DNA of 58,114 bases from Deltaproteobacteria bacterium (GTDB lineage: Bacteria > Myxococcota > Myxococcia > Myxococcales > SZAS-1). How positions within the stretch are numbered: position 1 is the stretch's first letter; every line of letters starts with the position of its first letter. The stretch covers positions 1-58,114 of the forward strand of contig JAFEBB010000049.1 of NCBI GenBank assembly GCA_018266075.1, given 5' to 3'. Below the pieces are notes generated by a model. That model did not search any database and was not told the origin of the DNA. It saw only the letters and a program-made list of their open reading frames with translations. Of this stretch, positions 1 to 58,114 are shown piece by piece. The translations under genes were made by a program, and so were the position numbers.

Positions 1-175
1 TGCTCGTGCCCGTGGACGTGCTGCCCGCGGTGCTCGTGGTCGACGTGCTTCCGTTGGCCGCCGTCGTCCCGGTGCTTCCGGCGGTCGTGTTTCCCTTGGG
101 CGAGCTGCCGCCGCAGCCCACGAGGGCCAGCGATGCGACGCAGCCCACCACCGCCGCGAATCGTCCGATCGTCAT
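1..175 (-). CDS. Lipoprotein, N-terminal part (runs off window)
   Basis: The first 58 codons of a minus-strand gene are present; the rest lies beyond the left edge. The product starts MTIGRFAAVVG, has a hydrophobic signal sequence and a lipobox LVGC at about residues 18-21, and then becomes a Ser/Thr/Gly/Ala linker (repeated STSTGT-like units). This is the same design as the other lipoproteins in the window at 15 kb, 47.5 kb and 52 kb, so it is probably an outer-membrane or surface lipoprotein with a globular domain that cannot be seen here. The function is unknown. The low-complexity linker after the lipobox is directly visible. Confidence 0.75.
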   Translation of the reverse strand, partial: MTIGRFAAVVGCVASLALVGCGGSSPKGNTTAGSTGTTAANGSTSTTSTAGSTSTGTS

Positions 176-257
176 GAAATCCCCTCTGCGCAGGCAGCCC
201 CGCTGCCGAGGCGCTCGGCACGTCCGCCCGAATTGTCTGGACCCCTACCCCGCGTGA

Positions 258-272
258 AGCGTTCGAAACGCT
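258..272. repeat. Short perfect inverted repeat between two minus-strand genes
   Basis: AGCGTT CGA AACGCT: 6-bp arms with a 3-nt loop, located after the exonuclease gene and 83 bp upstream of the lipoprotein start. It could be a short operator or a weak terminator. No T-run follows on the minus strand, so an operator is as likely. Confidence 0.35.
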
Positions 273-327
273 ATTCCAGCCGCAGCGCCAATGTCCACGC
301 TGTTGTCCGCTATGACCCAAAGAACTT

Positions 328-1203
328 CTAGGGTGCCCAACGCTTCGGTCGCGAGCGGGCGGTGGTGAGCTCGAGCTTGTCGCAGAACTTCTCGAAGCGC
401 GCGCGCGGCACGCCGCCGAACTCGAGGTCCGCGAGCTTCTCCTTCAGTGGCACGTCGGTCACCAGGGTGGCCAGCGTGCGATAGAGGAGCGCTTCTTTGC
501 GATTCGCGCGCAGCGTCTCGGCGAGCGCGTCGGCGCCGCGGGGCTTCACCTTCCACTTGGTCACGTCGTCGGGGATGGACTCGAGCTTGCCGTACGCGCC
601 GAGCAGCGCGCTCGCGCCCTTGGCGCCGTATCCCTTGAGCCCGGGGATGCCGTCGGCGTCGTCACCCACCAGCGCCAGGTAGTCCGGGACGCTCTCCGGC
701 GCGATGCCCCACTCCGCACGAAGCACGGCCTCGTCGATGAGCTTCTCGTGCATGCGGTTCACCATCACCACCTTCTTACCCGAGAGGCACTGGCGCAGGT
801 CCTTGTCGGGGCTGAGCAGCCGCACCTGCTGCACCTTCGGCGCGAAGCGAGTAGCCGCGGTGGCGAGCGCGTCATCGGCTTCCCACTTGTCCATGCGCCA
901 GACGACGAGCCCCAGCGCCGCGGCCGCTTCCTCCGCGAGGTCGAATTGCTCGAGCAGCTCCTCGGGCACGCCCTCGTCGGACTTGTAGCCGTCGAAGAGA
1001 TCGTTGCGAAAGCTTCGAATCGGGTTGTCGAACGCGACGGCCGCGTGGGTGACGTCCTCGGCCTCCTCGTGCAGCAAGAAGAGCAACGAGGAGACCAGGC
1101 CCGCGGTCGCCTTCACGTTCTTCCCGCGGGTGATGTGGTCGGGCCGCTTGGAGAAGTGGGCGCGGAAGAGCTCGTACGTGCCGTCGATGAGGTGGAGGCG
1201 CAT
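328..1203 (-). CDS. Stand-alone 5'-3' exonuclease (Pol I N-terminal/FEN-type)
   Basis: This 291-residue protein matches the 5' nuclease domain that bacteria usually carry fused to DNA polymerase I, here without a polymerase. Visible metal-site elements are the N-terminal LIDGTYELFRAHF (Asp7), EADDALAT near residue 108, LSPDKDLRQCL and LVGDDADGIPGLKGYG, the last being the helix-3-turn-helix DNA-binding element. The expected activity is structure-dependent 5' flap and 5'-3' exonuclease, for example Okazaki RNA removal or repair. The full family length is present. The gene is single, with the lipoprotein downstream on the same strand and the globin divergent upstream. Whether the genome also has a full-length Pol I cannot be seen. 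Confidence 0.88.
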   Translation of the reverse strand: MRLHLIDGTYELFRAHFSKRPDHITRGKNVKATAGLVSSLLFLLHEEAEDVTHAAVAFDNPIRSFRNDLFDGYKSDEGVPEELLEQFDLAEEAAAALGLVVWRMDKWEADDALATAATRFAPKVQQVRLLSPDKDLRQCLSGKKVVMVNRMHEKLIDEAVLRAEWGIAPESVPDYLALVGDDADGIPGLKGYGAKGASALLGAYGKLESIPDDVTKWKVKPRGADALAETLRANRKEALLYRTLATLVTDVPLKEKLADLEFGGVPRARFEKFCDKLELTTARSRPKRWAP

Positions 1204-1254
1204 CGGCCGACTCTACCTTGCACAAGCGGCGCGACCGCGGCAGGAATGCGGGCG

Positions 1255-1653
1255 ATGGATCCCAGCACCACGCCCTTCTCTCTGCTCGGCGGCGAGGCGG
1301 CCGTCATGGCCCTCGCCGAAGATTTTTACGAGGTGATGTTCCGCGACGAGCCCGCGCTCGCCGGCCTGCACCGCCGCGATCCCGACGGCCGCGTCGCCAA
1401 GGTCTCGCGCGAGCGCTTCGGGCTCTTCCTGGTGGGCTGGCTGGGCGGGCCGCAGCACTACATGGAGAAGCACGGCCATCCGCGGCTGCGCATGCGGCAC
1501 GGGCAGGTGGCGGTGGACGTGGCGATGCGCGACGCCTGGCTGCGCTGCATGCAGAAGGCGCTCGATCAGCGCGGCGTCACGGGCGAGGTGCGCGGCTTCC
1601 TGGACCAGCGCTTCGCCGAGGTGGCGGACTTTCTGCGCAACGTCGAAGGCTGA
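1255..1653 (+). CDS. Group II truncated haemoglobin-like protein
   Basis: A 132-residue 2-over-2 globin. Family positions that can be read are Tyr B10 in DFYEVMF, the proximal His in LRMRHGQV, and a Trp at the G8 region in RDAWLRCM, which together indicate the group II (GlbO) class. Such proteins bind O2 or NO at haem and are usually cytosolic. I chose ATG 1255 because AGGA ends 9 nt upstream; ATG 1246 is in frame but sits directly on that ribosome site. The gene ends 1 bp before the convergent aat stop. Confidence 0.85.
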   Translation: MDPSTTPFSLLGGEAAVMALAEDFYEVMFRDEPALAGLHRRDPDGRVAKVSRERFGLFLVGWLGGPQHYMEKHGHPRLRMRHGQVAVDVAMRDAWLRCMQKALDQRGVTGEVRGFLDQRFAEVADFLRNVEG

Positions 1654-1654
1654 C

Positions 1655-2332
1655 TCAGGTCCACGAGCCGCGGCGGGTGGGCGCGGCCGCGAGCTCCTCC
1701 GCGAGCACCTTCAAGTAGCGCGCGCGGGGCCACTCCTCGGCGCCGAGGGCCTCGGTGTGCGGATTGAGCACCTGACAATCGATATATCTGAATCCAAAGC
1801 CGCGGACCTTCTCGACCAGGCCCACGGTGGCGATCTTCGACGCGTCGCTGGCGCGGGAGAACATGCTCTCGCCGAAGAACATGCGCCCCAGCGACACGCC
1901 GTAGAGCCCGCCCACCAGCTCGCCCCCGAGGTAGGTCTCCACCGAGTGCGCGTAGCCCTGGCGGTGCAGCTGGACGTACGCGGCCTCCATCTCGTCGGTG
2001 ATCCACGTGCCGGACTGTCCGGGCCGATAGGCGGCCTTGCAGCCCGCGATCACCTCGGCGAAGCGGGTGTCGAAGCAGAGCTCATACACCTTCTTGTTCA
2101 TGACCTTCTTGAGCGTGCGGCCCACGTGGAGCTTGTCCACGGCGAGCACCGCGCGCGGATCCGGCGAGTGCCAGAGGATGGGCTGGTCTTCGTCGTACCA
2201 GGGGAAGATCCCCTGCGAGTAGGCGAGCAGCAGGCGCTCGGGACGCAGGTCGCCGCCGACGGCGAGCAGGCCATTCACCGCCTCGGTCGGCGGGGGGAAC
2301 ACCAGCTCCTTGGTGAGGCGATAGATCGGCAC
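1655..2332 (-). CDS. aat: Leucyl/phenylalanyl-tRNA-protein transferase
   Basis: Transfers Leu or Phe from charged tRNA to N-terminal Lys/Arg of proteins, creating N-end-rule degradation signals recognised by ClpS. Family signatures are GLLAVGGDL near the start, YSQGIFPW, WHSPDPRAVL, and the segment SVETYLGGELVGGLYGVSLG leading into MFFGESMFS. The 225-residue length fits the family. I chose GTG 2332 because the family begins right before IYRLTKEL; the frame is open upstream to 2419 but that extension is basic and not family-like. No strong ribosome site is seen. The upstream region is shared with the divergent methyltransferase and contains the 80-bp palindrome. Confidence 0.92.
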   Translation of the reverse strand: MPIYRLTKELVFPPPTEAVNGLLAVGGDLRPERLLLAYSQGIFPWYDEDQPILWHSPDPRAVLAVDKLHVGRTLKKVMNKKVYELCFDTRFAEVIAGCKAAYRPGQSGTWITDEMEAAYVQLHRQGYAHSVETYLGGELVGGLYGVSLGRMFFGESMFSRASDASKIATVGLVEKVRGFGFRYIDCQVLNPHTEALGAEEWPRARYLKVLAEELAAAPTRRGSWT

Positions 2333-2422
2333 GGGACGCACGCTAGAACGCAGGGGCCGTCGCGTGAAGCGCCGGCAAGGCCGGAACGCGAAGTTTCCCC
2401 GCTGCACCCGGACGCTCACTTG

Positions 2423-2502
2423 CTTGGGAAACGGTGACGGTGATCGGTTCTCGGGGATCGGCGCCGATCACCGCACGCCGATCACCTGTACCGTTCCCCA
2501 AG
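2423..2502. repeat. 80-bp imperfect palindrome in a divergent intergenic region
   Basis: Outer arms of 25 bp (2423-2447 and 2478-2502) pair with 21 of 25 positions. A perfect 14-bp palindrome, GATCGGCGCCGATC (2456-2469), sits at exactly the same dyad centre, so this is one symmetric element. The right half, read on the minus strand, contains GGTGATCGG twice at 14-bp spacing and matches a second location at 27690-27728 in 36 of 39 positions. It lies between the divergent starts of aat and the methyltransferase gene. It could be a regulator binding site or a REP/MITE-like mobile repeat; sequence alone does not decide. Confidence 0.85.
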
Positions 2503-2587
2503 TACGCGCGCGTCGGAGTCACTGCGGGAAACGTCGCACCCGGGCCACTTGCGCTACATAAGCTCCCACGCGCGGACCGGAGCCCTC

Positions 2588-3304
2588 GTGAAGCTCGACC
2601 ACATCCACGTTGTGATGCTCAGGACCCAGCTCCCCGCCAACCTCGGCGCCGCCGCACGCGCGATGAAGAACTTCGGCCTCTCGCGCCTCACCCTGGTGGC
2701 GCCACGCACCTCGGATCTGCCCGCAGCGCGCGCCGTCGCCGTCCACGCCGAGGACATCATCGATCGCGCGCGCATCGTCGCGAGCCTCGCCGACGCGCTC
2801 GCCGACGCCCGCTGGATCGTGGGCACCACCAACCGCCCCATCGCTGGCCAGCGCCAGCTCGCGCCGCCTGCGTTCGCCGAGGAAGCCGCCGCGCGCAGCC
2901 ACGAAGGCGAGGTCGCGCTCCTCTTCGGCGACGAGCAGAGCGGCCTCTCCAACGCCGATCTCCTCGCCTGCCACGACGCCTCGACCATCCCCACCGAGAA
3001 GGAGCAGCCCTCGCTCAACCTCGCCCAGGCCGTCGTGGTGTACGCCAACGCGCTCTTTGGCCACGCGGCCGCGCCGCCGCCGCCGGAGCGCGAAGCGCGC
3101 GCCACCGAGAAGTCGCTGAGCGAGGTGGAGCGGGCGTTGCGCGACCTGCTCCATGCCTCGAAGTTTCCGGATCCGGATCGGCCGGGGCACGGCGTGGCCA
3201 AGCTGTCGCAGACACTCCGGCGGAGCGGCCTGACGGACGCCGAAGCGCGGCTCTGGCAAGCGGCCCTTCGGCAGGTGGAGCAGCGGCTGATCCGCAAATC
3301 CTGA
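2588..3304 (+). CDS. SpoU/TrmH-superfamily RNA methyltransferase, TrmJ-like
   Basis: A 238-residue SPOUT methyltransferase of the TrmJ type (2'-O-methylation of tRNA position 32 in characterised members). Family motifs are HVVMLRTQLPANLGAAARAMKNFG at the N-terminus (the N of PANLG is the motif 1 residue), VALLFGDEQSGLSN (motif 2, SAM knot) and SLNLAQAVVVYANAL (motif 3). The C-terminal third is helical, as in TrmJ. I chose GTG 2588 because GGAG lies 5 nt upstream; ATG 2549 would add 13 residues not typical of the family. The exact tRNA target is inference. Confidence 0.85.
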   Translation: MKLDHIHVVMLRTQLPANLGAAARAMKNFGLSRLTLVAPRTSDLPAARAVAVHAEDIIDRARIVASLADALADARWIVGTTNRPIAGQRQLAPPAFAEEAAARSHEGEVALLFGDEQSGLSNADLLACHDASTIPTEKEQPSLNLAQAVVVYANALFGHAAAPPPPEREARATEKSLSEVERALRDLLHASKFPDPDRPGHGVAKLSQTLRRSGLTDAEARLWQAALRQVEQRLIRKS

Positions 3305-3358
3305 GTCGAGGGGCTGGAAGCGACCCTTCAGGATGACCTGCGTGTCCGTGGCCGTTCC

Positions 3359-4384
3359 ATGACAGTCGTCAAAGACAATCACGTTGACATGTACGTCCAC
3401 AGCTTGGGCCACTTTCACCCGGAGACGGTGCTCGACAACCGCTTCCTCGAGTCCCTCGACATCGGGACCGACGACGCTTGGATCACCGAGCGCGTGGGCA
3501 TTCGCACGCGCCACACCGTCTTGCCGCTGGACTACATCCGCAGCACGCGCAACGCCGACCCGCGCGCCGCCCTCGAGGCCGCCACGCTCTCCAACGCGGA
3601 GACCGGCGCCCGCGCCGCACGCCTGGCGCTCGAGCGCGCGGGGCTGAAGCCCTCCGACATCGGCATGGTGGTGGCGGGCGGCTGCTCGCCCGACGAGTGC
3701 ATCCCCGCCGAGGCCAACCGCATCGCCGAGAAGCTGGGCGTCGACGCGCCCTCGTTCGATCTCTCGGCCGCCTGCAGCTCCTTCGGCGCGCAGCTGCACT
3801 TCCTCACCGGCATGCGGCCCGAGCGGCTGCCCGAGTTCGTGCTGGTGGTGAACCCCGAGAACTCCACGCGCGTGGTCGACTATCGCGATCGCTCGAGCTG
3901 CGTGCTCTGGGGCGACGGCACCAGCGCCGCCATCCTCTCCCCGCGCACGCCCGGCCGCTTCCGAATCGCCGAGACGCTCCTCGGCGGCGATCCCGCCGGT
4001 GCCGACAAGGTCAAAGTCCCGCGCATGGGCCACTTCTGGCAGCAGGGCGCGGCGGTGCAGACCTTCGCCATCAAGCGCGCGAGCGAGACCTTCAGCGAGC
4101 TGCGGAAGCGCTGGCTGGCGGCGAAGCCGGACCGCAAGCCGGACGGCCTCACGCTCATCGGCCACCAGGCCAATCTGCGGATGCTCGAGGCGGTGGCACG
4201 GCGCTGCGAGGTCGCGCCGGAGCGTCACATCTACAATGTTGATCGCCGCGGCAACACCGGCGCGAGCGGCGCGCCCTCGGTGCTCAGCGAGAAGTGGGAC
4301 GACCCGAACCTGCCCAGCGACATCGCGCTCTGCGTGGTCGGCTCCGGGCTGACCTGGGCCGGCGTGCTCCTCGAGCGCACCTAG
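3359..4384 (+). CDS. 3-oxoacyl-ACP synthase III (FabH)-like thiolase-fold enzyme
   Basis: A 341-residue KAS III-type protein. The Cys-His-Asn catalytic set is intact: LSAACSSFGAQ holds the nucleophilic Cys, IGHQANLRML the His and RRGNTGASGAPSVL the Asn. The N-terminal half contains the usual AWITERVGIRTRH segment. It would condense an acyl-CoA primer with an acyl-ACP, or perform a related acyl transfer. No other fatty-acid gene is adjacent, so it may be a specialised KAS III rather than the housekeeping FabH. ATG 3389 is an alternative start. It ends 9 bp from the convergent ATPase gene. Confidence 0.85.
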   Translation: MTVVKDNHVDMYVHSLGHFHPETVLDNRFLESLDIGTDDAWITERVGIRTRHTVLPLDYIRSTRNADPRAALEAATLSNAETGARAARLALERAGLKPSDIGMVVAGGCSPDECIPAEANRIAEKLGVDAPSFDLSAACSSFGAQLHFLTGMRPERLPEFVLVVNPENSTRVVDYRDRSSCVLWGDGTSAAILSPRTPGRFRIAETLLGGDPAGADKVKVPRMGHFWQQGAAVQTFAIKRASETFSELRKRWLAAKPDRKPDGLTLIGHQANLRMLEAVARRCEVAPERHIYNVDRRGNTGASGAPSVLSEKWDDPNLPSDIALCVVGSGLTWAGVLLERT

Positions 4385-4393
4385 CCACCGCAG

Positions 4394-6139
4394 TTAGGCC
4401 TTCTCACCTTCCGTGCTCCACGGGCCGCGGAAGCCCGCGCGCGTGAGGATCTGCGCGAAGTCCTTCTTGAGCGGCGAGCGATCGTAGGCCTCCTGCGGCT
4501 CGACGATTCCCGCCTTCACCAGATCCAGCATCGAGTCGGAGATGCTCTGCATGCCCAGGCCGCGGCCGGTCTGCATGGCGCTGTTGATCTGGAAGGTCTT
4601 CCCCTCGCGGATGAGGTTGGCGATGGCGCTGGTGACGATGAGGATCTCCAGCGCAGCCACGCGCCCGCCGCCCTTCTTCTTGAGCAGCGTCTGCGCGACC
4701 ACCCCCTTGAGCGACTCGCTGAGCATGGTGCGGATCTGGCTCTGACGGTCGGCCGGGAACTGGTCGATGATGCGGTCGATGGTCGAGGCCGCAGTGTTGG
4801 TGTGCAGCGTGCCGAAGACGAGGTGGCCGGTCTCCGCGGTCTCGATGGCGATGGCCACGGTCTCGAGATCTCGCATCTCGCCCACGAGCACGATGTCCGG
4901 GTCCTCGCGCAGGGCGGCGCGGAGCGCGCTCTTGAAGCTCTTGGTGCTCTTGCCCACCTCGCGCTGGTTCACCAGGCAGCCCTTGTCGGGATGCACGAAC
5001 TCGACGGGATCCTCGATGGTGATGATGTGGTCGCTGCGATGGGTGTTGATGGAATCGATCATCGCCGCGAGCGTGGTGCTCTTGCCGCTGCCCGTGGGCC
5101 CGGTGACGACCACCAGCCCCTTCTCGAGCTCGCACAGATCCATCACCGCCTTGGGCAAGCGGAGCTGCTCGGCGGTGAGGATCTTCGTCGGAATCTGCCG
5201 GAACACGGCGCCCACGCCCGCGAGATCGCGGAAGACGTTGCAGCGGAAGCGCGCCTGGCCCGGGAGCTCGTAGGCGAAGTCGGTGTCGTTGGTGGCGTCG
5301 AACTCCTCGCGGTTCTCGGCCGGCATGATGGCGCGCACGATCTGCTGGAGCTGGTTCGGCTCGAGCGCCAGGCGGCCCTTGATCGACCGGATCTCGCCGT
5401 CGACGCGCAGCATGGGCTCCTTGCCGCTCTTGAGGTGCAGGTCCGACGCCTTGGCGTTGACCATCAGCTGGAAGAGCTCCTCCATCGGCGCCACATCGTC
5501 GCCGCCGCCAAAGTCCGCGGGAGAGACGCTCGAGCGCGGCATCGGCGCCGGGCGCGCGGCGGGCATGGGCAGGGGCGCTGCGCGTGGAGCTGGGGCGGCG
5601 GGCGCAGGAACGGCGGCGGAGATGGCGGGCACGGGTGCAGCGGGCGGCGTGGAAGAGAAGATGGAGAAGCCGTCGTCGTCATCGCCGAACGCGGGCGCGG
5701 CCGGTGCTGCGGGCGCGGGCGTCGGAGGGAGCGGCGGTGCGGCGGGCGTGGCGAAGGGATCGCCACCGGTCTCGTCGAAGGTCTGGGCCCGGTTGTCGAG
5801 CATGTCGTAGCTCGCCCCGGTGGTCTCGGCTTCGGGCGGCGCGAGCTCCACGCGCGCGTCGAGACCGCCGCCATCGGCCTGGGTGACGTTGATGCGCATC
5901 GCGCCGATCGGGCTCGCGTAGCGGAAATCGGCGGGCGTGCCGGGCAAGAGGCCGTGGTGGAAGCCGTTGCCGAGCACCTCGGCGAGCAGGGCCTGGATCT
6001 GGTCGCTCGTGGCGGGCTTGTTGGAGACCGTCTTCGGCGTGCCGGCGATGAGCACGGACACGTTCGCGCCGGTCTTGAAGACGAGCGCCTCGGCCTTCTG
6101 CTTCTGCATGGCCTCCAGGTAGCGATCCAGGAGCGGCAC
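4394..6139 (-). CDS. PilT-type ATPase with N-terminal extension
   Basis: A 581-residue protein. The C-terminal ~350 residues are a complete PilT: MEELFQLMVNAKASDLHL start, Walker A GPTGSGKSTT, Walker B DPDIVLVGEMRD, His box TAETGHLVFGTLHT and the retraction motif AIANLIREGKT (AIRNLIRE-like). These ATPases power type IV pilus retraction or twitching. Ahead of it are about 125 residues of a separate small domain (starting PLLDRYLEAMQKQKAEAL) and an Ala/Pro-rich linker of roughly 100 residues. I chose GTG 6139 because GAGGTGG lies just upstream; the frame continues further but runs antisense-like across the PilZ gene. Co-directional with PilZ. Confidence 0.85.
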   Translation of the reverse strand: MPLLDRYLEAMQKQKAEALVFKTGANVSVLIAGTPKTVSNKPATSDQIQALLAEVLGNGFHHGLLPGTPADFRYASPIGAMRINVTQADGGGLDARVELAPPEAETTGASYDMLDNRAQTFDETGGDPFATPAAPPLPPTPAPAAPAAPAFGDDDDGFSIFSSTPPAAPVPAISAAVPAPAAPAPRAAPLPMPAARPAPMPRSSVSPADFGGGDDVAPMEELFQLMVNAKASDLHLKSGKEPMLRVDGEIRSIKGRLALEPNQLQQIVRAIMPAENREEFDATNDTDFAYELPGQARFRCNVFRDLAGVGAVFRQIPTKILTAEQLRLPKAVMDLCELEKGLVVVTGPTGSGKSTTLAAMIDSINTHRSDHIITIEDPVEFVHPDKGCLVNQREVGKSTKSFKSALRAALREDPDIVLVGEMRDLETVAIAIETAETGHLVFGTLHTNTAASTIDRIIDQFPADRQSQIRTMLSESLKGVVAQTLLKKKGGGRVAALEILIVTSAIANLIREGKTFQINSAMQTGRGLGMQSISDSMLDLVKAGIVEPQEAYDRSPLKKDFAQILTRAGFRGPWSTEGEKA

Positions 6140-6282
6140 GCGACCACCTCGCACGATGAGTCGCAATGCTTTCGGATCCGCCGCCAACCAGCAAGGACCA
6201 ACGGGCCTGCCGCTGGGCGCCCTCGACCGGGCACCAGCCACCCACCCGCGGCCGAAGATGGATCCGGATCCGGATCTGCGAT

Positions 6283-6609
6283 TTAGGCGTCGCTGGGCGC
6301 GCCGGCCGCGAGGTACTTGCGGATCCGCTCGACCGCCGCGGCGTTGATTCGCAAGAACCGCACGCCGATGCCCGCGCCATCGCCGACGCTCTGGCGGTAC
6401 AGCACCTCGCACGTGGCGTGGATCTCCGTGCCCTCGAGCCGGAACTCGAGCTCGGTGCGCGCACCCACCGCCAGGTTGCGACCCGCAAAGAACAACCCAC
6501 CCGTGGACAGGTTGTGCACCGTGCCCTTGTGGTAACCGCGCGAGCCCAGAACCCGGCCGGAGATGGCGCAGTCCACCCGGGCGTTCTTGCGCGACTTGCG
6601 GCCAGTCAT
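6283..6609 (-). CDS. PilZ-domain protein (putative c-di-GMP receptor)
   Basis: A 108-residue single-domain protein. The c-di-GMP signature is present as RKNAR (RxxxR) near the N-terminus and NLSTGG (N/DxSxxG) about 25 residues later, followed by the beta-barrel segments GARTELEFRL and ATCEVLYR and a terminal helix. It probably binds c-di-GMP and adjusts motility or surface traits. It precedes the PilT-type gene by about 140 bp on the same strand. ATG 6609 was chosen; a TTG at 6618 is possible. Confidence 0.85.
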   Translation of the reverse strand: MTGRKSRKNARVDCAISGRVLGSRGYHKGTVHNLSTGGLFFAGRNLAVGARTELEFRLEGTEIHATCEVLYRQSVGDGAGIGVRFLRINAAAVERIRKYLAAGAPSDA

Positions 6610-6655
6610 GCTGGACAAGTACTGCCTCAGCGGCGCCGGCGCAAGGCGAGGTCCG

Positions 6656-7720
6656 TCAACTCATGACGACGACGAGGTACGCCAGGCAGGCCATGAACGG
6701 CACGAGCTTGAAGCTGCGCTCGCGCATCATCTTGGCCCAGTCCTCGCGCTTGAGCTGGATGGCGCGCATCATCAAGACGCTCAGCAAGAGGTTCACGCCG
6801 ATGGTGCCGTAGGTGGCGATCATCACCTTGTCAGCGATGGTGAGGTAGCCCGCCGGCGGGAGCTGCGAGCCAATCGACATGTGGAACATCACGCTGGCGA
6901 TGAGCATCGCGGTGTTCATGCCCATGCGCGAGTCGAGCTTCTCCAGCGTCACCAGCAGCGACACCATGGAGATGAGCAGGAAGCACAGCACCGGCAAGAA
7001 GGTCTTGAGGCTGGAGATGAAGAGCAGCCGGCCGATCTCGATCTTGTAGACGTACTGCGAGTAGCTCTCGCCGTAGACCGCGTAGTTGTGGTCCACCACG
7101 CTGGCGTCGTAGCCCTTCAAGTCCCAGCCCACGAAGTTCACCGCGGGGTCGATGCCGCTCTGCTTGGTGTCGACCTCGTAGACGACCTCCTTCTTCGAGC
7201 GGCTGGAGTTCTCCAGGATGATGGGCAGGTCGTGCGTGTCCCAGGGGTAGCGGCGCATGTCGACGTTGGTCATCAAGTTCGCCTGGATCCGGTAGAACTT
7301 CTCGGTCTCGGTATCGATGATCTTGTCGACGCTCGCGGCGCGCCCGTTCATGAACTCGAACTTCTGCTCGCCCAGCGGCCGCCCGTCGATGCTGGTGAGG
7401 TCGAGGTAGAAGTCCACGGTGTAGGTGCCCGTCGCGACTTCAAACTTGCCGATGTTGAGCACGTAGGTGCCCACCTTCACGCGCACCGGGTTGGGCGGCG
7501 CGTCGTCGCCCTTCGCGTCCTCCTTGGCGTCGCCGCCCTTGTCGTCCGCCTTGGCCTCGGGCTTCGCCGCCTCGGCCTTTGCCGGCTCGGGCTTGGCGGG
7601 CTCGGGCTTCTTGGCGTCGGCTGCGGCCACGCGCTTCACGGCCTTGTCCTTCAAGGTCGAGCTGGCGTGCGCGGAGGGAAGCAGCGCGAACAGCGCGAAC
7701 ACCACCATCATCAAACGCAT
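6656..7720 (-). CDS. Pentameric ligand-gated ion channel homologue (Cys-loop superfamily)
   Basis: A 354-residue exported membrane protein. It has a signal peptide (MRLMMVVFALFALLPSAHAS), then a charged Lys/Pro/Glu/Ala linker with KPEPAK repeats (about residues 38-75), then a beta-rich ligand domain. The hallmark loop of the superfamily is recognisable as MRRYPWDTHDLPIILENS (about 155-172). Four membrane spans follow at about 232-258 (with FLPVL), 264-283, 297-318 and 338-353, the usual M1-M4 order. As in bacterial GLIC/ELIC the disulphide Cys-loop is absent. Ligand and ion selectivity cannot be read. It is the last gene of a minus-strand group after the TPR protein, 75 bp away. Confidence 0.82.
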   Translation of the reverse strand: MRLMMVVFALFALLPSAHASSTLKDKAVKRVAAADAKKPEPAKPEPAKAEAAKPEAKADDKGGDAKEDAKGDDAPPNPVRVKVGTYVLNIGKFEVATGTYTVDFYLDLTSIDGRPLGEQKFEFMNGRAASVDKIIDTETEKFYRIQANLMTNVDMRRYPWDTHDLPIILENSSRSKKEVVYEVDTKQSGIDPAVNFVGWDLKGYDASVVDHNYAVYGESYSQYVYKIEIGRLLFISSLKTFLPVLCFLLISMVSLLVTLEKLDSRMGMNTAMLIASVMFHMSIGSQLPPAGYLTIADKVMIATYGTIGVNLLLSVLMMRAIQLKREDWAKMMRERSFKLVPFMACLAYLVVVMS

Positions 7721-7795
7721 GAAAGCCCCGGGTTGATAGCGAGGGCACGATGCCATGCCGCCCGCCGCGCGCGAAGGCAGATGACCCGAGAAGGG

Positions 7796-8512
7796 CTACT
7801 TGCTCGACTTGTAGTCCCGCAGCGCCTGCCGAATCGCCGGCACGGTGGGATCGTTGGGCGGCGCGATCTCGAGGAACTTGCGGTAGTGTACGGCGGCGTT
7901 GTCGTAGTCGCCCGAGCGCGCGTAGGCACCGGCCAGCGCGCGCTCGTTGTCGGGGTCCTTCGGGTTCTGCGCTTCGATCTCCGTGAAGAGCCGGATGGCC
8001 GCGGCGTTGTTGCCGTTGCGGAGCTCCTTCTGGGCGATGCGGCGCGCGGCCGCGACATCGTGGCGCGCGAGCGCGTCCTTGGCGGCGTCGGCGTCCTCGG
8101 CGCTCTCCGCGGGCTCCTCGGGCGCGTGCGCCGGCCGCGTCGAGCTGGGGTTCTTGCTCTGCGCGCCCGGGGAAGGCTGGTCGGCGGTCTCGTAGTCCTG
8201 CAGCGCCTTCCGGATCGCAGGGACCGACGGATCGTCCGGAGGCGCGACCTCGAGGAACTTCCGGTAGTACTTCGCCGCTTCCGGAAAGTTGCCCAGGCGC
8301 GCGAGGCATCCGGCGAGCGCACGCGCGTTGTCGGGGTTCTTCGGATCCAGGCGCTCCGCTTCCCTGAGCGACTTGAGCGCCGCCTGCGTATCGCCGGCGC
8401 GGATGAAGTCCTGGCCCTTCTGACGGAGCGCCGCAGCCTTCGACGCGGCGTCGTCCGCGAGCGCGACCACCGGCACCTGCGACAGCACGGCCACCAGCAT
8501 CCACACGCGCAT
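7796..8512 (-). CDS. Exported TPR protein with duplicated unit
   Basis: A 238-residue protein with a cleavable signal peptide (ends VVALADD) and two copies of one TPR-containing module. The first ends in KYYRKFLEVAPPDDPSVPAI and the second in VHYRKFLEIAPPNDPTVPAI, separated by a Pro/Glu/Ala-rich spacer at about residues 112-140. TPRs usually hold protein partners, and the periplasmic location beside the channel gene suggests a scaffold for the same envelope process. That link is inference from operon order only. Confidence 0.8.
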   Translation of the reverse strand: MRVWMLVAVLSQVPVVALADDAASKAAALRQKGQDFIRAGDTQAALKSLREAERLDPKNPDNARALAGCLARLGNFPEAAKYYRKFLEVAPPDDPSVPAIRKALQDYETADQPSPGAQSKNPSSTRPAHAPEEPAESAEDADAAKDALARHDVAAARRIAQKELRNGNNAAAIRLFTEIEAQNPKDPDNERALAGAYARSGDYDNAAVHYRKFLEIAPPNDPTVPAIRQALRDYKSSK

Positions 8513-8548
8513 CGACGTCCCCCCGTCGAGAGCGTCGAGGATAGCGCG

Positions 8549-8944
8549 TCAGCCGCCGGTGCGCTGGAGCGGCAGCCGGATTCCCTCGGCCTGGAAGAGC
8601 ACCTTGTTCGACGCGGTGAAGAGCACGCTCACCGGCTGCGGCGCGGCCGTGCCCGCGCGGAGCTCGAGGTCCAGCCCGAGCATGCCGTCCGGCCCCGTCC
8701 ACGACTTCTTCACCGAATAGGAGTGCGCCTCGGCGCCGTCGCCGATGTCGCCCACGATGCGCGCGACGTCGAAGCGCAGCACCAGCCGCTGCCAGTGCTC
8801 CAGCGCCGCCTCGGCCTTCTTGAGCGCGTCGGCCTGGCTGGGGTTGTTGCGCAGCGCCAGCACCGACTGCTCCAGCGCCTTTCGATCGGCCTCGGGCACA
8901 CGCCAGACGCCGAGCAGCTTTTGGGCCTCAGGGGAAGTCGGCAT
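8549..8944 (-). CDS. Hypothetical protein
   Basis: 131 residues, family not recognised. The N-terminal half is helical (MPTSPEAQKLLGVWRVPEAD then KALEQSVLALRNNPSQADAL); the C-terminal half reads as beta strands with a TGPDGMLGLDLELRAG turn. There is no signal peptide or membrane span. AGGAG lies 5 nt upstream of ATG 8944, which supports the start. It is 36 bp upstream of the TPR gene on the same strand and probably in its operon. Confidence 0.65.
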   Translation of the reverse strand: MPTSPEAQKLLGVWRVPEADRKALEQSVLALRNNPSQADALKKAEAALEHWQRLVLRFDVARIVGDIGDGAEAHSYSVKKSWTGPDGMLGLDLELRAGTAAPQPVSVLFTASNKVLFQAEGIRLPLQRTGG

Positions 8945-9117
8945 GCGAGCTCCTGTCCAAACGGGGCGCCCATGTTGCCGACGCCGTCCTGCTGGGGGAA
9001 GCGATATCGACGATGCATTGCCGATTGTCGACGTCGTCTCTGCAGGGGCTGAAGATGTGGAAGTGATGCCCTGCGCGCGGACGAGTCGACGGTCCGCTCT
9101 TCTTTGAAATTGTTGAT

Positions 9118-9699
9118 TCAATTCTTCTTCTTTTCTTCCCAGCGCACGCGGAACACCGCGCGCTTTCCATCCGGGTCGGCCTCGAACGGCCACACCTCGC
9201 CCTTCGCGCTCGCGAGCTCCAGCCCGAGCACGAACACGCCCTCCCAGCCGATGAACCACGGCGCGCCCGCGGGCTCCTCGTGCGAGATGATCACCGCGCC
9301 GTGATCCGGCCCGCGCTTCTCGTAGGCGAAGTCGATGTTGCGCGTCATCTGCGCGCTGAGCGTGGCCAGGTTGCCAAAGACAGTGTGCGGCGTGCTGCCG
9401 AACATGTGCAGCAGGCTCCGCACCAACGGCACCACCAGCGGCCCGGTGTTGTCGCGGTTCACGTGGTAGCTGAGGTCGCGTGCGGCCTCTCGGCCGTGCA
9501 GCTCCATCACCGCGCGCGCCACATCGTCCGTGGGATACGCAGGCACCTTGGCCAGCGAGATGGGCGGCTTGGCCATCACGTTGCGTGTGGCCTCGCTCAC
9601 GTTGGCGGACACGTCGTCGAGCCAACCGAGCGCCCTGAGGCGCTTCATCTGCCCCCGGAGAATCGCGCCGGTGATCAGGCGGGGCTTGAGTTCGCTCAT
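9118..9699 (-). CDS. DUF2378/TIGR02265-like protein
   Basis: A 193-residue soluble protein. From memory its layout resembles the Myxococcus paralogue family DUF2378 (TIGR02265): an N-terminal helix with ITGAILRGQMKRLRALG, a middle PLVRSLLHMFGSTPHTVFGN segment, and a C-terminal EGVFVLGLELASA helix followed by a final strand AVFRVRWEE. The function of that family is not established. No domain search could be run, so the assignment is tentative. It has no strong ribosome site and lies downstream of a truncated relative at 9754-9957. Confidence 0.6.
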   Translation of the reverse strand: MSELKPRLITGAILRGQMKRLRALGWLDDVSANVSEATRNVMAKPPISLAKVPAYPTDDVARAVMELHGREAARDLSYHVNRDNTGPLVVPLVRSLLHMFGSTPHTVFGNLATLSAQMTRNIDFAYEKRGPDHGAVIISHEEPAGAPWFIGWEGVFVLGLELASAKGEVWPFEADPDGKRAVFRVRWEEKKKN

Positions 9700-9753
9700 G
9701 CAAAGCGAAGTTTGTCACTCCGCGTTCGACGCCGCCACCGGCACGGATCTCGT

Positions 9754-9957
9754 TCACTCGTCCCAGGAGACCTCGTACTCCACGCGCTCGACGGCCTTGT
9801 CATGTAACGAAATGGTTACCTTGGGGTTCTTCGCGCCCGAGATGATGCCGGTGGCGTAAAGCGCGCCCTGCGTGAACTCGGGGTGCGCCTCGAAGGGCTC
9901 GGCGACCACCTGGAAGCGGCTCGGGCCGAGCTCGTTCACCGAGACCTTGCAGTCGTT
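9754..9957 (-). pseudogene. C-terminal fragment of a DUF2378-like protein
   Basis: This reading frame encodes 67 residues (from NDCKVSVNELGPSRFQVV to VERVEYEVSWDE, then a stop). They look like only the last third of the DUF2378 family: a strand, a GALYATGIISGAK helix and a closing YEVSW strand. No in-frame family-like sequence precedes it; upstream the frame becomes compositionally random. It may be a remnant of a deleted paralogue of the adjacent intact gene. Alternatively a GTG at VNELG, with AAGG 5 nt before it, could start a genuine 59-residue protein. Confidence 0.5.
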
Positions 9958-9988
9958 CGACGTCGCGCTGCCCCTCGCTCGTGGCGGA

Positions 9989-10135
9989 TCAACGGAGCTT
10001 GCTTCGCTCTGGCAGCCGCAGGAACGCCCTCCGCCGCTCCGCCTCGCTGGCGTCGAGCCGCGCGCCCAGCCAGCTGGCCACGGCCTCGGGGTCGTCGAAG
10101 TGTCGGCGCGAGGGATTCCGGCTCGCATTGACCAT
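9989..10135 (-). CDS. Possible small protein (48 residues)
   Basis: A short frame begins MVNASRNPSRRHF, continues through a helical stretch (DDPEAVASWLGARLDASEAE) and ends LPERSKLR. Its third codon positions are strongly G/C as in neighbouring genes, which supports coding. No good ribosome site precedes ATG 10135. No family is recognised. It would be the first gene of a minus-strand group with the DUF2378 fragment. Confidence 0.35.
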   Translation of the reverse strand: MVNASRNPSRRHFDDPEAVASWLGARLDASEAERRRAFLRLPERSKLR

Positions 10136-10318
10136 TCGAGCATGTCCGCCCCGGTCTGGAGGCCCCGGATCATTCGCGTCCGTCGCGTGCGGCAGGCGAG
10201 CGCCCAGTCAGCAGAACCAGGGAGGCCCTGCCAGGCCACGATGCATCCACCCGCTTGGGCGTTCGCTCCGCCGCTACGCCTTCGTGCGCGCGCCGTGCCT
10301 AGATCTTTGCCGCGAGCC
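10136..10318. other. Non-coding gap before the P-type ATPase
   Basis: About 180 bp with no convincing gene, hairpin or promoter match. It must contain the ATPase leader. Only a weak purine stretch (GCGAG) precedes its ATG. Confidence 0.4.
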
Positions 10319-13048
<2,730 letters not shown>

Positions 13049-13050
13049 GC

Positions 13051-13437
13051 TCAGTCGTCGACGACCTGCTCGTGGCCCTCGGGGCAGGTGCCGCGCGTGC
13101 AATCGTAGAAGCCGTCGTCGAGCTCCGCGGCGCCAATCGACCAGCAGGTACTGCAATAGGCGCGACCGCACTCGCGACAGAAGAACCCGAAGAGATCCGG
13201 ATCTGCGCTGGCGAGCGTGGCGAGCTGTCCGGCGCGAATCGCGTCGAGCAGCGGTTGCGCATCGGCGGAGGACATCGGCTTGAGCACCTGTCCGAACCAG
13301 CCGCTGCGCTCGAGGCGATCGCGCTCGACCATGAATCCCTCGCCCTCGCCTGCGCACCACGCGGAGAATTCGGCCGCGGGCTTGCCGCACCGATGACAGA
13401 GACACTCGGCCCACGCGGCGCTCTTTGTTGTAGTCAT
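13051..13437 (-). CDS. Small Cys-rich zinc-ribbon-like protein
   Basis: 128 residues with several paired cysteines: CLCHRCG near the start, CRECGRAYCSTCW and CTRGTCPEGH at the end. This pattern suggests two or more structural zinc sites. No enzyme motif is present and the family is not recognised. It converges on the P-type ATPase with a 2-bp gap. Confidence 0.7.
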   Translation of the reverse strand: MTTTKSAAWAECLCHRCGKPAAEFSAWCAGEGEGFMVERDRLERSGWFGQVLKPMSSADAQPLLDAIRAGQLATLASADPDLFGFFCRECGRAYCSTCWSIGAAELDDGFYDCTRGTCPEGHEQVVDD

Positions 13438-13463
13438 GCACTTTCAAAGTAGCAGGAGCATCC

Positions 13464-14240
13464 GTGTCCTGGCGGCGCATCTCGGACTGGAAGATCGCGC
13501 TCACGCTCGTGCGTGTGGCGGAAGTGCCGCTCGCGCTCATGCGAGACCTGCAGCTCGTATTGCCCGCAGATCGGATTCGCGACGTGGCACCGCGCCTCGC
13601 CGAGCTCGCGGCCTCCACGAGCTTCGCGCGGGTCGAGCCGCAGGTCGCCGAGAAGCTGAGCGCGGCGGGGATCACGCTCTGGCAGGTCGGCTACCACCGC
13701 GGGAGCGACGGGATGCTCTTCGCGATGGGGCCCGAGCGACGCGACCTCGAGATGACCCGGCTCGTGGCCCTGCTGCTCGACGATCGCGACGACGACGAGG
13801 CCTTCGATCGTCTCCGTGACGACGCCGTCGACGCCGTGCTGCGTGTCTTGAGCGAAGGCGAGGTCACGGAGCGAGCGGTGCTGATCGCGGCGCTGCTGCC
13901 GCCGCTGAGCGCAGGACCGGCCGAGCTCGATGCCGAGCTCGCTGAACACGAGCGCGATGGCGGCGCCGGGCTGCCGGAGGTCTCGCAGGCGCTGGTGGAC
14001 CAGGTCGCGGCCGCGCTCGCGAAGCTCGAGTCGATGCCGCGGCAGCCGCCGGGGCCGCAGCTCTCGGCCGAGGCGCGGCGGCGCTACATCAAGCAATCGG
14101 CGATCGTGGGCGGCGTCGCGAGCGTGCTCTCATTGGTTGCGCTTCACTGGGCGCCGTGGATCGCGGTCTTCGCGTCGCCGGTGATTGTGATTTGTCTCAC
14201 CGCCATCGCCATCCACGCGCTCGCGCTGCGGCAGCGCTGA
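13464..14240 (+). CDS. Hypothetical membrane-anchored protein
   Basis: 258 residues. A long soluble N-terminal part, acidic and Ala/Leu-rich (for example LLLDDRDDDEAFDRLRDDAV), is followed by two hydrophobic segments at the C-terminus (about residues 212-255), so it is tail-anchored in the inner membrane. GTG 13464 is well supported by AGGAG 5 nt upstream. The family is not recognised. Confidence 0.65.
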   Translation: MSWRRISDWKIALTLVRVAEVPLALMRDLQLVLPADRIRDVAPRLAELAASTSFARVEPQVAEKLSAAGITLWQVGYHRGSDGMLFAMGPERRDLEMTRLVALLLDDRDDDEAFDRLRDDAVDAVLRVLSEGEVTERAVLIAALLPPLSAGPAELDAELAEHERDGGAGLPEVSQALVDQVAAALAKLESMPRQPPGPQLSAEARRRYIKQSAIVGGVASVLSLVALHWAPWIAVFASPVIVICLTAIAIHALALRQR

Positions 14241-14243
14241 GCC

Positions 14244-14927
14244 TCAGAACTCGAGCGGCGCCCCGCTCGCGTCGAAGAAGCCGCCGCTCTCGGCGAGCGT
14301 GAGGGTGTCGACGAAGCGGAGCATGGCCTGCACCGCCTCGCGCGCCGACGTGGGCGCATCGGGCCCGCCCATCTCGGTCTTCACCCAGCCGGGCGAGACG
14401 AGCACGCTCACGATTCCCTCGGGCCGGAGCTCCGCGGCCATGGTGCGGGCGAGCATGTTCAGCGCAGCCTTCGACATTCGATAATCGTAAGAACCGCCAT
14501 CTCGATTTTGTTGAATGGAACCGAGGTTCGAGCTGATGTGCACCACCTTCGCGCGCGCCGCGCGGAGCACGGGCAGGAGGGCCTGTGTCACGCGCAGCGG
14601 GCCGACGGCGTTGGTCCCGAGCGTGGAGATGGCCTCTTCGGCGCTGGCCTCGGCGAGCGCGTTGGAGCGCTGGCCGCTCACGGCCGCGTTGTTGATGAGG
14701 AGGTCGAGCGGCGCGTCGCCGGCCACCTCGGCGAACTTGCCCACGCTCCATTGATTGTCGACATCCAGGGCGGCGACGTGCAGCACGCCGGTCCGCTCAA
14801 CCGGCGCGAGCCTGGACGGGCGCACGACCGAGCGCATGCCGGCCCAGACTTCATCGCCGCGCGCGAGGCATTGCTGCACAAACTCGAGCCCGATGCCCCG
14901 ATTGGCGCCTGTGATGACGACTCGCAT
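14244..14927 (-). CDS. Short-chain dehydrogenase/reductase
   Basis: A 227-residue classical SDR: ITGANRGIG (TGxxxGIG cofactor site) at the N-terminus, LLINNAAVSG (NNAG), HISSNLGSI with the catalytic Ser, and YRMSKAALN holding the Tyr-xxx-Lys pair. The closing SPGWVKTEMGG is typical. The product is probably an NAD(P)-dependent oxidoreductase of carbonyl compounds, similar to the carbonyl reductase group. Substrate unknown. It converges on the preceding gene with a 3-bp gap. Confidence 0.88.
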   Translation of the reverse strand: MRVVITGANRGIGLEFVQQCLARGDEVWAGMRSVVRPSRLAPVERTGVLHVAALDVDNQWSVGKFAEVAGDAPLDLLINNAAVSGQRSNALAEASAEEAISTLGTNAVGPLRVTQALLPVLRAARAKVVHISSNLGSIQQNRDGGSYDYRMSKAALNMLARTMAAELRPEGIVSVLVSPGWVKTEMGGPDAPTSAREAVQAMLRFVDTLTLAESGGFFDASGAPLEF

Positions 14928-15003
14928 ACACACAACGTCGTCAGCCGTTCTCAACCCGGCAATCGCTTGACCCACATCCGCCTGGCGGCTCGGGCGCGCG
15001 CGC

Positions 15004-16077
15004 TCAGGGCTTCGGGTGCGCGAACAACCAATCGAGCGCCACGCCGGGCCACTGGTTCCCGAGCGCGGGGATGTGCTGGCCGCCCTGGATGGTCCAGAGC
15101 TCCACGTCGCCAACCGGGCAGGTGTCGTAGCGAGAGACGCGCGTCTCGTCGCCGGCGAGCACGGTCTCGATGTCGAGGATGGCGCCGGCGTCGGTGGGCT
15201 CGCCGGGGCAGTTGTCCTTGCTCGCCCAGGTGGCGACGGTCTGCGGCGCCGAGGGGAACGGCGGCAGGCCTGCGGTGTTGTCGGCGGTGCCACCGTCGTA
15301 GGCGATGGTCGCGTCGGCGTCGCCGTGCACTTCGACGACCGAGACGGGCACGCTCGGCGAGCACATCGCGGGATCGTCCCACACCGCGCCGGCGAGGCTC
15401 ACGATCGCGGCGATCATGTCCGCGCGATCGCACGCCATGCGGTGCGACATGAAGGCGCCGTTGCTGTGGCCCACGAAGAAGACGCGCTTGGGGTCGATCG
15501 GGTAGCGCGACTTCATGTCGTTCACGAGTGCTGTGAGATACGCCACGTCGTCGACCGGAGAATTATAGAAATTGCAGCACGCGTCGGTGGCGTTCCAGAA
15601 GCGGCTGCCGGTGTTGTCCACGGTGCCGTCGGGCGCGGCGTAGAAGAACTGGCGCGCGTCGACCTGCGCGTCGATCTGCAGGTAGATGCCCTCGATGTTG
15701 TGATCGACGCCGTAGCCGTGGAGCATCACGATGAGCGGCAGCGGCGTGTTCGGGTCGAAGCCGGTGGGCGCGTGCGAGTAGTACGGCCGCGCGGTGATGA
15801 GCGGATCCGTACCGGTCGAGCCGCTGCTGCCACTCCCGCTGCTGCCGCTGCTGCTGCTGCTCGAAGACGTGCTCCCAGAGCCCGTCGAGCCCGTGCTGTC
15901 ACTCGCGCCCGTCGAGCCGGTGCTCGTGCTCGCGCCGGAGCTTCCGCTCGTGGAGCTGCTCGCGCCCGTCGCGGCCGCGCCGCTGGTGGTCGTCGACGAC
16001 GAACTGCCGGCGGGCTTGGAGCTGCCGCAGGCACTGAGGGCGACGGCGAGAAGTGCGAATGACCAGTTGGCGCGCAT
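15004..16077 (-). CDS. Lipoprotein esterase of the PHB-depolymerase/LpqC type
   Basis: 357 residues. Lipobox LSAC at about 14-17, then about 75 residues of almost pure Ser/Thr/Gly/Ala linker, then an alpha/beta-hydrolase. The oxyanion segment VMLHGYG, nucleophile GHSNGAFMS, Asp in VHGDADATI and His in GGQHIPALG form the catalytic set. Related secreted enzymes cleave short polyesters or feruloyl/acetyl esters on polysaccharides. Here it is probably lipid-anchored on the cell surface, with the linker as a stalk. Start ATG 16077 is supported by GAGG upstream. Confidence 0.87.
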   Translation of the reverse strand: MRANWSFALLAVALSACGSSKPAGSSSSTTTSGAAATGASSSTSGSSGASTSTGSTGASDSTGSTGSGSTSSSSSSSGSSGSGSSGSTGTDPLITARPYYSHAPTGFDPNTPLPLIVMLHGYGVDHNIEGIYLQIDAQVDARQFFYAAPDGTVDNTGSRFWNATDACCNFYNSPVDDVAYLTALVNDMKSRYPIDPKRVFFVGHSNGAFMSHRMACDRADMIAAIVSLAGAVWDDPAMCSPSVPVSVVEVHGDADATIAYDGGTADNTAGLPPFPSAPQTVATWASKDNCPGEPTDAGAILDIETVLAGDETRVSRYDTCPVGDVELWTIQGGQHIPALGNQWPGVALDWLFAHPKP

Positions 16078-16105
16078 GCAGGGGACCTCGGGGAGGCCGC
16101 GGAGG

Positions 16106-16570
16106 TTAGCCCAAGCGGAGCGCGCGTTCCCACTCCAGCAAGAGGGCCATGAACGCGGCATTCGGCGCAAGCGTGGGGCGCCGCTCTCGCAACCAGGCGA
16201 GCGCAGCATCGCGGCCGAGCCCGGCGTGCTTCATCTTCCATGCGGCGAGCACGAGGCCGGTGCGCGAGACGCCCGAGACACAATGGACGTACGTCACCCG
16301 CTTCGCGGCGCGGAGCGCGTTCAGTCGCTGCACCACGCGTTCGAGATAGTGAATATCGGCCCCGCTCGTCCCCGGCTCGACAACGTCGACGAGCGCGTGG
16401 ATCTCACGATGGAGCGTTCCGGGTTGGCCCTCGATCGCGCGCGGCACGAGGCTGAAGAGAACGGAGACCCCGAGCGTCTCGAGCTCGCGCCACGACGCGC
16501 CGCCGCCGCGCGCACCAGGCAGCGCACCGGCAATGACGAATTCATCAATGCGCGAGAAATCGGAGGCCAT
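16106..16570 (-). CDS. Dual-specificity/tyrosine phosphatase
   Basis: A 154-residue cytosolic Cys phosphatase. The P-loop HCVSGVSRTG matches HCxxxxxR(S/T)G, with nucleophile Cys97 and Arg103. The fold is that of small dual-specificity phosphatases: RIDEFVIAGALP at the start and WLRERRPTLAPNAAFMALL at the end. It may dephosphorylate Tyr/Ser/Thr in proteins, which fits a genome with eukaryote-like kinases, but the substrate is not visible. It is 28 bp upstream of the esterase and co-directional. Confidence 0.88.
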   Translation of the reverse strand: MASDFSRIDEFVIAGALPGARGGGASWRELETLGVSVLFSLVPRAIEGQPGTLHREIHALVDVVEPGTSGADIHYLERVVQRLNALRAAKRVTYVHCVSGVSRTGLVLAAWKMKHAGLGRDAALAWLRERRPTLAPNAAFMALLLEWERALRLG

Positions 16571-16735
16571 CGCGGGCCGAGCGATACAAGGTGGGAGCTC
16601 AAATGACAAATCGAGGCGCTCCGATCGTGGCGCCCTCGCTACGGGCTGTGGCCTCGAAGCCTCGAACTTCGAGCCGCGTGTGCTCCCGTTCCCCAGTGCG
16701 AGCGCGTCGGTACGCCGCTTGCCAAGGGCGTCGGC

Positions 16736-17953
16736 ATGCGGACACACAACACGACGACTGCCCTTCAAATCTTCATCGCGGCGCTCACGGCGAACGCGCT
16801 CCTCGCGTGCGGACCCGGCAGGGTCATCCCGGCCGTGCAGCCGGGCGCCACCACGGACGCCGGCTCGACGCACGGCTCGAGCACGACAGGCTCCACCAGC
16901 GCCGGCGGAGCACCTCACATCGATGCGGGGAGCGCGGTCGACGCGGGCGAGAGCACCTATCCCACGCAAGGCGATTCCGACGCAGGAACGGTCGTCGACG
17001 GAGGCACTCCCGTCACGCCGCCTACCGAGTACGACGCGGGCCCGCCCCAGGTGATCGATGCCGGTTCGACGGAGGTCGTCGATGCGGGCTCGCCGGTCAC
17101 GCCGCCAGTCGAGGTGGACGCAGGCGCGGTGACGACCACACCGAGCAACCCCTCGTTCGCGGCCTGGGCCTGGAGCACGCCCGACGTCAACGCCGTGGTG
17201 CACGCCGGCTTCAACTGGTTCGAGAGCGGCTATCCGGGCACGCTCTCCGCGACCGATAATCAATACCTCTCGGACCACGGCACCGTTCCATTTGCATATA
17301 TCAATATGAGCGAGGTGCCGAACGACGACTCCTTTCTCCAGGGCCAAATCGGCAGCTTCTGGTCTTCGATCTCGCTCTGCGCGAACACCAGCTGGAACAC
17401 CACGGTGGTCGACGTGCGCGACGCGCGCTGGCAGGACTGGCTGATCCGCCGCGCCAACGACGCGTACAGCCTGGGCAACCGCGGCATCAAGTGGGACGTG
17501 GCGGGCGTGGAGTCGCTCTGCAACAGCTGGTCGGGCGCTGGCGGCGCGACCGCGCAGCAGCAGGCCATCGCGGCCATGGCCAGCGTGCTCGCCACGCTCA
17601 AGTCTCAGCACCCGGACTTCAGGTTCATCGTGAACCAGGGCTTTGGAATCCAGGCGGCGCACCCCGAGCTCATCGACGCGTTCGAGCTCGAGAACATGAT
17701 CAACTACCTCGACGCCAACCCGGGCGATCAGTGGGCCAACGACATGATCGCGCAGGTGAGCGCCATTCATGAGTCGGCGCACATTCCAATCTTGAATCTC
17801 GAGTACTACGACCTGTTCGGCTGCAGCGACACGACCTGCAGCTTGGCGAATCAAATCTATAACCAGGTCGTCGCGCTCGACTGGGTGCCATACATCACCG
17901 TGGTGGACATGAACGTCCAGGGCCACGGGCTGGGGATCACCCCGCCTTGGTAA
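16736..17953 (+). CDS. Lipoprotein with GH114-like glycosidase domain
   Basis: 405 residues. Lipobox LLAC at about 22-25, then a linker of roughly 110 residues with repeated Asp-Ala-Gly units (DAGS, VDAG), then a TIM-barrel-like domain. Segments VPFAYINMSE, TTVVDVRDARWQDWLIRRA and RGIKWDVAGVESLC match the style of GH114 / endo-alpha-1,4-polygalactosaminidase enzymes, which attack galactosamine polymers of biofilm matrices. The assignment rests on motif memory, so the exact substrate is open. Surface location follows from the lipobox. Confidence 0.72.
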   Translation: MRTHNTTTALQIFIAALTANALLACGPGRVIPAVQPGATTDAGSTHGSSTTGSTSAGGAPHIDAGSAVDAGESTYPTQGDSDAGTVVDGGTPVTPPTEYDAGPPQVIDAGSTEVVDAGSPVTPPVEVDAGAVTTTPSNPSFAAWAWSTPDVNAVVHAGFNWFESGYPGTLSATDNQYLSDHGTVPFAYINMSEVPNDDSFLQGQIGSFWSSISLCANTSWNTTVVDVRDARWQDWLIRRANDAYSLGNRGIKWDVAGVESLCNSWSGAGGATAQQQAIAAMASVLATLKSQHPDFRFIVNQGFGIQAAHPELIDAFELENMINYLDANPGDQWANDMIAQVSAIHESAHIPILNLEYYDLFGCSDTTCSLANQIYNQVVALDWVPYITVVDMNVQGHGLGITPPW

Positions 17954-17954
17954 T

Positions 17955-19289
17955 CTACAATTTGCTCAGGTACGCAATCAGCGCAGTGCGGTCGGAGTCG
18001 TTCAGGTCGAGCCCGAAAGTGTGCCCGGGGATCGCCGAGACACCGTGCAACCCGTTCGGATAGCCCGCGTTCACGCGAGCAGGGTCGAACATGACGGCCA
18101 GCGAGGGCACGGAGCCGTCGTGGAGCAGCGCGCCGCGGGTGCCCACGCCACGCAGTGAGGGCACGCGATACGTCCCCGTGCCGCGCACGAGCGACAAGCC
18201 GATCGTGGGATCCGTCCCGACGTCGGCCAGCGACACCGGAGGCCCCGTGAGCCCCGGCTCCTGGTGACACCGCGCGCACGCCTGCGCGAAGACCTGCGCG
18301 CCCTGCGGCGACGCCGCGGCGGCGACGGATTCGTCGGGCAGGTTCAGCGCGAGCGACTCGAGGTACGCGGCGAGCGCGAGCGAGATCTCCCGCGGTGGCC
18401 GAGTGGTGTCGTACGAATCGGTGATGAGCAGCGTCTCCACACGAATCGCAAGCGACGTGCGGTCGAAGTGATGAACCGTGGCATCGGCGTGCAGATACGG
18501 CAGCCAATACATCGGTCGGAGCTCGGCGATGCGGACCGGCTCCAACCCGGTGGTGGTGGTCACGTCCACGCGGCCCGGACCCCACGCGCTCATGGCGTCG
18601 ACGAGGTCTTGCGGCATCGAGTCCGAGCCTGCGACCTGGACGGCGCCGAAATCGAACTTGTCATTTGGGCGTCCGTCCACCAGGACGCCGTCAACGGGCG
18701 CTTCGTGGCACGTCGAGCAGGTGAGTGAGATCCCTGCGCCGCCGTCCGGCAACCGCGCGCGAACGAGGCCGCCGACGCCGGCATCATTGTCGATCCACAA
18801 TCCATAATATGAAGCCGCCGCTCGCGATCCGAGTGCCAAATTCATGAATGGCACGACTTGAATGGGATAGTTGTGAAATGCCTTGTCCCCGAGCGCCACG
18901 AGGCGGGGATCGTCTTCCGATCGGATGTCGGTGGGTATCTCGAGCGCGGCAGCGCCGGGCCCGAGCACGCTCACCTGCGCGCCGCCAGGCGCGTCGAGCT
19001 CGGACGCCGCAATGCGCTCAGCCTCTGGGTTCCACTCGGGCAATCGCTCCCAGTCTCCCTCTGCGCCGGTGGCGTAGTGCGCGAGGCGATCTTCCGCATA
19101 TCCATCCTGCGGATTCACGAGCTCCGCGACGAGCTCCGCGCGGCGATAGCCCGCGTCAGTGAGATAGAGCACGACGCCACCGTCGGAGCCGCCACCCCCG
19201 CTCGTGGCTCCATTCGACGACGCCGAGCACGCGCCGAGCATCACCGCGAGCAGCGGCGCAACGAAGTTCCTGGGATGCCGTCGGAGCAC
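17955..19289 (-). CDS. Dihaem cytochrome c lipoprotein
   Basis: 444 residues with a lipobox (LGAC near residue 20) and a short Gly/Ser linker. Two c-type haem sites are visible, CSTCH in the middle and CARCH towards the C-terminus, the second followed by TYRVPSLRGVGTRGALLHDGS, as in dihaem peroxidase/thiol-oxidoreductase-like cytochromes. The protein probably moves electrons or oxidises a substrate in the periplasm or at the surface. Start is GTG 19289. It ends 1 bp from the convergent GH114-like gene. Confidence 0.85.
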   Translation of the reverse strand: MLRRHPRNFVAPLLAVMLGACSASSNGATSGGGGSDGGVVLYLTDAGYRRAELVAELVNPQDGYAEDRLAHYATGAEGDWERLPEWNPEAERIAASELDAPGGAQVSVLGPGAAALEIPTDIRSEDDPRLVALGDKAFHNYPIQVVPFMNLALGSRAAASYYGLWIDNDAGVGGLVRARLPDGGAGISLTCSTCHEAPVDGVLVDGRPNDKFDFGAVQVAGSDSMPQDLVDAMSAWGPGRVDVTTTTGLEPVRIAELRPMYWLPYLHADATVHHFDRTSLAIRVETLLITDSYDTTRPPREISLALAAYLESLALNLPDESVAAAASPQGAQVFAQACARCHQEPGLTGPPVSLADVGTDPTIGLSLVRGTGTYRVPSLRGVGTRGALLHDGSVPSLAVMFDPARVNAGYPNGLHGVSAIPGHTFGLDLNDSDRTALIAYLSKL

Positions 19290-19381
19290 GACAGGATTCT
19301 ACTGCCTCCTCCGATCGCGATCGCGCTGCGACGATCGGCGCGATACCGTGGGTGCACCGACCCGCACCTCGAGGACTCGCC

Positions 19382-20719
19382 TTGAAAGTGACTTCGTTTC
19401 CCCGCGCCGCAACCCTCGCGCTCGCCGCGATCGTGCTCACGCTGACCGGCTGCGGCTCGTCCACCGCGAGCAGCTCCTCCTCCAGCTCGGGCACCGGCAC
19501 CACCACCACGGGCACCACCAGCAGCTCGAGCTCCACCACGTCGGGTAGCGCGAGCAGCAGCAGCGCGTCGTCGTCGAGCAGCAGCGGCACCTCGTCGTCG
19601 AGCAGCTCCAGCAGCAGCAGCTCTTCATCGAGCAGCAGCAGCTCTTCCAGCTCCTCGAGCAGCAGCTCCTCGTCGGCGACCTCGGGCAGCGGCAGCGGCT
19701 CGTCGTCAGGCAGCTCGGGCAGCAGCGGCGGCGTCTGCGCGGGCGACTGCAGCGATCCCAACTGCGCCGGCGCGTTCGCCTGCGTGCCGCCGCTTCCGTC
19801 GGGCTGGACCGGCTTCTTCTCGCTCTTCGACAGCCCGGACGCCGGCGCCGCGCCCGCCTGCGGCGCCGACTACCCCACGCAGGCCTTCGCGGGAAACGCG
19901 CAGCTCAACGCGCCCGACGCCACCTGCTCCGCCTGCGTCTGCAGCGCGCCGCAGAGCCCCACGTGCGAGCTCGCCGACGCCAACAACCTGCTCCTCCTCA
20001 GCGACGCCACGTGCACCGGCTCACCGAACTGCGGGGCGTATCTCAGTGCCCCCACGAACACCTGGAACGGGGCCTGCTACGGACCCGACGGCGTTCCGGG
20101 CGGTCAGAACACCTGTGGCACCAACAGCGACTGCATCAGCACCGGCTCCGGGCCATGCAACGTGTCGGTCTCCACGCCGGCGCTGGTGGTGACGAGCGGC
20201 GGCTGCAGCGCGTCGCAGCAGTCGCCCACGGTCACCGCGCCCGCATGGGCCGAGGTGGCGCAGGCCTGCGGCGATCCCACACCGGGCACGGGCTGCGGCG
20301 CGGGCGACACCTGCCTCCCGGTCCCGCAGGCGCCGTACAACACCGGCCTGTGCATCATGCAGTCGGGCATCGCCACGAGCTGCCCCGCAGGTCCGTTCTC
20401 GGATCTGCACGTCTTCTACACGGGCGTCGACGACACCCGGAGCTGCAGCGCGTGCACGTGCGGCAACGCCAGCGGCTCCTGCTCGGCGACGATCAGCATC
20501 TACTCCGCGGCCACCGCCAACACCTGCACCAGCCTGGCGGCGACGCTGCATCCCACGAGCGCCAGCGGCGACTGCGCGAACCTCACCGGCAACCCCACCG
20601 TCGCCAGCCGCTCGGCGACGTTCAGCAGCGTGACCGGCGCGGTGTGCCCCGCGGGCGGCGGTCAGCCCACGGGCACGGCCGTTCCCTCGGGCGCGACGTC
20701 GTTCTGCTGCATTCCGTGA
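19382..20719 (+). CDS. Ser-rich, Cys-rich secreted lipoprotein
   Basis: 445 residues. Lipobox LTGC near residue 25, a stretch of about 90 residues that is almost only Ser with some Thr/Gly, then a large Cys-rich domain. The Cys-rich part has two related units, CSACVCSAPQSPTCELA and CSACTCGNASGSCSATI, each followed by a D/N-x-CTxS/T element. No enzyme motif is recognised; the layout suits a surface adhesin or structural protein stabilised by disulphides. TTG 19382 was chosen because GAGG lies 7 nt upstream; GTG 19388 is an alternative. Confidence 0.75.
   Translation: MKVTSFPRAATLALAAIVLTLTGCGSSTASSSSSSSGTGTTTTGTTSSSSSTTSGSASSSSASSSSSSGTSSSSSSSSSSSSSSSSSSSSSSSSSSSSATSGSGSGSSSGSSGSSGGVCAGDCSDPNCAGAFACVPPLPSGWTGFFSLFDSPDAGAAPACGADYPTQAFAGNAQLNAPDATCSACVCSAPQSPTCELADANNLLLLSDATCTGSPNCGAYLSAPTNTWNGACYGPDGVPGGQNTCGTNSDCISTGSGPCNVSVSTPALVVTSGGCSASQQSPTVTAPAWAEVAQACGDPTPGTGCGAGDTCLPVPQAPYNTGLCIMQSGIATSCPAGPFSDLHVFYTGVDDTRSCSACTCGNASGSCSATISIYSAATANTCTSLAATLHPTSASGDCANLTGNPTVASRSATFSSVTGAVCPAGGGQPTGTAVPSGATSFCCIP
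19460..19730. repeat. Serine-codon low-complexity tract inside a gene
   Basis: The linker of the Ser-rich lipoprotein is made of alternating blocks of AGC and TCG/TCC codons, with runs such as AGCAGCAGCAGC. Such trinucleotide blocks can expand or contract by slippage without breaking the frame. Confidence 0.75.
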
Positions 20720-20722
20720 CGC

Positions 20723-21421
20723 CTAGCCGCTCACCAGTCTCGCCACTGCGTACGCCACGCCGGCAGCTATCGATCCGATCGCCATCGTCTGCAGGGCGCT
20801 CCGCAGCGGCCGCGCGTCGGTGAAGCGCCCCTTCACCCAGCCGAACACCCCGAGCGCCACCAGCGTCACGCCCGCTGACGCCGGCAGCCCGCTCGCCGCG
20901 CGATCGGAGAGCACGTAGGGCGCGAGCGGAATCAGCCCACCTGCCACGTACGACGCCGCGATGGTCAGCGCGCTCTTCCACGCGCCGCCCGGCTCCGGCC
21001 GCTCCAGCCCGAGCTCGAAGCGCATCATGAAGTCCACCATCGCCTCGGGCCGCTTCTGGAGCGCGCGCGTGACCGCCTCGCTCTCCTCGCGCGAGAGCCC
21101 GTAGCCCTCGAGGATGCCTTTCACCTCCGCGAACTCTTGCGGCGCCTTCTCGCGCATCTCCGTCTCTTCGCGCAGCCGCTCGGCCGAGTAGTGCTGCGCA
21201 TCCGAGCGCGCCGCGAGGAACCCGCCCAGCCCCATGGCGATCGAGCCCGCCGCGATCTCCGCCAGCCCCGCCGTGACCACCACGTGCGCCGCCGCCACCG
21301 CGCCCGAGAGCCCGGCCGCGAGCGCGAAGGGCACGGTGAGCCCGTCGCTCATGCCGATGACCACGTCGCGCAGCCGTGCGCTGCCTTGAAAGTGCCGCTC
21401 GACGTGAGGGGTTGCGGGCAT
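20723..21421 (-). CDS. VIT1/CCC1-family metal transporter
   Basis: A 232-residue inner-membrane protein of the VIT family (Fe2+/Mn2+ export or sequestration). Start region RLRDVVIGMSDGLTVPFALAAGLSG is the family signature. A cytosolic helical hairpin with Glu/Met-rich segments (EFAEVKGILEGYGLSREE, VDFMMRFELGL) follows, as in the metal-collecting domain, and then the last membrane spans. ATG 21421 has GAGG 6 nt upstream. It is divergent from the Cpx-like cluster and may serve the same metal or envelope stress response. Confidence 0.88.
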   Translation of the reverse strand: MPATPHVERHFQGSARLRDVVIGMSDGLTVPFALAAGLSGAVAAAHVVVTAGLAEIAAGSIAMGLGGFLAARSDAQHYSAERLREETEMREKAPQEFAEVKGILEGYGLSREESEAVTRALQKRPEAMVDFMMRFELGLERPEPGGAWKSALTIAASYVAGGLIPLAPYVLSDRAASGLPASAGVTLVALGVFGWVKGRFTDARPLRSALQTMAIGSIAAGVAYAVARLVSG

Positions 21422-21545
21422 TTGGGCCCTCACTATGCCGCTTCACACTTCTTCATGCGCGGCGCTCAGAGACCTTCACACGGCGCTCCTAGTTTGGGGG
21501 CGTTCACGACGGCGCATCCCGCACCGTCTCTCGGAGGTCGGTCCC

Positions 21546-22043
21546 ATGTTTGGCTTCGTCATCGGAGCGCTGTGTCTCGTCGGTCTCATCAGGGTGGTGC
21601 GGAGCCTGCGCTACGGCCACCACGGCTACTACGGAGGCGGTCGTGCGGCGCGGCGGCGCTGGCACCTGCGCTGGGCCTTCTCGCGCCTGGGCACCACGCC
21701 CTCGCAGGAGAAGGTGATCCTCGACGCCGCCGACGCCCTCGACGCCGAGCGCGAGAAGCTCTGGGAGGAGCTGCGCCAGGCCCGCGCGGACCTCGCCGCC
21801 GCGATGAAGGGTGAGGCGTTCGACGAGGCCAAGGTGCGCGCCGCCTTCGAGCGGCAGCAGACGATCCTCGCGGCCCTTCAAGAAAAGGCGCTGGAGCAGG
21901 CCAAGCTCGTCTTCGACGCGCTCCAGCCCGACCAGCGAAAGACCATCGCCGACGTCCTCGAGCTCGGGCCGCGCGCGCTGCACGGCGGCTGTGGCTCCTA
22001 CCGCGGCGGCTGCGGCTCGTACCGCTACGCGCAGGCTTGTTGA
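21546..22043 (+). CDS. Spy/CpxP-like periplasmic protein with membrane anchor
   Basis: 165 residues. One N-terminal membrane span (VIGALCLVGLIRVV), a His/Gly/Arg-rich patch, then a long helical region (EKVILDAADALDAEREKLWE and later FDALQPDQRKTIADVLE) that resembles Spy/CpxP/CnrX-type metal-stress sensors with their LTxxQ-like turn. The C-terminus is odd: two tandem GGCGSYR units and a final Cys. GGAGG stands 8 nt before ATG 21546. First gene of the two-component cluster, so probably its periplasmic regulator. Confidence 0.7.
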   Translation: MFGFVIGALCLVGLIRVVRSLRYGHHGYYGGGRAARRRWHLRWAFSRLGTTPSQEKVILDAADALDAEREKLWEELRQARADLAAAMKGEAFDEAKVRAAFERQQTILAALQEKALEQAKLVFDALQPDQRKTIADVLELGPRALHGGCGSYRGGCGSYRYAQAC

Positions 22044-22076
22044 AAACCCGCTTTCACAACTCCAAGGAGACAAACC

Positions 22077-22460
22077 ATGCGTCGCGTCCTTCTGATTCCG
22101 ATCCTCGCTTTCGGCACCATCGCTGGCTTCGCCGACGGCTTCCACGCGCTGCGCCACCCGGGGGAGTACGGCTGTCATCGCTGGCATGACGCCGAAGCGA
22201 TCGAGCGCGCCGAGCTCACGCCTCCGCCCGCGCCGGTCATCGTGAACGCGCCGGCTCCGGCTCCCGCGCCGGTCGTCGCGCCTGCGCCTGCGCAGCCTCA
22301 GGTGCTGGTGATTCCCATCGTGGTCAACGGCCAGACGCCGGCCGCGCCCACCAGCTACGTCATCCCGGTGACGGCGAGCGCGCAGCTGCCAGCCCCCAGC
22401 CCCCAGCCCCCAGCCCCCAGCCCGGCGCCCGCTGCCGTTCCGCTCCCGGCTTCGAAGTAG
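22077..22460 (+). CDS. Proline-rich exported protein
   Basis: 127 residues with a signal peptide or anchor (MRRVLLIPILAFGTIAG), a small His/Cys-containing segment (HPGEYGCHRWHDAEAIERAE) and a Pro/Ala-rich C-terminal half with a PAPSPQPP tract encoded by a 7-bp tandem repeat. AAGGAG lies just upstream of the ATG. It sits between the CpxP-like gene and the regulator gene in the same direction. Function unknown. Confidence 0.65.
   Translation: MRRVLLIPILAFGTIAGFADGFHALRHPGEYGCHRWHDAEAIERAELTPPPAPVIVNAPAPAPAPVVAPAPAQPQVLVIPIVVNGQTPAAPTSYVIPVTASAQLPAPSPQPPAPSPAPAAVPLPASK
22389..22423. repeat. Heptanucleotide tandem repeat, 5 x CCAGCCC
   Basis: Five exact copies of CCAGCCC lie inside the reading frame near the 3' end of the proline-rich gene. 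Because the unit is 7 bp, gain or loss of one copy shifts the frame. Confidence 0.9.
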
Positions 22461-22536
22461 CTCGCGTGCTACCCTTCATCGCCACCGTGGCGCTGCTCGG
22501 AGCCAACGCTCCGGGCGCGCCCGACTCGAGCCCGCC

Positions 22537-23223
22537 ATGGCCCACCGGGTCCTGCTCATCGACGACGACGCGCGGCTCTTCGATCTCCTCCGCGAGTACC
22601 TCAGCAACAACGAGGTCCACCTCACGCACGCCGGCGACGGTGCGCGTGGCCTCGCGGCGCTCGAGCAGGGCGCCTTCGACGCCGTCCTCCTCGACGTGAT
22701 GATGCCGGGCATGACCGGGCTGGAGGTCATCAAGCGCATCCGCGCCAAGTGGACCACCACGCCCGTGATCATGCTGACGGCAAAAGGCGACGAGACGGAT
22801 CGCGTGGTCGGCCTGGAGCTCGGCGCCGACGACTACGTGCAGAAGCCGTTCTCTCCCCGCGAGTTGCTGGCCCGGTTGCGCGCGGTGATTCGACGCGCGC
22901 AGCCGCAAGCCGTCGCCGAGCGGCTGCAGGTCGGGCCGGTGCAGGTCGACGTGGCCACGCGCGAGGCGAGCGTGGACGGAAAGCCGGTGGAGCTCACCGG
23001 CCTGGAGTTCGACATCCTCCTCGCGCTGGTGCGCCGCGCGGGCCGGGTGATTCCCCGCGAGGCGCTGCTCTCCGAAGCGGGCCGCTCGGACGTGGTGGTG
23101 GGCGAGCGCACCGTGGACGTGCACATCTCCCACCTGCGCCAGAAGCTCGGCGACGATCCCCGCGAGCCGCGGCTCATCAAGACCGTCCGCGGCGTGGGCT
23201 ACGTGCTGGCCAAGGAGGGCTAG
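22537..23223 (+). CDS. OmpR/CpxR-family response regulator
   Basis: 228 residues. Receiver domain with acidic pocket LLIDDDARL, phosphorylation Asp in VLLDVMMPGMTG, Thr in IMLTAKG and Lys in YVQKPFSP; C-terminal winged helix with the OmpR pattern RTVDVHISHLRQKLG ... IKTVRGVGYVL. It controls transcription after phosphorylation by the kinase encoded 3 bp downstream. Context with a CpxP-like protein suggests an envelope or metal stress regulon. Confidence 0.93.
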   Translation: MAHRVLLIDDDARLFDLLREYLSNNEVHLTHAGDGARGLAALEQGAFDAVLLDVMMPGMTGLEVIKRIRAKWTTTPVIMLTAKGDETDRVVGLELGADDYVQKPFSPRELLARLRAVIRRAQPQAVAERLQVGPVQVDVATREASVDGKPVELTGLEFDILLALVRRAGRVIPREALLSEAGRSDVVVGERTVDVHISHLRQKLGDDPREPRLIKTVRGVGYVLAKEG

Positions 23224-23226
23224 CGC

Positions 23227-24555
23227 ATGCACCGCCGCCGCCACCATGGCGCGCGCTGGGTGCGGCTCCGCCGCTGGCACCGGCACATGCGCAAGAAGGG
23301 CCTCTGGCCCATGGTGCTCACCTGGCAGCTCCACCGGCGCATCTTCTGGTGGATCGGGGGCGCCATCCTGCTCACCGCGCTGGCCGTGGGACTGACCACG
23401 CACGCGGTGTCGCGCGCGGCAGGGATGGGCGCGTGGCAGCGCGTGGCCACCGTGGGACAGAAGTTCCTGGCCGCGCGCTTCGCCGAGAGCTGGGACGATC
23501 CCGTTCGGCGCAGCGCGCTCCTCCACGATCTCGCCAGCCAGATGGAGCTCCACGCCGAGCTCGACGGCCCCGACGGCGCCGTGCTCGACCAGGTGGGCGG
23601 CGCGTGCCACCACGCGATGTTCGAGCTGCCCGTCGTCCGCAGCGACCAGACGCTGGGAAAGATCCGCGCCTGCGACGCGAGCACGGCGGCACCCTGGCGC
23701 GCTGCCCTCCCTGCCATGGCCGCGGTGTTCGTGCTCTGGGCGGTGGCCGGAAAGATCGCCCGGCGCATGGTGCGGCCGCTCTACCTCGTGCTCGATGTCG
23801 CCGAGCGCCTCGGGAGAGGCGACCTCAAGGCGCGCGCGCCGATGGCCCGGCACCGCCACTCCGACGAGCGCACCCTCGCGCGGGCCTTGAATCGCATGGC
23901 CGATCGCATCGAGCGCCAGATGGCCAACCAGCGCGAGCTGCTCGCGCAGGTGAGCCACGAGCTGCGCACGCCGCTGGGACACTTGCGCTTGCTGCTGGAG
24001 ATGGCGCGAGAGAAGCAGTCCGGCAAGACGCTCGACGAGATGGAGAAGGAGCTCCTGGAGATCGATAGCCTCGTCGCGGATCTCCTGGCCAGCTCGCGGG
24101 TGAGCTTCGAGGCCCTGAACCTGCGCGATCTCGACGCCGGCGAGCTCGCGGCGCGGGCCCTGGAGCGCGCGGGCGTAACCGGCGACAAGCTCAAGGTCGA
24201 GGGCGCGCCCAGGATCCACGCGGACGCGACGCTGGTGGTGCGCGCGCTCGCGAACCTCATCGACAACGCCAAGGCGCACGGAAATGGCGTGGCGGCGCTG
24301 GAGGTGAAGCGCGAGGGCGAGCAGGTGCGCTTCGCGGTGATCGACGCGGGGCCGGGCTTCGCTCCGGGCGACGTGGACCGCGCGTTCGATCCGTTCTTCC
24401 ACCGGCCGCGCGGCGCGGATGGCGACGGCGGCTCGCTGGGACTCGGACTGGCGCTGGTTCAGCGCATCGCGCGCGCCCACGGCGGCGACGCGATCGCGCG
24501 CAACCGCGACGGTGGCGGCGCCGAGGTGAGCTTCGTGGTGCGCGCCGCGGCGTAG
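23227..24555 (+). CDS. Sensor histidine kinase (CpxA-like)
   Basis: 442 residues. A His/Arg-rich cytosolic N-terminus, membrane span at about 37-60, periplasmic sensor of about 90 residues with two Cys, second span near 156-175, HAMP, H box QVSHELRTPLGHL, N box NLIDNAKAHGN, G boxes DAGPGFAPGD and GSLGLGLALV. It phosphorylates the regulator encoded immediately upstream. The operon order (CpxP-like, exported protein, regulator, kinase) supports an envelope-sensing role. Confidence 0.92.
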   Translation: MHRRRHHGARWVRLRRWHRHMRKKGLWPMVLTWQLHRRIFWWIGGAILLTALAVGLTTHAVSRAAGMGAWQRVATVGQKFLAARFAESWDDPVRRSALLHDLASQMELHAELDGPDGAVLDQVGGACHHAMFELPVVRSDQTLGKIRACDASTAAPWRAALPAMAAVFVLWAVAGKIARRMVRPLYLVLDVAERLGRGDLKARAPMARHRHSDERTLARALNRMADRIERQMANQRELLAQVSHELRTPLGHLRLLLEMAREKQSGKTLDEMEKELLEIDSLVADLLASSRVSFEALNLRDLDAGELAARALERAGVTGDKLKVEGAPRIHADATLVVRALANLIDNAKAHGNGVAALEVKREGEQVRFAVIDAGPGFAPGDVDRAFDPFFHRPRGADGDGGSLGLGLALVQRIARAHGGDAIARNRDGGGAEVSFVVRAAA

Positions 24556-24588
24556 CCAGAGGGCCCCGCGCAGGCGTACGCTTGCTCC

Positions 24589-25224
24589 ATGCAGGTCTGC
24601 CCCAGGCACCGGGCGATGGTCGTGGAGCTCCGCGCGCAGGGGCCGTACTGCGAGTTCTGCGAGGCGTTCGTCGATCCGGTCTCCATCGCCGATCCGGAGC
24701 AGCCCGCGCCCTTCGCCCCCAAGCCGGCCCGACCCCCGCCGCCGCCCATCCGCTCCACCGGCAACGCCATCCGCGACGCCGATGTGCGCGCCTACCTCAA
24801 GCTCCTCGAGAAGGATCCCGACGACACGCGGCTCCTGCTGCGCGTCGCCGAGCTGTACCAGAAGGCCGGCGACAACGCGGAGGCCGCCAAGTACTTCCTC
24901 CGCGTGGCCCACGCCTTCCAGTCCGACGGCTTCTCGTTGAAGGCCGTGGCCGTCCTCAAGCAGGTGCTCAAGCTCGGCGCGGACACGCCGCAGATCCGCA
25001 TCGAGCTCTCGCAGACCTACGAGCGCCTCGGCCTCGCCCAGGACGCCGCGCGCCAGCTCAAGGTCGCGTGCGCGCGCGTGGAAGCCGGCGGTGACTCGGG
25101 ACAGGCCGCGTCGCTCTATGACAAGCTCGCCGCGCTGCTCGAGGCCGCCGGCGACGACGAAGACGCCGAAGAGGCCCGCGACCACGCCGCCCGCCTGCGC
25201 GGCAAGGACCCGGAGGGCCCGTGA
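24589..25224 (+). CDS. TPR protein with N-terminal zinc-like Cys cluster
   Basis: 211 residues. The N-terminus carries VCPRHRA and YCEFCEAF, a possible zinc site, then a Pro-rich linker (PKPARPPPPP) and about three TPR-like repeats (for example LRVAELYQKAGDNAEAAKYF). Probably a cytosolic adaptor. Its last codons overlap the next gene (GTGA), indicating translational coupling. Confidence 0.72.
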   Translation: MQVCPRHRAMVVELRAQGPYCEFCEAFVDPVSIADPEQPAPFAPKPARPPPPPIRSTGNAIRDADVRAYLKLLEKDPDDTRLLLRVAELYQKAGDNAEAAKYFLRVAHAFQSDGFSLKAVAVLKQVLKLGADTPQIRIELSQTYERLGLAQDAARQLKVACARVEAGGDSGQAASLYDKLAALLEAAGDDEDAEEARDHAARLRGKDPEGP

Positions 25225-25532
25225 CCGAGCGCAAGCTCAAGAAGCCCGTCGAAGAGCTCCGCAAGGACCTGCTCGCCGACGCCCACACCCAGAACATCGC
25301 CAAGACGCTCGGCCTCACCACCGAAGCGTACGTGGAGAAGGTGCTGCACTACGCCACCCACCCGGACGAGAAGCCCGTCTTCAACATCCTCCCGGAAGAC
25401 CAGGTCAAAGCCGCCGGTGGCGCCACGGTGGATGAGGTGAAGGCCTGGCTGGAGCAGGTCCGCAGCGGGAAGATCCAGCTCGGCCCCAAGGCGTATCAGG
25501 ACGGCTTCGAGCCCGCGAAATCAAAGAAGTAG
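25221..25532 (+). CDS. Small hypothetical protein coupled to the TPR gene
   Basis: 103 residues, charged and soluble, with no motif I recognise (KPVEELRKDLLADAHTQNIA near the start, and a C-terminus rich in Lys). GTG 25221 overlaps the stop of the TPR gene by 4 bp, so the two are probably made together and may interact. A GC-rich hairpin follows. Confidence 0.65.
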   Translation: MTERKLKKPVEELRKDLLADAHTQNIAKTLGLTTEAYVEKVLHYATHPDEKPVFNILPEDQVKAAGGATVDEVKAWLEQVRSGKIQLGPKAYQDGFEPAKSKK

Positions 25533-25556
25533 AAACGTCAACGACTTGCGACACAA

Positions 25557-25577
25557 CTCGCGCCGCGGCCGCGCGAG
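25557..25577 (+). terminator. GC hairpin after the TPR pair
   Basis: CTCGCGC and GCGCGAG arms with a 7-nt loop, 25 bp after the stop. There is no T-run, so if it ends transcription it does so weakly or with help from Rho. It could also be part of the leader of the next gene. Confidence 0.35.
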
Positions 25578-25605
25578 AATCTCAATATCCACAAGGAGCA
25601 AGGCG

Positions 25606-26004
25606 ATGAGCTTCTTCTCCAGCATCGGCAAGGCCCTCGGCGGCGTGCTTCACACGGTCACCCAGGTGGCCGACTTCATCAAGAAGCCGCTGGACATGAT
25701 CACCAAGCCGCTGCAGAGCCTCATCGATCCCCTCCTCGACAAGCTCCCCTTCGGCATCGGCAGCTTCATCAAGCCCTTCGCCGACAAGTTCCTCAGCTCT
25801 GCGATCGGCTTCCTCGCCGGCGGTCCGCTGGGCGGTCTGATGGCCACGCTGACCAGCGTGGATGGCGTGGTGGACAAGGTCGACGACGTGCTCCACACCG
25901 TGGACGGCGTGGTGAACGGCGGCATCTCCAACCTGCCGCAGGCCGCGCTCTCGAACGTGCAGGAAGGCACCGCCTGGTCGCAGGCGCAGTCGCTCTTCGC
26001 CTAG
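25606..26004 (+). CDS. Small Gly-rich amphipathic protein
   Basis: 132 residues, begins MSFFSSIGKALGGVLHTVTQ. It has repeated amphipathic helices with spaced Gly and Pro (FIKKPLDMITKPLQSLIDPL) and a hydrophobic centre (SSAIGFLAGGPLGGLMATL). There is no signal peptide, yet the composition recalls small membrane-active or secreted proteins. AAGGAG precedes ATG 25606 by about 8 nt. A strong terminator follows, so it is a discrete unit. Function unknown. Confidence 0.65.
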   Translation: MSFFSSIGKALGGVLHTVTQVADFIKKPLDMITKPLQSLIDPLLDKLPFGIGSFIKPFADKFLSSAIGFLAGGPLGGLMATLTSVDGVVDKVDDVLHTVDGVVNGGISNLPQAALSNVQEGTAWSQAQSLFA

Positions 26005-26029
26005 CTCGGTCGCTCTCCGGTCGAACACG

Positions 26030-26060
26030 AAGGCCACTGCCCTCCCGGGCGGTGGCCTTT
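26030..26060 (+). terminator. Strong hairpin terminator
   Basis: A 13-bp stem, AAGGCCACTGCCC against GGGCGGTGGCCTT with one G-T pair, and a 4-nt loop, ending in TTT and placed 26 bp after the stop codon. Confidence 0.8.
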
Positions 26061-26182
26061 CGCATTTCTGGCGGATCGATTCCCGGGCGGGCGCACGCGC
26101 ACGCGCTGCGTCGTCAAGGATTCGCGCGCGAGCATGCGGGCCCTACCGTGCAGCGATGCGACAACCCTACCGGGAGTACTCC

Positions 26183-26761
26183 ATGACTCGAATTCTCATC
26201 GGCGCAGCCGCCGCCGCAGCCCTCACCCTCGCCGGCGCCACCAGCCGCGCGGACGACTCCGGCGCCACCACCCCATCGAGCGACACCTCGAACGTCCAGG
26301 GACAATCCAACGACATGGGCACGAGCACCCAGCCCTACCAAGACCAGGCAGGCCAAGGCCAAAGCGGCGCCCAGGGCTCGCAAGCCATGCCCTCCAGCGG
26401 CAGCCAGCAACAGGAGCAGACCGCGAGCGGCACCATCAAGAGCAAGAGCGCGACGTCGCTCACCGTCTCCGTGGCCGGCCAGCCTGACGTGACCCTCCTC
26501 ACCAGCCCGTCGACGGTGATCGTGGACAGCAATGGCCTGCCCATCAAGCTCGACGCCGTGCAGGAAGGGCAGCAGATCCGCGCCAGCTACCGCATGGACT
26601 CCGGCCAGAACAAGGCCGACCAGCTCTTGATCGTCACCTCCGGCGGCCAGCAGCAGCAGCAGAAGCCGGCCGACCAGTTCCAGCAGAAGCTCGACCAGGA
26701 CCAGAAGCAGCTGCAGCACGACCAGCAGCAGCAGAACCAGCAGCAGTATCCGAACCCGTAG
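26183..26761 (+). CDS. Exported Gln-rich protein with DUF5666-like barrel
   Basis: 192 residues: signal peptide (ends ATSRA), a Ser/Gln-rich spacer, a small beta domain (SGTIKSKSATSLTVSVAGQ then GQQIRASYRM) resembling the OB-like DUF5666 unit, and a C-terminal Gln/Asp/Lys tail. GGGAG precedes ATG 26183. Probably periplasmic; no activity can be assigned. Confidence 0.68.
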   Translation: MTRILIGAAAAAALTLAGATSRADDSGATTPSSDTSNVQGQSNDMGTSTQPYQDQAGQGQSGAQGSQAMPSSGSQQQEQTASGTIKSKSATSLTVSVAGQPDVTLLTSPSTVIVDSNGLPIKLDAVQEGQQIRASYRMDSGQNKADQLLIVTSGGQQQQQKPADQFQQKLDQDQKQLQHDQQQQNQQQYPNP

Positions 26762-26778
26762 CGCGGTTGGAAAGCGGG

Positions 26779-26807
26779 AGCCGTCCGCGTGGACCGCGCG
26801 GACGGCT
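26779..26807 (+). terminator. Terminator-like hairpin
   Basis: An 11-bp perfect stem (AGCCGTCCGCG with CGCGGACGGCT) and a 7-nt loop, starting 18 bp after the stop. No clear T-run follows. Confidence 0.6.
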
Positions 26808-26847
26808 TCCGGCATTCTCGGGCTTCCGAAAAAGGGGAGCCCACCAC

Positions 26848-27597
26848 ATGCACTCGCGCTGCCTGTTGCTCGCCACCTCGATCACCATCGCCGTCGCGTC
26901 GAGCGCGCACGCCAAGTCCAAGAAGGCCGAGGCGCCGCTGCCCACCACCATGGCCGCCGTGACGGACACCGCGGTGGACATCAACGAGAAGGACGCCTCG
27001 CGCAAGACGGCCGAGGAGTACCTGAACGCGCTCAGCGGCCAGGGCTCGGACCAGGGCCGCGATCACCTGCTGGGCGGCGCGACCATGACCGCGCGCATCT
27101 TCACCCTCGAGAACTGGAAGGTCGTGGGCCGCGAGAAGCACCGCCGCGAGGTGGGCGAGCTCTCCGACATCAACGCGCTCGTCGACGGCCTCGACCGCGA
27201 GGGCCGCACCGCGCTGGCCAAGATGATGGGCGGCGGCCCGGGCTCGGACGACATGTCCACCCACGAGTTCTCGGCCGAGGAGGCCAAGAAGATCCTCGAG
27301 CCCACCAAGCAGAAGGCCGCGCTCTTCAACAAGACCCACCCGGTGTTCGCGTACGTGGCCCGCGTGGACAAGGAGGTCTACTGGCACCCCAAGAACCCGT
27401 TCCGCGAGCTGCTCCAGCAGGCCGGCGCCAACGGCAAGTACACCATGGACTTCGACCTGTTCTGGATCGAGACCGACGAGGGACTGGGCGAGAGCAAGAC
27501 CGCCCGGAAGTGGCCCCTTCGCGTGGTGCGCTTCGTGACCGACAAGATGGACACCGGGTTCAAGATCCTCCCCGCGAGCGACTGGAACGCGGAGTAG
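26848..27597 (+). CDS. Exported hypothetical protein
   Basis: 249 residues with a signal peptide (MHSRCLLLATSITIAVASSAHA). The mature part is soluble and charged, with DINEKDASRKTAEEYLNALS early and YTMDFDLFWIETDEG late. No catalytic motif recognised. GGGGAG precedes ATG 26848 by about 8 nt. It is followed by 169 bp that hold a copy of the dispersed repeat. Confidence 0.62.
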   Translation: MHSRCLLLATSITIAVASSAHAKSKKAEAPLPTTMAAVTDTAVDINEKDASRKTAEEYLNALSGQGSDQGRDHLLGGATMTARIFTLENWKVVGREKHRREVGELSDINALVDGLDREGRTALAKMMGGGPGSDDMSTHEFSAEEAKKILEPTKQKAALFNKTHPVFAYVARVDKEVYWHPKNPFRELLQQAGANGKYTMDFDLFWIETDEGLGESKTARKWPLRVVRFVTDKMDTGFKILPASDWNAE

Positions 27598-27689
27598 AGA
27601 CAAGGCGGAAGCCCATGGCCGTCGCCCGAAGGCCGCCGGCGGGCCCGGGGGGCTCGGGGTTCCCCGCTTTCACAGAGCAGCTGCAGGTG

Positions 27690-27728
27690 CTTGGGGAACG
27701 GTAACGGTGATCGGTGTGCGGTGATCGG
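27690..27728 (+). repeat. Half-copy of the dispersed 39-bp repeat
   Basis: Matches the right half of the 80-bp palindrome at 2423-2502 (minus-strand reading) in 36 of 39 positions, including both GGTGATCGG boxes at 14-bp spacing. Here the second half is missing, but a short GTGATC-G-GATCAC dyad (27721-27733) overlaps its end. It lies 39 bp upstream of the YjbQ start. Confidence 0.85.
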
Positions 27729-27766
27729 ATCACTGCGTTCGATCCATTTTGGAGAGGAGCGCCTCC

Positions 27767-28186
27767 TTGAAATCCCACCGCGAGGAGCTCTGGTTCGAGA
27801 CCCCGAACCGGATGGACTTCATCAACATCACGCCCCAGGTCGAAGCGGCCTTGAAGAAGAGCGGCGTGAAAGAGGGCTTGTGCCTGGTGAACGCCATGCA
27901 CATCACCGCGAGCGTCTTCATCAACGACGATGAACGCGGCCTCCACTCGGACTACGCCCGATTCCTCGAGAAGCTCGCTCCCCACGAGCCCACCAGCGCG
28001 TACCAACACAACCGCACCGGCGAGGACAACGGCGACGCCCACATCAAACGGCAGCTCATGGGCCGCGAAGTGGTCGTCGCGATCACGAACGGCGCCCTCG
28101 ACTTCGGCCCGTGGGAGCAGATCTTCTACGGCGAGTTCGACGGCCGCCGCCGCAAGCGCGTGCTGATCAAGATCATCGGCGAATAG
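27767..28186 (+). CDS. YjbQ/UPF0047 family protein
   Basis: 139 residues, the normal length for this conserved family. Diagnostic segments: [20 protein letters not shown], the conserved [13 protein letters not shown], and [20 protein letters not shown] with the His/Asp/Glu cluster. Some members show weak thiamine-phosphate synthase activity, but the physiological role is unsettled. TTG 27767 was chosen because GGAGAGGAG lies 8 nt upstream and it matches the family N-terminus. Confidence 0.88.
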
Positions 28187-28263
28187 CGCCCCGCTGGGGC
28201 ACACGCGAATCCGCAGCGATCGCGTATCCTCGTGGGCCGCACACTCTCGACTGGGGGCCGACC

Positions 28264-29724
28264 GTGTTCCGACTCGCTTCCGTGCTCTGCGCGCTGGCGC
28301 TCTTCGCCACACCCGCACGCGCCGACGATGCCAAGCCCACTGCCGACGACGCCGCCGCACCAGGCGCCGCCGACGTCCAGGACGCCCCGCTCGACCGCAC
28401 CACCGGCCAGGCCCAGAAGCCCCGCTCCCTCGCCGAAATCAAACAATCTGGTTACATCCGCATCCTGGTGCGCAACAACAGCACCAGCTTCTTCATCTAC
28501 CGCGGCCACCGCATGGGCTTCGACTACGAGCTCGGCAAGCGCCTGGCCCAGCAGCTCGGCATCCGCGCCCAGTTCGTGGTCCCCAGAAGCTGGGACGACA
28601 TCATCCCCGCGCTGCTCCGCGGCGAAGGCGACGTCATCGCCGGCGAGATGACCGTCACCCCCGAGCGCAGCAAGCAGGTCCGCTTCGCCGAGCCGTACCT
28701 CACCACGACTGAAGTGGTCGTGACGCGGAAGGGCGGCCCCGCCATCGCCAAGCCCGAGGATCTCGCGGGCAAGACGGTGAGCGTGCGCAGGTCGTCGAGC
28801 TACTGGGAGACGCTCAGCACCCTCAGCGACAAGCTCAAGGCCTCGGGCAAGCCGGCGATCACCCTCACGCCCGCGCCCGAAGACGCCGAGACCGACGACC
28901 TGCTCGACCAGGTGGAGCACGGCGAGCTCGCGATCACCGTCGCGGACGCGCTCATCGCCCACCAGGTGGCCGCGGCCATGGACAGGCTGGTGGTCGGCCC
29001 GGCGCTCACCGACGCGCGCAACCTCGCGTGGGCGGTGCGGCCGGATCAGCAGGATCTCGCCGGCGAGGTGGACAAGCTCTTCAAGGCCGAGAAGAAGGAG
29101 CCCGAGTTCAACATCCTCAAGCGCAAGTACTTCGAGGACGACCGCGACGCCAGGAAGCGTGTGGACGCCACCCAGGGCGGCAACGGCGGCTCGCTGTCGG
29201 CATACGACCCCGTGATCCAGAAGGCCGCGGCAAAGTACGGCTACGACTGGCGGCTGGTGGCGGCGCAGATCTACCAGGAGTCGCGCTTCGACCCGCACCG
29301 CAAGAGCTGGTGTGGCGCCCAGGGCCTCTTCCAGATCATGCCCACCACGGCGAAGGAGCTGGGCATCCAGGATCCGTACGATCCGCAGCAGGGCGTCGAG
29401 GGCGGGCTGAAGTACATGGCCCGGCTCACCAAGCACTTCGAGGACGTGCCGGATTCGGTCGAGCGCTACAAGCTCGCGCTCGCGGGCTACAACTGCGGCC
29501 CGGGCCACGTCGACGACGCGCGCAAGCTGCTGCGCGACAAAGGTCAGAAGGCGGAGACCTGGGAGCAGGTGCGCGTGGCCATGCTGGAGCTCTCGAAAGA
29601 GAAGGTGCACGGCGGCACGCACTACGGCTACTGCCGCTGCACCGAGCCTGTGGACTACGTGCGCCACATCACCGAGCGCTACGACGGCTACCGGCAGCTC
29701 ATCCCCGAGGCGAAGGCGAAGTAG
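28264..29724 (+). CDS. MltF-like membrane-bound lytic transglycosylase
   Basis: 486 residues: signal peptide (ends TPARADD), a solute-binding-protein type 3 domain (about 60-300, with GFDYELGKRLAQQLG and GEMTVTPERSKQVRFAEPYL), then an SLT domain with catalytic Glu in QIYQESRFDP, followed by GAQGLFQIMP and AGYNCGPGHV. This is the MltF architecture: peptidoglycan cleavage with an amino-acid or muropeptide sensor. Periplasmic or outer-membrane. Starts at GTG 28264. Its 3' end shares a hairpin with the convergent gene. Confidence 0.9.
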   Translation: MFRLASVLCALALFATPARADDAKPTADDAAAPGAADVQDAPLDRTTGQAQKPRSLAEIKQSGYIRILVRNNSTSFFIYRGHRMGFDYELGKRLAQQLGIRAQFVVPRSWDDIIPALLRGEGDVIAGEMTVTPERSKQVRFAEPYLTTTEVVVTRKGGPAIAKPEDLAGKTVSVRRSSSYWETLSTLSDKLKASGKPAITLTPAPEDAETDDLLDQVEHGELAITVADALIAHQVAAAMDRLVVGPALTDARNLAWAVRPDQQDLAGEVDKLFKAEKKEPEFNILKRKYFEDDRDARKRVDATQGGNGGSLSAYDPVIQKAAAKYGYDWRLVAAQIYQESRFDPHRKSWCGAQGLFQIMPTTAKELGIQDPYDPQQGVEGGLKYMARLTKHFEDVPDSVERYKLALAGYNCGPGHVDDARKLLRDKGQKAETWEQVRVAMLELSKEKVHGGTHYGYCRCTEPVDYVRHITERYDGYRQLIPEAKAK

Positions 29725-29730
29725 AAAACA

Positions 29731-29759
29731 GCGCGCCCCGCCTCCCTGGCGGAGCGCGC
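29731..29759. terminator. Shared hairpin between convergent genes
   Basis: A 12-bp stem with one mismatch (29731-29742 with 29748-29759) and a 5-nt loop. On the minus strand it is followed by TGTTTT, so it should act best for the gene at 29781-30137; it can also serve the transglycosylase gene. Confidence 0.65.
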
Positions 29760-29780
29760 CGGAGCAGGCGGGGGCTTCGC

Positions 29781-30137
29781 TCAGTTCCAGCCGCGCGGCC
29801 CCTCGTGCTCGATTCGTTCGTGCTGAATCCACCACGAGCGACGCAGCCCGTCTTCGAAACGCGCCCGCTCAATCGCCTCCTGGCCGTCGAACCCCGCCAT
29901 GCGCCGCCGGTCCCAGCCCCAGCTTCGGGCGAACTGATCGCGCCGGAACCGCTGCTCCGCTTCGAAGCTGGCGCGGCGCATGTGCAGCCGCTCCATCAGC
30001 TCGCGATCGCGCTCGAACCGCCAGTGATCGCGCTCCACGCGCTCGCGACGCTCACAGCCCGGATCCGCGTGGGCCGTCGAGGGAAGAATGGGCAGCGCGC
30101 CGGCCAGCAGCGCCGCGATGCCGAATGCCTTCATCAT
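29781..30137 (-). CDS. Small exported charged protein (paralogue A)
   Basis: 118 residues: signal peptide (MMKAFGIAALLAGALPILPS ... AHA), then an Arg/Glu/Trp-rich helical mature protein. The core WGWDRRRMAGFDGQEAIERARFE is shared with the protein encoded at 30262-30744. AAGGAGG precedes ATG 30137 by 6 nt. No known domain. Periplasmic; function unknown. Confidence 0.68.
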   Translation of the reverse strand: MMKAFGIAALLAGALPILPSTAHADPGCERRERVERDHWRFERDRELMERLHMRRASFEAEQRFRRDQFARSWGWDRRRMAGFDGQEAIERARFEDGLRRSWWIQHERIEHEGPRGWN

Positions 30138-30205
30138 GGTGAGCCTCCTTGTTGCTCGCTGAGATCGACGCGCTTCGCCGGCTCGCATTCACCGCGTGAA
30201 GAACG

Positions 30206-30239
30206 AAAAACGCCCCGCGTCCAGAACGGACGCGGGGCG
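30206..30239 (-). terminator. Strong terminator of paralogue B
   Basis: A perfect 12-bp stem (30211-30222 with 30228-30239), 5-nt loop, followed on the minus strand by five T (A run at 30206-30210). Confidence 0.85.
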
Positions 30240-30261
30240 CGGGGCCGGCGCGGGGCTGCAC

Positions 30262-30744
30262 TCAGTCGTAGTCGTAGTCGTTGTAGCCGTGGTGGTGGTG
30301 CGGCCGCTCCGCGCTGGCCAGCCAGTTGAAGAAGTTCTGCCGCCGCTCCGCCTGCGCCTGCTCGAAGCGCGCCCGATCCTCGGCCTGGCGGCCATCGAAG
30401 TCGCGCACGCGGCACGCGTCCCAGCCGTAGCGGGCCATGAAGCTCGCGCGCTCGCTGGCGAGCCGGGCGTTCTCGTTGGCCTCGCGCTGCGCCTGCTGCT
30501 GGTCGAAGCGGGCGATCTCCTCGCGCCGCCAGCCGCCGCGCTCGTGGTCGCGATCGCCGTCGCGGTCGTACCAGGTGTTCACGGGCACCGCCTCCGCCTC
30601 GTGCTCTGGCGCGCTGTACGCCGGCGCGTCGTAGCGGGGACCGTTGTAGGCCGGCGCGCCGTACCCGGGCGCCGCGTGGGCCGCCGCGCTCCCCAGCAGG
30701 CTGGACATCAGAACCACCGTCGAACCGATCTTGGCGAGCTTCAT
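30262..30744 (-). CDS. Small exported charged protein (paralogue B)
   Basis: 160 residues: signal peptide (MKLAKIGSTVVLMSSLLGSA), a Pro/Tyr/Ala spacer (GYGAPAYNGPRYDAPAY), a charged helix and the core YGWDACRVRDFDGRQAEDRARFE also present in paralogue A, then a His/Tyr/Asp-rich end (PHHHHGYNDYDYD). AAGGAG precedes ATG 30744. The His tail could bind metal. It has its own terminator, so A and B are expressed separately or by read-through. Confidence 0.68.
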   Translation of the reverse strand: MKLAKIGSTVVLMSSLLGSAAAHAAPGYGAPAYNGPRYDAPAYSAPEHEAEAVPVNTWYDRDGDRDHERGGWRREEIARFDQQQAQREANENARLASERASFMARYGWDACRVRDFDGRQAEDRARFEQAQAERRQNFFNWLASAERPHHHHGYNDYDYD

Positions 30745-30837
30745 GGCGTCGTCTCCTTGCGTGTTCGGCAAGTTCGACGGGCGATCTGAACGGTCATTCA
30801 ATTTCGTTCAAGGTCCTAGATTCTCGACCGAAACAAT

Positions 30838-30890
30838 CACTGTCGCATCCGTATTTGACAGTGACATATGACGCTGTTACATTGGTTCCC
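30838..30890 (+). promoter_or_regulatory. Promoter and candidate operator of the MerR gene
   Basis: TTGACA (30855-30860), a 17-bp spacer, TACATT (30878-30883), with the ATG at 30891, so transcription should begin at or next to the start codon. The spacer and -35 edge hold a 20-bp dyad, ACAG-TGA-CATATG-ACG-CTGT (30858-30877, 16 of 20 symmetric). A further CACTGTC/GACAGTG inverted pair lies at 30838-30844 and 30857-30863. This resembles an autoregulatory MerR-type site. Confidence 0.7.
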
Positions 30891-31508
30891 ATGAACGACG
30901 CGGCGCCCACCGGCTGGACCCTCGACGAGCTCGCGGCGCGCGCGGCGCTGGCGCTGGCCTCGGGTGCCGAGCAGCCGTCGGGTCGGGTGCGCGAGGTGCC
31001 GGACCTGCGCTCGATCCGCTACTACACGACGCTCGGCCTGCTCGATCGGCCGGCGGCCTTCCGCGGTCGCACCGCGCTCTACGGCACCCGGCACCTGGCG
31101 CAGCTGGTGGCCATCAAGCGGCTCCAGGCCCAGGGTCAGCCGCTCGCGCAGGTGCAGCGCACGCTGGCGTCGATGGATGAGCGCGAGCTGCTCCACCTCG
31201 CCGCCCTGCCCCACGACGCCAAGGCCGAGACGCTCCACGCGCCGCACCCCGACGCGGAGCCGGCGCCCGCGCGCGCGAAAGACTTTTGGACCGCACGGCC
31301 GTCGGAGATCGCCCCGGCTGCGCCGTCGTTGAAGGAGGAGCCCGGGCTGCAGGCGGTGGCGCTGGATGCGAAGGCGCTGCTGGTGCTCACCGGCGAGAAG
31401 TCGCTGGACCCGACCGATCTGGAGGCCATCCGCGCCGCGGCTGCGCCTCTGGTGAAGCTGTTGAAGAAGCGCGGCCTCTTGGGGCCGCACAACCCGGAGG
31501 AAGCCTGA
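30891..31508 (+). CDS. MerR-family transcriptional regulator
   Basis: 205 residues. Winged-helix MerR DNA-binding domain: WTLDELAARAALALASG, then DLRSIRYYTTLGLLDRP, and the wing TALYGTRHLAQLVAIKRLQA. Compared with typical MerR proteins there is an insertion of about 20 residues before the recognition helix. The C-terminal half has no Cys metal site or B12 domain that I can see. It probably controls its own promoter and the overlapping VIT-vWA gene. ATG 30891 is chosen for the promoter geometry; no ribosome site precedes it. Confidence 0.85.
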   Translation: MNDAAPTGWTLDELAARAALALASGAEQPSGRVREVPDLRSIRYYTTLGLLDRPAAFRGRTALYGTRHLAQLVAIKRLQAQGQPLAQVQRTLASMDERELLHLAALPHDAKAETLHAPHPDAEPAPARAKDFWTARPSEIAPAAPSLKEEPGLQAVALDAKALLVLTGEKSLDPTDLEAIRAAAAPLVKLLKKRGLLGPHNPEEA

Positions 31509-34123
31509 TGCTGCCGATCCTGACCGATGAAGAAGTCCGCCCGCTGATCCCCGTCGACGACGAGTGCGGACTCGGAGCACTGGCCACGCCGCTGGGCAAC
31601 CTGCCCCTGGCCGCGGTGAACGTGAAGGGGCGCATCTCCGGGCTGCTCGCTGAGGTCACGCTGGAGCAGACCTTCAAGAACACCCACGCCCAGCCGCTGG
31701 AAGCGACCTACATCTTCCCGCTGCCGGATCGCGCGGGCGTGACCGGGTTCCGCTTCGAGGTCGCCGGCCGGGTGATCGACGGCGTGCTCAAGGAGCGCGG
31801 CCAGGCGCGCGAGGAGTACGAGCAGGCGCTGCAGAAGGGCCACCGGGCGGCGATCGCGGAAGAGGAGCGTCCGGGCACCTTCACCATGCGCGTGGGCAAC
31901 CTGCTCCCGCGCGAGAGCGCCAAGGTGCGCCTCACCATGACCATGCCCCTGCCCTTTGCCGACGGCGAGGCGACGTTCCGCTTCCCGCTGGTGATCGCGC
32001 CGCGCTACATCCCCGGCGCGCCGCTTGGCGGCGAGGACGTGGGCTCGGGCACGGCGAGTGACACCGACGCCGTTCCCGACGCGTCGCGCATTACCCCGCC
32101 GGTGCTGCTGCCCGGCTTCCCCAACCCGGTGCGGCTGGCGATCGAGCTCGAGCTCGATGAGTCAGCGTTGAAGACGGAGAGCGTGCGCTGTGCGTTGCAT
32201 GCGGCCGTCGAGACCCGCGAGGGCGGCAAGCGCGTGGTTCGCCTGCACCCCGGCGACCGGCTCAACCGCGACTTCATCCTGCGGCTCGGCTACGGCGTCG
32301 AGGCGGTGCGCACCGGCCTGTCCCTCTCGCCGGACAACGAGGGCGGCACCTTCGCGCTCACGCTCGTCCCGCCGACCAGCGTCAGCAAGAGCGTGCGTCC
32401 GCGCGAGGTGATCTTCGTGCTCGATCACTCCGGCAGCATGAGCGGCTGGAAGATGGTGGCCGCGCGGCGCGCCGTGGCCCGCATGGTGGACACGCTGACC
32501 GACCGCGATCGCTTCAACGTCATCGCCTTCGACGACGGCATGGTCAGCCCGCCCGCGTTCAACGGGCAGGAGCTGGTGCCCGCAACGGATCGCAACCGCT
32601 TCCGCGCGGTGGAGTTCTTGGCGAAGGTCGAGGCCGACGGCGGCACCGAGATGGCCCAGCCGCTCCAGCGCGCGGTGGGCGTGCTCGGCAGGGGCTCGCC
32701 GGAGCACGACCGCGTGCTCGTGCTCGCGACGGACGGCCAGGTGGGCAACGAGGACCAGATCCTTCGCAGCCTCGGCAAGCAGCTCGCCGGCATCCGCGTG
32801 TTCACCGTGGGCATCGACCGCGCGGTGAACGAGGGCTTCCTCCAGCGCATGGCCGCGGCCGGTGGCGGCGCGTACGAGCTGGTGGAGAGCGAGCAGCGCC
32901 TCGACGAGGCCATGGATCGCCTGCACCGCCGGGTGGGCACGCCCGTGCTCACCGAGCTCAAGATCGAGGGCGCGGGGCTGAAGCTGGACGCCTCCACGAT
33001 CGCGCCGTCGCGGCTGCCCGACCTCTTCGCGGGCGCACCCGTGGTGATCAGCGGCCGCTTCACCGGCGCTGCTAAGGGTGGCGTCCGCCTCACCGCGCGC
33101 GACGCCGCCGGCCAGAGCTACAGCACCGAGCTCGCCGTTCCGCCCGCGCCCAACGCGGCGGTGACCACCGTCTGGGCGCGCGGACGGGTGCGCGATCTCG
33201 AGGACCGCTACGTCATCGAGGGCAGTCCGGGGAACCTCGCCGATGAGATCCTCAAGACCTCGCTGCGCTTCGGCGTGCTCTGCCGCTTCACGGCCTTCGT
33301 CGCGGTCGATCGCGCCGAGGTGGTGAACAAGGGCGGGCCCATCAAGCGCCAGACCCAGGCCGTGGACGCGCCCGAAGGCTGGGACATGCTCAAGGAGACC
33401 GCCGCGGGCGCACCCGTGTTCGCGGCCGAGCCCGCGATGGACGCGCTGAGTGAGTTCGAGGGCGCCGCTCCCGCCGAGGACGCCGACAACCTGGCCAAGG
33501 CTGAGCTCTCCCGTTCGGTGGCCGATGCCAAGGCGCGGCCCGCAACCGGGAGCGCCGCAGTCTACAACGCCCCGGCCAGGGGGCGCGCCAACGGAGGCGC
33601 CCCGGGCGCACCGCCTCCCGCCCCGGCCAAGCCCGCAGCGGCGCAGAGCGTGGCCATGCCCTCCCCGGCTGCGGCCCCCAAGCGCTCCGCCTCCGTCGCC
33701 GGCCCCGCTTCGCTCGCGAAGAAGGTGAAGGCCATCTTCGGTGGTGGCGCCAAGCGTGACGAGGCCGAAGCCCAGGAGCAGGGCGAGTCCGCGCCGGCGC
33801 TCCCGCTCGACGCCTACCGCGCGCGGGCCCGCGAGCTGCTCGAGCTCCTCCAGGGCTCCGCCGACGAGACCGCGCGCCGGGTGCGGCTGGGTACGCTGCT
33901 GGTGCGGCTGGGCATGCTGCTCGAGGATCTGCGCTCCATCGGCGCCGATCGCGGGCTGCTCGCCAGCCTCACCGCGCTTCACGAGGAGCTGCAGAAGGCA
34001 GTGCTGGCCCCGGTGCCGCCGCCGTACGAGGCCACTGCCGAGCAGGTGCTCCGCGCCTTCGCCGAGGGCGGGGGCAGCACGACGCCACGGGGCGGCGACG
34101 CGCGGCAGTCGTTCTGGAAGTAG
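31508..34123 (+). CDS. VIT and von Willebrand A domain protein
   Basis: 871 residues. N-terminal VIT domain (EVTLEQTFKNTHAQPLEATY, IFPLP, then REEYEQALQKGHRAAIAEEE), a vWA domain with an intact MIDAS motif DHSGSMSG and TDGQVGNE, a beta-rich stretch, an Ala/Pro-rich low-complexity region (about residues 660-750), and a C-terminal helical part. No signal peptide is present. Such proteins, related to inter-alpha-trypsin inhibitor heavy chains, bind partner proteins in a metal-dependent way. Its ATG overlaps the MerR stop (TGATG), so the pair is translationally coupled. Confidence 0.9.
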   Translation: MLPILTDEEVRPLIPVDDECGLGALATPLGNLPLAAVNVKGRISGLLAEVTLEQTFKNTHAQPLEATYIFPLPDRAGVTGFRFEVAGRVIDGVLKERGQAREEYEQALQKGHRAAIAEEERPGTFTMRVGNLLPRESAKVRLTMTMPLPFADGEATFRFPLVIAPRYIPGAPLGGEDVGSGTASDTDAVPDASRITPPVLLPGFPNPVRLAIELELDESALKTESVRCALHAAVETREGGKRVVRLHPGDRLNRDFILRLGYGVEAVRTGLSLSPDNEGGTFALTLVPPTSVSKSVRPREVIFVLDHSGSMSGWKMVAARRAVARMVDTLTDRDRFNVIAFDDGMVSPPAFNGQELVPATDRNRFRAVEFLAKVEADGGTEMAQPLQRAVGVLGRGSPEHDRVLVLATDGQVGNEDQILRSLGKQLAGIRVFTVGIDRAVNEGFLQRMAAAGGGAYELVESEQRLDEAMDRLHRRVGTPVLTELKIEGAGLKLDASTIAPSRLPDLFAGAPVVISGRFTGAAKGGVRLTARDAAGQSYSTELAVPPAPNAAVTTVWARGRVRDLEDRYVIEGSPGNLADEILKTSLRFGVLCRFTAFVAVDRAEVVNKGGPIKRQTQAVDAPEGWDMLKETAAGAPVFAAEPAMDALSEFEGAAPAEDADNLAKAELSRSVADAKARPATGSAAVYNAPARGRANGGAPGAPPPAPAKPAAAQSVAMPSPAAAPKRSASVAGPASLAKKVKAIFGGGAKRDEAEAQEQGESAPALPLDAYRARARELLELLQGSADETARRVRLGTLLVRLGMLLEDLRSIGADRGLLASLTALHEELQKAVLAPVPPPYEATAEQVLRAFAEGGGSTTPRGGDARQSFWK

Positions 34124-34150
34124 GCTTCGGGTCCTCCGTTGAGGGGACCC

Positions 34151-34579
34151 ATGGCCGGCTACTCCGGGACGCCGCTGCACCAGAAGCTGGGGCTCAAGCC
34201 GGGCACCGCCTACGCGGTGCTCGGCGCCCCGGCGGGCTATCTCCACAAGCTGGATCCGCCGCCCGGCGCCCGCGCCCTCTCGGGCACGAAGGGCGCCAAC
34301 CTGGTTCAGCTCTTCGTCACCCGCGAGGCCGAGCTGCAGAAGCGCTTGCCCGCGCTGGTGAAGACGCTCCCGGCCGACGGCGCGCTCTGGGTGAGCTGGC
34401 CCAAGGGCAAGCAGAAGGCAGCGGTGCCCACCGACCTCGACGACGACATCGTCCGCGCGCGCGGGCTCGCGGCCGGGCTCGTCGACGTGAAGGTCTGCGC
34501 GGTGGACGAGATCTGGAGCGGGCTGAAGTTCGTGTTCCGGCTCGCGGACCGGCCCAAGAAGGCCCGCGCGAAGAAGTGA
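34151..34579 (+). CDS. DUF3052-like protein
   Basis: 142 residues. Resembles the DUF3052 family: GTPLHQKLGLKPGTAYAVL at the start, FVTREAELQKRLPALVKTLP and LWVSWPKGKQKAAVPTDL in the middle, EIWSGLKFVFRLADRP at the end. Cytosolic; function unknown. GAGGGGA precedes ATG 34151. It lies 27 bp after the vWA gene and may be in the same transcript; its end is 3 bp from the convergent kinase gene. Confidence 0.78.
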   Translation: MAGYSGTPLHQKLGLKPGTAYAVLGAPAGYLHKLDPPPGARALSGTKGANLVQLFVTREAELQKRLPALVKTLPADGALWVSWPKGKQKAAVPTDLDDDIVRARGLAAGLVDVKVCAVDEIWSGLKFVFRLADRPKKARAKK

Positions 34580-34582
34580 GCA

Positions 34583-35608
34583 TCAGCCGGTGGCGTGTTC
34601 CTTCGGCACGATGAGGCGCAGCGCGCGGGGCAACACCTCCACGCGCGCGATCGGCGTGGCGGGGAACTCCTCGCCGTCGATCTGCGCGGCCAGCGGCACC
34701 TCGTGCATCTTCAGCCGCAGCTCGATCTTGCCCGCGCGAAGCCCGGTTGAGTGGGTGATGCCCATCTTCTCCAGGGCCACCGCCGCGGTGCCGCTCTGCT
34801 CCAGGTGCAAGAGCGCCTTGCTCATCCAGTCGCGCTTGCCCACGAAGGGCAGGACCTCGAAGAGCCCGTCGTCGGGCTTCGACTGGGGATCGAAGACCCA
34901 CATCCCGCCGTAGATGCGCGTGCCCTTCACCACCAGATCCGTGAGGCCCTTCCAGGTGACGGTCTGGCCGTCGGCGTGGACCTCGGCGTCGAACTTGTCG
35001 TCGCTCATGTAGCTAGCGAGGAAGGTCCGCAGGAGCGCGCCCGCGTACACCAGCTGGTCGCGGTAGAGCTCGCGCAGCACCGGGATCTTGCCCACCACCT
35101 GGCGGTCCTCGTTGCGCAGCTGCAGCACGCGCGGGGAGATGCCCCAGCCCGCGGAGTCGAAGAAGAGGTCCTCCTTCACCACCTCGCCGGAGGGACCGAT
35201 GGCGCTGATCTTGCCCACGTCGAGGGCGCAGCGTTGGCCCGCGGCCAGCACCTGCACGTTGCGCGGCAAGGAGGCCTCGTCGGACTCGAGCCCGAAGCTC
35301 TTGCCCTGGTCGTTCGCCGTTCCCGTGGGCAGCATGCCCAGCGCCACCTCGCCCGCTCGCCCCGAGTCGAGGATGCCCTTGGCCACCTCCGCAAACGTGC
35401 CGTCGCCGCCCATGTAGATGGCGACGCCGTAGCCCTGGGTGCGGAGGGCGTCGCGGACGCGGATCACCGTCCCGCCGTGCGGCGCCGTGGAGAGGAAGTC
35501 GTGCGGCACACCGGCGGCGTCGAGGAGCTCGCGCGCCCTGCCGATGCGCGCCGCGTTCTTCCCGCTCTGCGCGGTGGGGTTGGCCACCAGGACCGTCTTG
35601 GCCGCCAT
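34583..35608 (-). CDS. Diacylglycerol/lipid kinase family protein
   Basis: 341 residues. DAGK catalytic domain: VANPTAQSGKN, the nucleotide motif GGDGTFAEVAKG and LPTGTANDQGKSFG; the C-terminal beta part ends VEVLPRALRLIVP. The enzyme would phosphorylate diacylglycerol, sphingoid bases or a related lipid at the inner membrane. GGAGGG lies upstream of ATG 35608. Divergent from the GT-C gene. Confidence 0.9.
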   Translation of the reverse strand: MAAKTVLVANPTAQSGKNAARIGRARELLDAAGVPHDFLSTAPHGGTVIRVRDALRTQGYGVAIYMGGDGTFAEVAKGILDSGRAGEVALGMLPTGTANDQGKSFGLESDEASLPRNVQVLAAGQRCALDVGKISAIGPSGEVVKEDLFFDSAGWGISPRVLQLRNEDRQVVGKIPVLRELYRDQLVYAGALLRTFLASYMSDDKFDAEVHADGQTVTWKGLTDLVVKGTRIYGGMWVFDPQSKPDDGLFEVLPFVGKRDWMSKALLHLEQSGTAAVALEKMGITHSTGLRAGKIELRLKMHEVPLAAQIDGEEFPATPIARVEVLPRALRLIVPKEHATG

Positions 35609-35790
35609 CGTCGTTCCCTCCTGCCTCCACGATCGCACAACCCTGCTGCGGCGCGTTCGACGATCGCCGTGCCTGGCGTGCTCCGGGACGCTAACGTGCC
35701 GCACGATTCACGCGAGCGCGCACGACCGCTCGCTGGCTCGCTTGACCTGGCGGCCTTCACACGATCTCGGAGCGCGGGTATGAGCGAGCC

Positions 35791-37407
35791 ATGAGCGCGG
35801 ACCGCCCCGCCGACCTTCGCGGACGCACCCTGCCCTGGACCACCCTCCAGCTCGCTCTGCTGGCGACGCTCATCCTCGCGGGCCTGGTGTTGCGCGCCTG
35901 GCACCTCGGCGCCGAGGGCTTCGCCGACGACGAGATCCACAAGTGGCTCGCCGCCAACCGCTACCTGCACGGCGACTTCGGGGGCGACGACCTCGAGCAC
36001 CCCATGGTGATGAAGGCGCTCATCGCCCTGGCCATCGCGGTGCTGCCGAAGTCGCTCTCGCCCGAGGCGCTCACCCGCGTGCCCAGCGTGCTCGCGGGGA
36101 CGGCGGCCATCTGGGCGGTGGCCCAGCTCGGGCGGCGGCTCTACGGAAACGGCGCGGGCCTGGTGGCGGCGGGGCTCTGCGCGCTCTCGGCCACCTGCGT
36201 GGGCTATGCGCGCATCGCCAAGGAGGACGCGCTCTTCGCCCTCTTCTTCGCGCTCATGTTCTGGAGCCTGGCCGAGGCGCGCGCGGCCGCAGACTCGCAG
36301 GACACGACCCGCCAGCTGCGCTTCGAAAACTGGGGCGCGGTGTTCCTGGGGGCGATGTTCGCGTCGAAGTACTTCGTGTTCGTGCTGCCCATGCTGCCCT
36401 TGCAGTACGCGGTGCTCCGGCAGGACTCGGCGTGGCGGGTGCCCTTTTCACGCTGGGTCAAGCTGAGCTTCCTGGCGCTGGCGGTGATGCTCGCGCTCGA
36501 CTGGGTGCTCTTCATGCCCTCGAGCTGGCACTACATCGTGCACTACGTAGCCGGCGACAAGATCGCCGACCGCGCCAGCAGCGAGAGCTACTTCTTCATG
36601 GGGAGGCTCTGGGACAACCTGGCATTCCACGTTCGCGGGGCGGCGCCGTTCTATTTCCACCTGGTCTTCGCCGCGGTGAAGTTCGCGCCGCCCACCGCGC
36701 TGCTCATGGCCGCGGGCATCGCGCTCGGGCTCTGGCGTCGGGCCGCGGCCGACAAGCTGGTGCTGGCGTGGATCGCGTTCATGCTCTTCGTGTTCCTGGT
36801 CGCCGGGGCGAAGTACGGGCGCTACTTCTTCTGCATGATGCCGGCGTTCCTGGCCCTGGCCGGGAGCGCGGCGACGTGGCTCGTGCAGCGGCTCCAGGAG
36901 AAGCAGCAGCAGGCGGCCCTGGCCGCGCTCGCGGGCGTGGCCTTCGCCACCGAGGCGTTCGCCGCGGTGACCCATGAGCCGCACCCGCGCCTCTACGTGA
37001 GCGCGCTCGGCGGCGGCGACACCAACGTGGACTGGTTCTTTCCCCACTGCGACTACTTCGACGCTGGCGTGCGCGAGGCGGTAGCCCAGATCGCCGCGCG
37101 CTCGGAGCCCGGTGCCGAGGTGGCCACCGAGACGGACTGGGTGGTGCGCTACTACGCCGACCAGGCGCGGCGCACCGACCTGGTCGACACCGCCATCTTG
37201 CCCAACACCGGCTGCCTGCATGGACGGACCTGCTACGTGATCGTCCAGAGCGGGCGGCACTACTGGCACAACGAGGCCGCGCTGGATTTCCTGGCGAAGC
37301 AGAAGCCGTGGACCACCGTCGACGTGGCCGGACGGCAGGCCGTCGCCGTGTATCGGCTGGAGCCAGGCGCGCCGCTCTTTCCGCCCGCGACCGCTGCTTC
37401 GAAGTAG
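35791..37407 (+). CDS. GT-C family glycosyltransferase (ArnT/PMT-like)
   Basis: 538 residues with about ten membrane spans. After the first span comes GFADDEIHKWL, an Asp-Asp/Glu motif at the first periplasmic loop as in the PMT/ArnT superfamily, which use polyprenyl-phosphate sugars. The C-terminal domain (about 380-538) is soluble and periplasmic. It probably transfers a sugar from an undecaprenyl carrier to lipid, glycan or protein. The GT2 gene at 40144-41190 could provide that carrier-linked sugar. Acceptor unknown. Confidence 0.82.
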   Translation: MSADRPADLRGRTLPWTTLQLALLATLILAGLVLRAWHLGAEGFADDEIHKWLAANRYLHGDFGGDDLEHPMVMKALIALAIAVLPKSLSPEALTRVPSVLAGTAAIWAVAQLGRRLYGNGAGLVAAGLCALSATCVGYARIAKEDALFALFFALMFWSLAEARAAADSQDTTRQLRFENWGAVFLGAMFASKYFVFVLPMLPLQYAVLRQDSAWRVPFSRWVKLSFLALAVMLALDWVLFMPSSWHYIVHYVAGDKIADRASSESYFFMGRLWDNLAFHVRGAAPFYFHLVFAAVKFAPPTALLMAAGIALGLWRRAAADKLVLAWIAFMLFVFLVAGAKYGRYFFCMMPAFLALAGSAATWLVQRLQEKQQQAALAALAGVAFATEAFAAVTHEPHPRLYVSALGGGDTNVDWFFPHCDYFDAGVREAVAQIAARSEPGAEVATETDWVVRYYADQARRTDLVDTAILPNTGCLHGRTCYVIVQSGRHYWHNEAALDFLAKQKPWTTVDVAGRQAVAVYRLEPGAPLFPPATAASK

Positions 37408-37432
37408 ATTGCCCGCGAGCTCGGGAGCGCGC

Positions 37433-38191
37433 ATGCACGTGGTGGTGACGGGAGCGTCGTCGGGGATCGGCGAGGCCATCGCCCGCGAGTGGGCCGCGGC
37501 CGGCGCGAACCTCACCCTGGTGGCCCGTCGCCGCGAGCTCCTCGACAAGCTCGCGGGTTCACTCTCCGTGAAGTGCAACGTCGTCGAGCTGGATCTCTCG
37601 GATCCGGTGCGGGCCACGTCGTTCCTCGAGGGCGCGGAGCAGGCGCTCGGGCCGATCGACGTCTTGGTCAACAACGCGGGCGTGCAGTACATCGCGCCGA
37701 CGGTGGAGACCGACATCGATCGCGCCGAGGCCTCGCTGCGGCTGAACCTGCTCACCCCGCTGCGGCTCACCCGCGCGGTGCTGCCGGGGATGCTGGCGCG
37801 CAAGAGCGGCTGCATCGTCGACGTCTCCTCGATGGCCGGGATCGCGCCCACGCCGGGGATGACCTGGTACAACGCCGGCAAGGGCGGGCTGGGCGCGGCG
37901 AGCGAGGCGTTGCGCGGCGAGCTGCGCGGCAGCGGCGTGCACGTGGTGACCGTGTATCCCGGCCCGGTGCACTCGGCGCTCGCCGACGCGGGCATCGTGG
38001 CCTACGGCGGCGGGCTGGCGGCGCAGATCCCCATCGGCAAGCCCGAGGTGCTCGCGCGCAAGATCCGCCTCGCCACCGAGCGCAAGCGATCGCGCATCAT
38101 CTATCCCGGCTTCTACGCGTTGACGCGCTGGTTCCCGAACATCACGCGCTGGTTCCTGGATACGTTCACGCCCAAGCCGAAGTCCAATTAA
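37433..38191 (+). CDS. Short-chain dehydrogenase/reductase
   Basis: A 252-residue SDR: VVTGASSGIGEAIA, VLVNNAGVQY, catalytic Ser in VDVSSMAGI and Tyr/Lys in WYNAGKGGL, then VYPGPVHSAL. The C-terminus has an amphipathic/hydrophobic tail (YPGFYALTRWFPNITRWFLD), suggesting membrane association and a lipid or polyprenyl substrate. Follows the GT-C gene by 25 bp. Confidence 0.88.
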   Translation: MHVVVTGASSGIGEAIAREWAAAGANLTLVARRRELLDKLAGSLSVKCNVVELDLSDPVRATSFLEGAEQALGPIDVLVNNAGVQYIAPTVETDIDRAEASLRLNLLTPLRLTRAVLPGMLARKSGCIVDVSSMAGIAPTPGMTWYNAGKGGLGAASEALRGELRGSGVHVVTVYPGPVHSALADAGIVAYGGGLAAQIPIGKPEVLARKIRLATERKRSRIIYPGFYALTRWFPNITRWFLDTFTPKPKSN

Positions 38192-38199
38192 CCTTTCGG

Positions 38200-40140
38200 T
38201 TACGTCGTCCCCCACTTGCGCTGCCACAGCAGGAACATGGCCATCGTCCAGAGCGGCTTGCGCAGATCCGCCTCACCGCGCAGGTGCCGCTCGAGCAGCG
38301 CGCGCGCGGGCCCGGGCGCGAACACGCCGCTCGACGCGAGCGAGCCCTCGCTGAACAAGTCCTCGTAGAGCGGCCGCAGCGGCCCGCGGATCCACTGCGC
38401 CACCGGGATGCCGAAGCCCTTCTTCGGCCGCGCGAGGATCTCCGCCGGCACGAGCTCGGTCAGCGCGCGCTTGAGCACCACCTTCGTCCGCGTGAGGGTG
38501 AGCTTGGTCTGCCAGGGCAGCCGCGCGGCGTACTCCACCACGTGCGTATCGAGGAACGGCGCGCGCACCTCGAGGCTCGCCGCCATCGACGCGCGATCGG
38601 CCTTCACCAGGATGTCGTCGGCCAGGTAGCGCCCCAGGTAGAAGCGCAGCGCCTCGTCCACGCTCCCGCTCTCGACGCCCAGCGCCTCCGCCCGCGCGGC
38701 CTCCGCGAGCGGCTCGCGGTAAACGACGTCGGGCTCCGCCAGCGCGGCCAGCTCGGGCGCGAGGACCTCGCGCAGCTCGCTCGGGGCGAGCGCGCCGATC
38801 CACGCCTGGTGACGCAGCGTGGGCTCCACCGAGAGCCCGCGGAAGAGCCGCTTGAGCCGGAAGTCGAGGCTCATGTTGCGCGCGCTCGCGGGCAGCTTGC
38901 CCACCGCGCGCTCCATCGCCGCCAGCGCCGCGTGGGGCAAGCGCGCCATCAACGCGGCCGGTCGGTGCGCAAGGAACGGATCGTAGCCGGCAAAGAGCTC
39001 GTCGCCGCCGTCGCCCGCGAGCGCCACCGTCACGTGCTTGCGCACGAAGCGCGAGAGCAGCAGCGTGGGCAAGAAGCTCGGATCCGCGAACGGCTCGTCG
39101 AGCGAGGCCACCGCGTCGGGGAGCAGGTCCAGACACGCCTTCCCCGAGAGCCGCTCGCAGTGGTGCTGCGTGCCCAGCCGATCCGCCGCGAGCTGCGCGA
39201 AGGCGCTCTCGTCGAAGCTCGCTTCCGAAAAGCCGATGGAGAACGTCGAGAGCGGGCGCTTGTGCTTCACGGCGAGCGCCGTGATCGCCGTCGAGTCCAC
39301 GCCGCCCGAGAGGAACACGCCCACCGGCACGTCCGCGACGAGTCGACGCGCCACGGCCTGGTCGAGCAAGCGCAGGAGCTCGCCCGCGGCCTCGTCCACG
39401 CTCAGGCTCGCCAGCGATGCGTCCGGCGCCGGCAGCTCCCAGTAGCGCCGCAGGGAGAAGCCCTTCGCGTCGAGCACGGCCACGCAGCCCGCGGGCAGCT
39501 TGTGGATCCGCGCGTGGATGGAGCGCGGCGCGGGCACGTACTCCGCCGCGAGGTACTGCACGAGCGCCGTCCGATCCAGCTCGAGCGGCACACCGCCATG
39601 CGCACGCAGCGCCTTCAGCTCCGAGCCGAAGACGATGCGATTCGCCTCGAGTGACGCGCCCTCGCGCAACTCGCCGGCTTGAAACGCGCCGCCGCTCGCG
39701 AGCGCGTAGGAGAGCGGCTTCTTGCCCAGCCGATCGCGCGCCAGCACCAGCTTCCGCTTCGGCGCGTCCCAGATGGCGAGCGCGAACATCCCGTGCACGC
39801 GCTCCACGAACTGCTCGCCCCACTCCAGGTACGCGCGCAGGACCACTTCCGTGTCCGAGCGGCTGGTGAACGCGTGCCCCTTGGCGCGCAAGGTCTCGCG
39901 CAGCTCGGCGAACTCGTAGGCCTCGCCGTTGAAGGCGATGGTCACGCCGTCGCGGGTGAGCGGCTGCGCGCCGCCCTCGAGGTCGAGGATCGAGAGCCGC
40001 CGGTGCCCGAGCGCCACTTCACCCGAAGTGAAGATCCCCTCGGCGTCCGGCCCGCGGTGCACCAGCGCGGCCGTCATGCGCCGCACCGCGCCCGCGTCCG
40101 GCGCGCCCTTCAACCAGACCTCACCGGCGATGCCGCACAT
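38200..40140 (-). CDS. asnB: Asparagine synthetase (glutamine-hydrolysing) family
   Basis: 646 residues. Glutaminase half begins MCGIAGEVWL (Cys2 nucleophile) with HRGPDAEG and FNGEAYEF; synthetase half has the PP-loop FLSGGVDSTA and AGDGGDELFAGYD. It converts Asp and Gln to Asn and Glu, or acts as an amidotransferase on a glycan or lipid group as some paralogues do. It lies 3 bp downstream of the GT2 gene, in one operon, so a role in surface glycan modification is plausible. The free-Asn role cannot be excluded. Confidence 0.9.
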   Translation of the reverse strand: MCGIAGEVWLKGAPDAGAVRRMTAALVHRGPDAEGIFTSGEVALGHRRLSILDLEGGAQPLTRDGVTIAFNGEAYEFAELRETLRAKGHAFTSRSDTEVVLRAYLEWGEQFVERVHGMFALAIWDAPKRKLVLARDRLGKKPLSYALASGGAFQAGELREGASLEANRIVFGSELKALRAHGGVPLELDRTALVQYLAAEYVPAPRSIHARIHKLPAGCVAVLDAKGFSLRRYWELPAPDASLASLSVDEAAGELLRLLDQAVARRLVADVPVGVFLSGGVDSTAITALAVKHKRPLSTFSIGFSEASFDESAFAQLAADRLGTQHHCERLSGKACLDLLPDAVASLDEPFADPSFLPTLLLSRFVRKHVTVALAGDGGDELFAGYDPFLAHRPAALMARLPHAALAAMERAVGKLPASARNMSLDFRLKRLFRGLSVEPTLRHQAWIGALAPSELREVLAPELAALAEPDVVYREPLAEAARAEALGVESGSVDEALRFYLGRYLADDILVKADRASMAASLEVRAPFLDTHVVEYAARLPWQTKLTLTRTKVVLKRALTELVPAEILARPKKGFGIPVAQWIRGPLRPLYEDLFSEGSLASSGVFAPGPARALLERHLRGEADLRKPLWTMAMFLLWQRKWGTT

Positions 40141-40143
40141 CGG

Positions 40144-41190
40144 CTAGCCCTGCGGGCGCAGCACCTCGGGCGGGTTCACCTGCTCGGCCACGAGGTACGG
40201 CCGCTTGCCCTGCGACTCGTAGTACGTGCGCACCATGAGCTCCGCGAGCAGGCCCATGAGCACGCTGGTCATGCCCGCGAGCATGAACATCACGCCCAAC
40301 AGCGGCAGCGGCGTGGCGACGAAGTCACGCGTCCCGGTGAGCTTGAGGCCCACCGCGCCGAAGAACGCCAGGAACGAGAGCAGCAGCGAGACCAGCCCGA
40401 AGCCGCCGAAGACGTAGATCGGCTTGGTGGTGAAGCTCGCCAGGAACTTCACCACCAGCAGGTCGAGCACGACCTTGCCGGTGCGGCCCAGGCCGTACTT
40501 CGACACGCCTGCGCGCCGCGCGCGGTGGTTCACCACCTGCTCGGTCACCCGCGCGCCCTGCCAGCTCGCGTAGATGGGGATGAAGCGGTGCATCTCGCCG
40601 TAGAGCTTCACGTCGGCGAGCACGTCGCGGCGGTAGGCCTTGAGCGAGCAGCCGTAGTCGTGCAGCCGCACGCCCGAGATGCGCGAGATGAGCTTGTTGG
40701 CGATCTGCGAGGGCAGCTTGCGGCCGAACTCCTTGTCCTGGCGGTTCTTGCGCCAGCCCGAGACCACGTCGAACTTGGTGCTGTCGTCGCCGTTGCCCTC
40801 GAGCGTGGCCAGCAGCCGCGGGATGTCGGCGGGGTCGTTCTGGAGATCGCCGTCCATGGGCACGATCACCGCGCCGCGCGAGGCCTCGATGCCCGCGCTC
40901 ATGGCCGCCGTCTGACCGAAGTTGCGGCGGAAGCGGATCACGCGCAGCCGCGGCTCGTGGGTGGCGAAGGCGGTGAGCTCGGCGAAGGTGCGGTCGCGGC
41001 TCCCGTCGTCGACGCAGATCACCTCGCTCGCCTTTCCCGCCATCCCGTCGAGGACGTCGAAGAGCTCCTGCAACAGCGGCCGGACATTCTCCGCTTCGTT
41101 GAACAGCGGGATCACCACCGACAGGTCCGGTGCCGGCAGCGTGGGCACCAGGGCCGGAAGGGAACGCAGGTCTCGAACGAGCTCGGGCAT
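40144..41190 (-). CDS. Polyprenyl-phosphate glycosyltransferase (GT2, ArnC/GtrB-like)
   Basis: 348 residues. GT-A domain with SVVIPLFNEAENV, CVDDGSRDRT and metal-binding MDGDLQNDP, plus GYGCSLKAYRR-like HDYGCSLKAYRRDV; two membrane spans at the C-terminus (about 245-310). Members move a sugar from a nucleotide donor to undecaprenyl phosphate at the cytosolic face. The partner is probably the GT-C enzyme 3 kb away. First gene before asnB. The upstream frame is open to 41265, but the family begins near ATG 41190. Confidence 0.88.
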   Translation of the reverse strand: MPELVRDLRSLPALVPTLPAPDLSVVIPLFNEAENVRPLLQELFDVLDGMAGKASEVICVDDGSRDRTFAELTAFATHEPRLRVIRFRRNFGQTAAMSAGIEASRGAVIVPMDGDLQNDPADIPRLLATLEGNGDDSTKFDVVSGWRKNRQDKEFGRKLPSQIANKLISRISGVRLHDYGCSLKAYRRDVLADVKLYGEMHRFIPIYASWQGARVTEQVVNHRARRAGVSKYGLGRTGKVVLDLLVVKFLASFTTKPIYVFGGFGLVSLLLSFLAFFGAVGLKLTGTRDFVATPLPLLGVMFMLAGMTSVLMGLLAELMVRTYYESQGKRPYLVAEQVNPPEVLRPQG

Positions 41191-41339
41191 GGCGGGCGAA
41201 TGGGTAACGGGCAAGGGATAGCCTCTCAACACAAGGCGCACGTCGCCGTGAAGAAGTGTGTGCAAGTTCGAGACCGCGTCGGCTTACCACTTCCTGGTGC
41301 GAGATTGCGGCAACTTGGGCACGGGTTGTCGAGTCGGCG

Positions 41340-43856
41340 TCAGCCGTTCTCAACAGGCGGCGGTGAAGGCTGGGCAGGGTTCGACAGGAGCGCCAGCGCG
41401 GGCAGGAGCACCAGCGCAGCAACGATGGAGGTGACCTCGCCCACCAGCGCGTACCAGCCGAACGACTGAAGCGCGCGGTTCAAGGCGATGATCAGCGAGC
41501 CGTAGCCGATCATCGAGGTCCACGAGCACAGCGCCACCGCCGGGCCCACCTCGGCCAGGGCAGCGAGCACGTCGCCGCCGCGCTCGCCCACGCGGACCAC
41601 GACGTTGGCGCCATAGTCGACTGCAATTCCGAACGTGATGGGAAAGACGATGAAGTTGAAGAAGTTGATCTTGAGGTGCAGCAGCGCGGCTGCGCCGCCC
41701 ATCAAGATCACCCCGGCGATGAGCGCGCCCAGCACCTCGGCGCTCTGGCGCACGCGGCGCAGGAACAGCGCCACCAGCACGCACACGCCCAGCAGCGAGC
41801 CCACCGTGGTCACCGGGCCTTCGACCTCGATGTTGTGAAGCAGGTCGGCGAAGACCACGTTCTCGCCGGTGGCATCCCAGCTCTGGTTGCCCACGGGCAC
41901 GCTGCGCACCGCGTCCACGAAGGCCTGGAGATTCGGGCCCAGCTCCAGCTTGGCGTCGGGCTTGGCGGTGGCCACAGCCAGGCGACCCAACGTGCCGTCC
42001 TTCTCCCGGAAGCGATCGACCAGCGTCGGCGGCGCTTGGGTCACGTCGACCAGCGTCTGCGCGCCCAGGTCGGCCTTGATGTCGCGCAGCTTCTGCGCCT
42101 GATCTTTGGGAAGCGCATCGAGCACGGCGTCGGAGATGCGGTCGTGCAGCTTCTTCGCGATGGCGAGCTTCGCGGGCTGGTTGGAGGGCACCACGCTGGA
42201 GAGCGTGTCGCAGCCGTCGACCACCGGTGCGAACCGCGGATCGCCCATCCGTCCGCGCACCACCGCACAGAACGCATCGGCCTCCGCGACGCTCGGGAGC
42301 AGCGCGATGGCGCCGGCGCTGGAGCGACCCATGGCCTGGTTGGCGCGGAGGTTGTCGCGCTTGAGGGTCGCGACCTCGGCGCCCTTGAGCTCGTTGGTGA
42401 GGTTCTCGAGGTTGCGCTCGATGGCGGTGGGCGCCTGGCGCACGAACACGACGATCGACACCACCAGCGCCACCCCAAATCCGAACACCAGCGCGCCGGG
42501 CTTGGCGAAGACAGCCTTGAGCCACGCGGGCGCGGGCCGAACCGGCGAAGGCGGCGCGGCGGCGGCCTTCATGGGCAGGATCTTCTCCCACACGGCGAGC
42601 ATCGCGGGCAGCAGCGCGAAGGTGAACAGCCAGCAGAGCAGCATGCCCACGCCGCCGATGAAGCCGAAGTGCCGGAAGCCGCGGTTGGCCGCGAGGATGA
42701 GCATCGCGAACGAGACGCTCGACGCCGCCGAGGCGAGCAGCGTCGCGCGCGCCGCCGTCACCGCGCCCTCGATCGCCGCAGGCTCCAGCCCAACGCCCGC
42801 ACGACGCAGCTGGCGCACGCGCGCCAGATAGATGAGCCCGTAGTTGATGCCGTTGCCGACGACGATCGATCCCAGGAACGCGGTCTGCGTGTTGAGGTAG
42901 CCGATCACCAGTCGCGTGATGCCGAACGTCGCGGCCACGGCCATGAGCACGGTGGCGCCGAGCGAGAGCGTGGAGCGCAGATCGCGGAAGAAGAGGAAGA
43001 GCGAGCCCAGCACCAGCGAGAGGCAGAGCAGCGCCGTCGACGCCACGTCGCGCAGGATGGCCTCGTACTCGGCCACGAAGAGCGGGAACGTGCCGCCGAA
43101 GCCCACGCGCAGGTGCGCTTCGTCGAGCTCCTTCTGGTGCGAGTCGACCACCGCGTGCATGCGCGCGAGCAGCGCCTTGGCCTCGTCGACGCCGAGCGCC
43201 GTCCCCGCGGGCCGCACCACCAATGTCAGCGACGTCTTGTCCGGGTGAACGAGGAAGCCGTCGTCGTAGCGCGCGAAGCGCTCGGCCACGCGCTGGCGCG
43301 GCGTCGGGCCATTGGGATCCAGCGTCGCGGCGCCGCCATCGGGCGACTCGAAGGTGAGCGGCCCCGCGTCGACGGCTTCCCCATCGAGCCCGAGATCGAG
43401 CTCGACCGCTTTGTGCTTGCGCGCCGCGATGGCGTGGTCGAGGGCGTCGTAGGCCTGCTGGAGCTGGTCGGTCGAGAGAAAGAGCGGCCAGTGGTTGGCG
43501 AAGTAGTCCTCGGTGGGCTTCACGTTCCACTCGACGGAGCGAATCGTGTCCGGCCCGAGCGCGAGCAGCTCCTTCGCGAGCGTGGGAGCGAGCGCCTTGG
43601 CGCCTGCGAGCCCCTGCGGTCCATCCTTCGCTTCCACGGAGAGCAGCACGGTGCCGTCGCCGCCCACGCGCCGCACGAGCTCCTTCACGTTGCGCACGCT
43701 GGGGACATCGCTCGGCAAGAGCTCCTCGAACGAGCTCCGCACCTCGAGTCCCGAGGCCAGCCACACGGACCCGCCGGTGATGGCGAACGCGATCGCGAGG
43801 ACGAGCCACGGCTGCCGCAGGCCGGCGCGCGTGAGGCGGGTGATGAGCGCGTTCAC
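41340..43856 (-). CDS. MMPL/RND-superfamily exporter
   Basis: 838 residues in two similar halves, each with one leading span, a large periplasmic loop and about five spans. The second half keeps the energy-coupling motif FGIAVDYGANVVVRV; the first half has VVGNGINYGLIYLARV with Asn where Asp is usual. The HpnN-like group of this family moves hopanoids or other lipids to the outer membrane. Substrate here is not known. Start is uncertain: GTG 43856 at the family N-terminus, or TTG 43892. Confidence 0.85.
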   Translation of the reverse strand: MNALITRLTRAGLRQPWLVLAIAFAITGGSVWLASGLEVRSSFEELLPSDVPSVRNVKELVRRVGGDGTVLLSVEAKDGPQGLAGAKALAPTLAKELLALGPDTIRSVEWNVKPTEDYFANHWPLFLSTDQLQQAYDALDHAIAARKHKAVELDLGLDGEAVDAGPLTFESPDGGAATLDPNGPTPRQRVAERFARYDDGFLVHPDKTSLTLVVRPAGTALGVDEAKALLARMHAVVDSHQKELDEAHLRVGFGGTFPLFVAEYEAILRDVASTALLCLSLVLGSLFLFFRDLRSTLSLGATVLMAVAATFGITRLVIGYLNTQTAFLGSIVVGNGINYGLIYLARVRQLRRAGVGLEPAAIEGAVTAARATLLASAASSVSFAMLILAANRGFRHFGFIGGVGMLLCWLFTFALLPAMLAVWEKILPMKAAAAPPSPVRPAPAWLKAVFAKPGALVFGFGVALVVSIVVFVRQAPTAIERNLENLTNELKGAEVATLKRDNLRANQAMGRSSAGAIALLPSVAEADAFCAVVRGRMGDPRFAPVVDGCDTLSSVVPSNQPAKLAIAKKLHDRISDAVLDALPKDQAQKLRDIKADLGAQTLVDVTQAPPTLVDRFREKDGTLGRLAVATAKPDAKLELGPNLQAFVDAVRSVPVGNQSWDATGENVVFADLLHNIEVEGPVTTVGSLLGVCVLVALFLRRVRQSAEVLGALIAGVILMGGAAALLHLKINFFNFIVFPITFGIAVDYGANVVVRVGERGGDVLAALAEVGPAVALCSWTSMIGYGSLIIALNRALQSFGWYALVGEVTSIVAALVLLPALALLSNPAQPSPPPVENG

Positions 43857-43904
43857 GGGGCGGGTTGTAACGAACCCACCAACAATCCCCAACTCATTCG
43901 TGGG

Positions 43905-44432
43905 TCAGGCGCCGCTCGACGTCGAAGGAGGGGCGGCGGCGGGCGCCGCGTCGTCCTCCTCGAAGCCGTAGCTCTCGCCCGGCGCCTTCGCCCAGAAGCG
44001 GATCGCCTTCTGCTCCAGCGCCAGCACCTGCTCGGCCACATTCCGCGGCACCAGCGCGTACGGCCGCTCGTTGCCATTGGGCCGGTCGACGATCGCCAGC
44101 TCGCCCTTCTCCAGCGCGGCCACCTGCTCCGGCGTGAGGTGCATGCGCCGCAGCTCGCGCTTCCGGGTGCGGAAGAAGAAGGTCTGCTCGCCGGTGGTGT
44201 CGATGCCGTGCGCGTCGCAGAGCGCGCGGATCTCCTTCTGACGATTCGCGGCCTCGCGGTTGAGCCGGCGCTCGCGCTCCTTCTCGCTCTCGACGGGCGC
44301 GGCGGGCGGCGGCGGCGCGGCCTTCTTCTCTTTGCGCGCGCGGCGCTCGGCCTCGGCGCGCGCGGCGCTCTGGTCGGCCTGCTCGCGGGAGACCACGCCC
44401 GCCTGGAGGAGTTTGTCGCGGAGGCTCTGCAT
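43905..44432 (-). CDS. DUF2058 (YaiL-like) protein
   Basis: 175 residues: SLRDKLLQAGVVSREQADQS at the start, a basic coiled stretch, LNREAANRQKEIRALCDAHG and the conserved PYALVPRNVAEQVL region. This is the DUF2058 pattern, a nucleoprotein-like family with no settled function. A Pro/Ala-rich insertion interrupts the helix. ATG 44432 starts the family N-terminus. Confidence 0.8.
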   Translation of the reverse strand: MQSLRDKLLQAGVVSREQADQSAARAEAERRARKEKKAAPPPPAAPVESEKERERRLNREAANRQKEIRALCDAHGIDTTGEQTFFFRTRKRELRRMHLTPEQVAALEKGELAIVDRPNGNERPYALVPRNVAEQVLALEQKAIRFWAKAPGESYGFEEDDAAPAAAPPSTSSGA

Positions 44433-44561
44433 GCGGCCATTTTCGGTAAGCCGCAGGCCGCGGATCAAGCGATCCGAGCGCGCGATGAATGAAACCCGGC
44501 GGACCCCGTCTGAAAGGGCGAGCGCGGCAATCCAGCCGCCCCGAAAAGAGTGAGGTTCATC

Positions 44562-44867
44562 ATGTTCCGCAAGACCCTGTCCGCCCTGGTTGCCGTTGCC
44601 GGTCTCTCCTTCGCTGGCGCCGCGTTCGCCGCGCCCGCGCCCGTCCTGGAGAAGCCTGCTGTGGGCGCCGCCGCCAAGCCCAGTACCAGCAAGACCAAGG
44701 TGAACAAGACCAAGGTGACGAAGGTCACCAAGGCCGAGGGCGTGAAGACCCAGAAGGCGCAGCCCCGCAAGCCGAGCAGCAAGATGGTCCGCACCAACAA
44801 CAAGAAGGTCGTGCGGGCCTCCACGACCACCGCCAAGCCGGCCGCGACCACCCCGGTCGCCAAGTAG
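44562..44867 (+). CDS. Small exported Lys/Thr-rich basic protein
   Basis: 101 residues: signal peptide (MFRKTLSALVAVAGLSFAGA ... FAA), then a mature part dominated by Lys, Thr, Ala and Val (KTKVNKTKVTKVTKAEGVKT). The mature protein is strongly basic and low-complexity and may bind anionic surface polymers or nucleic acid. GAGG precedes ATG 44562 by 7 nt. Its terminator is shared with queF. Confidence 0.62.
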   Translation: MFRKTLSALVAVAGLSFAGAAFAAPAPVLEKPAVGAAAKPSTSKTKVNKTKVTKVTKAEGVKTQKAQPRKPSSKMVRTNNKKVVRASTTTAKPAATTPVAK

Positions 44868-44892
44868 TGCCGCGCCGAGAAGGTGGAACCGA

Positions 44893-44924
44893 GGGCCCCG
44901 CGCGAGCGGGGCCTTCGTGTTTTC
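44893..44924. terminator. Terminator between convergent genes
   Basis: A 10-bp stem (AGGGCCCCGC with GCGGGGCCTT, one G-T), GCGA loop, followed by CGTGTTTT on the plus strand. Confidence 0.8.
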
Positions 44925-45315
44925 AGCGCTCGCCGTGCGTGGCGGTGACGATGGTGCCGATGCCGCCGCGCACGTTGAAGCGGCCCACGACCTCCATCCA
45001 CGCGGGCTGCACCGCGTTCACCAAATCGTCGAGGATGGTGTTGGTGACCTTCTCGTGGAAGGCGCCCTCGTTGCGGTAGCTCCAGAGGTAGAGCTTGAGG
45101 CTCTTGAGCTCCACGCACAGCTTGTTGGGCACGTAGCGGATGGTGAAGTGCGCGAAGTCGGGCTGGCCGGTGAGCGGACAGATGCAGGTGAACTCGGGGC
45201 AGTCGAAGGCGATCTCGTAGCCGCGGCCCGGGCGCGGGTTGGGGAAGGTGTCGAGCTGTTTGCCCGGCGCGGCTTCCTTGGGCTGCAGCTTCGGGGTGAG
45301 CTTGGACTTGGGCAT
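44923..45315 (-). CDS. queF: NADPH-dependent 7-cyano-7-deazaguanine reductase
   Basis: 130 residues, the single-domain (type I) QueF. Active Cys46 in [11 protein letters not shown] with Asp53, and the family signature [20 protein letters not shown]. It reduces preQ0 to preQ1 in queuosine synthesis. No preQ1 riboswitch is apparent upstream. Divergent from pyrD, 71 bp apart. Confidence 0.95.
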
Positions 45316-45386
45316 CGGCGCTTCCGTACGCGAGTTCGGCGCGCTGCTATAAACGCCGCCCGCGCCGCCATCAAGGCTCCTCTCAC

Positions 45387-46460
45387 GTGTACGCGCTCGT
45401 CCGCCCGCTCCTCTTCCTGCTCGACGCCGAGGCCGCGCACCGCCTGGTCGTGGGCGCGATGTCGCTCTGCGCGCGCGTGCCGTTCCTGCGCGCGCTGCTG
45501 CACGGGCTCTACGCGCCGGATCCGGATCCGCGGCTTCAGGCGGACGTGTTCGGGCTGAAGTTCGAGTCGTGCGTGGGGCTCGCGGCCGGCCTCGACAAGG
45601 ACGGCGAAGCAGTGGCCGCCTGGGAAGCGCTCGGGTTCGGGTTCGTGGAAGTGGGCACGGTGACGCCGCGCGGGCAGCCGGGAAATCCGCAGCCGCGCCT
45701 GTTTCGACTGGTGCCCGATCGCGCGCTCGTGAACCGGATGGGCTTCAACAACCACGGCGCCGAGCACATGGCGGCCGCGCTGGCCGCGCCGCACGCGCGC
45801 GTGCTGGGCGTGAACCTGGGCAAGAACAAGGACACGCCGCTCGAGCAGGCGCCCGACGATTACCTGGCCGGCTTTCGCGGGCTCGTTGAGCGCGGCGACT
45901 ACTTCGTCATCAACGTGAGCTCGCCCAACACGCCGGGCCTGCGCACGCTGCAAGGCGCCGACGCGCTCGCGGGCATCGTGAAGCCGGTCATCTCCGCGCG
46001 CGACGCGATGGCCACGCGCAAGCCGGTGCTGGTGAAGCTCGCGCCGGATCTCGCGCTCGATGAGGCCGTGGAGCTCGCGCGCGCGTGCGAGGGCTGGGGC
46101 GTGGACGGGCTCGTGATCTCGAACACCACGCTTCGACGCGAAGGGCTGCGCTCGGATCCGAAGCTGGTAACCGAAGCGGGCGGGCTCTCGGGCGCGCCGG
46201 TGCGCGAGCTCTCGACGGCCATGATCCGCGCGGTGGCCGCGGCCACCAGGCTTCCCATCATCGGCGTGGGCGGCATCTTCAGCGGCGCGGACGCGTACGA
46301 GAAGATCCGCGCCGGCGCGTGCCTGGTGCAGCTCTACTCGGGCTTCGTGTACGGCGGGCCGGGAACGGTCGGACGCGTGGCGCGCGAGCTGTCGGCGCTG
46401 CTCGCGCGCGATGGGTTCGCGAACGTGCGCGACGCGGTGGGCGCCGATCTACGCCGCTGA
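45387..46460 (+). CDS. pyrD: Dihydroorotate dehydrogenase, class 2
   Basis: 357 residues. N-terminal membrane-association helices, [41 protein letters not shown], catalytic Ser in [13 protein letters not shown] and FMN site [16 protein letters not shown]. Oxidises dihydroorotate to orotate with quinone as acceptor (pyrimidine synthesis). Start is GTG 45387. Its last 12 bp overlap the convergent catalase-like gene. Confidence 0.95.
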
Positions 46461-47486
46461 CGACGAGCCCGTGGCGAACTTCTCCGTGCCGTCCGGCTCC
46501 TTCGCGGCGTCGCGACCGATGGTGCTCACCCGATAGGCCACGTTCCGCGCGCGCATCACCGCGCCGAGCGGCTTGTGCTCCACGCGCGCGTGCCAGGGAT
46601 CGAACGAGAGCGTCTCGATCCACGCGGCCAGCTCGCGCCCGCGCTCGGTCGATACGTCCTGCTTCGCGATCTCCAGCCTCCCCACGGTCACGTACGGCGA
46701 CACCTCTTCGATCCAGTTCACGCTCGGATCCTCGATGGGCGTGCGCGCCTCGTCGACGAAGAACTGCGCCTGGAGATCGAACGTCACCGGTCCCGAGCGC
46801 AGCCGATTGGCGAGCTCGTCGCCGAGCGAGTCGGGCGTCTTCTGCGTCGTCTCCGCCGCGGCGTGCGGCACCGCGCGCAGCCGCACCGCGTACTTGCCGA
46901 ACTGGATCGGCGCCTCGCTGTGGAAGCGCGTGGTCGCAACCGACGAGATCGGCGCGCCCAGGCCCGCGCTCATCGCCTTGCCGATGGTGATCAGGCGACC
47001 GAGCCCGAAGCGGAAGATGAACTTGAGAATCCCGAACGGCGGCGACGCGGCGCCAACCACCAGGTGCACGAACTCCTCGGGGTTCTTGAACGGAATGAAC
47101 TCGCTGCGGTTGAGGAGGAAGTCCTGCGTCTTTGCGTCCTCCATGCCCGGAATGACCTTCTTGCCGGACACGCCCACGACCTTGATGGCCATGGCGCGCA
47201 CGTCCGGCTTCTTGTCGGACTGCGGCACCGGCGAGCCGTTCGAGAAGCGCACGTAGGCTTTGTAGGTGCTCGGCTCGGTGAAGAGCCCCGAACGCGCGTG
47301 CTCGGGAAGATCGGGCAGCACCGTGAACGTGCCCTCGACGCCCGCCGTGGCCTTCGCGTGCAGCGTGCGCGTCTTGTCGCCCTTGGCCGCGCGCAGGTGC
47401 AGCTGGCGGAGCTGCTCGGCGAGCACCTCGAACCGCTCGTTCTCGCCGGCCGGGATCTGCTCTTTCCATTCGGTCGATGGATTCAT
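46449..47486 (-). CDS. Catalase-like haem protein
   Basis: 345 residues, the short catalase-related family. The distal His segment is RTLHAKATAGVEGTFTV, followed by YKAYVRFSNGSPVPQ and DVRAMAIKVVG as in catalase cores, and the haem-side C-terminal RNVAYRVSTIGRD. It lacks the usual secretion signal and the tetramer arms of full catalases. Activity may be peroxidase or catalase; not certain. The start may be ATG 47486 or GTG 47495. Confidence 0.8.
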   Translation of the reverse strand: MNPSTEWKEQIPAGENERFEVLAEQLRQLHLRAAKGDKTRTLHAKATAGVEGTFTVLPDLPEHARSGLFTEPSTYKAYVRFSNGSPVPQSDKKPDVRAMAIKVVGVSGKKVIPGMEDAKTQDFLLNRSEFIPFKNPEEFVHLVVGAASPPFGILKFIFRFGLGRLITIGKAMSAGLGAPISSVATTRFHSEAPIQFGKYAVRLRAVPHAAAETTQKTPDSLGDELANRLRSGPVTFDLQAQFFVDEARTPIEDPSVNWIEEVSPYVTVGRLEIAKQDVSTERGRELAAWIETLSFDPWHARVEHKPLGAVMRARNVAYRVSTIGRDAAKEPDGTEKFATGSSSAA

Positions 47487-47532
47487 GCGCGACACGCTAC
47501 CTCACCCCCGGGGCCGCTGGCAGGATGCACCC

Positions 47533-47991
47533 ATGCGAATGCGCCACCTCTGCTTCGTCGCGCTGACGCTGATGGGCTGCTCGGGTTCGTCGAGCAGCAG
47601 CGCCAGCTCCAGCACCTCCGGCAGTGGCGCCACCACGGCCACGGGCTCCAGCACCGGCGCGTCGACCGCCACCGGCAGCACCTCCGGCGGCAGCACCAAC
47701 GTGGCCTCGAGCAGCTCCAGCACGGGCTCGAGCAGCAGCTCCGCAGCCTCCACGGGATCGAGCGGATCCACGGGCACCAGCGGCTCGAGCGGATCCACCG
47801 GCGGCCTGTCGGACCTGTGTACGCAGACGGGCGGCACGGTCACGACCGACCTGTGCTGCGGCAGCGTGTCCGACTTCCCGAACATGTGCCTGGTGGGCGC
47901 GTGCAGCTGCGCGCCCTCGAGCAGCCACGACGTGCAGGTCTGCAGCTGTCCGGGCAACACCTGCTTCGATCCCACGAACGGCTGCCAGTAG
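47533..47991 (+). CDS. Small lipoprotein with Ser/Thr/Gly linker and Cys-rich end
   Basis: 152 residues. Lipobox LMGC at about 13-16, a Ser/Thr/Gly/Ala linker of about 75 residues, then a C-terminal Cys-rich module of about 58 residues (LCTQTGGTVTTDLCCG, SCAPSSSH, CSCPGNTCFDPTNGC) with eight or more Cys, likely disulphide-bonded. Shares its design with the other linker lipoproteins. Function unknown. Confidence 0.72.
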   Translation: MRMRHLCFVALTLMGCSGSSSSSASSSTSGSGATTATGSSTGASTATGSTSGGSTNVASSSSSTGSSSSSAASTGSSGSTGTSGSSGSTGGLSDLCTQTGGTVTTDLCCGSVSDFPNMCLVGACSCAPSSSHDVQVCSCPGNTCFDPTNGCQ

Positions 47992-48039
47992 CCGCCGGTC
48001 GGCCTTGGGCTCCGGGGCACTCAAGCGGATAATGCCGGG

Positions 48040-50955
<2,916 letters not shown>

Positions 50956-50958
50956 GGC

Positions 50959-51414
50959 TCAGAGCTTCTTGAAGTACACCAGCTCCGCCACACCGGAGAG
51001 CACGTAGTCCGGGAGCGCGCCGACGCGCGCGTAGCCCTCGCGCTCGTAGAAGCGCTGGCCGTCGTGGTTGAAGTCGCTGCACAAGAGAATCAGCTCCGAC
51101 CGCGTGGAACGCGCGGCATCCTCCGCGCCGCGCAAGAGCTCGCGACCCACCCCGCGCCGATTGCCACCGGGCGCGACGCCGAGCCACTTGAGGTACGGCG
51201 AGCGTCCGAAGCCCGCCTGCGCCTGCACCCACGCGAGCCCGCCCAGCCCGCCATCGACATCGATGGTGAGCACGGCCTCGCCGCGCGAGAGCCCGCCCGA
51301 GAGCGCTGCGCGCGCGGAGTCCGGCGTGACGCCGTAGCGCTGCCAGAGCGGCGTCTCGGCCACGATCCGCGCGAGCGCCTCGAGATCCGCTTCGCGCGCG
51401 GCACGGACCTTCAC
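50959..51414 (-). CDS. GNAT-family acetyltransferase
   Basis: 151 residues: VRAAREADLEALARIV, motif A region SPYLKWLGVAPGGNRRGVGRELL, FYEREGYARVG. Transfers an acetyl group from acetyl-CoA to an amine; substrate unknown. Start GTG 51414 overlaps the preceding gene stop (GTGA). Third gene of a coupled minus-strand trio. Confidence 0.85.
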   Translation of the reverse strand: MKVRAAREADLEALARIVAETPLWQRYGVTPDSARAALSGGLSRGEAVLTIDVDGGLGGLAWVQAQAGFGRSPYLKWLGVAPGGNRRGVGRELLRGAEDAARSTRSELILLCSDFNHDGQRFYEREGYARVGALPDYVLSGVAELVYFKKL

Positions 51415-52004
51415 GCCGCGAGCTCCGGCTTGGCGGGCGCCTTCTGCGACTCACGCGCCGCCTTGCGCTGCTTGCGCGTGGTGAACTGCTGCCGCCGGCG
51501 AATCAGGTAGGCCACGATCGCCAGGTTCAAGATCAGCGCGCCCACCTTCTTGAAGCTCGGCTCGTGGATGAGCTCGTAGAGCTCGAACGGCACCGGAATC
51601 AGCGTGGCGATGACCACCAGCAGCTCTGCCCACTTCCGCCGACGCAAGAGGCCGTAGCCCTCGGTGCAGAGCAGGCAGCCGTACACCACGCCCACGCTGG
51701 CGATGGCCTTGAGCTTGCCCGAGGTGATGGTGTCCGCCTGGTCGTAGAGGAACGTCACCAGCCGCGAATCCGGCGCGAGGTGCGCGAACGCCACCAGGTG
51801 ATCGACCAGGTCGTCGAGGTCCTTGCCCAGGAGCTCAAAGACACCCGCGGCCGTGGCCAGCAGGATCACGCCCTTGAACGCCTTGAAGATGCCGATGGCG
51901 GTGATGAGCCGCCCTTCCGCGTGGCTCTGCACGTGCTCCGCGCCCTCGCCCGGCTCGGCCTGCGTCGCGGGGGCGGCAACAGGCGGCAGGGCGGGCTCGG
52001 TCAT
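51411..52004 (-). CDS. DUF2127-type membrane protein
   Basis: 197 residues with about four membrane spans: LITAIGIFKAFKGVILLATA, the Gly-rich GVVYGCLLCTEGYGLLRRRKW, then LLVVIATLIPVPFELYELIHE, and a final span before a basic tail (RRRQQFTTRKQRKAARESQK). This matches the DUF2127 pattern. ATG 52004 overlaps the stop of the upstream phosphoesterase gene (ATGA). Function unknown. Confidence 0.8.
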   Translation of the reverse strand: MTEPALPPVAAPATQAEPGEGAEHVQSHAEGRLITAIGIFKAFKGVILLATAAGVFELLGKDLDDLVDHLVAFAHLAPDSRLVTFLYDQADTITSGKLKAIASVGVVYGCLLCTEGYGLLRRRKWAELLVVIATLIPVPFELYELIHEPSFKKVGALILNLAIVAYLIRRRQQFTTRKQRKAARESQKAPAKPELAA

Positions 52005-53110
52005 GGGGTGGTCCACTGGTCGGTGAGGGTGTTGGTTCCCTCATCGTATACGCTGACCTGAAGCCTACCGCTCGAGAGCTGGTCGATCATCGCGTAGCCG
52101 TAGCCCGGCGCGCTGTTCGCCAGGGGAGCGCCCGCGGTGCCGAGCACCAGCTCGTTCGGGTGCGGGCGATCGTAGGTGTGCGAGTGCCCCGTGAGGATGA
52201 GCGTGGGCGGGTACTGCGCGATGAGCTGCTGGAAGGTGCTCTCGTCGTTCTCGGTCGAGTCCGAGGGGTAGTGCTTGAGCACCACGTGGTACGGCGCGCT
52301 CGACGAGAGCTCGCTCGTGAGCCACGTCATCTGCCGGCTGTCCCAGTAGGTGTCGTCGGCGACGGTGAAGCGCACGTCGCCCTTCTGGGTGTGGATGGTG
52401 AAGCCAAAGTACGAGAGCGGCTGGTTGAGCTTCTGGTGGAAGACCGTCACGTCCACGCTGTCGGTGTCCTCGTGGTTGCCCAGCGCGGCCGCGAACGGCC
52501 GGTCGAGCTGGTTGCGGGCGCCGAGGAAGAGGTCGATCTGCGCGCCCGCCGCCGAGCCGTCGGGCGGGTTGAGCGTGTAGACCATGTCGCCCGAGAAGAG
52601 CGCGAAGTCCGGTCCGCGACCGGCGATCTGGCTGAAGATGCGGGTGATGATCGTCGTGGGATAGGCGCCGGCCGCTCCAGCTGCCGTGTTCACGTAGTTC
52701 GACGGCCGGCAGTCGCCCATCACCGCGAAGTGCATCAACCCCAGCGTGAGGCCGTCGAGCGGCGTGTTCGCGTGCAGGCCGGTGGTGCCCGTGGTGCTGG
52801 TGCTCGTCGACGTGCTCGTGCTGGTGGAGCTGGTGCCCGTGCTGCCCGTGGTGCCGGTGGTGTTGCTCGCGGCGCTCGTCGTGCCGGCGGTGCTCGACGT
52901 GCCGGTGGTGCTCGACGGGCCGGTGGTGTTGCTCTGGCCGGTGGTGTTCGTCTGGCCGGTCGTGCCGCTGTCGGTGCCGCTGCCGGACGAATCGGTGGTG
53001 GAGCCGTCGGTGGTCGCGGTGGTGGTGGCGGTGGTCTGCACGGTGGCGCCGCCCAGACACCCGGCCAACAGCACGGCGAGCGCGCCCACGAGCCTCGTAC
53101 GGATTTGCAT
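52001..53110 (-). CDS. Lipoprotein metallophosphoesterase
   Basis: 369 residues. Lipobox LAGC near residue 18, a Thr/Ser/Gly linker of about 95 residues (TTGTTG, STSTST units), then a calcineurin-type phosphoesterase: MGDCRPSN, FSGDMVY, LGNHEDTD and TGHSHTYDR supply the metal ligands. It probably hydrolyses phosphate esters at the cell surface. First gene of a three-gene overlapping set with DUF2127 and GNAT genes. Confidence 0.88.
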   Translation of the reverse strand: MQIRTRLVGALAVLLAGCLGGATVQTTATTTATTDGSTTDSSGSGTDSGTTGQTNTTGQSNTTGPSSTTGTSSTAGTTSAASNTTGTTGSTGTSSTSTSTSTSTSTTGTTGLHANTPLDGLTLGLMHFAVMGDCRPSNYVNTAAGAAGAYPTTIITRIFSQIAGRGPDFALFSGDMVYTLNPPDGSAAGAQIDLFLGARNQLDRPFAAALGNHEDTDSVDVTVFHQKLNQPLSYFGFTIHTQKGDVRFTVADDTYWDSRQMTWLTSELSSSAPYHVVLKHYPSDSTENDESTFQQLIAQYPPTLILTGHSHTYDRPHPNELVLGTAGAPLANSAPGYGYAMIDQLSSGRLQVSVYDEGTNTLTDQWTTP

Positions 53111-53224
53111 GAAAACGCCTCGACGCCCCGGCCTGGACCGCGCACCATACCTTTTCAGCGAGCCGGTTTTCCACGCCGCCCGCGGCGATGCATTTGGCGA
53201 CGTTGATTTACAAGGATCTTGGCC

Positions 53225-54073
53225 ATGCCCGAGCTGCCGGATCTCGAGTACGTGGTGGGCGAGCTCAACGCGCACGCGGTGGGGCAGACGATCACCGCAG
53301 CGCGCGTGAAGGAGCCCGTGGTGCTGCGCCTGGCGCTCGAGGGCGATCTCGGCTCGCTCACGATCGGCAAGACGCTCGAGAAGGCCGAGCGGCGCGGACA
53401 GTTCGTGCTCTTCGACCTGGGCGAGGTCGATGTCGTCGTGAATCCCATGCTCGCGGGGCGGTTCTCGCTGGCCGCGCCGGACGACAAGGGCTCGCGCTCG
53501 CTCTGCTTCTCCTTGTCGCTCTCGGGCGGGCAGGAGCTGCGCTACCTCGACGACAAGAAGATGGGGAAGGTCTACGTCGTCCCGCACGGCGATACCTCGC
53601 AGGTGCCGCTCCTTGGCGAGCTCGGCCTGGACGTGATGTCCAAGCAGTTCACCCGCGAGGCGCTGGGCAAGCTCGTGGACAAGCGCCGCCAACAAGTCCG
53701 CCCGTTCTTGATGGACAAGCGCGCGCTCTCCGCCATCGGCAACGCCTACGCCGACGAGATCCTCTGGGCCGCGCGCATCCACCCCAAGGCCTGGTGCAAC
53801 AAGCTCACCGCTGAAGAGCTCGACGCGCTCTACGCATCGATTGGCAGCGTCCTGCGCGCAGCCATCAAGGAGGTCGCCAAGCGCGGCGCCCCCATCGACG
53901 AGAAGGTGCGCGACTTCCTGCAGGTGCGCGGGCGCGCGGGCGAGCCGTGTCCGCGCTGTGGAACGAAGATCCGCACCGCGCGCGTGGTCGACGCCGACGC
54001 CTGCTTCTGTCCGAACTGCCAGCCCGCCACGCGCAAGCTCTTCATCGACTGGACGAAGGCCGGAAAGAGCTAA
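53225..54073 (+). CDS. Fpg/Nei-family DNA glycosylase-like protein
   Basis: 282 residues. N-terminal MPELPDLEYVV keeps the catalytic Pro2/Glu3; the H2TH region has MDKRALSAIGNAYADEILWAARIHP; the zinc finger has CPRCGTKI and CFCPNCQ. The Lys usually found in RRGKYLL is Gln59 here, and the zinc-finger Arg before the second Cys pair is absent. It should bind and cut DNA at oxidised bases or abasic sites, possibly with altered lesion preference. ATG 53225 is required because Pro2 must be N-terminal. Confidence 0.88.
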   Translation: MPELPDLEYVVGELNAHAVGQTITAARVKEPVVLRLALEGDLGSLTIGKTLEKAERRGQFVLFDLGEVDVVVNPMLAGRFSLAAPDDKGSRSLCFSLSLSGGQELRYLDDKKMGKVYVVPHGDTSQVPLLGELGLDVMSKQFTREALGKLVDKRRQQVRPFLMDKRALSAIGNAYADEILWAARIHPKAWCNKLTAEELDALYASIGSVLRAAIKEVAKRGAPIDEKVRDFLQVRGRAGEPCPRCGTKIRTARVVDADACFCPNCQPATRKLFIDWTKAGKS

Positions 54074-54074
54074 C

Positions 54075-54821
54075 TTAGCGGCGCACCACGTTCGCGCGCT
54101 GGTACCAGAGCGCAAGCTCGGTGCGCCCGGTGAGGTCGAGCTTGTCGAAGAGCCGGTGGAGCTGGTTGCGAACGGTATTGGGCGAGGTCCCCAGGAGCGC
54201 GCCGATCTCCCGGTTGCGCAGCCCCCGAGCCACCAGCTCCGCCACCTGCCGCTCCCGCGGCCCCAGCGCCTCCATCGACGGCGACGCGCCCCGCGACGGC
54301 CCCGCGAACGCCACGTGCGCGATGCCCAGAAGCGGCATCACCTGCTGCACCACCTCCAGCTCGCCGGCGCCGAAGCCCTTGCCGCGCCCGTGCCGGCAGA
54401 GGTGCAGCTTGGCCAATGGCTCGCCGCGCAGCTCGAGGATGCCGATGAGCTGGCTGGAGATCCCCTGGGGCCGGGTGATCTCCGCGAAGAACGGCAGCTC
54501 CCGGAGCTCGGCGCCCGAGTAGACCGAGCGGTCGATGAAGGCGCCCCGGCCCTCCTTGGCGGCCTGCTTGGTGCGGAGCAGATCGGCGTCGTAGCGGCTC
54601 GACTCGGCCTGGTAACGCTGCAGGTACGGGCGGTACGGCTCCTTGTTGAGCATCGCCAGCGGCCGCCGCGGCTTGCCCAGCCCCATCACCATCGCGGAGT
54701 CGAAGCCCAGCGCCGCTTGCAGCCGCTCCAGCGCGCGCTGCGGAAAGCGCAGCGGATCCGCCACCGCGTGCGCCTCCTCGACCAGCTCCGCCACCAGCTG
54801 GTGGCTGCCTGCGCGTGTCAC
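54075..54821 (-). CDS. LuxR-type transcriptional regulator
   Basis: 248 residues. An N-terminal sensor region (about 1-175) of GAF/PAS-like composition with no signature I can name, and a C-terminal LuxR helix-turn-helix: LGPRERQVAELVARGLRNRE then IGALLGTSPNTVRNQLHRLF. No receiver Asp is visible, so it is not a classical response regulator. Start GTG 54821. It may sense a small molecule; ligand unknown. Confidence 0.85.
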   Translation of the reverse strand: MTRAGSHQLVAELVEEAHAVADPLRFPQRALERLQAALGFDSAMVMGLGKPRRPLAMLNKEPYRPYLQRYQAESSRYDADLLRTKQAAKEGRGAFIDRSVYSGAELRELPFFAEITRPQGISSQLIGILELRGEPLAKLHLCRHGRGKGFGAGELEVVQQVMPLLGIAHVAFAGPSRGASPSMEALGPRERQVAELVARGLRNREIGALLGTSPNTVRNQLHRLFDKLDLTGRTELALWYQRANVVRR

Positions 54822-55111
54822 GGGGCCCCCGGTGCCGGGTACATCCGTACCATTGCGGACGCACCTGGCCTGGCGTCCATGATGCCCCTGTTCCCGGAGC
54901 CGCCGAAGCCCGGGGCCCCGCTCCTCCGGACCTCCCGGAGACTCGGGGAGCTCCCGGAACCCGCGTCATTGTCGTGGGTTGCACGTCTGGCGAAGGCCTG
55001 TTTCCGGAATGGAAAGTCCCGCGGCGCTCGGTTTTTGGGCCGGAGCCGAGCGCCGCGGGCTGCACGTTTTGGCCAGACCGGCACCGCCAGAACGAGCGTT
55101 CGTTCGGTTTC
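54822..55111. other. 290-bp gap upstream of the LuxR gene, after ppx
   Basis: No gene. It holds the LuxR promoter (minus strand) and, on the ppx side, several hairpins: the 14-bp inverted repeat at 55018-55059, a GAACGA/TCGTTC pair near 55091-55106, and a GGTTT-CTC-AAACC hairpin overlapping the ppx stop. Confidence 0.5.
55018..55059 (-). terminator. Perfect 14-bp inverted repeat downstream of ppx
   Basis: CCCGCGGCGCTCGG (55018-55031) and its exact complement (55046-55059), with a 14-nt loop that includes TTTTT. About 50 bp past the ppx stop on its strand. A terminator is likeliest, though the T-run is in the loop, not after the stem. Confidence 0.5.
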
Positions 55112-56707
55112 TCAAACCAATCGCAGGCCGCGCGCGGCCGGCTTGGCGGCAACCACGTCCACGGGCTTGCCCAGCGCGGAGCGCAGCAGGGCCAGCTCCT
55201 GGCGCGCGTCCCAGACCTCGAGGTCCAGCGGCTGCCGCGACAAGAGCTCGATCACCACCCGCCCGTTGCTGCGGATGCGGAGGTTGAGCACCGGCTGGTG
55301 GTGCGAGCGATCGAAGGCGTCGGCGAGGCGCAGGATGGCGGCGAGCTTCACCACCATGCGCACCTCGCTGCCCGAGAGCCCGGCGAGGTCCTGGTGGCCG
55401 GGCGCCGGCGGCGTGCGGCGGTGGAAGCGCGCCAGCCGCGCGACGATCTCCCGGTCGCGGCTGGTGAGCCCCGGCAGCTCGGCGTTCTGGATGATGTAGT
55501 AGCTGTGCTTGTGGTGCCGGTGGTAGCTCACCGCCGAGCCCACGTCGTGCAGCAGCGCGGCGACCTCGAGCAGCGGGCGCGCCGCCGCGGGCAGCTTGTG
55601 GAGCGCGGCCAGGCCGTCGAAGAGCGTGAGCGCCAGCCGGGCCACCTGCCGCGCGTGCCGCTCGTCGGAGTCGAACCGGCGCAGGTACGCGAGGGCCGCG
55701 TCGGCGGGGAGGTGATCGCCCGCGTCATGGCCGCCGCGGAGCAGGTCGATGATGAGGCCGTCGCGCAGGCCGCGATCGACGGTGGTCACCTGCGACAACC
55801 GCAGCCGCTGCACGATGCCCTCGAGGATCACCGCGCCGGCGACCACGATGTCCGCGCGGTGTTGATCGAAGCGCTTGCGGCGGCGGTCGGGCGGCATGGA
55901 CGCGAGCTCGTCCACGGCACGCCCCAGCTGCCGCGCGCTGGCCTCCGGTCCGTCCGCGCCGTACATCACCACGCTGCGAATCGTGCCCGAGCTGCCGAAG
56001 ACGCGCGTGGTGCCCCGCGCCGAGTCGCGCGGGAGCCGCTCTTCCAACACCTGGCGCACGTAGGCGCGCATCAGCGAGAGCTTCTCGGAGTCCACCTTGC
56101 CCGAGGCGTCGAAGAGCTCGGTGAGCCGCACCGCGCCCAGCTCCAGCGAGAACAGCTCCGAGGGCTGGCTGCCCTGGGCGCGCGCGATCTCCGTGGAGCC
56201 GCCGCCGATGTCGATGACCAGCGAGCGCGCGTTGGCCGGGAGCTCGTCGAGCACGCCCAGGCAGATCAGGCGCGCCTCCTCCTGGCCGCTGATGACCTCC
56301 AATTCGACGCCGGCCTCGCGCCGCGCGCGCCGGACGATCTCCTCGCGGTTCTTGGCCTCGCGAACTGCACTCGTGGCCACGGCGCGCGTCACCGCGCCGA
56401 AGCGGTGGCAGAGCTGGCCGTAGCGCCGCAACGTGGCGATGACCCGATCCGCCACCTCGCGGCTGAGGGCGCCCTTCTTGAAGACGCCCTCGCCCGGCCG
56501 GACCGGGTCGCGCTCCTGATGCAGCACTTCAAAGCCGCCTGATCCGTCGCCGCGCGGCCGCGCCAGCTCCAGCCGCATGGCGTTGGTGCCCACGTCGATG
56601 GCGCCATAGACCAGCTCGCCGCGGCGGGGCGGGCTGAGCAGTCTTGGCCTGGACGGGGTGGAGGCGCGCACGTTTCTCATCCAACGATGGCACACCCGAT
56701 CCGCCAT
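55112..56707 (-). CDS. ppx: Exopolyphosphatase (Ppx/GppA)
   Basis: 531 residues. ASKHA fold with YGAIDVGTNAMRLEL, ISGQEEARLICLG, VIDIGGGSTEIA and FGSSGTIRSV; the C-terminal HD-type domain has LLHDVGSAVSYHRHHKHS. It cleaves phosphate from polyphosphate (or pppGpp). Start may be ATG 56707 or ATG 56680; no strong ribosome site is seen for either. Divergent from ppk. Confidence 0.92.
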   Translation of the reverse strand: MADRVCHRWMRNVRASTPSRPRLLSPPRRGELVYGAIDVGTNAMRLELARPRGDGSGGFEVLHQERDPVRPGEGVFKKGALSREVADRVIATLRRYGQLCHRFGAVTRAVATSAVREAKNREEIVRRARREAGVELEVISGQEEARLICLGVLDELPANARSLVIDIGGGSTEIARAQGSQPSELFSLELGAVRLTELFDASGKVDSEKLSLMRAYVRQVLEERLPRDSARGTTRVFGSSGTIRSVVMYGADGPEASARQLGRAVDELASMPPDRRRKRFDQHRADIVVAGAVILEGIVQRLRLSQVTTVDRGLRDGLIIDLLRGGHDAGDHLPADAALAYLRRFDSDERHARQVARLALTLFDGLAALHKLPAAARPLLEVAALLHDVGSAVSYHRHHKHSYYIIQNAELPGLTSRDREIVARLARFHRRTPPAPGHQDLAGLSGSEVRMVVKLAAILRLADAFDRSHHQPVLNLRIRSNGRVVIELLSRQPLDLEVWDARQELALLRSALGKPVDVVAAKPAARGLRLV

Positions 56708-56736
56708 GAAAAGCCCTGATCTTCAAGCCTTGCGGG

Positions 56737-56765
56737 ACCGTCGCGGCACCGTCACCGGGGCGTTA
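56737..56765. promoter_or_regulatory. Three 11-bp-spaced direct repeats between ppx and ppk
   Basis: ACCGTCG, ACCGTCA and GGCGTTA start 11 bp apart (56737, 56748, 56759). The 7+4 spacing is that of PhoB Pho boxes, but the sequence only partly matches CTGTCAT. Speculative. Confidence 0.3.
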
Positions 56766-56853
56766 CAACGAAGGGGCCCGGGCTGGGGTAGCCTGGGAGA
56801 CCTGCCGGGGGCAGGGCCGCCAATTCGACGGCCCGCCGGGCGCCGAGGCTGCC

Positions 56854-58114
56854 GTGGAACTGGTCAAGGCTGAGCAGTTCATCAACCGCGAGCTGTCGTG
56901 GCTCGCCTTCAACGACCGCGTGCTGGCCGAGGCGCGCGACGCGAGCCTGCCGCTCTTCGAGCGCCTGAAGTTCATGGGCATCGTGTCGAGCAACCTCGAC
57001 GAGTTCTTCATGGTCCGGGTGGCGGGCTTGAAGCAGCAGCTCGCCAACGGCGTGGCCGAGCCCTCGGGCGACGGCATGCTCCCCGCGGAGCAGCTCACGG
57101 CGATCGCCGACCGCGTCCACGCCGCGGTCGCCGAGCAGTACCGCTGCTGGCGCGAGGACCTGTTGCCCGGCCTCTCGGCGCAGGGCCTGGCGCTCTTGCG
57201 CTGCGCGGACCTCTCGGGCGAGCAGAAGGCCGCGGCGAAGGCGCACTTCCTGACCAACGTCTTTCCGGCGCTCACCCCGCTGGCCATCGATCCCGGCCAC
57301 CCGTTCCCGCACCTGCGCAACAAGAGCTTGAACCTGGCGCTGCTGCTCCGCCGCGACGCGGGCAAGGGCCGCAAGAAGGCGCTGCTCGGCGGCACCAGCC
57401 TCGCCGTGGTGCAGGTGCCGAGCGTGCTCCCCCGCCTGGTGACGGTGCCCGTGGAGAAGGGCCAGGCCTTCGTGCTCCTCGAGGACCTCATCGCCACGCA
57501 CGCGGTGGAGCTCTTCCCCGGCTTCGGCTTGATGGAGGCGGCGCCCTTCCGCGTGACGCGCAACTGGGACCTCGCCGTCGACGAGGAAGAGTCCGAAGAC
57601 CTGCTCTCCACGATCCAGGAAGAGCTGCGTCGCCGCGACCGCGGCGTCTCGGTGCGCCTGGAGCTGGCGGCGCAGGCGTCGCCCGCGGTGGAGGTGGCGC
57701 TGCGCGAGCCGCTCGGTCTGGAGGTGAACGACGTCTATCGGCTCGACGGCCCGCTGCAGCTCAACGAGCTGGGCGCGCTCACCGAGTTCGACGCGCGCGC
57801 CGAGCTTCGCGTGGAGCGCTACGAGCCCGCGGTGCCGCCGATCTTCAAGGACGCGGAGAGCATCTTCACCGCCGTGCGCAGCAAGGACGTGCTGCTGCAT
57901 CACCCCTACGAGAGCTTCGAGCCGGTGGTGCGCTTCATCGAAGAGGCCGCCGACGATCCGCAGGTCCTGGCCATCAAGCAGACGCTGTACCGCACCGGCG
58001 GCGACTCTCCGCTGGTGCGCGCGCTGGCCCGCGCCGCGGAGAACGGCAAGCAGGTGGCCGTGCTCGTGGAGATCAAGGCCCGCTTCGACGAGGCCAACAA
58101 CATCGCCTGGGCGC
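56854..58114 (+). CDS. ppk1: Polyphosphate kinase (partial, runs off window)
   Basis: The first 420 codons of a plus-strand gene. Family marks: FINRELSWLAFNDRVLAEA, SSNLDEFFMVRVAG, HPFPHLRNKSLNL, the ATP-binding HHPYESFEPVV, and AIKQTLYRTGGDSPLVRAL, where Ppk1 proteins have their conserved core. It makes polyphosphate from ATP at the membrane. GTG 56854 has GAGG 5 nt upstream. The catalytic His regions lie mostly beyond the edge. Confidence 0.93.
   Translation, partial: MELVKAEQFINRELSWLAFNDRVLAEARDASLPLFERLKFMGIVSSNLDEFFMVRVAGLKQQLANGVAEPSGDGMLPAEQLTAIADRVHAAVAEQYRCWREDLLPGLSAQGLALLRCADLSGEQKAAAKAHFLTNVFPALTPLAIDPGHPFPHLRNKSLNLALLLRRDAGKGRKKALLGGTSLAVVQVPSVLPRLVTVPVEKGQAFVLLEDLIATHAVELFPGFGLMEAAPFRVTRNWDLAVDEEESEDLLSTIQEELRRRDRGVSVRLELAAQASPAVEVALREPLGLEVNDVYRLDGPLQLNELGALTEFDARAELRVERYEPAVPPIFKDAESIFTAVRSKDVLLHHPYESFEPVVRFIEEAADDPQVLAIKQTLYRTGGDSPLVRALARAAENGKQVAVLVEIKARFDEANNIAWA

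Follow-up and report, generated by a model that had tools for sequence, protein, structure and literature searches.

Dispersed intergenic palindromes in a Myxococcales genome and their probable link to S23 protein genes

The 80-bp palindrome at positions 2423–2502 of the window, the 58,114-nucleotide stretch of DNA analysed here, lies at the core of an element that spans about 2350–2545 and is probably a non-autonomous member of a dispersed, intergenic, hairpin-forming family linked to S23 proteins. In the 7.84-Mb assembly of 166 contigs to which the window belongs as contig C49, about 80 half-elements occur where the initial annotation had recognised two copies. Both S23 genes of this genome occupy loops of inverted repeats, and each repeat is also scattered elsewhere in the genome in the form of gene-free palindromes, as follows from the member of the window family on contig C41 and from the GTTCCTG repeats around the second gene on contig C35.

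Direct computation bears out the palindromic nature claimed for the 80-mer, which is self-complementary at 62 of 80 positions, as well as the recurrence of its right half, the reverse complement of 2464–2502 being identical to 27690–27728 at 36 of 39 positions (33 of 39 for the left half against the same stretch). The view that such likeness lies beyond chance also holds, since TTGGGGAACGGTNNNGGTGATCGG, the pattern of the half-site, has three occurrences in the window when at most three mismatches are allowed and gave no match in 100 dinucleotide shuffles. The limits first drawn for both copies proved too narrow: at the first site an outer hairpin at 2355–2376 and a long imperfect hairpin reaching to about 2545 also belong to the element, and the second copy runs from about 27617 to 27728. 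As delimited by the alignment of 60 half-elements, the whole element (2350–2545, no strand assigned) consists of an outer hairpin and two inverted arms and fills the intergenic gap between aat on the minus strand and a SpoU-type RNA methyltransferase gene on the plus strand; BLAST with the family consensus matches the window at 2387–2541. The outer hairpin, SL1 (GGCCGTCGCGTGAAGCGCCGGC, 2355–2376, plus strand), stands at one end only, on the aat side. The left arm, of A type with the junction CTTGC-TTGGGAAAC, occupies 2388–2461 on the plus strand (profile match E 6e-19), and the right arm, of B type with the junction CGTAC-TTGGGGAAC, occupies 2464–2534 on the minus strand (profile match E 5e-17). 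Folded as single-stranded DNA, the 80-bp core, to which no strand is assigned, gives a z of -6.5, and the 196-bp region 2350–2545 reaches -60.9 kcal/mol with a z of -4.6. The second copy is a half-element in which SL1 at 27617–27638 (plus strand; pattern match at 27617–27643) accompanies an A arm at 27648–27728 (plus strand; profile match E 1e-16), the inverted arm being absent, and its neighbours are a function-unknown gene at 26848–27597 and a UPF0047/yjbQ gene at 27767–28186 (Pfam). The loops of the window copies contain no ORF.

Across the family, the conserved unit is a hairpin-forming stretch of DNA of 160–200 bp. Each half-element comprises SL1, a TTTCCC...TTGGGGAAC segment and degenerate 7-bp tandem units (CGGTGAT CGGTGTG CGGTGAT CGG), the consensus order being SL1 (GGCCGTCGCCCGAGGGGCGCCGGC), a GGGRTGC..GGCTTTCCCCG..CACTCGGACGCGCGC(T/G)TGC segment and then TTGGGGAACGG with the 7-bp units, while full elements are made of two such halves in inverted order and fixed polarity, their outer ends facing outward. 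Compensatory changes mark SL1, with 98.7% of cells paired across the family and six two-sided cells against 1.6 in shuffles and none once the partner had been slid. Nearly all strict matches to SL1 in the genome adjoin half-elements, which led us to reject it as an independent repeat, and RNAalifold detected no convincing internal structure in the half-element minus SL1. Tight full elements carry SL1 at one end at most, and no element has two arms with GTAC/GGAC junctions (p = 0.019, the types being assigned partly by eye); because of this one-sided SL1 and the non-random pairing of junction types, the data suggest that the full element is an oriented unit. Gene conversion or pairing selection between the arms was considered and rejected, likeness being 0.748 within elements and 0.753 between them.

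In the genome as a whole, the half-site pattern gives 57 matches against one for a reversed-pattern control. A family profile built from 57 half-elements identified 78 half-elements at 44 mapped loci in the retrieved genome regions, and another half, at C20:3885, emerged when the genome was searched by BLAST with a 160-bp consensus, bringing the family to about 45 loci. Every one of the 44 mapped loci lies between predicted genes, as called by a codon-usage caller that was checked on the window, and the copies take the form of full elements, halves, tandem halves (C105, C69) and triples. Inspection by eye of 26 full copies, the ends of which are frayed, revealed no recognisable target-site duplication. 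Of the flanking gene pairs, 25 are tandem, 14 divergent and five convergent; within tandem pairs, many copies stand 6–63 bp after the upstream gene, and the next start tends to follow at a distance of about 90 bp or more. Given this mixed gene orientation, the position of the copies does not follow promoters. The initial annotation had weighed a regulator site common to aat, the RNA methyltransferase gene and yjbQ against a small non-coding mobile repeat. The first of these readings is not borne out, copies lying beside unrelated genes in all three orientations, and the second agrees well with 44 intergenic loci and a 45th, with the occurrence of full, half and tandem copies, and with the lack of any copy in 59 further genomes from the order. 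The proposed search for further copies in the genome and its relatives was rewarded in the former by many more copies, while in the latter the family motif was found in none of those 59 genomes. A motif search of 84,980 species genomes returned five single matches, of which those inspected appeared to be unrelated sequence, and viral contigs gave no match; as far as these data go, the palindrome family appears restricted to the host lineage within the genomes searched. On contig C26 (L031:2229-3228) an ABC-ATPase gene, and on contig C31 (L012:1484-2015) an ORF of 65 amino acids, are also enclosed by SL1-bearing half-elements in inverted order, both possibly composites or captured cargo.

An S23 gene, a feature absent from the initial annotation, is carried at only one of the approximately 45 family loci. 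On contig C41, a gene for an S23 (23S-rRNA-IVP) protein of the four-helix-bundle type at 36405–36710 (PF05635, E 4e-25) is flanked by two half-elements on each side, at 36157 and 36254 on the plus strand and at 36756 and 36844 on the minus strand, and the outer half-elements match the family consensus with E values of 2.9e-14 and 2.8e-11 in a whole-genome BLAST. Among solved structures, the S23-like 2gsc matches this protein. It was the description of rRNA intervening sequences that first made S23 proteins known, yet no function has been assigned to them, nor, to our knowledge, any catalytic residues or activity. They form homopentamers of four-helix bundles without known function (PMC4990558). 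An Rfam scan of L033, L029, L017 and L051 gave no match, and the loci of the family sit between protein genes.

The genome's only other S23 gene lies on contig C35, a whole-genome search having found no third. It is bracketed by inverted GTTCCTG arrays (CAGTTCCTGGTTCCTGG...CCAGGAACCAGGAACTG), a (GTTCCTG)n inverted pair occupying C35:62848-63322, whose sequence is unrelated to that of the window family. The GTTCCTG repeat is itself amplified, with 114 matches in the genome against one for the control, and 101 listed places resolve into at least 45 loci, the S23 locus included (examples of the family are L251-L264). Inverted pairs are present at 11 loci among the matches listed, all in the polarity found around the S23 gene, and the start-to-start spacing within them is 32–72 bp at ten loci, against 425 bp where the S23 gene lies. 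The loops read in gene-free pairs are short, and about 44 other GTTCCTG loci, 10 of them palindromes, are apparently without S23.

Similar brackets recur in the phylum. With flanks of 300 bp and a local inverted alignment score of at least 20, inverted flank repeats were found at 27 of 52 S23 loci, which are not independent (eight of the 27 positives come from one genome), the corresponding figures being 5 of 159 for control genes and 9 of 306 for mismatched flank pairs; some of the 25 S23 loci without such repeats belong to convergent S23 pairs or adjoin the end of a contig. The brackets are inverted arrays of short tandem units of varied sequence. Six S23 copies in one genome (G018) share their termini, made of GGGAAAG units and a GCAGGCGCGCGCCAACGCC hairpin, and have unrelated flanks. 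Within the order, the members of one genus differ at a particular locus: between convergent genes, G060 has an S23 element of about 0.66 kb and G043 one of about 0.9 kb, where two congeners (G040 and G004) have only 34 and 21 bp, a contrast which implies that an orthologous site may hold an S23 element in some genomes and lack it in others. The two elements at this locus (L236 in G060, L223 in G043) have quite different flanking repeats, and because of this difference the repeats around S23 genes may turn over faster than the gene. Three other congeners have different palindromic repeats here, of the form CGCTCACCCTGAGC...GAGTCGAAGGG (L227, L228, L229), and the site suggests an insertion-prone spacer. 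In G025 (L096-L099), G153 and G178, S23 matches were also seen in pairs on opposite strands, often converging tail to tail at a distance of about 70–310 bp, and four such pairs in G025 fall within repeated segments of about 1.6 kb that are 92–97% alike.

The S23 protein is taken as the common part since unrelated repeats bracket both S23 genes of this genome and many S23 genes of its relatives. An ancestral form of the element would have carried an S23 gene, now seen at one of about 45 loci, and the short palindromes would derive from S23-bearing elements by internal deletion with loss of the gene. The element would copy itself by transposition, with the S23 protein presumably binding the folded repeat and acting in trans in its spread or upkeep; RAYT proteins are thought to act on REPINs in trans. 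The putative cutting and joining activity may be supplied by the host, through an enzyme active on hairpins at replication forks. A search of the genome for reverse transcriptase gave no RVT_1 match, so a retro step of the Avd kind is disfavoured. That one copy of the family carries an S23 gene suggests that S23 proteins partner with mobile hairpin DNA, as a partner of hairpin elements other than RAYT. Tentatively, S23/IVP four-helix-bundle proteins might even define a broadly distributed class of mobile palindromes located outside rRNA genes, in which the protein would recognise a folded inverted repeat and drive both its own spread and that of gene-free hairpin derivatives without a known transposase or reverse transcriptase, the rRNA intervening sequences (IVSs) being a special case that landed in rRNA. 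A role of the ORF in IVS mobility is an open suggestion (PMC4990558), and the position of both S23 genes in loops of amplified repeats, together with the recurrence of the bracket in the phylum, provides a concrete and testable substrate for the S23 question. No publication tying S23 genes to dispersed palindromes was found in a literature search that left subscription papers and preprints outside its scope, and the novelty of the association is therefore provisional.

It is conceivable, if rather unlikely, that the repeat is instead moved by an unlinked enzyme, either a Y1/HUH transposase of the RAYT kind or a DDE transposase, or by replication slippage at hairpins, with S23 as cargo or squatter. 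The anatomy of two inverted hairpin units is REPIN-like, the genome has two Y1_Tnp genes, and the brackets around the C26 ABC-ATPase gene and the small C31 ORF demonstrate that genes other than S23 can sit between the arms. Neither Y1 gene, however, has a family profile match within about 1.5 kb on each side, and the one on contig C10 is bracketed by an inverted repeat of its own and of different sequence (GGCGTTAGAAACGCCTCCTACATCCACCACGA; L054, C10:16878-17201), whereas S23 is common to unrelated repeat families here and in many relatives. A transcription terminator or mRNA-stabilising repeat under selection (the classical REP role), whatever its origin, would suit the strong hairpin and the many copies placed 6–63 bp after the upstream gene in tandem pairs, but this role is very improbable for a repeat of which 14 of 44 copies lie between divergent genes, where no transcript ends, and only five between convergent ones. 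The binding site of a DNA-binding regulator or nucleoid protein common to many genes, to which the conserved GGTGATCGG boxes, copies near gene starts and a total of some 45 sites, enough for a regulon, might point, is scarcely credible in view of five convergent and 25 tandem sites, often just after the upstream stop codon, of a conserved unit far longer than an operator, of the existence of half, full and triple copies, and of relatives that have the same genes and lack the element.

As an S23-linked hairpin-forming element, the family can be set beside several known systems. Like miniature inverted-repeat elements (MITEs), it is 100–400 bp long, non-coding and intergenic, with terminal inverted repeats and many copies; it differs in that no parent insertion sequence with matching ends was found, no copy among the 44 loci bears a transposase, and the product of the gene-bearing copy is not a known transposase. 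CGTC-tagged REPs, a family reported without a dedicated transposase, are likewise palindromic hairpins, and SL1 contains GCCGTCG (PMC3733652). The CGTC of the element, however, lies inside the SL1 stem and is not an unpaired end tag, and the composite unit is larger. Avd is a pentamer of four-helix bundles. PF05635 resembles this protein, which is essential to the retrohoming of diversity-generating retroelements (DGRs; PMC10053308). DGR Avd (bAvd) acts with a reverse transcriptase, in contrast to the present case, where none was found in the genome, and the bAvd profile matches the C35 S23 protein only below the cut-off. The likeness to REPIN/RAYT systems lies in hairpin units that are paired in inverted order and dispersed intergenically and in one gene-bearing locus flanked by the same units. 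Here, however, the gene is S23/PF05635 and not a Y1 tyrosine transposase, neither Y1_Tnp gene is flanked by the units, a feature that defines REPIN/RAYT, and the element's inner part consists of 7-bp tandem units, a GTAG tag not having been identified in it. In the 23S rRNA IVSs of Leptospira, Coxiella and others, a long terminal inverted repeat encloses an S23 gene in its loop, an arrangement shared in the window family by the C41 member only. PMC4990558, citing Burgin 1990 and Ralph and McClelland 1993, gives the proposal that these IVSs are left over from transposition or are mobile with the ORF aiding mobility. The element described here differs from these IVSs in being intergenic, outside rRNA rather than inserted in the 23S gene, and in being accompanied by dozens of gene-free copies.
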